A DNA stretch of 37,504 bases from a virus, in IMG/VR virus record IMGVR_UViG_3300037347_000028, positions 1-37,504 of that record. The stretch is one strand, 5' to 3'. The translations under genes were made by a program, and so were the position numbers. The stretch's first letter is position 1. Each line of letters opens with the position of its first letter. Under the pieces are notes generated by a model. That model saw nothing but the letters and a program-made list of their open reading frames with translations, did not search any database and was not told the DNA's origin. This document shows, in pieces, positions 1 to 37,504 of the stretch.

Positions 1-127
1 CGATAAGAAAAATTTTGATCGATAAGAAAAATTTTGATCGATAAGAAAAATTTTGATCGATAAGAAAAATTTTGATCGATAAGAAAAATTTTGATCGATA
101 AGAAAAATTTTGATCGATAAGAAAAAT
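1..127. repeat. 19-bp tandem repeat array, about 6.7 copies
   Basis: The unit CGATAAGAAAAATTTTGAT repeats head to tail with no visible mismatch from the first base until it diverges at 128. A 19-bp period is not a multiple of three, so the array is not a coding repeat. Each junction makes an ATCGAT palindrome and each unit has an AAAATTTT core. It begins a few bases past the stop of the 66-aa gene and runs off the window edge. Iteron-like origin repeats, a regulatory array, or an assembler artefact are all possible; the sequence alone does not decide. Confidence 0.9.
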
Positions 128-133
128 ATATCT

Positions 134-334
134 TTAGTGGAGACGCCAAAACCAATTTAAAATTGGAATTAGTAATAAAGTTAACCCCGCGCAAGCTAAA
201 ACAACTACGGCCATTATAAGGTATATGCTTAAAGGAAGTCGGTTTTTAGTAAAAACAAATATAAACACATCCCCAAAAAAGGTTACAACTTGGGCTATAG
301 CTAATACAACCAATATTAATTTAAATCTTTCCAT
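134..334 (-). CDS. Small two-helix membrane protein
   Basis: This 66-aa protein starts MERFKLILVV and has two strongly hydrophobic stretches, about residues 5-28 and 35-60, joined by a short FTKNRLPLS loop. It is therefore probably an inner-membrane hairpin protein. I chose the ATG at 334. The frame stays open upstream to a TTG at 427, but that extension crosses the tRNA-like segment and has no hydrophobic or protein-like character. It is the last gene of the leftward unit, ending at the 19-bp array. Function unknown; a holin-like or superinfection role cannot be told from sequence. Confidence 0.6.
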   Translation of the reverse strand: MERFKLILVVLAIAQVVTFFGDVFIFVFTKNRLPLSIYLIMAVVVLACAGLTLLLIPILNWFWRLH

Positions 335-349
335 AAGTATATTTTTAGT

Positions 350-431
350 GGCGTTTGAGGAATCGAACCTCCGACCCGTTTTCCAGCCCACGAAATACTC
401 AATAAATTTCTTGCTGTAAACTATCAACGCC
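350..431 (-). other. tRNA-like segment with a good T arm and acceptor 3' side
   Basis: On the minus strand, positions 372-357 read GGAGGTTCGATTCCTC, a canonical T stem and 7-base T loop (TTCGATT). The 3' flank AACGCC (355-350) pairs with GGCGTT (431-426), so a six-pair acceptor-like stem closes an 82-nt element, with an A after the stem as a possible discriminator. The interior does not fold as a normal tRNA: I find no GG-bearing D loop, and no 7-base anticodon loop with U33 on a good stem. It could be a tRNA remnant, an attachment-site-like 3' tRNA piece, or a very divergent tRNA. Confidence 0.4.
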
Positions 432-463
432 TTGATCCATCCCTATTAAAAGGGCTTAATATT

Positions 464-628
464 CTATTTCATGGGGTATGTGGTTTTTCTTAGTCTTCCA
501 ATAAAGACGTTATTACTCTGCGATTTTCTAACTTTCTGTATTTTTAGCGCCGCTTTGTAATTTAAAGCTTCTACCGTATTAGTGTATTTAACGCCATTAA
601 TTATTACTTTATTAGTGTATGTCTTCAT
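464..628 (-). CDS. Small basic protein (54 aa)
   Basis: This gene begins MKTYTNKVIINGVKYTNTVE and ends RLRKTTYPMK. It starts 5 bases after the SNF2 helicase stop, behind an A-rich leader, so it is probably translated from the same message. The product is short, soluble and basic, with a VIINGVKY beta-strand-like start followed by a Lys/Arg-rich second half that could bind nucleic acid. I do not recognise a family. It is supported by the tight spacing, by an ATG start, and because it fills the gap left by its neighbours. Confidence 0.6.
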   Translation of the reverse strand: MKTYTNKVIINGVKYTNTVEALNYKAALKIQKVRKSQSNNVFIGRLRKTTYPMK

Positions 629-633
629 TTTTT

Positions 634-2025
634 TTAATTGCTTAGCATTTTGCTATACCTTTCTATCTTTGCCTTGACCGCTTCCATAAGCGCGTTTTGT
701 GTACTCGCTTTACCGTCTAAGGCCTTAATTACGCTTTCGTCCTCAGTCCCTTTGGCTATTAGCCTATTAATCGTTACAATGCTCTTCTGCCCTTGGCGCG
801 CTAATCTAGCGTTAAATTGTTGGTATAACTCTAACGACCAATTACAAGAATACCATAACGCTATGTGTCCTCCTTGCTGCAAATTTAGTCCGTGTCCTCC
901 CGAAGCGGGGTGCATAAGCATCACTTCTATTTTACCGTTGTTCCAATCGATAATATCCTGCTCGGTTGTTATCTTAACTGGGTTGTACTTTTTAAGCTTT
1001 ACAAGTAACCTCTCTAGCTCGTGTTTATAAGTATAAGCGATAAGTACGGGCTTACCGTTTGCGGCCTCGACAACCTCCTCGGCGGCTTCTAGTTTTTGGG
1101 TATGTATTTCGTGCCAGTTCTTATCTTCGTCATAGACAGCGCCTCCTGCAAACTGTAATAATTTATTAGATAGACCCGCAGCGTTCATTGCAGTAATTTC
1201 TTCGCTTGATATTAGCTCTAATACTTTATCGCGCTCAAAATCTTTATACTTTTTAAAAGTAAGAGAGGACAGTTCTATTATTATATCGTTGTAAACTGCT
1301 GGGGGCATATCTAAATAATCCTCAGCTTTCATTGATATGCAAATATCGCCTATTGCCTTATGTATTTCTTGATCGCCGTCAGCCTTTGGCACGTAGCTAA
1401 ATACTATGTGTCCATTGGTTTTACCCTTATTAAAATAGCGCTCCCTAAAAAAAGATATTGTTTTGCCTAATCTCTCTCCGCGATCTAACAAATATACCTG
1501 GCTCCATAAATCAATTAGCCCATTTGGGGCGGGCGTTCCTGTTAGTATTACTACCCTATTAAAACTTGGCTGCAAAGTTTTAAGCGCCTTAAAACGTAGC
1601 GACTTCGGGTTTTTAAAAGAACTGCTCTCGTCAATAACAAGCATAACGTTAGATCCTAAAACCTTAATACCCCGATAGGTAGAAGCAAACCAAGCCATGT
1701 TATCACGGCTTAGTAGGTAAACGTCTGCTTTCTGCCTTACGGCCTCTTTGCGCTGCTTATCATTGCCTATTATTTTAGAAAGGCGTAAACCCTTCAAGTG
1801 ATCCCATTTCTCAACCTCAGCGGACCATACCGACTCTACAACCCTCTTTGGGGCGATAACTAAAACCGCATCTATTTCTAATTCTTCGTATATTAATCGC
1901 CAAATAGCTGTCAAGGTACTAACGGTTTTACCAAGCCCCATATCCAAGAAAGCGCCCGAGTGAGTATTGTTTATAATGTGTTCAACGGTTCCTCTTTGAT
2001 ATTTATGTAAGTGGCTTTCGTTCAT
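634..2025 (-). CDS. SNF2-type superfamily 2 DNA helicase
   Basis: At 463 aa this is a compact phage SNF2-like helicase that would use ATP to move on or remodel DNA during replication or recombination. Visible motifs in order: HKYQRGTVEHI Q-like motif near residue 7, Walker A DMGLGKT at 28-34, Walker B/DExx VIDESS at 131-136, motif III LTGTPAPNG at 161-169, and motif VI YQQFNARLARQGQ near 400-412. Both RecA-like lobes are complete. Its start overlaps the stop of the 168-aa gene upstream (TAATG), showing translational coupling within the replication operon. The same helicase type closes the polA-VirE-VRR-NUC cassette of many Firmicutes phages. Confidence 0.93.
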   Translation of the reverse strand: MNESHLHKYQRGTVEHIINNTHSGAFLDMGLGKTVSTLTAIWRLIYEELEIDAVLVIAPKRVVESVWSAEVEKWDHLKGLRLSKIIGNDKQRKEAVRQKADVYLLSRDNMAWFASTYRGIKVLGSNVMLVIDESSSFKNPKSLRFKALKTLQPSFNRVVILTGTPAPNGLIDLWSQVYLLDRGERLGKTISFFRERYFNKGKTNGHIVFSYVPKADGDQEIHKAIGDICISMKAEDYLDMPPAVYNDIIIELSSLTFKKYKDFERDKVLELISSEEITAMNAAGLSNKLLQFAGGAVYDEDKNWHEIHTQKLEAAEEVVEAANGKPVLIAYTYKHELERLLVKLKKYNPVKITTEQDIIDWNNGKIEVMLMHPASGGHGLNLQQGGHIALWYSCNWSLELYQQFNARLARQGQKSIVTINRLIAKGTEDESVIKALDGKASTQNALMEAVKAKIERYSKMLSN

Positions 2026-2531
2026 TACTTTACCCTATTTAACAGCATCCCTTTAAGCACAAGATTGTAAACTAATATATCGTTCATCTTTTCATTAACC
2101 GCTTCGGTTGTTGGCATAACTCCTAAAGCTATGTCCTGAATCATGTCGTTTACGCTTATTTCATGCTTTAACACAAACCCTTGCAATACTTGTTCGGGTG
2201 TTTGGCCTGTTCGCTTAGCCCCCTCGTTAAAATTGTGGAACACGTCTCCGTTTCTGCGGTATTCCTTTCCTTTAGTTATTAGCGTATCTTTAATTTGTTG
2301 TAAAGTAGACTCTACTATAGTGTCAAAATAATTAGGTATATGCGTTTCTACGATTTCTGTTGCGTCCATACTATACAAATCCCACCAAAATTCATGGCCT
2401 TCGGGAGTACTCTTCCAAGCAAAAGAATCTATACTGTCTCTATTTACTTTAAAACCCGAATGTTTTGGAAATGATTTTTGATTTTCTAAAGCTAAAGCTT
2501 TATTTGCTGGGTTTAAATCGGATATTTTCAT
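2025..2531 (-). CDS. Nmad1/MazG-like nucleotide-metabolism protein
   Basis: This 168-aa protein has an N-terminal part with STPEGHEFWWDLY (about 41-53) and a mostly helical C-terminal half. The pattern ITKGKEYRRNGDVFHNFNEGA (88-108), LQGFVLKHEISVNDMIQD (115-132) and EKMNDILVYNLVLKGML (147-163) fits phage proteins of the DUF1599/Nmad1 type, relatives of all-alpha NTP pyrophosphohydrolases. KEY, KH and EK..D would be the metal and nucleotide side chains in that view. A role in nucleotide-pool or base-modification chemistry is inferred from family resemblance. It overlaps both neighbours by a few bases. Confidence 0.55.
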   Translation of the reverse strand: MKISDLNPANKALALENQKSFPKHSGFKVNRDSIDSFAWKSTPEGHEFWWDLYSMDATEIVETHIPNYFDTIVESTLQQIKDTLITKGKEYRRNGDVFHNFNEGAKRTGQTPEQVLQGFVLKHEISVNDMIQDIALGVMPTTEAVNEKMNDILVYNLVLKGMLLNRVK

Positions 2532-2809
2532 AATGTAATTTTTGTTATAAAGTTATTAATTTTTTCGGTGCTGTCTATCATGGTAACGGTAAACCCGTAT
2601 TTTTTAAGTTTAGAATGTACTAAACTCTGCGAGGGTCTTAGCCTTTTGCCTGTGGTTTTAAGCTCTACAAAATAAGCCCTACCATTTAGTAGTATTAATC
2701 TATCAGGCAAACCCGTATAAAAAATAGACAGTATTTTAATTGCAAGCCCGCCCGCTCTTTTAACTCTTAGGGTTAAGTTTTTTTCTAGTGTTTTTTCTGA
2801 CTCTATCAT
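2528..2809 (-). CDS. VRR-NUC domain nuclease
   Basis: The 93-aa protein is a single compact PD-(D/E)xK nuclease of the VRR-NUC family. The key motif is visible as GLPDRLILLNGRAYFVELKT (about 33-52): Asp in GLPDR, then the E-x-K pair in VELK, followed by the conserved RPSQ..VH.KLKKYGF segment. An early Glu (about residue 3-8) can supply the first acidic residue. Stand-alone VRR-NUC proteins act as structure-specific endonucleases, including Holliday-junction resolvases, so resolution of replication or recombination intermediates is likely. ATGA-type overlaps couple it to both neighbours. Confidence 0.9.
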   Translation of the reverse strand: MIESEKTLEKNLTLRVKRAGGLAIKILSIFYTGLPDRLILLNGRAYFVELKTTGKRLRPSQSLVHSKLKKYGFTVTMIDSTEKINNFITKITL

Positions 2810-3180
2810 TTGTAATTGATTTTAGACTCGACTGTAATAGTTCCGTACTTATTAAATTCTTCTATGCAATCTAATACCCAACACTCCCTTACTCTTGTAG
2901 CTTTTGCTATCTGATCGGCGTTCTTATCTAAAAGATAAAATTCTATAATTCTTATCTTTCTAACGTGGTTCTCGCGTGATTTTATACGCCTTCTTTTTAA
3001 AATTTCTTTTTTTTGATACCTAGTAAAGTATAAAATTTTACCTATTTTAGTTCCTATTATCCCGTAGCGGAGCGCCGTCTTTTGTATATTTCTATACGGG
3101 GTATCTGCCTCTTTACTAATATCTAATAAGCTATATAATTTATCGCCTAGAGTAATATTTTTGTTTTCCATAAAGCGCAA
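2806..3180 (-). CDS. Basic helix-turn-helix-like DNA-binding protein
   Basis: This 124-aa, Lys/Arg-rich protein has two likely helix-turn-helix segments: TLGDKLYSLLDISKEADTPY (10-29) near the N terminus and NADQIAKATRVRECWVLDCI (about 91-110) near the C terminus, joined by a very basic linker (KKEILKRRRIKSRENHVRKIR). It overlaps the end of the primase-helicase gene by 41 bases from the first ATG, or by 32 if MENKNITLG (start 3171) is used; both are plausible. A DNA-binding role in replication or control is inferred from fold-like pattern only. I cannot name a family. Confidence 0.65.
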   Translation of the reverse strand: MRFMENKNITLGDKLYSLLDISKEADTPYRNIQKTALRYGIIGTKIGKILYFTRYQKKEILKRRRIKSRENHVRKIRIIEFYLLDKNADQIAKATRVRECWVLDCIEEFNKYGTITVESKINYK

Positions 3181-5518
3181 AGTTTTTTGTTGTTGCGTGA
3201 TACTCCCATTCCTCGAGGGATTTCATCACATCATTAATTTCTCTAGTGTTGTAGCGAGTCATGTCTTCTTTGTTTTTTCCTAAGCATTCGCACCATACCT
3301 CAGCCATGCAAACAAAATCTCTTACTGTGCCTTTATCCTTTTTTACTAAGGCTAAAACGTCTTGGCGTTCGTAAATATCTAACGTGGCCCAATCTGTAGG
3401 CAGTTTAGTATTTAGGTACTCTTCAATTATTCCTTTTCGCTCGTCTGTCTCAGAATGTTTGCGCTGCTCTGCGTTCGCTATCGCTTCGGCTGCTGCGCTA
3501 AAAAAGAGAGGTTCTTTTGCTTTAAATAGCATCATAGCTTCGGCCCATATTTGATCTACCTCATCGTCTAGCTCTTTCCAAACGTCTTTTTTAACTCTAG
3601 TCTTGACAACTTCTATAGGTGCAAATCGTCTGTTGCCCGTTATGTCGTTTAAGAAGTCCTTTTTATTAGTAGTTCCAACAAAAATACATTGGCGTTTGTA
3701 AGTTTCCGAAGTATGCGCGTAGGCCATTCTAAAACTATCCTCTTGCTTACTAATAAAATGCTTAATGGTTTCTACCTCTGCTTTTCTAAGTCCTGCAAGT
3801 TCTGCCATTTCTATAATCCAAGCGCCTTGTATTTGCTCCAAAGCTTCTTTGCCTTGCACGGTCATAAAAGTATCAGAAAACCATTGCTTGCCAAGCTTCT
3901 TAAAAAAAGAACTCTTGTTTGTTCCCTGCTCGCCTACTAAGGTAAGAACTACATCATACTTGCAGCCAGGGTTAAATACGCGTGCTACTGCGGCAACTAA
4001 GGTCTTACGGATCGCTTCTCTTGTATAGATATTATCCTTAGCCCCAAAGTAATCAATGGTAAGTGTGTCAAGCCTTTCTACTGAGTCCCATTTAACGCTA
4101 CGGAGATAATCTTTTATTGGGTGGTAGCTTTGTTTTTGGAACTCTAGCGCTAGGCTATCATCAATCTTTAGCGTTCCTGATATCCCGTAAATGCTTTCTA
4201 TGTAATTTCTAATTCCTGAGTAGTCTACATCTTTAATTGGCTCTTCGTTTGTAATTTTGCGCCAAGGCAAAGACTTAAATATGTAACGCTTACAGTCAAA
4301 ATCGTTCCTCTTAAAAGTATTTTTAAGACGTAAATCGTTTGCCAGTATCGTATTTATATTAGAGGAAGTAGACAAATACTTTCCTTTACTGTCAACGGTT
4401 AATTCAAGCATCCACTCGTTACTTTCGTTGTCGCCTTCTACGTTTTCAATTTCGCCAAAATCCTCTGAAAAATCATAACGAGCATTTTCTAAAGTCTCGT
4501 TGGCTAAAGTTTGCTTAACTTTTTTGTCCGATCTTGCAAAGTCTTCCATAGCCGCATACGACTTAGCTTTCTGCGTTCCGTTAGGATTATCTCCGTCTAA
4601 ATGTCCGAACAAATGTATGCGAACCAAGTCAAAAGAATTACTGCTCTTGCCTCCGCACGGATCCGTACCGTGGTGGGAATATGCGTGCGTGTCGTCGTAA
4701 ACCATAAGCCCCGCAGCGGTACTTCCCTTAGTGTATGTGTAGCGTTTGTCGTCGTCTGTGGCTACATACTGCTCACTTAAAAACTCTTCTATAGCCTCAG
4801 GAATGTTAAATGCTCGACAAAATGCACCTACAATACCTCTTTTTAGTGTAGGCTCCTCTAGCTTCTTAGCCTGCTCGCCTATCTCCCTAATCTTACGATC
4901 TGCGGTAGGCCATAAGCTAGTATCTTTCCAATCGATATACATACCAAGAACCTCGTCTACATCTATAAACTCTCCCTTTTGCTCTTTGAAATAGTAATTA
5001 ACGTCTTTAGGATTAGAGGGCCAAAACATCAAACGGTTAGTTTCGAAAGTGGTATTATCAAACAGCTCTATGCCTAATAATCCTGCAATTTTACGAGAAA
5101 CAGCCACATATTCGTCAGGTGTCGCTTCTCGCGATAAGGGCAATACTAATCGGTAACGTGGCGTAAGGTCGGAGTGTTTGTGGGTTCCGTGTATAATAGC
5201 TGCACAATCAAATTGAAAAGTAAAGTCCTCCCAAAAATCTAAATGCGCAAAATCTATATCCAAGGTTGCCACTTGTCTGTGCATTACGTTCTCAGGGTTG
5301 CGCTTTCCACCTCTTAGGTAGCCTCCTACATACCCTCCTACGTCCTTAATCTTGCTTTGCTCCTCCTTTGTAGAAGCCATAAACTCCTTATAGGTCTCGT
5401 TTGTTTTATGCTCCTGCGATAGCTTAGCTGCAAAATCAGACCAAAGCATCGACTTATTATTCCACTTGCGCGACTTAGCGCTCATTCCTGTAGCTATGTT
5501 TATAGTTTGATCTTCCAT
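3140..5518 (-). CDS. VirE-type primase-helicase
   Basis: This 792-aa protein is a two-part replication enzyme. The N-terminal part (about 1-200) resembles BT4734-like archaeo-eukaryotic primases: acidic motif TLDIDFAHLD (85-94, D86 and D88), IIHGTHKHS (108-116) and ETNRLMFWPS (159-168). The C-terminal part is a virulence-associated E (VapE/VirE) P-loop ATPase with Walker A GEQGTNKSS (529-537), Walker B WIIEMAEL (567-574) and sensor-like FVGTTNKKDFLNDITGNRR. It would prime and unwind DNA for the phage's family A polymerase. A short linker region near 345-370 is acidic. It follows the 73-aa gene with no gap. Confidence 0.92.
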   Translation of the reverse strand: MEDQTINIATGMSAKSRKWNNKSMLWSDFAAKLSQEHKTNETYKEFMASTKEEQSKIKDVGGYVGGYLRGGKRNPENVMHRQVATLDIDFAHLDFWEDFTFQFDCAAIIHGTHKHSDLTPRYRLVLPLSREATPDEYVAVSRKIAGLLGIELFDNTTFETNRLMFWPSNPKDVNYYFKEQKGEFIDVDEVLGMYIDWKDTSLWPTADRKIREIGEQAKKLEEPTLKRGIVGAFCRAFNIPEAIEEFLSEQYVATDDDKRYTYTKGSTAAGLMVYDDTHAYSHHGTDPCGGKSSNSFDLVRIHLFGHLDGDNPNGTQKAKSYAAMEDFARSDKKVKQTLANETLENARYDFSEDFGEIENVEGDNESNEWMLELTVDSKGKYLSTSSNINTILANDLRLKNTFKRNDFDCKRYIFKSLPWRKITNEEPIKDVDYSGIRNYIESIYGISGTLKIDDSLALEFQKQSYHPIKDYLRSVKWDSVERLDTLTIDYFGAKDNIYTREAIRKTLVAAVARVFNPGCKYDVVLTLVGEQGTNKSSFFKKLGKQWFSDTFMTVQGKEALEQIQGAWIIEMAELAGLRKAEVETIKHFISKQEDSFRMAYAHTSETYKRQCIFVGTTNKKDFLNDITGNRRFAPIEVVKTRVKKDVWKELDDEVDQIWAEAMMLFKAKEPLFFSAAAEAIANAEQRKHSETDERKGIIEEYLNTKLPTDWATLDIYERQDVLALVKKDKGTVRDFVCMAEVWCECLGKNKEDMTRYNTREINDVMKSLEEWEYHATTKNFALYGKQKYYSRR

Positions 5519-5740
5519 TTAAGAATTGTCTTTTATAAATTGATCGGCTTCCAGTTTGGAAAACCCTGTAAAAACTAAAGTACTTGCGTACTCAATCTCT
5601 TCTATCTTGGCTAATTGCGAAGAAGTTACTATTGGAAACTTAAGAGCTTTTCTTTTATTTAGCTGCTTAGCTAAAGCTTTTAAAGTTTCGTGTTGCTCTT
5701 TTTCTACACGGTAGCTAAACATTTTTTTAGTGCTTTTCAT
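5519..5740 (-). CDS. Small basic protein of unknown function (73 aa)
   Basis: The 73-aa product starts MKSTKKMFSYRVEKEQHETL and is highly charged and Lys-rich in its first half (LKALAKQLNKRKALKF), with a likely soluble helical fold. No family is recognised. Its stop is directly against the start of the primase-helicase, and its start lies inside the end of the 58-aa membrane protein gene, so it is part of the same leftward operon. The tight packing supports it being real; an accessory role for the primase is only a guess from position. Confidence 0.65.
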   Translation of the reverse strand: MKSTKKMFSYRVEKEQHETLKALAKQLNKRKALKFPIVTSSQLAKIEEIEYASTLVFTGFSKLEADQFIKDNS

Positions 5741-5903
5741 TATTTGCTGGATTAATTGATACGGCCAAAATTAGCCAAATTATAAGAAGAATAACTCCTA
5801 GGATAACAAAAGCCGTTTTAGCTGCCGTGTTTCCACATAAATAGGCAAAGCATAAGCAGCATATAAGATTAATAGTAGTAATAAAAAATAGTAGGTGTCT
5901 CAT
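5727..5903 (-). CDS. Small two-helix membrane protein (58 aa)
   Basis: It starts MRHLLFFITTINLICCLCFA and has two hydrophobic stretches (about 3-22 and 31-50) separated by a short CGNTAAKT turn, with a polar tail SINPANNEKH. Three Cys lie in the first helix (CCLC). It overlaps the next gene by 14 bases. It is the first gene after the element at 5964-6000 and a -7-like box at 5938-5945, so it leads the primase operon. Function unknown; small membrane proteins at the head of early operons often interfere with host functions, but nothing here shows that. Confidence 0.6.
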   Translation of the reverse strand: MRHLLFFITTINLICCLCFAYLCGNTAAKTAFVILGVILLIIWLILAVSINPANNEKH

Positions 5904-5937
5904 AGTATTTAGTTTTTTATTGGTTTATAACTAAGAT

Positions 5938-5945
5938 CAAAAGTA
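5938..5945 (-). promoter_or_regulatory. Candidate -7 promoter box for the primase operon
   Basis: The minus strand reads TACTTTTG, an exact fit to the Bacteroidetes -7 consensus TAnnTTTG. It lies 34 bases upstream of the 58-aa gene start. I see no good TTTG -33 box at the expected distance; the repeated element at 5964-6000 lies just upstream instead, as if an activator or repressor acts there. Confidence 0.4.
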
Positions 5946-5963
5946 CAACAAAAGGAAGTGTGT

Positions 5964-6000
5964 CGTATTACGTTTTTACTACTTTAACATTTATTTAACA
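5964..6000. promoter_or_regulatory. Repeated 37-bp operator-like element, copy A
   Basis: These 37 bases match 37239-37275 with one difference. The element has an odd-centred palindrome CGTATTACG at one end and, on the minus strand, two TGTTAAA units with an 11-bp period at the other. It lies between the polA stop and the promoter of the primase operon. The same arrangement ahead of the 281-aa gene argues for a shared DNA-binding regulator. Confidence 0.65.
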
Positions 6001-6001
6001 C

Positions 6002-7963
6002 TTAGTCTTTTTTATAATATGGCGTAATGTAACCCTCTGCTGGAAAGGGTACGCCAGCATACCGAGGATCTGTCAGCCCCATAGTTGCGCAAATGTTGTT
6101 TAAGTGCAAATCTGCGTCCTCTAATACTACCTCAACTACCGCTTCATCATGTACGTGCATAACAATTTCGTAGCCTTGATTGTCTAGCCTAATCATAGCT
6201 TCTGCCAGTAGGTCTCTAGCTATGGCCTGTACTATGTTTTCGGTCAGTTTGCCTCCATAGGTATCTACCCAACCCCATTGTTTTGTAGTTTGATCCATTC
6301 CTTTGTATCTTATACTTTCGTTGCCCCATTGGTTAATCGTAAACCCTGGGGATTGGTAAAATAGTTTTCGGCACGACGGAAGCTTAATTGTCATTACTTC
6401 GTCGTTAGAATTAAACTCAATAGCTTTGTGGATTGATACGACTTTCTTTTTTGTTTTAATTGCTCGAATAGCGCAACTTTCGTAATCGCTCCATAGTCCG
6501 ACTATTGCAGGATTAGCTCTTCGCCACTTCTTTACTATGCTAGCCATTTCTGTTTCTGATAGCCCCATTTTTTCGCCTCCCATAGTCTTTAACGCGCCAA
6601 CCGATCCTTGATAGCCCAAAGCCAGCTCAGCTACTTTCCCTTTTGCTCGATAGTCTGACCCTTTAGTAACAAGTTCTATAGGCACATTAAACATTTTGGA
6701 AGCGGAGGCTTCGTATATTTTACCGTGGCTATTAAATACTTTTACTCTCCAAGACTCTTCGCTTAGCCAGGCAATTACTCTAGCTTCAATAGCGCTAAAA
6801 TCCGCAACTGCAAAGGTGTGTCCTGGCTTAGCTATAAAAGTTGTTCTAATTAACTGAGACAAGACGCTAGGTATGTCGTCGTGTACCATAGTAACCGCTT
6901 CGTAGTCGCCGTTAGCTATTAGATTTCTATCTGCGTCTAAGTCCGCTAAATGGTTTTGAGGTAAATTCTGCATTTGTACAAGTCTTCCAGCCCAGCGCCC
7001 CGTACGGTTTGCCCCATAAAACTGAAACAATCCGTGCGCTCTGTTGTCTTCGCAAGCACAGTTTAGCATAGCGGAGTATTTTTTAGTTGAGGTTTTAGAC
7101 CCCATTTGTCTAAGTTGTAAAACCCTTTCCACAGCACCTTTAGTTTTTCCTTCGAGCATTTCTGCGATATTGCCTTTAGCTACAGAAGTAACATCGGCTC
7201 CTATTTTACTAGAAAGCCACTTCTTTAATTGTAATGGGCTGTTAGGGTTCTCTAATCCTGTTAGGTTTTTAAGGTTAGCTAGCAAATCGGTTTTAAAAAG
7301 GTTATCGATATCTCTAGCATTAGCGGCCATTTGTAGATCGATTAATATCCCGCGGTCGTTTATTTGTTGATCCAAAATGTAGATATGTCTTTCGCTTTTA
7401 GGTATTTCGTAAGCCTCTAACCGTTTGCCTACTGCTCGCTCAGCTATTACGTCCATTATACAATAAGCCTTATAAATACTCCACTTATCGGGATCATGGT
7501 GCGGGAAATTGCGTAAGCGGTTACCGTTTGCTTTTGTGGGTTTTACGGGGCAGGAAAAGAACTTAATTAGCGCTTTACCCTCTGCCATTTTTGCGGTACT
7601 GGCATCAAAGTTAAGGGCTTTACTTACGGCAGCTAATCCAAGAGGAAGTCCGCAGTAAGCAGCTTTTACAGCCGAGCAATGCCATTGGCTAATTGGTACG
7701 TTAATTCCGTAAGCTTTAAAGCAAATTCTTTCAAAGTTTGCGTTGTGGGCGTGCTTTTCTATATTAGGGTTAAGCAAAGCTTCTCTTAGGGCATCAGGAA
7801 AAGGCTCTAGTCTAGCAAGATCTACTATCTTAATCTTTTCTTGGTCTAACGCATAAGCAATCATAAGAATTTCAAAATCTATTGACTCCGCATATTTGTA
7901 ATTTCCGCAAGTGGTAATATCAACACTAGAATAAGTCTCAATATCTATGTGTAATCTTTTCAT
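6002..7963 (-). CDS. polA: Family A DNA polymerase
   Basis: At 653 aa this is a phage-type family A polymerase with a proofreading domain but no 5'-3' exonuclease. The 3'-5' exonuclease motifs are HIDIET (5-10, D7 and E9), HNANFE (exo II) and YKAYCIMD (exo III). Polymerase motifs are DFSAIEARVIAWLSEE (motif A, near 390), KVAELALGYQGSVGAL (motif B helix, near 440) and MHVHDEAVVEV (motif C, near 615), all with expected catalytic residues. It replicates the phage genome with the primase-helicase downstream. A strong terminator hairpin lies only about 17 bases upstream of its ATG, so its transcription may be attenuated or driven by readthrough. Confidence 0.96.
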   Translation of the reverse strand: MKRLHIDIETYSSVDITTCGNYKYAESIDFEILMIAYALDQEKIKIVDLARLEPFPDALREALLNPNIEKHAHNANFERICFKAYGINVPISQWHCSAVKAAYCGLPLGLAAVSKALNFDASTAKMAEGKALIKFFSCPVKPTKANGNRLRNFPHHDPDKWSIYKAYCIMDVIAERAVGKRLEAYEIPKSERHIYILDQQINDRGILIDLQMAANARDIDNLFKTDLLANLKNLTGLENPNSPLQLKKWLSSKIGADVTSVAKGNIAEMLEGKTKGAVERVLQLRQMGSKTSTKKYSAMLNCACEDNRAHGLFQFYGANRTGRWAGRLVQMQNLPQNHLADLDADRNLIANGDYEAVTMVHDDIPSVLSQLIRTTFIAKPGHTFAVADFSAIEARVIAWLSEESWRVKVFNSHGKIYEASASKMFNVPIELVTKGSDYRAKGKVAELALGYQGSVGALKTMGGEKMGLSETEMASIVKKWRRANPAIVGLWSDYESCAIRAIKTKKKVVSIHKAIEFNSNDEVMTIKLPSCRKLFYQSPGFTINQWGNESIRYKGMDQTTKQWGWVDTYGGKLTENIVQAIARDLLAEAMIRLDNQGYEIVMHVHDEAVVEVVLEDADLHLNNICATMGLTDPRYAGVPFPAEGYITPYYKKD

Positions 7964-7980
7964 AATTTATTGCTATTAAA

Positions 7981-8004
7981 AAAGCCCGCTTGGTTACGGG
8001 CTTT
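7981..8004 (-). terminator. Rho-independent terminator just upstream of polA
   Basis: An 8-bp perfect stem AAAGCCCG/CGGGCTTT with an 8-base loop is followed on the minus strand by a run of T (7981-7976). It would stop transcription coming from the DUF2815 gene 16-17 bases before the polA start codon. It also has a weaker U run on the plus strand. Confidence 0.75.
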
Positions 8005-8231
8005 TCTATTTGGCGGTTAAAAAGGTTTCGCTCCTTTTTTGCGTTAGCAAGTTGCTCTAGCAACTTAACCGCTTTATTTTCTTTACGTCGAAAAATTGAC
8101 GGGTCTAAGATTAACTTTTTTAAACCAAAAAATTTGTTTTTGTAAAGCCCCCTTATCGCAAGTCTTTACTTATTTGCGCTGCCTACTTTTTTAACGTAGC
8201 CGCTAGTATGCTACGACCTACTACGAGTATT
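8005..8231 (-). ncRNA. Untranslated, structured leader or small RNA between ssb-like gene and polA
   Basis: This 227-base stretch has no ATG on the minus strand and no ORF. Its 3' half can fold: GCGGTTAA (8013-8020) pairs perfectly with TTAACCGC (8065-8072), enclosing AAAGG/CCTTT (8021-8025 with 8033-8037) and AAGTTGCT/AGCAACTT (8049-8056 with 8059-8066). A competing hairpin TTGC-GTTA-GCAA (8039-8050) uses some of the same bases. The structure leads straight into the 7981-8004 terminator, the layout of an attenuator or a terminated small RNA. This is inference from inverted repeats only. Confidence 0.4.
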
Positions 8232-8747
8232 CTACATCATGTCGTCGTCAAAATCGTCAGCGTCAAAACGTCCACCGCCTAATCGTTCTCCTTCTTTAGT
8301 CTTCATTACCGCATTAAGCCCTACAGCAATACCTTTTTTTGGTTTAGTGTAGCCGTAAAAGTTAATTCCAGCTTTACCTAAGCATCCTGAATAAAATTCC
8401 TCTTTGTCAAGTATTTCATTTTTGTCTGAGTTTAACACTACGGGGCGTTGAATACTTTTGGCTGAAAGATAAAACGATCCCTCATAAGCGTCGTCGCCTT
8501 TATCATCTCCGTCATGTAAAACGTCAGCAAGCTTAATCTTGCTCCAATCCCCTCCATGCTTTGCTTTTGCTTCTGCTAAGCCTTGATTAAATGCGCTTGT
8601 AACTTTAGCGATAGTAGCTTTATCATTTTTTGATATGATAATAGAAGCGCTATACTTTTTAGTTTGGCCCTCCTCCATTGCTGTTGGCTCGAATACGTGA
8701 GCATAACAAAACTTTACTTCTCCAATAACTGCTTTTGAACTTTCCAT
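8232..8747 (-). CDS. DUF2815 family, ssDNA-binding-like protein
   Basis: The 171-aa protein matches the DUF2815 pattern: an early KFCYAHVFEP strand, KYSASIIISKNDKATI (about 31-46), a central SFYLSAKS.RPVV segment, YSGCLGKAGINFYGY (about 118-132) and KKGIAVGLNAVMK. It ends in a very acidic tail, DADDFDDDMM, typical of single-stranded DNA-binding proteins, where it recruits partners. The family sits next to DUF2800 and PolA in many phages and is considered a T7 gp2.5-like binding protein. It probably coats ssDNA and couples to the polymerase encoded downstream. Confidence 0.85.
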   Translation of the reverse strand: MESSKAVIGEVKFCYAHVFEPTAMEEGQTKKYSASIIISKNDKATIAKVTSAFNQGLAEAKAKHGGDWSKIKLADVLHDGDDKGDDAYEGSFYLSAKSIQRPVVLNSDKNEILDKEEFYSGCLGKAGINFYGYTKPKKGIAVGLNAVMKTKEGERLGGGRFDADDFDDDMM

Positions 8748-8779
8748 TTTTTCATGTTTTTTTATTATTAATATTTCTG

Positions 8780-8812
8780 TAAATGTAATTATTAATTTTT
8801 AATATTTGCAAA
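8780..8812 (-). promoter_or_regulatory. Weak promoter candidate for the ssDNA-binding-like gene
   Basis: On the minus strand TTTG (8812-8809) and TACATTTA (8787-8780) are separated by 21 bases, close to the Bacteroidetes -33/-7 pair except for the last base of the -7 box. It lies in the 92-base AT-rich gap before the gene at 8747. An independent promoter would explain this unusually long gap within the operon. Confidence 0.3.
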
Positions 8813-8839
8813 TTAATTTTAATATTTTTAAAAATAATT

Positions 8840-10225
8840 TTAATCAATATTGTCAAATAGCGCTTTAGCGTCGTCTAATCGATTAATTGCTGGGCGTTTA
8901 TCGCTTTCAGGAACTAGAATAGGCGAAGTCTTTTTAAAGGCAACGTGGCCGCCTACTATATCAGAAAAGTTCTTTTTACCTACTAATTTTTCTATATCCC
9001 CTATTCCTTTAAGCTTACTGGTTTTAAACTCGTCCTCTTTGTAGTTGTAAAAGAAAAGAGTTTCTATAACTTTTTCCTCATCTATCCACCCTCTTCGGTT
9101 TTGTCCGTCAACAATTTTAAAGCCCTCCCACTTTTTACCATTCACGGCTTCGTCATAAACATATTTTGATACGGAGTCAAGCCATTTACTTACTTGGGGA
9201 ATATTTGTAAATATGCGTAACAACTCTTCATCGTCTAATAGTTTAGGCTCCGTAAATAATTCTTTTGCAGTCTTTACAGCTAATTTGCTTTGCGCTTTAC
9301 ACTTTGGGGAAGCTCTGCAAAATTTGCACCAATCTCCTGTAACTTGTTCTCCGTCTCCCGCATAGGCAATTAGCGCTTTAGGTTTTACTACGTCTTCTCC
9401 CCACTTACGCAAGTCGTTTGCTAAAATATCCCAGGAACTTATAGAGTCTAATCTTGGTTGCGTTATTGTCAGTTTTACGGTATGTATATTATACATCATA
9501 TCGTAAGCTTCAAGAGCGCCTGATCCGTACAGCATAAGCTGCGTATTGTCTTGTGCGTCTACTCTAACACCCATTCCGTATTTAAGATCAATAACCTCAG
9601 CGGTTCCGTCAGCAATAATAATAACATCGCAAGAACCAAAACCCTCTTCAATTAAGTGCGTGAGATTTACGCGCTCTTCTATTAAAAGTACAGCATCGGG
9701 CGTTTTACGCTTAGCCTCTTCAAACTGCTCTGAAACATAATCTATGTGTATTTGCACATAGTCTACCATGCTTTGCGAAAAATACTTATTTTCTTCTATG
9801 GGCTGACTCCTATCTAGGTACTCCTTAATAGAAAATCCTCCCCACTTAAATCTAAGTATCAATTCTGCTAATTCGTGAGCAACCGTGCCTTCTTCTGCAA
9901 AACTACTACTCTCATTTGAAAAATTTTCTTGCAGTCTCGCGCTAGGCGTGCAATTAAGCCATTGCTTAGAAGAGGAAGCGGACAATAAGGCGTGCGCTCT
10001 TTCGCTGTGATCTACTTCTTTTATTTTAGTTTTTTGCATCTTGCGTAAGTATCTTAAAAAAATTAATCCAGATAGTTGGTAGTCGGGGTCCATACCGTGT
10101 GCATTTCTGCCATATAAAGAGAGTTGCTCGCTTAAACCTTCGTAAGTACTTTCTTTGTACTGCGGCAGTTTATTATTAAAAGTATTTATGCAAGCAACTA
10201 CTCTTTGTTTTACCTCCTTAGTCAT
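8840..10225 (-). CDS. DUF2800 family PD-(D/E)xK nuclease-like protein
   Basis: Residues from about 80 onward follow the DUF2800/Cas4-RecB-like pattern: HALLSASSSKQWLNCTPSARL (82-102), EEGTVAHELAEL (112-123), a nuclease core with GSCDVIIIADGTAEVIDLKYG (D and the D-x-K pair) and a downstream cysteine cluster CKFCRASPKCKAQ that could bind an iron-sulfur cluster. The family is a standing partner of DUF2815 and PolA and is presumed to process DNA ends in replication or recombination. The first 80 residues (MTKEVKQRVVACIN to KIKEVDHSE) lie outside the usual domain and are unexplained. The start overlaps the previous stop (TAATG). Confidence 0.85.
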   Translation of the reverse strand: MTKEVKQRVVACINTFNNKLPQYKESTYEGLSEQLSLYGRNAHGMDPDYQLSGLIFLRYLRKMQKTKIKEVDHSERAHALLSASSSKQWLNCTPSARLQENFSNESSSFAEEGTVAHELAELILRFKWGGFSIKEYLDRSQPIEENKYFSQSMVDYVQIHIDYVSEQFEEAKRKTPDAVLLIEERVNLTHLIEEGFGSCDVIIIADGTAEVIDLKYGMGVRVDAQDNTQLMLYGSGALEAYDMMYNIHTVKLTITQPRLDSISSWDILANDLRKWGEDVVKPKALIAYAGDGEQVTGDWCKFCRASPKCKAQSKLAVKTAKELFTEPKLLDDEELLRIFTNIPQVSKWLDSVSKYVYDEAVNGKKWEGFKIVDGQNRRGWIDEEKVIETLFFYNYKEDEFKTSKLKGIGDIEKLVGKKNFSDIVGGHVAFKKTSPILVPESDKRPAINRLDDAKALFDNID

Positions 10226-10716
10226 TAATCTAAGGTTTCCATAAATTCAAAAAACATATTGTAATCTTTTGTATCCATAAGAGTTACCGACGTAGTTCCC
10301 ATTTCTGCCAGCTTAGTTCTTAGCGCGGGCATATTGTTTTCTCTTTTTTCGGCTAATAAAGCGCGAACCTCAATAAGTGTCTTTAGTCTGCCAAGAATTT
10401 CGGGCTCCTCTACTTTAATATCGTTAACCTTTATAGTCTCAATCTTATCTTTTACAGTAGCCTCGTAAGCATCTACTGCTGAGTTTTCTTTTTCGGGATT
10501 GTTAAATTCTGCTTTCTTGGCTCTTTTTTTAGGTTCGGCTTTTTGCTCTTTAACAACTTCTGCTACAAAAATTTCTTTTTCCAAAACTGTTTTTGGTTCT
10601 AACTTAACGGTTTTTTTGCTAGGTTTTCCTATGGCGCTTAAGAATACTGAAAGTGCAGCAATTTGTTCTGTGTCTGCGGGGTTTAAAAACGCCTTAATTT
10701 TAACTAATTTACTCAT
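10225..10716 (-). CDS. Charged protein of unknown function (163 aa)
   Basis: The 163-aa product starts MSKLVKIKAFLNPADTEQIA and has three parts: a short folded-looking start, a long Lys/Glu-rich and probably disordered middle (about 35-85, with KKRAKKAEFNNPEKENS), and a helical C-terminal part EILGRLKTLIEVRALLAEKR. I recognise no family. It lies between the regulator and the DUF2800 gene and is translationally coupled to the latter, so an accessory replication role is a reasonable guess. It takes the place of unnamed short genes seen beside DUF2800 in other phages. Confidence 0.7.
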   Translation of the reverse strand: MSKLVKIKAFLNPADTEQIAALSVFLSAIGKPSKKTVKLEPKTVLEKEIFVAEVVKEQKAEPKKRAKKAEFNNPEKENSAVDAYEATVKDKIETIKVNDIKVEEPEILGRLKTLIEVRALLAEKRENNMPALRTKLAEMGTTSVTLMDTKDYNMFFEFMETLD

Positions 10717-10733
10717 AATTTTGATTTTTGTGA

Positions 10734-11171
10734 TTAATATTTATTTAATTGGTAGTGTTTAATAATTATATCGCTAATTTCTGAAAGATAAACCGATAGA
10801 GGGACGTTTACAGTTTTTACTCTTATCGACGCAACATTTTTATTCGAATTTGGTAAAAACAAATCGGTTGTGGCACTGTCTGTGTCTAAAAAGCACCATA
10901 CTTCGCCTGATGTAAACTTTAATATATCTCTATTAGAAGGTTTATAAATACTTTGTATTTTCCACTTTTTATTTGAGTATAAAAACCCTATTGGCAGTCC
11001 AGTAATTTTAGAGAAAGCAACAACCTGGCTTGATGTTAAATCTCCCTTACCGTTTAAAATACGCTGCAAAGCCAACATTGGAAAACCAACCTCGGGAAAA
11101 AGCTCAGCTGCTACTTGCCTAATATCAAGCCTTTGCGCTTCGATTATTTTTTTAATTTCAATTATGCTCAT
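10734..11171 (-). CDS. XRE-like helix-turn-helix regulator
   Basis: I use the ATG at 11171 (MSIIEIKKII), giving 145 aa. An upstream TTG at 11189 lies inside the -7 promoter box and is rejected. The N-terminal part has the Xre arrangement: LDIRQVAAELFP (helix 2), PMLALQRILNGKGDL (recognition helix region), SSQVVAFSKITGLPIGFLYS (helices 4-5), about residues 10-65. The C-terminal part is an unrecognised 80-residue beta-rich domain with FTSGEVWCFLDTDSATTDLF. It is the first gene after the control region at 11190-11505 and a good candidate to bind that region and its relative at 33.6-34.2 kb. Confidence 0.75.
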   Translation of the reverse strand: MSIIEIKKIIEAQRLDIRQVAAELFPEVGFPMLALQRILNGKGDLTSSQVVAFSKITGLPIGFLYSNKKWKIQSIYKPSNRDILKFTSGEVWCFLDTDSATTDLFLPNSNKNVASIRVKTVNVPLSVYLSEISDIIIKHYQLNKY

Positions 11172-11186
11172 ATCGTTTATTTTTGA

Positions 11187-11216
11187 CAAAGATATAAATA
11201 CTTTTTAATTATCAAA
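11187..11216 (-). promoter_or_regulatory. Bacteroidetes-type promoter of the regulator/replication operon
   Basis: The minus strand has TTTG at 11216-11213, an 18-base spacer and TATCTTTG at 11194-11187, an exact TAnnTTTG -7 box. The regulator ATG at 11171 lies 15 bases after the box, giving a very short leader. This is the best promoter match in the window. Confidence 0.7.
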
Positions 11217-11505
11217 ACAAATATTCAATAAATTTAAAAATATTTTCTTTGTTTATCTTTAAGTACTTGTAAACCAAACAATTAAGTATAAAATAAACAA
11301 AGAAACAAAAATAACCTCAAAACTCTTATAATAGCTAATATTACTTATTTACTATTACTATTTATATATTATTATTTATTAACTTATAAGTTATTAAATA
11401 ATATTAGATACTTTGTTTATTTAGCTATTAGAGCCCAATTAATAGCGATTAGACGAAGCAACAAAGATTGTTTACTTTTGTTTGCCTTGTTGCTTTTTAT
11501 TTATA
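11190..11505. promoter_or_regulatory. AT-rich control region CR1
   Basis: There is no ATG on the minus strand and no ORF in about 316 bases. It holds a perfect 12-bp inverted repeat, TTCTTTGTTTAT at 11245-11256 with ATAAACAAAGAA at 11293-11304, and further TTTGTTTA/TAAACAAA copies near 11410 and 11467. Bases 11291-11328 match 33737-33774 of the other control region at 33 of 38 positions, and 11411-11475 aligns with gaps to 34126-34199. It separates the lysis operon terminator from the regulator promoter. An operator cluster, possibly with an origin function, is inferred. Confidence 0.6.
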
Positions 11506-11509
11506 AAAA

Positions 11510-11533
11510 AGCCCTTTATTAAGATAAAGGGCT
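11510..11533 (-). terminator. Rho-independent terminator ending the late/lysis operon
   Basis: A 10-bp perfect stem AGCCCTTTAT/ATAAAGGGCT with a 4-base loop is followed on the minus strand by six T. It starts about 7 bases after the stop of the lipoprotein gene and closes the long leftward structural operon. The plus strand also ends in a short T-poor tail, so the minus direction is the working one. Confidence 0.85.
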
Positions 11534-11539
11534 AAAATA

Positions 11540-11986
11540 TTATTTTATTAGGTTCTTAGGTTTTATATAAAAAGTTACCAAAAAATAAATTAAAGCTAGA
11601 ATACCTAGCCAAAAAATCCATATTTTAGAGCCCTCTTCCTTTTCTGTTTTTTTACTTTTTTTCTTTTTTTTAATAATCCCCTTGTACTTTACTTCTGCCA
11701 GGCTATCCCTTTTAGTCTCTGATCGATTATCTTCTTTTATCGAAGTGTCAGTAAGCTTTCCGTTTATTAGCTCTTTACCATTAACGTATGCGGGTTTAGT
11801 ATTATCGATTGGCTCGTAAACAAACGTGCGAGTAACTTTTCCCGAAGCAACTATCTCGGTTGATGTTACGCGCACGTTTGAGGTAAAGTCTTTTTTTTCT
11901 ATTTCAGAAACCTTTTCAATTTCTACTTTTCTAGTACCGCATCCAATTAGAATGACCACCAAAAAGAAACCAACTAATTTTTTCAT
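11540..11986 (-). CDS. Lipoprotein with C-terminal membrane helix, candidate u-spanin
   Basis: The 148-aa protein begins MKKLVGFFLVVILIGC, a lipoprotein signal with lipobox LIGC and acylated Cys16. It ends with one strong transmembrane helix, IWIFWLGILALIYFLVTFYI (122-141), preceded by a Lys block KKKKKSKK (106-113). The middle is polar and beta-like. A lipid-anchored N terminus plus a C-terminal inner-membrane helix is the defining layout of unimolecular spanins such as T1 gp11 (131 aa), which fuse inner and outer membranes in the last lysis step. It lies right after the lysozyme gene, as expected. No sequence family match is claimed; the layout and position carry the call. Confidence 0.6.
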   Translation of the reverse strand: MKKLVGFFLVVILIGCGTRKVEIEKVSEIEKKDFTSNVRVTSTEIVASGKVTRTFVYEPIDNTKPAYVNGKELINGKLTDTSIKEDNRSETKRDSLAEVKYKGIIKKKKKSKKTEKEEGSKIWIFWLGILALIYFLVTFYIKPKNLIK

Positions 11987-11995
11987 ATAATTTTT

Positions 11996-12502
11996 TCATA
12001 ATATTTTTTTATAGGCTTTATAAATAGCCATATACTTTAATTCTGAGGCTTTTATTTGCGGGCTTGGCACGTTACTAAAGTATTGCTTCATTTCGCTAAT
12101 CCTACGAGTTATTAGCTCTTTATCCTTAGTCCACAGCATAATGGCGTCCGCTATTTTCGGATCGTTTGGGTTTTTGTTAATTAGCTTTAAAAAAGTAGAG
12201 CTAGAAAAACCTGTGTCGCCAATGTTGTAAGCTATTGACACGCAAGCGTTAAACTGATCTTGATTAACGGTTGAGGTTATTTTGCTATTTACTTTTTTTG
12301 CAAAATTATCGGTTGTCAACTGACTAAGTTTATTAGCCTCTCTTGGAGAAAGTGGATTATCTTTCATTGTAACTTTCCTATTATCTAAATAGTAAGTATT
12401 ACCCATTGCTATTGTAGCTATTCCTTTAGTATCTAAATAAGGCTTTAATCTTAATCCTTCTCTTAAATGTAAAGCTGTCAACCCCTTGTCATTTACTCTC
12501 AT
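11996..12502 (-). CDS. T4-type lysozyme endolysin (GH24)
   Basis: The 168-aa protein has the GH24 catalytic triad at near T4-lysozyme spacing: E15 in HLREGLRLKPY, D24 in YLDTKG, T30 in GIATIAMG (T4: E11, D20, T26). Further family marks are SPREANKLSQLTTDNF, DQFNACVSIAYNIG (the conserved D.LV...FN.G helix) and SSSTFLKLIN. It cuts the glycan strands of peptidoglycan at the end of infection. No signal peptide or SAR anchor is visible, so it needs a holin; candidates are the two membrane proteins just upstream. It overlaps the 104-aa gene by 4 bases. Confidence 0.92.
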   Translation of the reverse strand: MRVNDKGLTALHLREGLRLKPYLDTKGIATIAMGNTYYLDNRKVTMKDNPLSPREANKLSQLTTDNFAKKVNSKITSTVNQDQFNACVSIAYNIGDTGFSSSTFLKLINKNPNDPKIADAIMLWTKDKELITRRISEMKQYFSNVPSPQIKASELKYMAIYKAYKKIL

Positions 12503-12813
12503 ATCTTTTTTTTTAAACCGTCACAAATACTTTGTAGGTCTTTATATTTTTTTTCTAAATCTCTAAACTTTTTTTCCCAAGCTTCTGAACTTTCAAGCAA
12601 AGTTAAATTTATTGACTCTAACTTTTCTAGTCGATTAAGTAACTTTTTATATTGCAAATCCTGATCTTTAATCCAAGAGTTATAGTTTTCACGCATTGCC
12701 GTTGAAGCGTCAGACTGCTCTTTTTTTTCTGCAATATTACTTGTTCTTCGCCCAGATATAAATAAAATTATTCCTGTAAATATAGCCCCAATTATTTGAA
12801 TAGTATCCTGCAT
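12499..12813 (-). CDS. Membrane-anchored coiled-coil protein of the lysis cassette
   Basis: This 104-aa protein has one N-terminal membrane helix (IQIIGAIFTGIILFI, about 5-19) followed by GRRTSNIAEKK and a long coiled coil (about 45-100, LQYKKLLNRLEKLESINL onwards). The shape resembles Rz-type i-spanins, but the positive charges directly after the helix favour a cytoplasmic C terminus, which would fit a holin regulator better. It overlaps the lysozyme gene by 4 bases and lies just after the terminator at 12831-12853. Role in lysis is inferred from position. Confidence 0.6.
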   Translation of the reverse strand: MQDTIQIIGAIFTGIILFISGRRTSNIAEKKEQSDASTAMRENYNSWIKDQDLQYKKLLNRLEKLESINLTLLESSEAWEKKFRDLEKKYKDLQSICDGLKKKI

Positions 12814-12830
12814 TTTTTAAAGATATAAAA

Positions 12831-12853
12831 AATGGGGATAACTAATCCCCATT
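12831..12853 (-). terminator. Terminator or attenuator inside the lysis region
   Basis: A 9-bp perfect stem AATGGGGAT/ATCCCCATT with a 5-base loop is followed by an A/T tail giving TTTTTT on the minus strand. It lies between the holin-like gene and the coiled-coil gene and would limit expression of the endolysin relative to the tail genes. Confidence 0.7.
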
Positions 12854-12860
12854 TAAGAGT

Positions 12861-13028
12861 TTATTTTTTTGTTCCTGTGACTCCTGCATCTTTAGACACT
12901 ATAAGTCCAAGCGATACCGCTATTGTAGTAATTGCAGTTGCTACTTCTGACGTGATGTAGCCCAATTCTACGGCTACTAATAAGATTGCTACGGCTATTC
13001 CCGCAACTGTTGTTTTCCAATTTTTCAT
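12861..13028 (-). CDS. Small holin-like membrane protein (55 aa)
   Basis: The product starts MKNWKTTVAGIAVAILLVAV and ends GLIVSKDAGVTGTKK. It has two hydrophobic stretches (about 7-22 and 28-46) around a short ELGYITSE turn. Short proteins with this MKNWKTT...SKDAGVTG layout are common just before lysis genes in Bacteroidetes phages. Its place between the tail fibre and the endolysin makes a holin or holin-associated role likely, though this is inferred from position and topology. The start is an ATG 29 bases after the fibre stop. Confidence 0.65.
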   Translation of the reverse strand: MKNWKTTVAGIAVAILLVAVELGYITSEVATAITTIAVSLGLIVSKDAGVTGTKK

Positions 13029-13057
13029 TATGTCTATATTTAATTAATTATTATTTT

Positions 13058-16000
13058 TTATTCGAAGTATATAACTCTTATTTCTATCGTTGTGTTTTGT
13101 AAAAATCCATCTATAAGTGAACCCGAAGTATCGGAAGTTGATACCACTATGGTATTTGCGTTACCTCTAACAATTCTGTAAAATCCGTTAAAGCTAGGCG
13201 TTATAAATAAATTTGTTAAGTCTGCGGTAAATTCGTTAGCTAGTGTGCCTAGATACTGACCTGTGCTTAACCTACTCCAATTTATCAGTCCTGATAAACT
13301 ATTTTGTTGTAAAGTTGCTACGGGAGCGTTTTCATTATTTTGAGTCAAAGTGGCTGTGTAAACTCTATAATTTTCTGCGGTAGAATTCGCAATTACAAAA
13401 GCGGTTGTAGCTATTTGAGTGTTATTAGTGCCTGCTGCTGCTGTAGGGGCTGTAGGTATTCCTTCTAATACAGGACTTGCTAAATTTGCTTTCAAAACTA
13501 ATCCCCCATTAGTTGCATCAACTGTTGGGAATTTTATTCCAGTGCCATCAACTGCTAAACTATTTTGTTTGTTAGATAAATTTTCTTTTAAATCTAATTG
13601 CGCCTTAGTAACTAAATGATTAGCGGATGTTCCGTTGCTTGCTGAAACTGATCCACTAAATTTTCCATTACCTACTACGTCTAATTGTTCTTGCGGATCG
13701 GGGGAGTTTAGTCCTAAGAAACCATTAGCTCTTCTTATTAGTAATGCACGACCTAAAAAATCCCCAGAATCAGCATATCTAAAAAGGCTAAAACTAGAAC
13801 CAGAATTAGATCCGCTTTCTGATCCTTCGAGGGCGGTGATAAATCTTCTAACTCCCCCAAAAGCTAAAAATTGTGAAGAACTTGTAATGCTACCACTAAA
13901 CTTACCATTACCTACTACGTCAAGTTTTTCTTTTGGGTCTGTTTGGTTTATTCCTACGAAGCCATTTGCAAGTTCAGTAATTCCAGCAGGAGCCACCGCA
14001 CCACTACTTGTGAATTTAACTATTTGATTTGTTGTTCCTGAGCCTGATATTTTAGTGTCTAATTGACTTTTAGTCACTAAATGATTTGATGCTGTAGCGG
14101 GTTCTGCTGAAACTGTACCTCGTAAAATTGTTTTTGTAATATCTGTATTCCCTAAAACAACGCTGTTACTCCCAAATCCAATTGAATTGTAACCTATTAC
14201 TATTTGATTTGTTTGATTATTACCGCTAGCCGTTGATCCCGAACCTATATAAATAGATCCTTGAGATTGAGTGTTACTTGTATTTCCTGAAAATGTATTT
14301 TTGCCCGCGTTATAACCTATCGCAACTTCATCTCCTCCGCTAGTTTTATTTGAAGCTGCAAATAGCCCAAAAGAAGTGTTAGTAGAAATATCTGCAGATC
14401 CATTGTTCCAAATAGATTTTGTAGTATCTTCAAATTTTAAATAAGAAATTAAAGGGTTTTTACCATCTAAAGCAGTTTGAGTTGCTGTAGAAATTGGTTT
14501 GTTTAAATCGCTTGTGTTCTCAACATTTGCAAGTCCTACTTGAGTTTTAGTTACCTGTCCTAAAGTAGCTAAGTGAGTTGATGCTGTTGCTGGTGATGCT
14601 TGTACTGTACCACTAAACTTACCATTACCTACAACGTCAATTTTCTCTATCGGAATAGGTTGGTTTATGCCAAAATTTCCATTTGCTAAAAATTTATATT
14701 GTTGCCCTTCCGTTTTCCCAAAAACAGTAATATGAGCATATGATAATAATGGACTTACGGTATTGTAAACATAGCCATATTGAGCGCTATTATTTACTAA
14801 ATTATCTTGATAGCCAATTAACAAAGAAGAAAGAATTTCATCTCCTCTTAACAATCCACCTTTAAAAAAAGAACTTGAAGATCCGTTTCCAGCATCGACT
14901 GTAAATTTTCTAGTCGGGTCTGTAGTTGCAATACCTACATTTCCATTATCAAATATAGAACTAGGGCCTACCGCACCACTACCTGTGAATTTAGCTAGTT
15001 GATTTGTTGTTCCTGAGCCTGATATTTTAGTGTTTAAAGCAGTTTGAGTAGATGTAGAAATAGGCTTGTTTGCATCGCTTGTGTTGTCAGCATTTGATAA
15101 ACCTACCATTTGTTTAGTTATTCCGCTAACTGTTCCAGTAAATGTAGGACTTGCAATATTAGCCTTTCCGCTTAAATCTTGATCTCCTGTGTTTGTGCCA
15201 GTTGCTGAGCCACTACCCGTTGCATACGTCACATTACTTGCGCTAGTAACTAAACCTTTACCATTCACCGCAACATTATTAAAAGTTCCTACATTAGCAT
15301 TCACAGTTGCTAATGTTAAAGCAGCACTTCCTGTTACATCACCTGTATGAGTTGCGTTTGTTATTTTTGCAGTATTAGCCAAAACTGCTGTATTATTTGT
15401 AATTGAGCTTTGAATGTCTGAAATAGTTGAGGCTGTTTGCGTTCCTGTATGCGTGGTTCTATCTCTTAATTGAGCATCGGTACTGTTTGCAGTAAATCCA
15501 CTTGGATTAGTGGCGTTGTAAGGAGTAAATCCAAGATTGTTCTGTTTGCCATCTAAAGCAGTTTGAGTAGCTGTAGAAATAGGCTTATTTAAATCGCTTG
15601 TGTTGTCAGCATTTGCAAGCCCCACCGCTGCTTTATTTAATTCTTGAAACGTTTTATCCCCTCTAAAATATTGTGAAGTTGTGCCTGCTGTGATCGTGTT
15701 TTCTTTTGATGTAGCAAGCCCGCTATATTGTGTATTGGTGGCATTGTCGCCTGTGTTTGTTCCAGTTGCAGTTCCTCCCCCACTTGCATACGTCACATTA
15801 CTTGCGCCTGTTACTAAACCTTTTCCGTTTACAGTTACATTATTAAAAGTACCTATATTTGAATTTACAGTTGCTAAAGTTAAAGCAGTTGAGCCTGCTA
15901 CATCGCCTGTATGAGTTGCGTTTGAAACTTTAGCCGTGTTTGCTAAAACAGCCGTGTTATTAGTAATTGAGCTTTGAATGTCTGAAATAGTTGAGGCTGT

Positions 16001-16381
16001 TTGCGTTCCTGTATGCGTGGTTCTATCTCTTAATTGAGCATCGGTACTGTTTGCTGTTGCGCCATTAGCCACCCCATTTATTTTAGTCTTATCACTTGCA
16101 TTAAGCAAACCCGCTTCTGTTGTTGTAGCCTGAGGAACTATGGGACCGCTACCCGTAGAACTAAGCAATTGAAAAGTATTCTCATTTTTATTGCCGATAC
16201 TAATATTAGTACTAAGCGTACTTTTTAATACAAATTTTAATTCTTTTGTAACTGAATCTTGAACAATGACCCTAGTAGCGTTGTTACCCTTAACCGTTTC
16301 CGTAATGGCTATTTTCTCAAACTCTGCCTGGCCCAGCATAATGCTAGGAAGTAATAATAGTAAATAAATTAATTTTTTCAT
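13058..16381 (-). CDS. Long repetitive tail fibre with an N-terminal signal-like peptide
   Basis: The 1107-aa protein is rich in Thr, Ser, Asn and Ala and built of repeats typical of phage fibres: THTGTQTASTISDIQSSI at about 117 and 305, LNKPISTATQTALDGK several times, and four copies of a module ending in DVVGNGKFSG or similar. The last 100 residues form a distinct C-terminal domain, likely the receptor-facing tip. The first 20 residues, MKKLIYLLLLLPSIMLGQA, look like a Sec signal peptide of a flavobacterial secreted protein, which is unexpected for a virion protein made in the cytoplasm. Fibre identity is well supported; its receptor is unknown. Confidence 0.8.
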   Translation of the reverse strand: MKKLIYLLLLLPSIMLGQAEFEKIAITETVKGNNATRVIVQDSVTKELKFVLKSTLSTNISIGNKNENTFQLLSSTGSGPIVPQATTTEAGLLNASDKTKINGVANGATANSTDAQLRDRTTHTGTQTASTISDIQSSITNNTAVLANTAKVSNATHTGDVAGSTALTLATVNSNIGTFNNVTVNGKGLVTGASNVTYASGGGTATGTNTGDNATNTQYSGLATSKENTITAGTTSQYFRGDKTFQELNKAAVGLANADNTSDLNKPISTATQTALDGKQNNLGFTPYNATNPSGFTANSTDAQLRDRTTHTGTQTASTISDIQSSITNNTAVLANTAKITNATHTGDVTGSAALTLATVNANVGTFNNVAVNGKGLVTSASNVTYATGSGSATGTNTGDQDLSGKANIASPTFTGTVSGITKQMVGLSNADNTSDANKPISTSTQTALNTKISGSGTTNQLAKFTGSGAVGPSSIFDNGNVGIATTDPTRKFTVDAGNGSSSSFFKGGLLRGDEILSSLLIGYQDNLVNNSAQYGYVYNTVSPLLSYAHITVFGKTEGQQYKFLANGNFGINQPIPIEKIDVVGNGKFSGTVQASPATASTHLATLGQVTKTQVGLANVENTSDLNKPISTATQTALDGKNPLISYLKFEDTTKSIWNNGSADISTNTSFGLFAASNKTSGGDEVAIGYNAGKNTFSGNTSNTQSQGSIYIGSGSTASGNNQTNQIVIGYNSIGFGSNSVVLGNTDITKTILRGTVSAEPATASNHLVTKSQLDTKISGSGTTNQIVKFTSSGAVAPAGITELANGFVGINQTDPKEKLDVVGNGKFSGSITSSSQFLAFGGVRRFITALEGSESGSNSGSSFSLFRYADSGDFLGRALLIRRANGFLGLNSPDPQEQLDVVGNGKFSGSVSASNGTSANHLVTKAQLDLKENLSNKQNSLAVDGTGIKFPTVDATNGGLVLKANLASPVLEGIPTAPTAAAGTNNTQIATTAFVIANSTAENYRVYTATLTQNNENAPVATLQQNSLSGLINWSRLSTGQYLGTLANEFTADLTNLFITPSFNGFYRIVRGNANTIVVSTSDTSGSLIDGFLQNTTIEIRVIYFE
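15399..16054. repeat. 92-bp identical direct repeats 564 bp apart within the fibre gene
   Basis: Bases 15399-15490 and 15963-16054 are identical over 92 positions, and the surrounding DNA remains similar. The 564-bp offset equals 188 codons, so the duplication keeps frame and repeats fibre residues near 110-200 at about 298-390. Identity at silent positions suggests a recent duplication or gene conversion. Confidence 0.85.
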
Positions 16382-16397
16382 TTTTGTTTTTGTTAGA

Positions 16398-17135
16398 TTA
16401 TGATTGAGCCCCCACTACGTCTATTTTTCTTCCCGTAGCTAGTATTGCGCCTGTTATGGATAGCGTTGTAGCTGTTTGGCTCCACTCGCCCCTTGTTTTA
16501 ATCTTTGGGCCTCTGTCAAGATAAAGTACTTGTACTATTGCGCCTTCGGGCAAAGTAAAATCGTTTGTAACTCCGTCGCTAACAAAAGACTCTTCGTAAA
16601 TTCCCGAAAACGCTCCTATGTTTGGGGGCTTATTTTGTATAAAAGAAGCTGCGGCGGGATTGGCTTCTGCCCAATTAGCTTGTATGTTCTTTTGAGCTTC
16701 TGCTTCTATCCCGTCTAATTTATCTCTATCTTCTTGGCTAAATATTGAGATTGCCTGACTATCTAAACCTAGTTGCTCTTCATTAACAATAACTACTTGC
16801 CCTCCTCGACCTTGATAAGTAAAAGTGTCCAGTAAGGCGTCAAAGCGTGTTGCTGTTGCTAAACCCCCTCCGCCAAGCCCCGTAAAAAACCCAGCCGATA
16901 TTAATTTATTCCAAAGATCATTTACTGACGTGGGTACTTCCGTAACATTAGTAACTATCGATATCTCTGAAAAAAGTATATTTTGTTTTAATATTAAATT
17001 TGCCCCGCTTGCGGTTTTAAAATTACAAAAGTTTCCAATTGTAGTTAATCTGTTTTGCTCGGATATAATAGCAACTTCCCCGTCTAAAATTAGACTAAAA
17101 TAATTGCCACTTTGTTTCGTTATTACTAAACTCAT
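16398..17135 (-). CDS. Tail fibre or baseplate-associated protein
   Basis: This 245-aa protein contains, at about 134-170, the segment EDRDKLDGIEAEAQKNIQAN followed by WAEANPAAASFIQNKP. This KLDGIE.GAQKN.QADW.E..P...AYIQNKP pattern is widespread in fibre and baseplate-appendage proteins. A Gly-rich patch (GLGGGG, 86-91) separates an N-terminal attachment part from the shaft. The C-terminal 60 residues (ESFVSDGVTNDFTLPEGAIV) form a small beta domain. It lies between the collar-domain gene and the long fibre and overlaps the former by 4 bases. Exact place in the virion unknown. Confidence 0.65.
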   Translation of the reverse strand: MSLVITKQSGNYFSLILDGEVAIISEQNRLTTIGNFCNFKTASGANLILKQNILFSEISIVTNVTEVPTSVNDLWNKLISAGFFTGLGGGGLATATRFDALLDTFTYQGRGGQVVIVNEEQLGLDSQAISIFSQEDRDKLDGIEAEAQKNIQANWAEANPAAASFIQNKPPNIGAFSGIYEESFVSDGVTNDFTLPEGAIVQVLYLDRGPKIKTRGEWSQTATTLSITGAILATGRKIDVVGAQS

Positions 17136-17638
17136 AGTTTCATTATATAAAGAGTTACAATATAGGGCTGCATATTTCGATCGGTTCCCGATACCCCCTG
17201 CGTATTTGTTTGCTCGTCAGCTAAAGTGGAAAGAGGCGTATCGTCGTTTGCTGTTCTATATCCTCTTCCAGTAACCGCTTTTCTATACGTGTGTGCGTGT
17301 TCCACCAGTACCGCATCTTTAGATCCAGCAAGTTGCCCCAAACTAGAATAGCCTACGCCATATCCTACGGGAACTCGTCCTGCAAAATTGTCAGTACCGT
17401 TATTCCCATTACATATTGCCCAGCCTAATCTAAAGTTCTTGCCAAGCCCGTTAGTTTCAAAGTTAGCGTTTAGATACTCTACGTTTGTTTTTATAAGTTT
17501 TAAGTCGCCCGCTTGAAATAAATTTGCTTGTACAAAATTAAGAATAGCGTCTGCTACGCCTCTGTGTAGCAAAGCCGTTATTTTAGTTCCCGAGGCTAAA
17601 CTTGTATTTATTAAAGATTGTATCTCTGCGTAAGTCAT
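17132..17638 (-). CDS. Phage tail collar domain protein
   Basis: The 168-aa protein carries the tail-collar signature in its C-terminal half: LGWAICNGNNGTDNFAGRV (71-89), then PVGYG, GQLAGSKDAVLVEHAHTY (about 101-118) and the closing NMQPYIVTLYIMKL. In other phages these domains cap short fibres and bind receptors or join the fibre to the tail. The first 50 residues are helical and may dock on the tail tip. It overlaps the next gene by 4 bases and follows the 269-aa gene with a 3-base gap. Confidence 0.85.
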   Translation of the reverse strand: MTYAEIQSLINTSLASGTKITALLHRGVADAILNFVQANLFQAGDLKLIKTNVEYLNANFETNGLGKNFRLGWAICNGNNGTDNFAGRVPVGYGVGYSSLGQLAGSKDAVLVEHAHTYRKAVTGRGYRTANDDTPLSTLADEQTNTQGVSGTDRNMQPYIVTLYIMKL

Positions 17639-17641
17639 ATT

Positions 17642-18451
17642 TTAAGTATTATAGTCTGCCGTTCCGTAATCCACCCCATTATAGTCTGCTAGCCCAAAAA
17701 AGCTGTCTCCCGAAGAAGCTGACATTGTAAAATCAATACTTGCAAAGTTTTCCTGCGCTACCTTTTCGGGTAAGTCTACTGCCTCAAATAGAGCATAGCG
17801 TAAATAGTTTATATAAACTATAGAGCTTTCTAATAAAAAAGTTAAATTTATAAGTAGCGACTTACTTAGCAGTTCCGTTCTGTAAATAGAAAGTAAGCTT
17901 GTCTGTATTGCCCGAGAAACTGTATTCTTAGTGGAAACTTCGTAGTAAGTAGTTAATTCTGTTTTTTTATCGTCGTCTAAAAACCAACATTGCAAGCCTA
18001 TAGATTGGTAAACTTCTTCCTTAGATTGCTTATAGTGAAATTGCGAAGTTCTTTCACTATTAATATCGGTAAGTAGAAAAGGCGTAGAGTAAAATACCTC
18101 TCCTATTGCTTGGGTAATTTCTAAGTAAACTAAAGTATAGCCAAAGTCAAAAGGAACGTCTGTAAGCGACCAAAATAGCTGAGGTTCTCCGTTTAAAGAA
18201 TTAGTAAGAGACTCCACTAAAAAATAGGGAGTAATATCTGTTTTTACCTCTGTTTTAAGGTTTACTACATTTACTTGCCAGTCTTCTAAGTCAATCCCCG
18301 AGGGGGTATTTGTAACTTGTATGTACTTTGCAGGATTATTAGGCAATAGCTGAACCCCTTTGAAAATAAATTGCGTGTTTATAATGCTATTCTTAAAAAA
18401 GAAAGCTTCCGTTTTTGTTCGAAATAGATTTATAAAAGGGTTTACCACCAT
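17642..18451 (-). CDS. Tail-tip structural protein, unknown family
   Basis: The 269-aa protein starts MVVNPFINLFRTKTEAFFFK, is rich in aromatic residues and beta-strand patterns, and ends SFFGLADYNGVDYGTADYNT. I recognise no family. It sits between the large tail-tip protein and the collar protein, a place usually held by baseplate or fibre-attachment proteins, so a structural role at the tail tip is inferred from order. The tandem GLADYNGVDY/GTADYN motif at the C terminus may be a binding tail. Confidence 0.5.
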   Translation of the reverse strand: MVVNPFINLFRTKTEAFFFKNSIINTQFIFKGVQLLPNNPAKYIQVTNTPSGIDLEDWQVNVVNLKTEVKTDITPYFLVESLTNSLNGEPQLFWSLTDVPFDFGYTLVYLEITQAIGEVFYSTPFLLTDINSERTSQFHYKQSKEEVYQSIGLQCWFLDDDKKTELTTYYEVSTKNTVSRAIQTSLLSIYRTELLSKSLLINLTFLLESSIVYINYLRYALFEAVDLPEKVAQENFASIDFTMSASSGDSFFGLADYNGVDYGTADYNT

Positions 18452-18498
18452 TGTCTTAACTTTGTTTCACAACAATATTACAGCAAATATACTAAAAA

Positions 18499-21069
18499 TT
18501 ATATTACCAAAGCTAGCGATTGTTTTAATTGTTCAATACTCTCCGCACGCACGCCATTAATAGCTACTTTAAACCAGTAAACACCATTGTACAGTCGATA
18601 GCGGTTCTCGTCAAAAAGAAAAAGTTTTTCGCCCTCAAAATCGTATAAAAGATTTTGCACTCTTGTTTCGTTATTAACTAAGATGTAATTAAAAGCCGTG
18701 GAGATTGTTAAGTTAGTAGGTTCATATTTCTCTTCGCCTTTTATAATCAACTCCTTTTCTAGCAACGTGTAATCCAATTGCGTAGGGTATATTTTTATAA
18801 CCGAGTTTAAATTATCTAAAGTTCTTATAAAACCTCTTTCGGATCTTATTTTATTGCTTAATATTATAAAATCTTCAAATTCCACGCTAGCAAAAACAAT
18901 GTTGTTGTAAAACTCAGGCGTAAGAATAGGACCTTGCGCAACTATATCAGCATTTTCTTTTAGGGTAACGTTATTAAATTTAGCAGAGTATTCTCCATTG
19001 TTTTTGTAAAAAGTATTTTTTAAAGGTCTGTTCTTCCAAAAGATATTGCAAGTTGCCAGGTAAGCTTGGTAATAATTATAAACATTTCTTGCTATTGAGT
19101 ATCTAAGGTTGCTGTAACTCTGAGGCGAATTTAATCCTGTAATTTCAGTAAACCCTTGGTTAGTGTAGTTTGTGAAAGGCACAAAAGCCTGAGACAAAGA
19201 GTAGGTGTATTTTGTACTTCTTATTCCGTTCCCTTCTGCTCCTGTTGCGCCTAAGAGCCTAGTTAATATTAATTCTCCTCCTGTAACGCCAAATACGCTG
19301 TAGGTTCCTGCGTTTGTATCCGTTGGAATTATCAGTAAAATGCTGCCTACTTGTATTCCTAAAGCAATAAAATTAACAATTCCGTCGTTTCTTAAAGATA
19401 GCTTTTGTGTACTGTTGTTAAAAGTGTGCTGTAATTCTGATACCTCCGTAAATTGGTTATCAAAAGTAGTAACTACCGTATCTACACAAAATAGCTCGTC
19501 GTCGTCTTGTGAAGCTGTAGCGTCTGTTAAGGTAATTGCTTTGCGCCTAGTAGCCTCAATTAAAAAGGCGTCTCTTATCCAATCAACTTCAATTTCTTTT
19601 TTGTTTTCTACATTTTTATTAAAGAACACAAGTTTACTTTCCCCATGAACAACATCTGCGGAGTTTGTCTCTTCTGCTTCTTTAAGCGATTGATATTTAT
19701 TATACTTAAATCCAAATTCGTTAATAGTAAATTTAGGGTTAAAAGTTTTTGACATTTCGGAGAATTGCGTATTGTCAAAAAAGCCACTTTCGGTTGAGGT
19801 ATAAAAATCCGCTTCTATACCAAAAAATACTTTTCCGTCGCTGGCAATTTCGTAGTCTCCTTTAAACTCTGTCAAAGACTTTTCTAAGTCCTCTAAGCTA
19901 ATTGTAAAAGGCTTATCCTGTCTGTTTCTTAGAAAGTTACCGTTTATAAGTCTATTGTCGTAAAACTGCCCGCCAACCTCAAAACGGGGCGCTGTAATAT
20001 CTAATCCTGAGATAGATTTTATTACTTGCCGCATAACATCAACCAAACGAACTGATTGGCTTACGCTATTAAAAGCACGGCTGCTCACTGATATTGCTAT
20101 TTTTGCCTCCCCAATACTAAAACCCGCTTTAAAAGAGCCAAATACCGCGGATTGTCTCAATCTAAAATTATGCGATATGTATATGGAGTCTGCTGCGTTT
20201 AATAAAGGAATTATTGTTTGAGATACTATCGATAAGTCCTCTCTTATGTTCTCCTTTGTTGTTTTAGATAAAAGGGTTATTCTATTTAAATCATTATTGT
20301 TTAGGTTACCATTCCCATAGTATATATCAAAAGTATATTCTAAAAAGCCATTACCGCCCCCAGTTACAAAAGTTTCATAAAAAAAACTAGGTATGCTAAT
20401 ATCTATTACAACATTTTTTAATTCTGTTTTTGCTTTTAGCAATTCAAAATCTTTTATGCTGTTTGAATTAGCGCTAAAAAAAGTAAAAGTGTCTTCTATG
20501 CCCGATTTAGTTAAATTAATAGCGGAGTTTATTGAGTAGAACCTATTGTCTTTAGTTTCTAATAGTGCCCCAAAAGTTTCTACGCTATTCCACTCTGAAT
20601 TTTGTATAACAGGCTTTGCCAGCATTAGTATATTCTCAGGAACTAAAGGCTCTATGTAGTTACCGTCAACATCGGTGTTGCTAAGCACGTCTACTTTTAC
20701 AGAACGCCGCCCCTTAACAATTTGTAACTTGCTATCCTCTATAGCTTTGCATTTAAAATATTCTAAATCGTCAGTTTCGCTAGTTGCAAAATCTAAATCG
20801 GCAGTATAGCTATTAAATTCGTCAATCTCTATTGTAAGTATTACGGTAGACTCAAAACCAAATTTTCTTCTGTAGTAGAGAAGTTGTTTTAGCTGATGAT
20901 CTCTTTTAAAGGTAAACTCAAAAGTAATCTCTCCTCCGCTAAAAGAAATATCTCGACCCATACCGTTAGGCTTTTGGATAAGCGAAAAGTTTATCCCGCT
21001 TGCCCCAAAAGGTTCATCAATTATTTTTTTACCGTAACTGTCGGATTGGAAATCTAAAAAATACTTCAT
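18499..21069 (-). CDS. Large tail-tip/baseplate hub-like protein
   Basis: The 856-aa protein begins MKYFLDFQSDSYGKKIIDEP and is predominantly beta. Its N-terminal 120 residues (GGEITFEFTFKRDHQLKQLL, CKAIEDSKLQIVKGRRS) resemble a distal-tail-type domain, while the rest is long, mixed and unrecognised. It directly follows the tape measure and a 63-aa gene, the position of distal tail and tail-hub (Tal) proteins in siphophages. I infer that it combines or replaces these. The start overlaps the stop of the 63-aa gene by 4 bases. Confidence 0.6.
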   Translation of the reverse strand: MKYFLDFQSDSYGKKIIDEPFGASGINFSLIQKPNGMGRDISFSGGEITFEFTFKRDHQLKQLLYYRRKFGFESTVILTIEIDEFNSYTADLDFATSETDDLEYFKCKAIEDSKLQIVKGRRSVKVDVLSNTDVDGNYIEPLVPENILMLAKPVIQNSEWNSVETFGALLETKDNRFYSINSAINLTKSGIEDTFTFFSANSNSIKDFELLKAKTELKNVVIDISIPSFFYETFVTGGGNGFLEYTFDIYYGNGNLNNNDLNRITLLSKTTKENIREDLSIVSQTIIPLLNAADSIYISHNFRLRQSAVFGSFKAGFSIGEAKIAISVSSRAFNSVSQSVRLVDVMRQVIKSISGLDITAPRFEVGGQFYDNRLINGNFLRNRQDKPFTISLEDLEKSLTEFKGDYEIASDGKVFFGIEADFYTSTESGFFDNTQFSEMSKTFNPKFTINEFGFKYNKYQSLKEAEETNSADVVHGESKLVFFNKNVENKKEIEVDWIRDAFLIEATRRKAITLTDATASQDDDELFCVDTVVTTFDNQFTEVSELQHTFNNSTQKLSLRNDGIVNFIALGIQVGSILLIIPTDTNAGTYSVFGVTGGELILTRLLGATGAEGNGIRSTKYTYSLSQAFVPFTNYTNQGFTEITGLNSPQSYSNLRYSIARNVYNYYQAYLATCNIFWKNRPLKNTFYKNNGEYSAKFNNVTLKENADIVAQGPILTPEFYNNIVFASVEFEDFIILSNKIRSERGFIRTLDNLNSVIKIYPTQLDYTLLEKELIIKGEEKYEPTNLTISTAFNYILVNNETRVQNLLYDFEGEKLFLFDENRYRLYNGVYWFKVAINGVRAESIEQLKQSLALVI

Positions 21070-21257
21070 AAATTATACTTTGCTTTACCCCCGTCAAAAA
21101 TAACTTTAATACCGTCAAAATCCTCTGACACTTTAAAATCTTTTAAAGTAAAAGCAACCCCTCGCAAAGAAGTAATCCCTCTACTTTTACGCAATTTAAT
21201 AAAAAGACTATCTAAGGATTTTAGCTCTTTGTCGTAATTATTTAATAGTTCCTCCAT
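21066..21257 (-). CDS. Small protein of the tail-tip region (63 aa)
   Basis: The 63-aa product starts MEELLNNYDKELKSLDSLFI and ends VIFDGGKAKYNL. It has an N-terminal amphipathic helix and a short beta-rich second half. It is coupled by overlap to the large tail-tip gene and starts 11 bases after the tape measure stop. No family recognised; a chaperone or minor tail role is possible from position. Confidence 0.65.
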   Translation of the reverse strand: MEELLNNYDKELKSLDSLFIKLRKSRGITSLRGVAFTLKDFKVSEDFDGIKVIFDGGKAKYNL

Positions 21258-21268
21258 TGTTATTATTT

Positions 21269-24200
21269 TTATACTCTAAAACCAGTTTTAAGTACTCTGT
21301 TATTATCTCTTATAGTTCTGTTGCCGTTGCTTTCGGTGTACTCCCTAATACCCTTTTTGTCAAAGATAGTTGTATTTGTTTGAATTTTAGCAAAATGTTT
21401 GCTCATTACTTCGTCCATTTCCTGCGCAGTCATTCCTGTACTTGTATGTGTGTGGTTCATAGACACTCCGCGCTCATTTAGCATTTCATGTATTTGCTGT
21501 TCATGGTTAAGAACTTTAGTGCCTTTTGGGGCGTTCATTAAAACGTTGCGCCCTTGTGGGCTAAAAATTTTACCGTCGGGCGTAATTACTTTTTCTGCAA
21601 AGTTAGAACCTGGGCCGTCGTTAACAATCATTGGCCCTCCTGCGTGATTGCTAGTACCTTCTGCATACTGAGGAATTTTTTGACTTGCCACAACCGCTAA
21701 TTGAACCGCTCCTAACGCACCTATAATTACAGCTAAAGGTATCCCCTTTACGCCTATTTTTAAAGCTGCTACAATTCCTTGCGCAGTATCTATCGCTATG
21801 TTAAATAAGGCTTGTTTTTGTTTTGCCTTATTTTCTCTGTTGGCTATTTCTTTTTGCTTGCGCTCTAGGTCCTCCGCAAGCTTAGCTTTTGCAGTTGAGC
21901 TATCTCCTGCGAATACTATAGCTAAGTCGTACTGATCTTGCAACCTTTGTTTTTCTTTATCAAAATTGCCCTGGGAAATATCTGCGATAAAATTAAAAGC
22001 TTCTTGTGCGCTCTCAGCTATGGCATTAAAATAAACGGCAAACTTTTCTTTTGAGTCTTCTGACCCTGCTAACAAATCCTCAAAGACTGTAGTAACGTTA
22101 CCATTAACGTCTTTAATTTCTCTAAAAAAAGTATCAAAAGTTTCGCTAAAACCCATATTGCTGGCAAACTCACTACTAAAAGATTGTAAATAATTATCGG
22201 TAGCGCGTTTTAACTCGTTTAATTTTTCAATTTGCCTATCAATTAAATCGATTGACGCTTTAGTAGCTGTTTGCTCTATCTTAGAAGCGCGAGCGTTTTT
22301 TTCTACGACCTCGTCGTTTACTTTTGCAATATCCGCTTCTATTTGCTTAATCTCTTGTAAGTTTTGTTTATTTTCATCCTCCCTAATTTTTTGCAAAATA
22401 TCAGAAAGCGAAGTTTTTTCTTTTACCATATTCTTATTAAAATCAACTTCGGCTATCTCTAATTTAGTTTTATTGCCTTTTGCTAATCGTATTTCTTCTG
22501 AGTAATTAAGTCTAAGTAGAATTAATCTGTTTGCTGAAAAGTCTTTAAACGCATCATACCTAAAGTCAAAACTGTTTAACTCGTTATCTACTTCTTTTTT
22601 AGAAAGCTCTATCTGTAGCTCTACTTGGGCTTGGCTAAGTTTAAATAGGTCCTTTAATCTTTCTTCTTCTGCTTTTGCACGATCCGAAAGCTGCTCTTTT
22701 GTAAGAGCTGTTGTAGTTTTTAAAATTTTAGTATTTGACGCTAGTTTTTCTTCATTAATCGCTTTTATAATAGCTGCGGAATTTCCAATTTGTACTATTG
22801 CATCCTCCTCCATTTTAGTTTGAAGATGTAAAAATGCGCGATTTCCTCCAAGTATAGATTCCCTTTTTTGTTTTTCGTCTTTTACTATTTGTTGGTTTAC
22901 CCTTATGGTTTCGCGCTCTCTTTCCAATAAGGCTTTCTTAGTTATTTCTTGCTGCTCTACGGTTGTGCCTGATATATTGTTAAGTATGGCTTTATACTCA
23001 TTTACTCCTTTTGCGGCTCCTAATTTTTGAAAGTAATCGGTTAATTGATTTTCATCTTTAAAAAGCAATCCTGTAAAATCTAAAATATTTGTAAGCGCCT
23101 CAACTATGCTTTTTACAAATAAACTAAAACCGCTAGAATCTGAATTATTGATAGAATCAACCATTCGCGTCCATGCGTTTAAAAATCTATTAGTACTTTT
23201 AGTAATAGTATCAATTCCTTGAACTTTGTCAGCCCCTACTAAAATTAATAATTGTCTTGAAGTTTCTGGCAAAACTTCCTCAGCTAGAATTTTGCCGTTT
23301 TCAATCATTTTAAATAACCCTTCCTCATTTAAATTTTTTAGTTCTGGGTGTAAGATTTGAACTGCTCTTGTCATTGCTTGAACTGATCCAGGTAAAGCCT
23401 CCGCAAGTTGGCGTCTTAATTCTTCGCTTGCAACTTTACCTTTAGATAGCATTTGCGTTAAAGCCACAAACGCTCTTTTTAGGGTTTCGGTATTTACGCC
23501 TAGGGCCGCCCCTGATTTTGAAATATTTTCAAAAATTGTTTGTATTTCTTTTCCTTCTATTTTACCGTTTGCAGCCACATAAAATGCTGTAAACTGACTT
23601 GTCAGTCCTTTTATTTCTACCCCATATACCTCAGCAACCCTTGCTAAAAAAGATTGTTGCTTAGAAAATTCTTCTTGGCTGCCCGTAACGGCCAATAAAG
23701 CCATATTTAAAGATTGTAAATCTTTAGTCGTTTCAAAAGCGCTTTTAGCTAAAAGCGCTACTCCCGCTACTCCTGTAACTATTCCAAAAGCCCCAAGCGC
23801 TGAGCCTAGCCCGTTGAAAGCGCTACTATAATTACCTACATTACGTTGTGATTTTCCAAGGGTCGCATCTATTTTCTTTAGTTCTCTATCTAAAACATTA
23901 GCTTTATCTGCTGCGTTTTTAAATTGCCTAGAGGTTGCCCCATATTTCACTCCAATATCTTGTGCGCTTCGCACGGCTTGCTTATGCGCTATATCTAACT
24001 TTTGATAAGCCCCTGTTGTTAACGCTACCGCCCTAGCTTGGTCTTTTGCATTTTGTGTGCTCTCTTTCTCTTTTTGAGAGTTTAAGGATTTATTAAGCTC
24101 AAAAACGGCTCTTATTTGTTTTAATTCGGCTTCTTTGGCGTGCAGTATTGCCCTTTCATGGTCTATTAGTTGCTGCTGTTCTTCTGAATATCTTTGTTTA

Positions 24201-24598
24201 TTTAAAGATGTTATTAAACTAATCTTGTCTCTAAGCTGTTTAATTTCTAGGTTTTTTTGATTTTCTAACTTTTTAGAAAAGTCGTCAATAGATTTTTCTC
24301 TAGCTTGCTGCAATTTAATTTCAGCTAATCGGCTTTGCTCTGCTTTTTTAACTAAGTTTTCGTGTACTTTGGAAATTACTGCATTTTGTTTTTCTAATTG
24401 CGCAGTAAGTGCCGCAGTACTTCCTGTCGATTTATCTAGCCCGCTTGGGGTTTTAATCCCCGCTATGTTTTTGCTCACGTTTATTGCGGATTGCGAGACC
24501 TTTAAAAGTTCAGCATCCGCTAACGTTAATTGTTCTATAAGGTTTTGAACTTGTTTTATTGCCTCGGAGGCAATTACCATATCTACTGCGTTAGCCAT
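21269..24598 (-). CDS. Tape measure protein
   Basis: At 1109 aa this is the longest gene product. It has the standard layout: an N-terminal coiled-coil part (about 1-250), a tape-measure domain (about 285-480, with QSFLARVAEVYGVEIKGLTS, LKRAFVALTQMLSKGKVASE and ELRRQLAEALPGSVQAM), long central coiled coils, and a C-terminal hydrophobic part (ALFNIAIDTAQGIVAALKIG) ending in HAGGPMIVNDGPG. It sets tail length and is ejected with DNA. The usual scaling of about 0.15 nm per residue would predict a tail near 165 nm, arguing for a long-tailed siphovirus. Confidence 0.94.
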   Translation of the reverse strand: MANAVDMVIASEAIKQVQNLIEQLTLADAELLKVSQSAINVSKNIAGIKTPSGLDKSTGSTAALTAQLEKQNAVISKVHENLVKKAEQSRLAEIKLQQAREKSIDDFSKKLENQKNLEIKQLRDKISLITSLNKQRYSEEQQQLIDHERAILHAKEAELKQIRAVFELNKSLNSQKEKESTQNAKDQARAVALTTGAYQKLDIAHKQAVRSAQDIGVKYGATSRQFKNAADKANVLDRELKKIDATLGKSQRNVGNYSSAFNGLGSALGAFGIVTGVAGVALLAKSAFETTKDLQSLNMALLAVTGSQEEFSKQQSFLARVAEVYGVEIKGLTSQFTAFYVAANGKIEGKEIQTIFENISKSGAALGVNTETLKRAFVALTQMLSKGKVASEELRRQLAEALPGSVQAMTRAVQILHPELKNLNEEGLFKMIENGKILAEEVLPETSRQLLILVGADKVQGIDTITKSTNRFLNAWTRMVDSINNSDSSGFSLFVKSIVEALTNILDFTGLLFKDENQLTDYFQKLGAAKGVNEYKAILNNISGTTVEQQEITKKALLERERETIRVNQQIVKDEKQKRESILGGNRAFLHLQTKMEEDAIVQIGNSAAIIKAINEEKLASNTKILKTTTALTKEQLSDRAKAEEERLKDLFKLSQAQVELQIELSKKEVDNELNSFDFRYDAFKDFSANRLILLRLNYSEEIRLAKGNKTKLEIAEVDFNKNMVKEKTSLSDILQKIREDENKQNLQEIKQIEADIAKVNDEVVEKNARASKIEQTATKASIDLIDRQIEKLNELKRATDNYLQSFSSEFASNMGFSETFDTFFREIKDVNGNVTTVFEDLLAGSEDSKEKFAVYFNAIAESAQEAFNFIADISQGNFDKEKQRLQDQYDLAIVFAGDSSTAKAKLAEDLERKQKEIANRENKAKQKQALFNIAIDTAQGIVAALKIGVKGIPLAVIIGALGAVQLAVVASQKIPQYAEGTSNHAGGPMIVNDGPGSNFAEKVITPDGKIFSPQGRNVLMNAPKGTKVLNHEQQIHEMLNERGVSMNHTHTSTGMTAQEMDEVMSKHFAKIQTNTTIFDKKGIREYTESNGNRTIRDNNRVLKTGFRV

Positions 24599-24599
24599 A

Positions 24600-25208
24600 T
24601 TAGTTCTGTTTAGCTTTTTCTTCTAATAATTTTGTTATCTCTATCCACTCTTCAACCGTTATTTCTTTAGGGTTTAATCTGTAGGGATATTGTAAACCTA
24701 AAGTAGCTATTTGTAACTGCTTTGCAAGCGAAACACTTTCTTTTTTAGACTTCAAATTTAATTCTGACGCTAATATATTAATTTTAGTTTTTATACCCTC
24801 ACAAGCCGTGTTTAATCGAGTAATCTCCAAAGCGTCCCCCTCTAAGGTATTAATCTCTGCCATTCTAAAACCGTGTTTAGCTAATTCTTTAATAAAGGCT
24901 AAACGAGAAGCCATTTGATCTTCAGCAAAACCTAACCACATTCTGCCAATTAAAGATTTTACTATTGAATATTTAAGTTGTAGACTATCAATTCGCGCCC
25001 AAATCTGTAATCGGTTTGTAAAAGAGCGATCGTTAATAGCCTTAAAATATTCGTCTAGTATTATTTTCTCTATTTCTAAAAGCTCTTCGTTCTCTACTTT
25101 TTTTTGCCTGCCGTCAAAACCCTCAATAAACCAATTAAGATCCTTTGTGTTTCGATACTTATCGAAGTTGTAAAGTGGTAAATTTTCTATTGAGTTGTAG
25201 TAAATCAT
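24600..25208 (-). CDS. Putative tail assembly chaperone
   Basis: The 202-aa, largely helical protein (MIYYNSIENLPLYNFDKYRN...LLEEKAKQN) lies directly before the tape measure gene, the conserved position of tail assembly chaperones. It is translationally coupled to the gene before it by a 4-base overlap and ends 1 base before the tape measure ATG. I see no clear slippery heptamer giving a fusion product, so the classic G/GT frameshift is not supported. Its length and helical content fit a chaperone; the call rests on position. Confidence 0.55.
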   Translation of the reverse strand: MIYYNSIENLPLYNFDKYRNTKDLNWFIEGFDGRQKKVENEELLEIEKIILDEYFKAINDRSFTNRLQIWARIDSLQLKYSIVKSLIGRMWLGFAEDQMASRLAFIKELAKHGFRMAEINTLEGDALEITRLNTACEGIKTKINILASELNLKSKKESVSLAKQLQIATLGLQYPYRLNPKEITVEEWIEITKLLEEKAKQN

Positions 25209-25666
25209 AAATATTTTTTTATGTAAAGCATTAATGGCGGGTATATAATTTCGTAATTTAAAACGTCGGTGTTAAAAGGATCTAATCCGAAGAGGTTTGT
25301 ATAGCTTGAAAAAAATATACTCTTATCTCCCCCTCCTGTTCCTGTTGAGAATATATTAAATTTTGTTAATGACGGCTGTATTTGTAACTGCATATTAGAT
25401 AAAAAATCCCCAGTCTCCATAAAATCGTATAAGCTGCCCGCTACTTTTCTAGGGTTAAGCATCTGCGTAAATACCGTATATCTGCCGCTAAAAACTGGGG
25501 ACTGGTTATTAAGCAAATTACCGTCGCTTCCAATCCCTGCGGTAAAAGCTTCTGAGTTTAAACGTACAATCTTAGTCTCATTGGCTAATACAATGCGCTC
25601 TTGCTCGTCTAGCATTCCTGCTGCTACAAAGTTACACTTTTTTATATAGTCGTTTACTGTTACCAT
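25205..25666 (-). CDS. Tail morphogenesis protein of unknown family
   Basis: The 153-aa protein starts MVTVNDYIKKCNFVAAGMLD and has a central NNQSPVFSGRYTVFTQMLNP segment. It lies just downstream of the major tail protein terminator and ahead of the chaperone-like gene. Its Ser/Thr/Gly-rich middle and beta-like ending (YEIIYPPLMLYIKKYL) suggest a structural or completion protein. No family is recognised. The terminator before it should make its message scarcer than that of the major tail protein. Confidence 0.55.
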   Translation of the reverse strand: MVTVNDYIKKCNFVAAGMLDEQERIVLANETKIVRLNSEAFTAGIGSDGNLLNNQSPVFSGRYTVFTQMLNPRKVAGSLYDFMETGDFLSNMQLQIQPSLTKFNIFSTGTGGGDKSIFFSSYTNLFGLDPFNTDVLNYEIIYPPLMLYIKKYL

Positions 25667-25739
25667 TAATTACATATAAGTACTTTTACCTTTACCAATA
25701 AATTGATATTTAGATATTCTTTTTACAAATATACTAAAA

Positions 25740-25768
25740 AAACCCTATACGCTAAGCATATAGGGTTT
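25740..25768 (-). terminator. Terminator after the major tail protein gene
   Basis: A 10-bp perfect stem AAACCCTATA/TATAGGGTTT with a 9-base loop is followed by a T run on the minus strand. It lies between the abundant tail tube gene and the low-copy tail genes, a common site for partial termination in siphophages. Confidence 0.8.
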
Positions 25769-25826
25769 AATTACCAATCAAAAAAGTAAATTATGAAATT
25801 ACTTTGTAAATATACTATTTTATTTC

Positions 25827-26732
25827 TTATGTAACAACTGCTGTTGCTACATTAGACTTAAATAATTCGTCTGCGGCAGTTAAAATAATTCCGTTTATGG
25901 AAGCTTTAATAACATCGCCTGCGCTGTTTGCAGAAACAGTCAACGTGTACTTCTTAGTATCAGCGTTATAAGACACGGCACTAGGGGTAACTACTGCGTC
26001 GTTTCTTAAGACTTTAAAGTCCGCTACTGCTAAGCCTTCAACGGAGTTGGTTTTATCCTGTAAGAAGGCGCTAACCACAATAGAAGTAGATGCAGCAACA
26101 ACTGGGTTTACTGTGAAAAGTACTTGGTTTGTCCCAGTCAATTCTGACGGAGAAAAGTCTAAGTTCTCTGCTGTGATAAACCTCGGGCGCAAGTCAAGTT
26201 CGTCTCTATCAATAATTTGAAGAGTTACTATTTGGCTTGAAGCCTCAGCGCCATTTGAGCCCATGTACTTACCGTTTTCAAACATTCCAAGGTTGTAGCC
26301 CTTTACTTGCCCTCCTTTGGTTTCAGTTAAAAACATAACCCCGTCCTCATCAAACATAATAAGATCGTAACCCTCATAGCTTCTTAAAGAAGTCAACGCT
26401 CTATGAAAATTAATACCGTTGTCAAATTCTACCGCGTACTCGTATGGGTTTTTCCCAGCAACTACCTTAATTCCCGATCCTGCTCTAGTAACTATGTTGT
26501 CTTCTGCTGTGTTATCAGCAAAAGAAACAACTCCTTGCAGCATAATTAATTTATCGGCTATTTGCAAAGCTCTTAAAGAGGCTTTATCAATAGTTTCCGA
26601 AAACTTAAAACCTTTTTGTAGTAACCCTAAAGCAACTACTCTCTTTCTGTCAATTCTGCACCCAGCTAACCCCGTTCCGAAGTTATTTCCTGCTGAGCAA
26701 TCGATTGAATTTACTTGTGTTTGTAGACTCAT
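25827..26732 (-). CDS. Major tail tube protein with C-terminal Ig-like domain
   Basis: The 301-aa protein has a tube-forming N-terminal part (about 1-200, with DRKRVVALGLLQKGFKF and LTSLRSYEGYDLIMFDEDG) and an Ig-like C-terminal part (about 215-301) with VNPVVAASTSIVVSAF, VADFKVLRNDAVVTPSAVSY and KYTLTVSANSAGDVIKASIN. Added Ig-like domains on tail tube proteins are common and help surface binding. Position before the chaperone and tape measure, plus the strong terminator behind it, support the call. Its ATG overlaps the stop of the 50-aa gene (TAATG). Confidence 0.75.
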   Translation of the reverse strand: MSLQTQVNSIDCSAGNNFGTGLAGCRIDRKRVVALGLLQKGFKFSETIDKASLRALQIADKLIMLQGVVSFADNTAEDNIVTRAGSGIKVVAGKNPYEYAVEFDNGINFHRALTSLRSYEGYDLIMFDEDGVMFLTETKGGQVKGYNLGMFENGKYMGSNGAEASSQIVTLQIIDRDELDLRPRFITAENLDFSPSELTGTNQVLFTVNPVVAASTSIVVSAFLQDKTNSVEGLAVADFKVLRNDAVVTPSAVSYNADTKKYTLTVSANSAGDVIKASINGIILTAADELFKSNVATAVVT

Positions 26733-26884
26733 TATTTAATGAATTTATTTGATTTTAAAATTGCAATAGTCTTTCTATCGCTTAAAACAATTGTGGAGCC
26801 TTTCGAATAAAATTTGTCCACCGTAACATCTTGTAGTATTAAAAATGTAAAAGCCTTTAATACTGCTGCTTTTTTTTCTACCAT
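26732..26884 (-). CDS. Small protein between connector and tail tube genes (50 aa)
   Basis: The product is MVEKKAAVLKAFTFLILQDV... ending KSNKFIK. It has a beta-like core (DVTVDKFYSKGSTIVLSDRK) resembling a small SH3-like or capping module. Its stop shares one base with the tail tube ATG and its start lies 3 bases after the connector gene stop, so it clearly belongs in the operon. No family recognised. Confidence 0.7.
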   Translation of the reverse strand: MVEKKAAVLKAFTFLILQDVTVDKFYSKGSTIVLSDRKTIAILKSNKFIK

Positions 26885-26887
26885 TAT

Positions 26888-27397
26888 TTAAAATTTAATA
26901 GTTTTATTAACGCATCTGTCCGTTAACATTTCTAGCGTTAAATCTAATACGATAGCGTTCCAAATATCCAGTACCCCCTTACCGTTGTCGTTAAATGAAT
27001 AATTCGGTCTTAGTTCTTCTTCAATTGTATTATCTACGATTTTAGTAATTCCGCTACTCTCAAATAGGGTTTGTAAATTGCTGTAGACTGGGTTTAGAAT
27101 GTTAACATAATCGGTTGCGTGTTGAACTTGGTTAAACTGGTTTGTGTCTGTAGCCCTAGTGGCTATTACTAACCTAGTCTGCCGCTTAATCTTTTTAGTT
27201 ACTTTGTTACGCGTTGTCCTGCCAGGTAGTAACCATATAAGCGGGTACTTTGATCGACTTTCGGGAAGAAATAAAAATTTATTAAGCTCGTCCTGCGATC
27301 CCCACCCATAGCGAACTACAAACAAATTACCGTTAGCGTCCTCAGCATTGGGCAATAACTTAACAAGCTCCCTCATTTGCTCTTCAAATACTATCAT
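26888..27397 (-). CDS. Head-tail joining or tail terminator protein
   Basis: The 169-aa protein starts MIVFEEQMRELVKLLPNAED and has PLIWLLPGRTTRNKVTKKIK in its middle, followed by LVIATRATDTNQFNQVQHAT. This pattern and the gene order (connector, this gene, tail tube) match the tail-completion/terminator family that binds the tail end to the head. It overlaps the previous gene by 4 bases. Function is inferred mainly from position. Confidence 0.6.
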   Translation of the reverse strand: MIVFEEQMRELVKLLPNAEDANGNLFVVRYGWGSQDELNKFLFLPESRSKYPLIWLLPGRTTRNKVTKKIKRQTRLVIATRATDTNQFNQVQHATDYVNILNPVYSNLQTLFESSGITKIVDNTIEEELRPNYSFNDNGKGVLDIWNAIVLDLTLEMLTDRCVNKTIKF

Positions 27398-28062
27398 AGT
27401 CCAAAACTGTTTTTAGTATCGTAGAAACGAAATTTAGTATAATCCCATTCTGGAAAGTCTGCTTTCTTATCAACTAAATAAGCATATAGACACCTTTCTA
27501 CCTCGCTGTCAAAGTAATCCAAAAACTCTTCGCTAAATCCGTAGATATTGTTATACCCTCTTCCATAGCCCGTGTTAAATGTTTCGCCTTGATACTCTTT
27601 AATAAAGTTATTGTTAGCTGTAGAAATTAGGTACATCGGAGTTGCTTTTACAGCGTTTTCCGAGTCCACTTGGCTCGCGCCAGTAGCTGTTAAGCGAATA
27701 TTTGTGTCTGTGGTAAACTCCTCAAACACTCGATAAGCAATAAGGGAATAGTCGTATTTTAAACCGTTCCATTTTAATTCGTCGTCTTGCTCGTTTTCGC
27801 TATTTCTGTACTCTTCGCCTTCAATTAACCTTAACCAACGTAAGTTTTCGGGTAACTGTATAGTATCTGCGGTTAGTGCCTCTTTTTGTTTCCAAAGAGT
27901 TACACCTAGCGCTCGCAAAAGCACTTCCCTTTCTACTCTTATGCAAGCCATATCTAAATAGCCCTGATTGCTAGGCACTTCTATGCCGTAAGGCACGGGA
28001 GTAGCCAAAGGAATATTTAGAAAATTTTGCTTTTGGAAGTAGGAACGGTTTACTATTTGCAT
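27394..28062 (-). CDS. Head-tail connector (adaptor-like) protein
   Basis: The 222-aa protein starts MQIVNRSYFQKQNFLNIPLA and is rich in aromatic and helical segments (LDYFDSEVERCLYAYLVDKK near 190). It lies between the capsid protein with its small partner gene and the tail-completion gene, the place of head-tail adaptors of the HK97 gp6 type. No sharp motif is visible, so this is a synteny call. It is coupled to the next gene by a short overlap. Confidence 0.55.
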   Translation of the reverse strand: MQIVNRSYFQKQNFLNIPLATPVPYGIEVPSNQGYLDMACIRVEREVLLRALGVTLWKQKEALTADTIQLPENLRWLRLIEGEEYRNSENEQDDELKWNGLKYDYSLIAYRVFEEFTTDTNIRLTATGASQVDSENAVKATPMYLISTANNNFIKEYQGETFNTGYGRGYNNIYGFSEEFLDYFDSEVERCLYAYLVDKKADFPEWDYTKFRFYDTKNSFGL

Positions 28063-28073
28063 TTTACTTTAAT

Positions 28074-28232
28074 TTAGTTTAGATCATCTAGCTCCGATTT
28101 TGTCGGTTTACTTTTGGTAAATTCTGCGACCTTATCAACGCGTACTAAATGCGAGGCCAACTGACCGTCGCACTTAAATACATCGCCTTTTTTCTTGCTC
28201 GCAAAATCCTTTGTGAATTTTACTTCTCTCAT
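28074..28232 (-). CDS. Small basic protein after the capsid gene (52 aa)
   Basis: The product MREVKFTKDFASKKKGDVFK... ends SKSELDDLN-like with KPTKSELDDLN. It has one Cys and a KKKGDVFKCDGQLASHLV core that looks like a short beta module. It begins 4 bases after the capsid protein stop. Short genes here often encode head decoration or connector accessory proteins; I see no proof of either. Confidence 0.7.
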   Translation of the reverse strand: MREVKFTKDFASKKKGDVFKCDGQLASHLVRVDKVAEFTKSKPTKSELDDLN

Positions 28233-28236
28233 AATA

Positions 28237-29427
28237 TTATGTTGCTAAAGTAACAAGAGCATTGGAGATAGAAGTTACTTTTCTAAAACCTGATTGGTCT
28301 ATGTTTCTTATTAAGAATAAGATTCTTTTACGAGCTTTAATAGTCATAAAGTCTTCTGTGAATTGCGCATTAATCATACCCTTAGATATAACTACTCCTG
28401 CAATTTCGTATATTCTTGCGTATCTACCGTCTCCTACAAACATTGTGTTAGCTGGAACGTTGTTGTCTTCGACAATATTAATTGAGCCAATTCTTGGATC
28501 ATTAAAATCAAAAACATAGTTGTTGTTTGCGTCTTTTTTCAACTTTAATTTGTTGATGTCAGAAATATTCATAGCTACGAAATCAACCGTGTACTTAGCA
28601 CCCCCTGTAGAAGTAATAGCTTCTGAAACTTTTGCAACTAAGTCGTAAATGTTTGCATCTGAAATACCGCTTGCAACTGGTACGTAGGCTGGCGTACTAG
28701 AAACTAAACCTTTTAGGTTCTGTCCTGTGTTGTCGCCTTGTACGATTTGAGTGTCGATTAAATCCTCTACGTTAGTAGCTAAAAACAACTCCAATTCTGC
28801 TGCTGCCTGTACTTCGTCTTCAAAAAACTCCTCTGATACTGGTAAAGTATCTCCCAACTTTCTTAACGGTAAAGTAAAGTATTCAAACTTGGCAGTTGAC
28901 TGTGGGAAAGCTACCCCCTCTGCTATCGCTGCTGCTGCTTTTACTGTAGTAGCCTGGTCGAAATCCACATAGGAAATTGTACCGTTGTGGTTTCCTGGAC
29001 CTACTGGGATCTTTGTAAATACATCGTAAAGACTTCTCTTTTTACGTGCTAATTGCCCAATACCGTCAAGCTCTAAAGTTTGACCGTTGTTAAGTATTGA
29101 AGCTCTTACAACGTTTGCCTTTATAACTACCTCTTCACTAGACTGCCCCTTTGCAATTTCTTTTAAAAGATTTTTGTTCTTTTTCAAAGACTCTTGAACG
29201 CCGTCAACGTTAACTACGGATTTTGTTTCTTTCAATTCTGAAATTACAATACCCATATCAACAATCTGCTTGTTAGCTTTTACCAAGTTCGCTGATAAAG
29301 GCTCTAACGCCTTAGCAATAGCATCGCTTTGTAATTTTAATTCATAGGCTTTTAAAGCCGTTTGGTACTCCGCAAATTGTGGAGCGTCCATTTTTTCAAT
29401 TTCTTCAATAGATTTGTACTCAAACAT
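28237..29427 (-). CDS. HK97-type major capsid protein
   Basis: The 396-aa protein has the usual two parts: a helical N-terminal delta domain (about 1-105, IEEIEKMDAPQFAEYQTALK to QSSEEVVIKA) removed by the protease, and an HK97-fold shell (about 110-396) with RSLYDVFTKIPVGPG, YFTLPLRKLGDTLPVSEEFF, VEDLIDTQIVQGDNTGQNLK and a late NVPANTMFVGDGRYARIYEI. The VSEEF..D and QGDNTGQ..KGL motifs are typical. The protease gene lies directly upstream, 13 bases away. It builds the icosahedral head. Confidence 0.92.
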   Translation of the reverse strand: MFEYKSIEEIEKMDAPQFAEYQTALKAYELKLQSDAIAKALEPLSANLVKANKQIVDMGIVISELKETKSVVNVDGVQESLKKNKNLLKEIAKGQSSEEVVIKANVVRASILNNGQTLELDGIGQLARKKRSLYDVFTKIPVGPGNHNGTISYVDFDQATTVKAAAAIAEGVAFPQSTAKFEYFTLPLRKLGDTLPVSEEFFEDEVQAAAELELFLATNVEDLIDTQIVQGDNTGQNLKGLVSSTPAYVPVASGISDANIYDLVAKVSEAITSTGGAKYTVDFVAMNISDINKLKLKKDANNNYVFDFNDPRIGSINIVEDNNVPANTMFVGDGRYARIYEIAGVVISKGMINAQFTEDFMTIKARKRILFLIRNIDQSGFRKVTSISNALVTLAT

Positions 29428-29440
29428 AAGTTTTTTGTTT

Positions 29441-30271
29441 TTAAATTAATCTTCTTCTTTTTTGAGTGGTCGCTGCCGTCTCTTGTTCAACCTCTGCCTC
29501 TTTTTCTAAAGTGATCTTAATCGGCTCCTCTTTTTGGCTATTACTTATTTTTCCTGTTACCGAGTTACTCCCAAAAAGAACGAGACTTGATTCTCGTACG
29601 TTTTTAGCCTCCGAAACAACAAAGAAATAATCTATTTTGTCAAAATCCGCTTTGTTGGCAATAGCGTCTATATTATCGTCATAGATCTTTTTTTCTGCTA
29701 CATACTCCTTATCGCTACTGTTCATGGCTAGGTCGTATTTAACATACTGCATACGAACCGAAGCTTCTAAACTACCCTCCATAGCCTCTTTATAATTGCT
29801 CTTTATTTTGTCCTTAGCAATTTTATATATTAGTACTTCCGTGTCTCCGTCGTAGGGCTTACCCATTGCTGAGAAAGGAACCGTTGCAAGCATCATTTCT
29901 ACATCTGCCCGTTCTGCTATAACGCTTAAAACTTTTAGCTCGTGATCCGCAACAAAATAGTTTTTACCCTGTTGCTCCTTTACGCTTTTCTTCCACAAGC
30001 CCTTTTTATGTAGGTCTTTATGGCTATCTAAAGTGTTTGTAGAGTTTACAGCTATATAGTAAAAATCCTCGTCCATTTTAAAAGCCTTGTCGGTTTCTAC
30101 TAACGCTTTTAGTAAAAGCTTTGACGAGCATACTACCCCTGCGCCTTTGTCGCAAGACTTTAGTATCATCGCTTTTTTATTTTCAATAAGCATTTCTTTG
30201 TTAATGCTAAGATCCGCAAACAGTTCTTGTTCGGTTTCGTAGGATTTATCTAATTCTTCGCAGTATATCAT
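29441..30271 (-). CDS. Prohead maturation protease
   Basis: The 276-aa protein has features of HK97-type (S78-like) prohead proteases: the NSTNTLDSHKDLHKKGLWKK segment (76-95), the probable catalytic His in VADHEL (H110), and a Ser motif GSLEASVRMQ (166-175, S167 or S171). It cuts the capsid delta domain during assembly. The C-terminal part, from about 205, is charged and ends in TTQKRRRLI, perhaps a scaffold-like tail. Its ATG overlaps the stop of the 33-aa gene (ATGA). Confidence 0.75.
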   Translation of the reverse strand: MIYCEELDKSYETEQELFADLSINKEMLIENKKAMILKSCDKGAGVVCSSKLLLKALVETDKAFKMDEDFYYIAVNSTNTLDSHKDLHKKGLWKKSVKEQQGKNYFVADHELKVLSVIAERADVEMMLATVPFSAMGKPYDGDTEVLIYKIAKDKIKSNYKEAMEGSLEASVRMQYVKYDLAMNSSDKEYVAEKKIYDDNIDAIANKADFDKIDYFFVVSEAKNVRESSLVLFGSNSVTGKISNSQKEEPIKITLEKEAEVEQETAATTQKRRRLI

Positions 30272-30369
30272 TTTAATACCTCTTTATCTTGTTTTCTCTC
30301 TTCTAACTTTTTAAGAGCTTCTTTTTTTAGCTCTTCGCTTATTTCCTGTGGTGTCAGTTTTGTGCTCAT
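30268..30369 (-). CDS. Very small charged protein between portal and protease (33 aa)
   Basis: The frame encodes MSTKLTPQEISEELKKEALK... ending DKEVLK, a single amphipathic, highly charged helix. The start lies 3 bases after the portal stop and the stop overlaps the protease ATG, which is strong positional support. A scaffold-like or portal-binding role is possible, but nothing identifies it. Confidence 0.6.
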   Translation of the reverse strand: MSTKLTPQEISEELKKEALKKLEERKQDKEVLK

Positions 30370-30372
30370 AGG

Positions 30373-31584
30373 TTATAATTTTAGTTTCCTCATAAAATTA
30401 ATGTGCATTAGTCTTCCCTCCTCAACTGTCATTGTGCCGTTTTCTAGCGATAACTTAATAGATTGCTCCATAGTTAGCATGGCCGCCGCTTTTGAAGCTG
30501 CTAGGCTCTGCATGAAGTCCAAATGATCGTAGGAAGCTTCTAGCCTTTCGCCAATATCAAATAAGCCCCATTGCTGATTAAAAGAGTTCATAGTATTTTT
30601 GGCAGTAGTCTGTAAGGAGTTTTGCACCCAGGCAATTAGCCCTTTATCTTGGTTCTCAAATGTACTATCTTTGGAAAAGTAGTTAAGTACATTTTTATTC
30701 ATTTCAAACGCTAGAACGCATTTATTTGCGTCGTCTGCAAATTGCTCGTCTAGGTATAATTTTTTTAAGTCAGTAACCAAGTGAGTTACTGAGATATCCC
30801 CGCTTGTTATTTGAAGCGCTTTTCTACTCATTATTTGCTCTATGCTTTTACGGTCGTCGTCTTTTAAAGGCGTTTCGTGTCCTTGCATCCCTCCTTTTTT
30901 AGAAGACAGAAACTTCTGACTCATTCGCAAATTAGTATTCTTTGACTTAAGATTCTCTTCTATGTTTTCTAAAACTTTGCCTATTCCCTTAACTCTGGAA
31001 GGGCTTGTTATAATAGTGTCGGATCTTAGGCCATTAGCTAGATCGTAAAAAGGAATTACGTCTCCTATCCTAATATCTTGTGAGATGTTATCTAATTTGT
31101 ATTTTATTTTCCTATCGTTAAAAGCCTCAATATCCTCTTTCGTAGCTATAAACTTATTTAGTTTATTTACTTTGTTGAGGTCTAAATCCGTGGGTATTAG
31201 ATTGTAAAGTGCTACAGGTAACTCTTGCCCGACCGCTTTCTTCTGATAACAATAATCGAAGCCGCAAGCCGACATAAACCACATTTGTTGATAGAAAAAG
31301 TCTTCGCGAGATTGGAAGTAGTTTGGTTGATTAAGTAGCTTAATATACGGGCTATTTTCAATAACCTTGCCCGCTTTATCGTAGTGCTTAATTTCCATTT
31401 GAGAATACACCTGGCTGCGTAAAGATATTATAGCCATTAAAACAGGGTGCTCTAAGGACAGCTCTAAAAACTTCTCATTGTTTTGGAAGCCCCCGACGCC
31501 TAAAAACTCATAGGCAAACTCGCCTAAGCGGTTTCGCTCTACTCTGAAACGGTTTCCTCCGAATAAATTTGATATAAAACTCAT
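30373..31584 (-). CDS. Portal protein (HK97 type)
   Basis: The 403-aa protein fits the HK97 portal family: an N-terminal clip/wing part with LSLEHPVLMAIISLRSQVYS (41-60), then PYIKLLNQPNYFQSREDFFY (79-98) and ALYNLIPTDLDL, a central stem, and a C-terminal helical part including LAASKAAAMLTMEQSIKLSL. Twelve copies form the DNA gate of the head. It follows the large terminase and precedes the protease and capsid genes, the standard order. A perfect short hairpin at 31592-31606 lies just 5' of its ATG. Confidence 0.9.
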   Translation of the reverse strand: MSFISNLFGGNRFRVERNRLGEFAYEFLGVGGFQNNEKFLELSLEHPVLMAIISLRSQVYSQMEIKHYDKAGKVIENSPYIKLLNQPNYFQSREDFFYQQMWFMSACGFDYCYQKKAVGQELPVALYNLIPTDLDLNKVNKLNKFIATKEDIEAFNDRKIKYKLDNISQDIRIGDVIPFYDLANGLRSDTIITSPSRVKGIGKVLENIEENLKSKNTNLRMSQKFLSSKKGGMQGHETPLKDDDRKSIEQIMSRKALQITSGDISVTHLVTDLKKLYLDEQFADDANKCVLAFEMNKNVLNYFSKDSTFENQDKGLIAWVQNSLQTTAKNTMNSFNQQWGLFDIGERLEASYDHLDFMQSLAASKAAAMLTMEQSIKLSLENGTMTVEEGRLMHINFMRKLKL

Positions 31585-31591
31585 AGGCTCG

Positions 31592-31606
31592 ACGTCGTCT
31601 CGACGT
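31592..31606. other. Perfect hairpin just upstream of the portal start
   Basis: ACGTCG and CGACGT form a 6-bp GC-rich stem with a 3-base loop, 8 bases before the portal ATG in a 47-base gap between terminase and portal. No T run follows, so it is not an intrinsic terminator; it could affect translation or bind a protein. Confidence 0.5.
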
Positions 31607-31631
31607 TAATTAAAAAGCAAATATAGTAAAA

Positions 31632-33011
31632 TTAAACGATACCAAGATAAAATTGCAAAAAAGTTTTTACATAGCGGTCCGCATCTAGTAAATGATCTTC
31701 TTTTTTTACTGGCCTATCTAGGTTTGTATTATTAATTATTTCCCATTCGTAATTATCGTATTCGTATTCTAGGTCTGTAGACTCTTCGGTATAGTGGTTT
31801 TTAACCGATTGTAGGAAAGTTATTCCCTGATTAACGCTCCCTGGCCCTTTTATGGCTGGAACTACTGTAAGCCCCGCAGCGTTAAGCTCTGCGATCCTTA
31901 CGGGGTCGGCGCTGTCCGCTACAATTATATCCTTACTTGTTAGTCCCAAAGATTTTAAAACGTCGGCTAATCCGCTTGTCATTTGCGAAATAGGTAAGTA
32001 CATTCTCTGTTTTGTAAAGAAGTTTTTATCACAATACTTAACCTCAACTAAGGCCGAGGGGTTTGCACTTCCAAAGTCAAGCCCATAGTAACTACTGTAG
32101 GTTAGTTGCTGGAATTGGCTGTCTGTCATAGGCAGCCACCCGCTGTAAATTTTATTTGGCTTTTCGCTCTTTTCGCCTTTCCCGTAAACAAGCCAATGAT
32201 ACGCGCTTGCACTTCCTGTCCGCTCGTTGTATAGCGCGCGTTTAAGCTCGTTAATTTCTTTTTTGCTAAGGTCGCTTAAGTTTTCATCAATATCGTAGCT
32301 TAGGGCTTGCGCTGCGGTTATCTTGCCAATCAGTACCGATTCAATTAGGTTAATAGGCTGGTAAGATTGTATTTGTATCTTACTTGCCTCAGGGCAAAAA
32401 GGATTATCTAAGAAAGTAGATTTTAAAACTTTGGTGTTGTCTTTCTTTTTCTCGTCTGTTACCCAATGCCTTTGCTTAGGGTTCCAGTCGAATAGTATAA
32501 AGCGTGAGGTTCTTTGCGCTAATTGCTTATATACTTCATGCGAGAACTTATAAGGCTCGTTTATCCAACAGATATCCTGACTCATACCCATAGCATCGTC
32601 TTCATCATCCAGGCCCGTAAACCTAATAAAAGATTTATTGTGGTTAAAAGTCCATGTGTGATTCGTTCGATTGCGTGTAAAGTACTTCAATAAATTTTCA
32701 TCTTTGATAAAGCTATCAAACTGTCCGATATTGATAAGTTCGTCTTCTAGTTGCTTTTTGCGGCCCATTGGATCGCTTAACCATTTTATAAAATCAATCT
32801 CAACTATCTCCCTGCAACTCTTTTGCGTGTCTCTTAGGATTGTGCAGGTTGTTAACGGGCTCTCGTATAGAAGTAAAAAGATTACTTGAAAATTGCTCCA
32901 GGTCTTACTTGATCGGCTGCTACCCTCCTCGACAATTAGCTTGTACATTCCGCTTTTAGCTGCCGCCCAGATCGAATGAAATACTTTTGTAGCTTTAAAA
33001 TTAATTACCAT
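31632..33011 (-). CDS. terL: Terminase large subunit
   Basis: The 459-aa protein has both terminase activities. ATPase: Walker A-like EEGSSRSSKTWS (28-39, K36 T37), then Walker B DICWINEP (146-153, E152), and a coupling motif LFDWNPKQRHW. Nuclease: YGLDFGSANPSALVEVKY (about 296-313, first Asp) and VADSADPVRIAEL (second Asp), the RNase H-like pattern. It packages phage DNA into the prohead with the small subunit encoded just upstream. Complete relative to the usual 430-500 aa. Confidence 0.94.
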   Translation of the reverse strand: MVINFKATKVFHSIWAAAKSGMYKLIVEEGSSRSSKTWSNFQVIFLLLYESPLTTCTILRDTQKSCREIVEIDFIKWLSDPMGRKKQLEDELINIGQFDSFIKDENLLKYFTRNRTNHTWTFNHNKSFIRFTGLDDEDDAMGMSQDICWINEPYKFSHEVYKQLAQRTSRFILFDWNPKQRHWVTDEKKKDNTKVLKSTFLDNPFCPEASKIQIQSYQPINLIESVLIGKITAAQALSYDIDENLSDLSKKEINELKRALYNERTGSASAYHWLVYGKGEKSEKPNKIYSGWLPMTDSQFQQLTYSSYYGLDFGSANPSALVEVKYCDKNFFTKQRMYLPISQMTSGLADVLKSLGLTSKDIIVADSADPVRIAELNAAGLTVVPAIKGPGSVNQGITFLQSVKNHYTEESTDLEYEYDNYEWEIINNTNLDRPVKKEDHLLDADRYVKTFLQFYLGIV

Positions 33012-33051
33012 TAAATTTGTATATTAAAAAGCGATAAACTTTAAATACTTT

Positions 33052-33597
33052 TTAGTCCTCTTCCTTTGCTGTTATAATTTCGACTTGGATAGTTGCTGGT
33101 GTACTTTGTAGCTTATCGCCTTTTGAGGTAAGGTCGTTTTTGATTGGTGCGTAATCTCCATCCATTTTGTTGAGTTCAGCAATAGCCGCCTTTCGTTCGT
33201 TATAATCGGGCACGACGTTAATCTCAAAGGTGGTCCCCAGAGGACCTGGAACTTCTTTAAGTAGTTTAATATCGGCGCGGGCTATTTGCGTCAGTATCTC
33301 CATGCGCTCGAGTTTGTTCATAATCCTATCTCGCGATCCGTCAAGCTCCATTTCTATTAATTGCTTCTCTTTCGCTAAGGCAATTTTCTTCATGGTTTGG
33401 GCCTGCCTGGCTTCTTGTACTAGGTTTTGAGTGCCTGCGAAGCGCTCCTTTGCCACTTTGTAGTACTTGTCAAAAGTTCGATCAGCGGTTCCATACTGAT
33501 CCTGAATGATCGTGAGTATATCTCCACGTTTTGTGCTAAAATCCATTTCGGAGAGAATAGCGTTTATCAATATTTCTTGTCTGGCGTTATAATTCAT
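33052..33597 (-). CDS. Putative terminase small subunit
   Basis: The 181-aa protein has an N-terminal helix-turn-helix-like part (RQEILINAILSEMDFSTKRG, YGTADRTFDKYYKVAKERF, about 6-55), a central coiled coil (AQTMKKIALAKEKQLIEMEL) and a flexible C-terminal tail ending AKEED. DNA-binding plus oligomerising coiled coil directly before terL is the layout of small terminases that recognise the packaging site. It is the first gene of the late operon. Its ATG lies only 4 bases after an exact -7 box, so the message may be leaderless, or M18 may be used. Confidence 0.75.
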   Translation of the reverse strand: MNYNARQEILINAILSEMDFSTKRGDILTIIQDQYGTADRTFDKYYKVAKERFAGTQNLVQEARQAQTMKKIALAKEKQLIEMELDGSRDRIMNKLERMEILTQIARADIKLLKEVPGPLGTTFEINVVPDYNERKAAIAELNKMDGDYAPIKNDLTSKGDKLQSTPATIQVEIITAKEED

Positions 33598-33601
33598 TTG
33601 A

Positions 33602-33634
33602 CAAATATATAATTTAATTCAATACCAAAACAAA
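33602..33634 (-). promoter_or_regulatory. Promoter candidate of the late operon
   Basis: The minus strand has TATATTTG at 33609-33602, an exact TAnnTTTG box, with TTTG boxes 16 and 21 bases upstream (33629-33626 and 33634-33631). Neither spacing is the best 18-20, but both are near. The terminase small subunit ATG follows after 4 bases. Confidence 0.6.
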
Positions 33635-33696
33635 AAAAGTAAAAATAAATATAAATAATTTTAAAGAAACAAAGATAAACAGCGTGAAAATTTCTT

Positions 33697-33736
33697 GTTT
33701 ACAGGTCAAACCGCGCTACCATTGGGCTAAGGCGGT
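33697..33736 (-). other. tRNA 5'-half-like segment
   Basis: The minus strand reads ACCGCCT-TA-GCCCAATGGTAGCGC, closely resembling an acceptor 5' strand, U8-A9 and a D arm with the GG pair in the loop, followed by a GTTT/AAAC stem with a 7-base loop GACCTGT. U33 is absent, the D stem has a C-C mismatch and no T arm or acceptor 3' strand follows, so it cannot be a working tRNA as it stands. Confidence 0.35.
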
Positions 33737-33920
33737 AAATAAACAAATAAACAATAAAAACGCCAAAACTCTTAAGAGGCTATATATTAATATATACTAT
33801 TATACTATAACTACTATATTATAATAATTATTATTATTAATTATTAGTTAACTATTGTTTACTTTGTATATTACCCCCTCAGCCCCCGCCGTTACTGACT
33901 CGGGAGGTAAACGATGTTTT

Positions 33921-33946
33921 GTTGCTTTTTGTTGCTCTCTGTTGCT
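33921..33946. repeat. Three GTTGCT direct repeats with exact 10-bp period
   Basis: GTTGCT begins at 33921, 33931 and 33941, one helical turn apart, so three protein monomers could bind the same DNA face. A single further GTTGCT lies in the other control region near 11489. Its neighbour is a GC-rich patch in otherwise AT-rich DNA, close to the small terminase gene. Confidence 0.6.
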
Positions 33947-34011
33947 TAGCGATATTAAACTTCCTAGCATTGGCGGGGCTTTGCGACAGTTTAGTATAAA
34001 AACAAAAAAAG

Positions 34012-34029
34012 CGCTTCATGGCAGAAGCG
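34012..34029 (-). terminator. Second of two tandem terminators ending the small-gene operon
   Basis: CGCTTC/GAAGCG forms a 6-bp stem with a 6-base loop, followed on the minus strand by CTTTTTTTG (34011-34003). It backs up the terminator at 34072-34108 and insulates the late operon from early transcription. Confidence 0.75.
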
Positions 34030-34071
34030 AATAGGATCTAAGTTTATAAATTATTAGGTTTTATAAAACAG

Positions 34072-34108
34072 AAAAGCCCAAAACGTAATTTACTCGCTTT
34101 GGGCTTTT
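34072..34108 (-). terminator. First tandem terminator ending the small-gene operon
   Basis: An 11-bp perfect stem AAAAGCCCAAA/TTTGGGCTTTT encloses a 15-base loop and has T runs on both strands, so it can work in both directions. It lies about 90 bases after the last small gene. Confidence 0.8.
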
Positions 34109-34195
34109 GGTTGTTTGTTTGTTTACTTTGTTTACTTATTAGCTTAATAGCCTAATAGTGGGGGCTAAGCGAGGAACAAAGATACTTTTTATTGT

Positions 34196-34363
34196 TTACG
34201 TAATTTTTTCGAGCGCTCTGATTATTTGATCATCATCATGTAGGAATTTACTTCGGGTGTAAATTAGCCAATCATAGAATTTTGTTCGCTTGTCGTCCTG
34301 TGGGCTTAATTGCTGCACTAGCTGCGCGGCTAATTTCTCTTTTTTGCTTATTACTTTTGTCAT
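34196..34363 (-). CDS. Small protein of unknown function (55 aa)
   Basis: I start this gene at the ATG at 34363, giving MTKVISKKEKLAAQLVQQLS... ending RALEKIT. A longer version of the frame (to 34531) overlaps the 62-aa gene in another frame and its added part is poor in structure, so I reject it. The product is helical and basic with a KRTKFYDWLIYTRSKFLHDD core. It starts 19 bases after the previous stop and is the last gene before the tandem terminators. No family recognised. Confidence 0.6.
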   Translation of the reverse strand: MTKVISKKEKLAAQLVQQLSPQDDKRTKFYDWLIYTRSKFLHDDDQIIRALEKIT

Positions 34364-34382
34364 TTTGTAAGATTTTAGGGTA

Positions 34383-34571
34383 TTATTTTTGTTTCCATTC
34401 TTTAGTACACCGAGAGCTTTTATAGTTAAACATTCCTGCAAGGGCGTATTCCCACGACATCGTATTAACATATCTGTTAAAATCTTTCTGGCTTTGGTCT
34501 TTTTTTCTGGTAAATTCGTCGACTGTTTCAACGCCCTGAGATGTTCGCATATTTAAATAAATTGTGTTCAT
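34383..34571 (-). CDS. Small protein of unknown function (62 aa)
   Basis: The product MNTIYLNMRTSQGVETVDEF... contains WEYALAGMFNYKSSRCTKEW near its end. It reads like a compact folded protein, with an aromatic- and charge-balanced composition. It is coupled to the 100-aa gene by a 4-base overlap. I recall similar short proteins in Bacteroidetes phages but cannot assign a function. Confidence 0.65.
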   Translation of the reverse strand: MNTIYLNMRTSQGVETVDEFTRKKDQSQKDFNRYVNTMSWEYALAGMFNYKSSRCTKEWKQK

Positions 34572-34870
34572 ACTGTTATGATTTTAGTAGTTATTTGTAT
34601 TTTTTCGCCTGTTTGGCCGCCTCTCGGCGCGTCATTACTCGCTATGTATTCAAGTTTTAAGCGCTGCAGAGCCTCAATTAACTCGCCTCTCTTATCTATT
34701 AGGCTGCTATGTTTCCAGGTGCTGCCCTGGCTATATACGGGACGGAATACTGTTTCTCCCTCGGTTATTAGCCTAAGCCATTGTAATAATATTGATCCTT
34801 TTCTTAATTGCTTACTTGCTACTAACTTATCAATTCTCTTAGTTAACGCGCTGCTTTTAGTTGTTTTCAT
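34568..34870 (-). CDS. Unknown basic protein (100 aa)
   Basis: The 100-aa product starts MKTTKSSALTKRIDKLVASK and has a central KGSILLQWLRLITEGETVFR segment and a helical LIDKRGELIEALQRLKLEYI part. It is probably soluble and basic at its N terminus. It begins a closely spaced set of three small genes running to the tandem terminators. No known family; early host-interaction roles are common for genes in this place but not shown here. Confidence 0.65.
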   Translation of the reverse strand: MKTTKSSALTKRIDKLVASKQLRKGSILLQWLRLITEGETVFRPVYSQGSTWKHSSLIDKRGELIEALQRLKLEYIASNDAPRGGQTGEKIQITTKIITV

Positions 34871-34923
34871 GGTGTTGGTATTTTAGGGTAAACAGAAGTT
34901 TACCCGATTAAATTTTTTAGGGC

Positions 34924-35406
34924 TTAAAAGCTATTACCCTCTTTTGTAAATTCGTATTCGTTTGATATTAGTGCTTCGCTAATTGCCTTGTCGCTTTGTA
35001 AATATTCGCATTCATTTTGAAGCATTACAGAATAGGCCTCTAATAATTCATTTAAAAATTCAGTTTCTAAATCTTCTCTTTCCTCATCGTTTTCTTCGTC
35101 TTCGTCGATTTTTAAATAATCTTGAATGTACTTACTTGCTATTAAATAGGTGTCGCAAATTTCCCCGTGTTCATTTAGTATGTTTTCAGCTACTTGTGTG
35201 CTGTCTAGTACAAAATCTCCTTTAGCGTGCCTATTTCTGTCTAAATCGAAAGATGCTATTTTTAATCCTATGTTTTCCGCATCTTCATACGTGAATTGCC
35301 ACCACCCAAAGTCTACATTAATTTCAATATTTGAATTGGTAGCATTTTCTTTTGCGTTTTCGTTTAATTCGTTAAACAGATAAACTTTTGTTCTAATTGT
35401 TCTCAT
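34924..35406 (-). CDS. Acidic phage protein of a widespread unnamed type (160 aa)
   Basis: The protein starts MRTIRTKVYLFNELNENAKE, followed by a VDFGWWQFTYEDAENIGLKI segment (31-50) and FDLDRNRHAKGDFVLDS (53-69). The KVYLF.EL.ENAKE.A start is shared by many phage proteins of unknown function. The C-terminal half is very acidic (DEDEENDEEREDLETEF, about 97-113), which may mimic nucleic acid. Alternatives include an anti-restriction-like DNA mimic, but I have no direct proof. It stands alone between two short gaps. Confidence 0.7.
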   Translation of the reverse strand: MRTIRTKVYLFNELNENAKENATNSNIEINVDFGWWQFTYEDAENIGLKIASFDLDRNRHAKGDFVLDSTQVAENILNEHGEICDTYLIASKYIQDYLKIDEDEENDEEREDLETEFLNELLEAYSVMLQNECEYLQSDKAISEALISNEYEFTKEGNSF

Positions 35407-35476
35407 AATTTTCTCGCCTTTTTAATTGGAAGAGGCTATCCGTTTTAAATTTTAAAAATGATGTTTTGAAGTTGTG

Positions 35477-35692
35477 TTAAAAAATATAATCATCTAAATT
35501 GTTATTATAGTTGTTTTTAAGGTAGCTTTTATCTTCAATTCTATAGGAATGATTAATATGATTATCATTTAATAGATAAATAATAGTATTAAGGTCTCCA
35601 ATTTTTCCCTTAAATTCTGAATGTTTAAGTATTACTCCCGTTACATTATTTTTAATTAAAATAATGTATGTTTTTTTTGTTTCTGTTTTCAT
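35477..35692 (-). CDS. Small protein of unknown function (71 aa)
   Basis: The product MKTETKKTYIILIKNNVTGV... begins with a beta hairpin-like part (TYIILIKNNVTGVILKHSEF) and ends with an Asn/Tyr-rich tail NNYNNNLDDYIF. Composition suggests a small soluble fold. It lies in the small-gene operon, 11 bases after the 25-codon frame. Unrecognised. Confidence 0.6.
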   Translation of the reverse strand: MKTETKKTYIILIKNNVTGVILKHSEFKGKIGDLNTIIYLLNDNHINHSYRIEDKSYLKNNYNNNLDDYIF

Positions 35693-35703
35693 GATGTTGG
35701 TTT

Positions 35704-35781
35704 TTAATAGTTAATATTTAAGGCCTTGCCGCCGTATAAAAAGAAAGAAATTTTGTTGAAGATAGTTTTTAATGTTTTCAT
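35704..35781 (-). CDS. Very small basic peptide frame (25 aa)
   Basis: The frame encodes MKTLKTIFNKISFFLYGGKA ending LNINY. It starts one base after the previous stop, in a CAATAACATGAAAAC context identical to that of the upstream gene start, which supports translation. The peptide is amphipathic and could lie on a membrane. At 25 residues chance occurrence remains possible. Confidence 0.4.
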   Translation of the reverse strand: MKTLKTIFNKISFFLYGGKALNINY

Positions 35782-35782
35782 G

Positions 35783-35935
35783 TTATTGCTTTTTTGCTAA
35801 TTCGTTTATATATGTGTTTAAGTCCTGTAATAGGTTAAGATTATCGGCGGTCAGAACTACTTTTTTTAAAAGTGAACTTCTTAATTTTAAAATTTCGCTA
35901 TCCGTGAGCATTAAATTTATTGAAATAGTTTTCAT
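35783..35935 (-). CDS. Small helical protein (50 aa)
   Basis: The product MKTISINLMLTDSEILKLRS... ends NTYINELAKKQ. It has a short beta start and a long helix, like a small DNA-binding or antitoxin-type dimer, but no family is recognised. It begins one base after the stop of the 80-aa gene and ends one base before the next start, so it is clearly part of the operon. Confidence 0.6.
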   Translation of the reverse strand: MKTISINLMLTDSEILKLRSSLLKKVVLTADNLNLLQDLNTYINELAKKQ

Positions 35936-35936
35936 G

Positions 35937-36179
35937 TTATTGTCTGTTTTTTAATTCCTGGTTAATATAGTACTTTGTCGTTTCGTCGTTTTCAAGTATA
36001 AAATCGTACCCATTCCAGGTGTTATACGCAGGTGGCGTATAATTGTTAGTACATTTGACACGGATTGCGGCACCTGAATTAAAAACCGATATAGCAAAGT
36101 ATAAATAGCATTTTTGACTTTTCAAGGCCCTTTTTAGTTCTTTTGTGTCTGTTTCTGATAGTGTACATGTTAATGTCAT
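35937..36179 (-). CDS. Small protein of unknown function (80 aa)
   Basis: The product MTLTCTLSETDTKELKRALK... has a central YLYFAISVFNSGAAIRVKCT stretch and an aromatic YTPPAYNTWNGYDFILEND segment. Three Cys are present (residues 5, 24 and 43 by count). It is the first gene after the terminator at 36290-36312 and element C at 36244-36277, so it leads the small-gene operon. No family recognised. Confidence 0.65.
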   Translation of the reverse strand: MTLTCTLSETDTKELKRALKSQKCYLYFAISVFNSGAAIRVKCTNNYTPPAYNTWNGYDFILENDETTKYYINQELKNRQ

Positions 36180-36243
36180 AATATTGTTTTTTTAGTGCTT
36201 CAGCTTTATTGCTGTTGTAAAAATACGAAAGATATACATAAAA

Positions 36244-36277
36244 CGTATTACATTAAATGTTAAATTATTGTTAAATT
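36244..36277. promoter_or_regulatory. Operator-like element, copy C (rearranged)
   Basis: CGTATTAC is followed by two TGTTAAAT units with an 11-bp period (36258-36276). The same two motifs form copies A and B, but here the TGTTAAA pair points the other way relative to CGTATTAC. It lies 65-98 bases upstream of the 80-aa gene, ahead of the small-gene operon. Confidence 0.5.
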
Positions 36278-36289
36278 AACTAACTGTAA

Positions 36290-36312
36290 AAGCCCCGCAT
36301 AAAGCAGGGCTT
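36290..36312 (-). terminator. Terminator after the 281-aa gene
   Basis: AAGCCC/GGGCTT plus an inner GC/GC pair form a stem with one mismatch and a short loop, followed on the minus strand by TTTTAC. It lies about 22 bases after the stop of the 281-aa gene and separates it from the small-gene operon. Confidence 0.7.
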
Positions 36313-36333
36313 GAACAACAAAAAAGCAAATTT

Positions 36334-37179
36334 TTATAAAAGCGGTTTCATTACTCTATGCATCGATTTGAGATTAATTTTATGACAGCCTATAGTTAAG
36401 GTACCGTTTATAGATGTAACTGTGTACTTGTCAATTTGAAACCCTTTTATATCTTTACCCGATAGGATCAAAGAATACAATATTTTAGCCCCCTCAACAC
36501 CTACGCTAACTTGCTGCGATGTTTCAATAAAAAAGCCGTTTTCTGATAGCCGTACATAGTCTTGATCGCCTCTCCATATTCGGTTAATTTCATGCGTATA
36601 AAACTTATTAATTTCTATCGCCGTTTTAACTTTTGCGGCTTTTAACTTTGCGGCTTTCTCGGCCTTAATTATTGCCTCTTTTTTAGCTAAATATTCCGAA
36701 TAGTCGGAACCGCTAAAAATTAAATATATTTCTTCAATTGCCAAAATAGTGAAAATATCATTTCGGCGATCGGACCAATTTAGCCACTCATTAAACTCTT
36801 TATATAAGCTATGTGCTGGCAATATATAAAGCTCCTTTTTATTTGCGCGCTGCAATTTTTGCGCGTAAAATTCTAATTTAGCTAAAACCGTTTCGGGGTC
36901 CGTATCGCTTGTGTAAAATCTTTTAAGGTGCCTAGAGGCTGCCTGTAGTTCGCTTATATGTTTTCTAGTTGTTACCGAATATCCCGCATTATTAATAATT
37001 AAGGCGCTTTCGCCGTTCGCATTCTCTGTGAACTCGCCTAATAAATAATGTTTCCCATAGGAATAGATTTTTGTAGGTTCGTCAAAAAAAACGTTTCTTG
37101 AGGCGTTACAAGCTTCGTTTTGCTGTTGGTTTGCAAATAAATGCATAACGTCTGATGACTTGGAAAATACTTTTTTCAT
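36334..37179 (-). CDS. Conserved-looking phage protein of unknown function (281 aa)
   Basis: The protein starts MKKVFSKSSDVMHLFANQQQ, then RNVFFDEPTKIYSYGKHYLL (28-47), ALIINNAGYSVTTRKHISEL (59-78) and a Lys/Ala-rich helix (KKEAIIKAEKAAKLKAAKVK, about 165-184) before a C-terminal beta domain. The N-terminal pattern VFS..S.V.HLFA.Q....A......FF....IYSYG.HY.LGE is one I recall as widespread in Bacteroidetes phages, without a known role. It forms its own transcription unit between element B and the terminator at 36.3 kb, as an early regulated gene would. Confidence 0.75.
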   Translation of the reverse strand: MKKVFSKSSDVMHLFANQQQNEACNASRNVFFDEPTKIYSYGKHYLLGEFTENANGESALIINNAGYSVTTRKHISELQAASRHLKRFYTSDTDPETVLAKLEFYAQKLQRANKKELYILPAHSLYKEFNEWLNWSDRRNDIFTILAIEEIYLIFSGSDYSEYLAKKEAIIKAEKAAKLKAAKVKTAIEINKFYTHEINRIWRGDQDYVRLSENGFFIETSQQVSVGVEGAKILYSLILSGKDIKGFQIDKYTVTSINGTLTIGCHKINLKSMHRVMKPLL

Positions 37180-37238
37180 GGTCTTGCTTTTTTAATTGAT
37201 TAATTGTTGGTGCAAATATCGAAATAACATTTTGATAA

Positions 37239-37275
37239 CGTATTACGTTTTTATTACTTTAACATTTATTTAACA
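37239..37275. promoter_or_regulatory. Repeated 37-bp operator-like element, copy B
   Basis: This copy differs from 5964-6000 at a single base. It lies 60-97 bases upstream of the 281-aa gene. A near-miss -7 box (GATATTTG on the minus strand, 37221-37214) follows it, so the element would sit at or just upstream of RNA polymerase, as in copy A. Confidence 0.65.
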
Positions 37276-37338
37276 TTTACTTTAATTTAAAAATTGCAAA
37301 CTTTGCAGGATCTAAAATATATACCTTATAAGAATAAA

Positions 37339-37504
37339 TCAAAATATAATTTTATCGGCGTCTACCTTAATAGGACCAATAGGACCAATAGGACCAATAG
37401 GACCAATAGGACCAATAGGACCAATAGGACCAATAGGACCAATAGGACCAATAGGACCAATAGGACCAATAGGACCAATAGGACCAATAGGACCAATAGG
37501 ACCA
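37339..37504 (-). CDS. C-terminal end of a collagen-like Gly-Pro-Ile repeat protein (5' truncated)
   Basis: The minus strand runs in open frame from the window edge as 15 perfect Gly-Pro-Ile triplets, all coded GGT CCT ATT, then KVDADKIIF and a TGA stop at 37341-37339. Gly at every third residue is the collagen rule, and Pro at position X favours a triple helix; Ile at Y is unusual. Phage collagen-like repeats mostly occur in fibres or other trimeric structural proteins. Start and N-terminal domain lie outside the window. The strand agrees with all other genes. Confidence is limited by the edge and by possible assembly inflation of the repeat. Confidence 0.65.
37369..37504. repeat. 9-bp tandem repeat AATAGGACC, about 15 copies
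   Basis: AATAGGACC repeats perfectly 15.1 times to the window edge. The period of nine keeps reading frame, in agreement with the collagen-like gene on the minus strand. Perfect codon-level identity shows the array is young, unstable by slippage, or generated in assembly. Confidence 0.95.

Follow-up and report, generated by a model that had tools for sequence, protein, structure and literature searches.

A perfect 9-bp tandem array that reads Gly-Pro-Ile on both strands at the end of a phage contig

The right end of the phage contig analysed here (the window, all 37,504 nucleotides of IMG/VR record IMGVR_UViG_3300037347_000028, classed as linear) is filled by a perfect 9-bp tandem array that can be read as a collagen-like Gly-Pro-Ile (GPI) repeat. 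As a repeat the array is real and far beyond chance. Whether it encodes anything is a closer matter: we hold at about even confidence that it is a recently expanded, noncoding minisatellite, and consider this slightly likelier than the collagen-like C-terminus of a gene. The weights that we give to this and to the three other readings below are judgements, not computed probabilities. Specifically, the minisatellite would occupy a variable part of the genome of a Bacteroidota siphophage, with the replication helicase on one side and a conserved early leader or promoter element on the other, and would have grown by replication slippage; it would have no protein product and would act at most as a variable-length spacer upstream of the promoter of the gene at 36334-37179. 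Nothing in the array is categorically new. The features on which the argument turns are as follows.

37369..37504, no strand assigned: 9-bp tandem array, plus-strand unit AATAGGACC, minus-strand unit GGTCCTATT; at least 136 bp, truncated at the edge of the contig
37339..37504, minus: open frame reading (GPI)15 and the residues that follow it, with no start codon inside the window; putative coding
37373..37504, plus: antisense (GPI)n frame, with 19 open codons ahead of the array and no ATG, GTG or TTG among them
37226..37274, minus: conserved leader, promoter-like, separating the array ORF from the 36334 gene
36334..37179, minus: next gene downstream, 281 aa, its N-terminus in PHROG 7247 (unknown function)
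1..127, no strand assigned: perfect 19-bp tandem array, unit CGATAAGAAAAATTTTGAT, exactly 127 bp long and immediately following the stop of ORF 134-334

Arrays at both contig ends

The 9-bp unit AATAGGACC fills 37369-37504 with 15.1 copies at 100% match (TRF), and the array has a GC content of 44% versus 21% in its flank. The opposite end of the contig is a second perfect array, with a 19-bp period that is not a codon multiple. The number of array bases at the two ends is informative: 127 at the left and 136, which is 127+9, at the right. When a de Bruijn graph was simulated at k=127, the unitigs that exit a long tandem array kept exactly 127 of its bases, and a 15-unit array (135 bp) caused no break; metaSPAdes breaks at repeats are known to leave end sequence of length maxK (PMC10914622). 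From the end-array lengths, the assembly of this record appears to have used k=127, and we read the extra nine bases at the right as one turn of the assembly loop. Both ends therefore fit a minisatellite that breaks a short-read assembly, each being a perfect array whose length equals k or exceeds it by whole periods. Because the array is cut at 127+9 bases, as such a loop would cut it, fifteen is a minimum copy number imposed by the assembler, the true array is at least 136 bp long, and the start of any gene here lies beyond the edge. The sequence-only reading had counted fifteen GPI triplets, and the minus strand does read fifteen, but the count is not biological; likewise, its statement that GPI is the only triplet holds for the last stretch of at least 136 bp, to which knowledge of the array's purity is confined. 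In short-read phage assemblies generally, a repeat count taken at a contig end is a measure of the assembler k-mer rather than of the genome.

The perfection of the array, and a contig stop just where a k=127 graph requires one, speak for a noncoding minisatellite, as does the perfect array of non-codon period, placed just behind a stop codon, at the opposite end. The break also invites the thought of a chimeric join, in which the array would come from another organism with the same 9-bp repeat and the phage contig would run into that graph loop. Such arrays exist in other genomes and wrong joins happen at repeat contig ends, but unique phage DNA runs on into at least 127 bases of the array, which requires reads across the junction, and we consider this the most improbable of the four readings.

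The left array (1-127), a direct repeat, could be iteron- or operator-like. The ORF that it follows (134-334) encodes a small membrane protein, and no relatives of either the 19-bp array or this ORF were found in the viral contigs scanned.

Reading frames and chance

Translation of the minus strand confirmed the GPI triplets, the KVDADKIIF tail and the stop described from sequence: 15 GPI triplets run into KVDADKIIF and then TGA, ending at 37339, nine codons past the array. The assignment of this frame to "the coding strand" fared less well. The plus strand also reads GPI, in the codons GGA CCA ATA, and all three minus frames (GPI, VLL and SYW) are open through the array, so that openness is no evidence for coding. 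The two-strand reading is a property of the unit: with GGNCC and AT both palindromic, an array of GGNCCNATH reads GPI or GPM on the opposite strand, and by computation 36 of the 48 GPI codon sets give GPI on both. Consistent with this, the Pfam Collagen family (PF01391, cut-off 27.2 bits) scores above cut-off on the plus strand (29.3 bits) as well as the minus (27.3-28.7 bits); since the antisense also passes, the score does not discriminate. As the opposite strand of a (GPI)n array always yields GPI or GPM, a collagen-like annotation of such an array needs independent coding evidence. In weighing the present array, we count GPI on both strands as a point for the noncoding minisatellite.

A plus-strand collagen gene beginning in the window was considered and rejected, since the open frame leading into the array from the preceding stop contains no ATG, GTG or TTG. 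With no start in the plus GPI frame, a gene in the GPI frame must be on the minus strand, with its start beyond the contig edge. The strongest rival, which we regard as a real possibility but put behind the minisatellite, is that the minus-strand frame is the C-terminus of a small collagen-like gene. Such a gene would be a lineage-specific accessory placed between the helicase and the early promoter, and in it (GPI)n would form a triple helix ending in KVDADKIIF and would change length in frame by 9-bp slippage. Its frame is open to the stop nine codons past the array and scores 28.7 bits against Pfam Collagen, it is on the strand shared with nearly all other genes, and its period is a codon multiple. 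Moreover, the unit is improbable by chance: among random 9-bp units at 36-44% GC, 37-50% yield Gly-X-Y in some open frame, but only 0.9-2% yield Gly-Pro-Y and 0.4-0.8% Gly-Pro-hydrophobic. By these rates a Gly-X-Y look alone means little, and GPI gives some weight to coding. The rarity of Gly-Pro plus a hydrophobic residue and the codon-multiple period thus count against the noncoding minisatellite, as do the array's GC content relative to its flank and a genome that is about 90% coding. Set against the collagen-like gene are the equal score of the antisense and a tail without homologue (the pattern V-D-A-D-K-I-I-F, in all codons, had no match in viral contigs). On the C-terminal side of the repeat there is this nine-residue tail only, and the N-terminal side runs off the contig.

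We judge it unlikely that the array codes in one of its other frames, whether VLL or SYW on the minus strand or NRT on the plus strand (from a TTG at 37294). All three minus frames and plus NRT are open, the last over 70 aa from its TTG; however, minus SYW and VLL stop immediately after the array, and plus NRT opposes the neighbouring genes and has TTG as its only start.

Genomic setting and relatives across the break

The recognised genes of the window (large terminase, portal, major head protein, tape measure, endolysin, DNA polymerase and helicases) are nearly all on the minus strand. The best named relatives of the terminase, at 35-40% identity, belong to Cellulophaga and Flavobacterium phages, which suggests that the host is probably a Bacteroidota bacterium; no DNA similarity to named phages was found. 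The tail genes occupy about 13-25 kb; the array, at 37.4 kb, is past both the terminase and the small early genes. This early-region position, well away from the tail genes, disfavours the fibre role earlier proposed for the array, and the array's place outside the tail module also weighs against a collagen-like gene.

It is useful to compare the window with two close relatives, L041 and L043, whose terminases are 79-83% identical to its own. Each has helicase and terminase on a single contig, separated by 2.8 kb in L041 and 1.8 kb in L043; the interval contains small genes, and no array or Gly-X-Y gene was found in it. From their order of helicase, early genes and terminase, the two window ends would face each other on a circular or permuted map. 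A 178-bp block at the left end (window 324-498) is 86% identical to L041, and by sequence comparison the arrays and the gap appear to lie in a stretch without counterpart in L041 and L043. That these two have no such gene favours the noncoding minisatellite; in the same vein, none of 43 related phage records has a collagen match above the Pfam cut-off, which tells against a collagen-like gene.

A leader element of about 50 bp stands directly after the helicase in both L041 and L043, and the window's copy at 37226-37274 is 84% identical (E 2.5e-10) to the one in L041. The conservation of this leader, which follows the array, at several early sites is a further argument for the noncoding minisatellite. 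The element is repeated on the minus strand of the window (37226-37274, 5964-5999 and 36174-36252) and occurs from about 2154 in L041 and about 821 in L043; it is made up of TGTTAAATAAATGTTAAA..GTAATACG and then a TATNTTTG-like box, and it precedes several early genes. To judge from this recurrence, it is probably a shared promoter or operator. For the 36334 gene itself, a direct viral-contig scan found no relatives; L040, a record found through the terminase scan, has a 91% identical end of this gene and starts inside it.

The coding rival is kept alive by another related phage record, L013/L125, in which both sides end in 9-bp units coding a Cys-rich (SDC/RSC)n protein. As in the window, a 9-bp array lies downstream of the same helicase and the contig breaks there; in contrast to the window, unique N- and C-terminal parts and varied units make this clearly a gene, and its sequence is unrelated to the window array. 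A 9-bp array near this site can therefore be a gene, which counts against the noncoding minisatellite. The Cys-rich tripeptide-repeat protein (SDC, RSC, SYC; L013 13329-13522 and L125 4070-4489) has unique ends, its gene is cut by the contig break, and its C-terminal region has matches in PHROG 20532 and 7964, families of unknown function.

Near the left edge, a conserved noncoding block (window 344-436, minus; L041 2499-2584) has a T-arm GAGGTTCGATTCCTC and an acceptor-like stem and is tRNA/tmRNA-like. A real tRNA here was rejected, as ARAGORN and Rfam at gathering thresholds were negative; the one Rfam signal for this block was a tmRNA match in L041 below threshold (E 0.011).

GPI arrays in other genomes

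A scan of viral contigs for (GPI)≥6 returned 17 stretches, ten of which lie in long collagen-like ORFs (457-1948 aa) with GPI at 13-71% of triplets and a longest run of 7; the others, judged by ORF length and context, are not GPI-frame-gene-like. That long phage collagen-like ORFs are often so rich in GPI favours the collagen-like gene, but their pure GPI runs do not exceed 7. The IMG/VR phage ORFs concerned (L087, L088, L093, L096, L098 and L090/L097) resemble the window in their GPI triplet runs, yet these are runs of 6-7, mixed with GPQ, GPT and GNT in proteins of 457-1948 aa, whereas the window has at least 15 identical units and any protein body is absent from the contig. With the window's own 9-bp unit, a six-copy scan of viral contigs found only L009, an unrelated phage, where the unit is inside a long phage ORF; this counts against the noncoding minisatellite.

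The comparison can be extended to EPclA-D of Escherichia coli O157:H7 prophages, likely side-tail proteins in which conserved phage-fibre domains flank the repeat (PMC3368898). These share with the window an uninterrupted Gly-X-Y stretch over the Pfam Collagen (PF01391) cut-off; the window differs in that no fibre domain is seen, only one triplet is used, the position is in the early region and both strands score. We found no papers on Gly-Pro-Ile collagen or on 9-bp repeats in Flavobacterium phages. We are doubtful that the window holds an early-region accessory gene of a Bacteroidota siphophage whose protein would end in pure (Gly-Pro-Ile)n, longer than any in the scanned viral contigs and subject to in-frame slippage.

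Bacterial genomes offer a different picture of pure GPI arrays. Among 84,980 of them, (GPI)≥8 in any codons occurs in 19 stretches. Seventeen of these have their longest ORF across the array in a frame other than GPI, and the remaining two carry a GPI ORF of 80-81 aa. Judged by ORF length and context, pure bacterial arrays of this kind mostly lie outside plausible GPI-frame genes, and we count the 17 of 19 in favour of the noncoding minisatellite. These arrays (in Chthoniobacter MAG contigs, Akkermansiaceae and Mycolicibacterium xanthum, L104) are like that of the window in their mostly uniform GGNCCNATH units, several being at contig ends and the L104 unit being the window's GGTCCTATT; they differ in lying on bacterial rather than phage contigs and, at 8-12 copies, in being shorter. 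In a single Chthoniobacter flavus MAG, seven contigs (L103, L106, L107, L108, L114, L116 and L119) carry 9-bp arrays that read GPI, and in L103, L106 and L119 the array is at the contig end or at most 20 bases from it.
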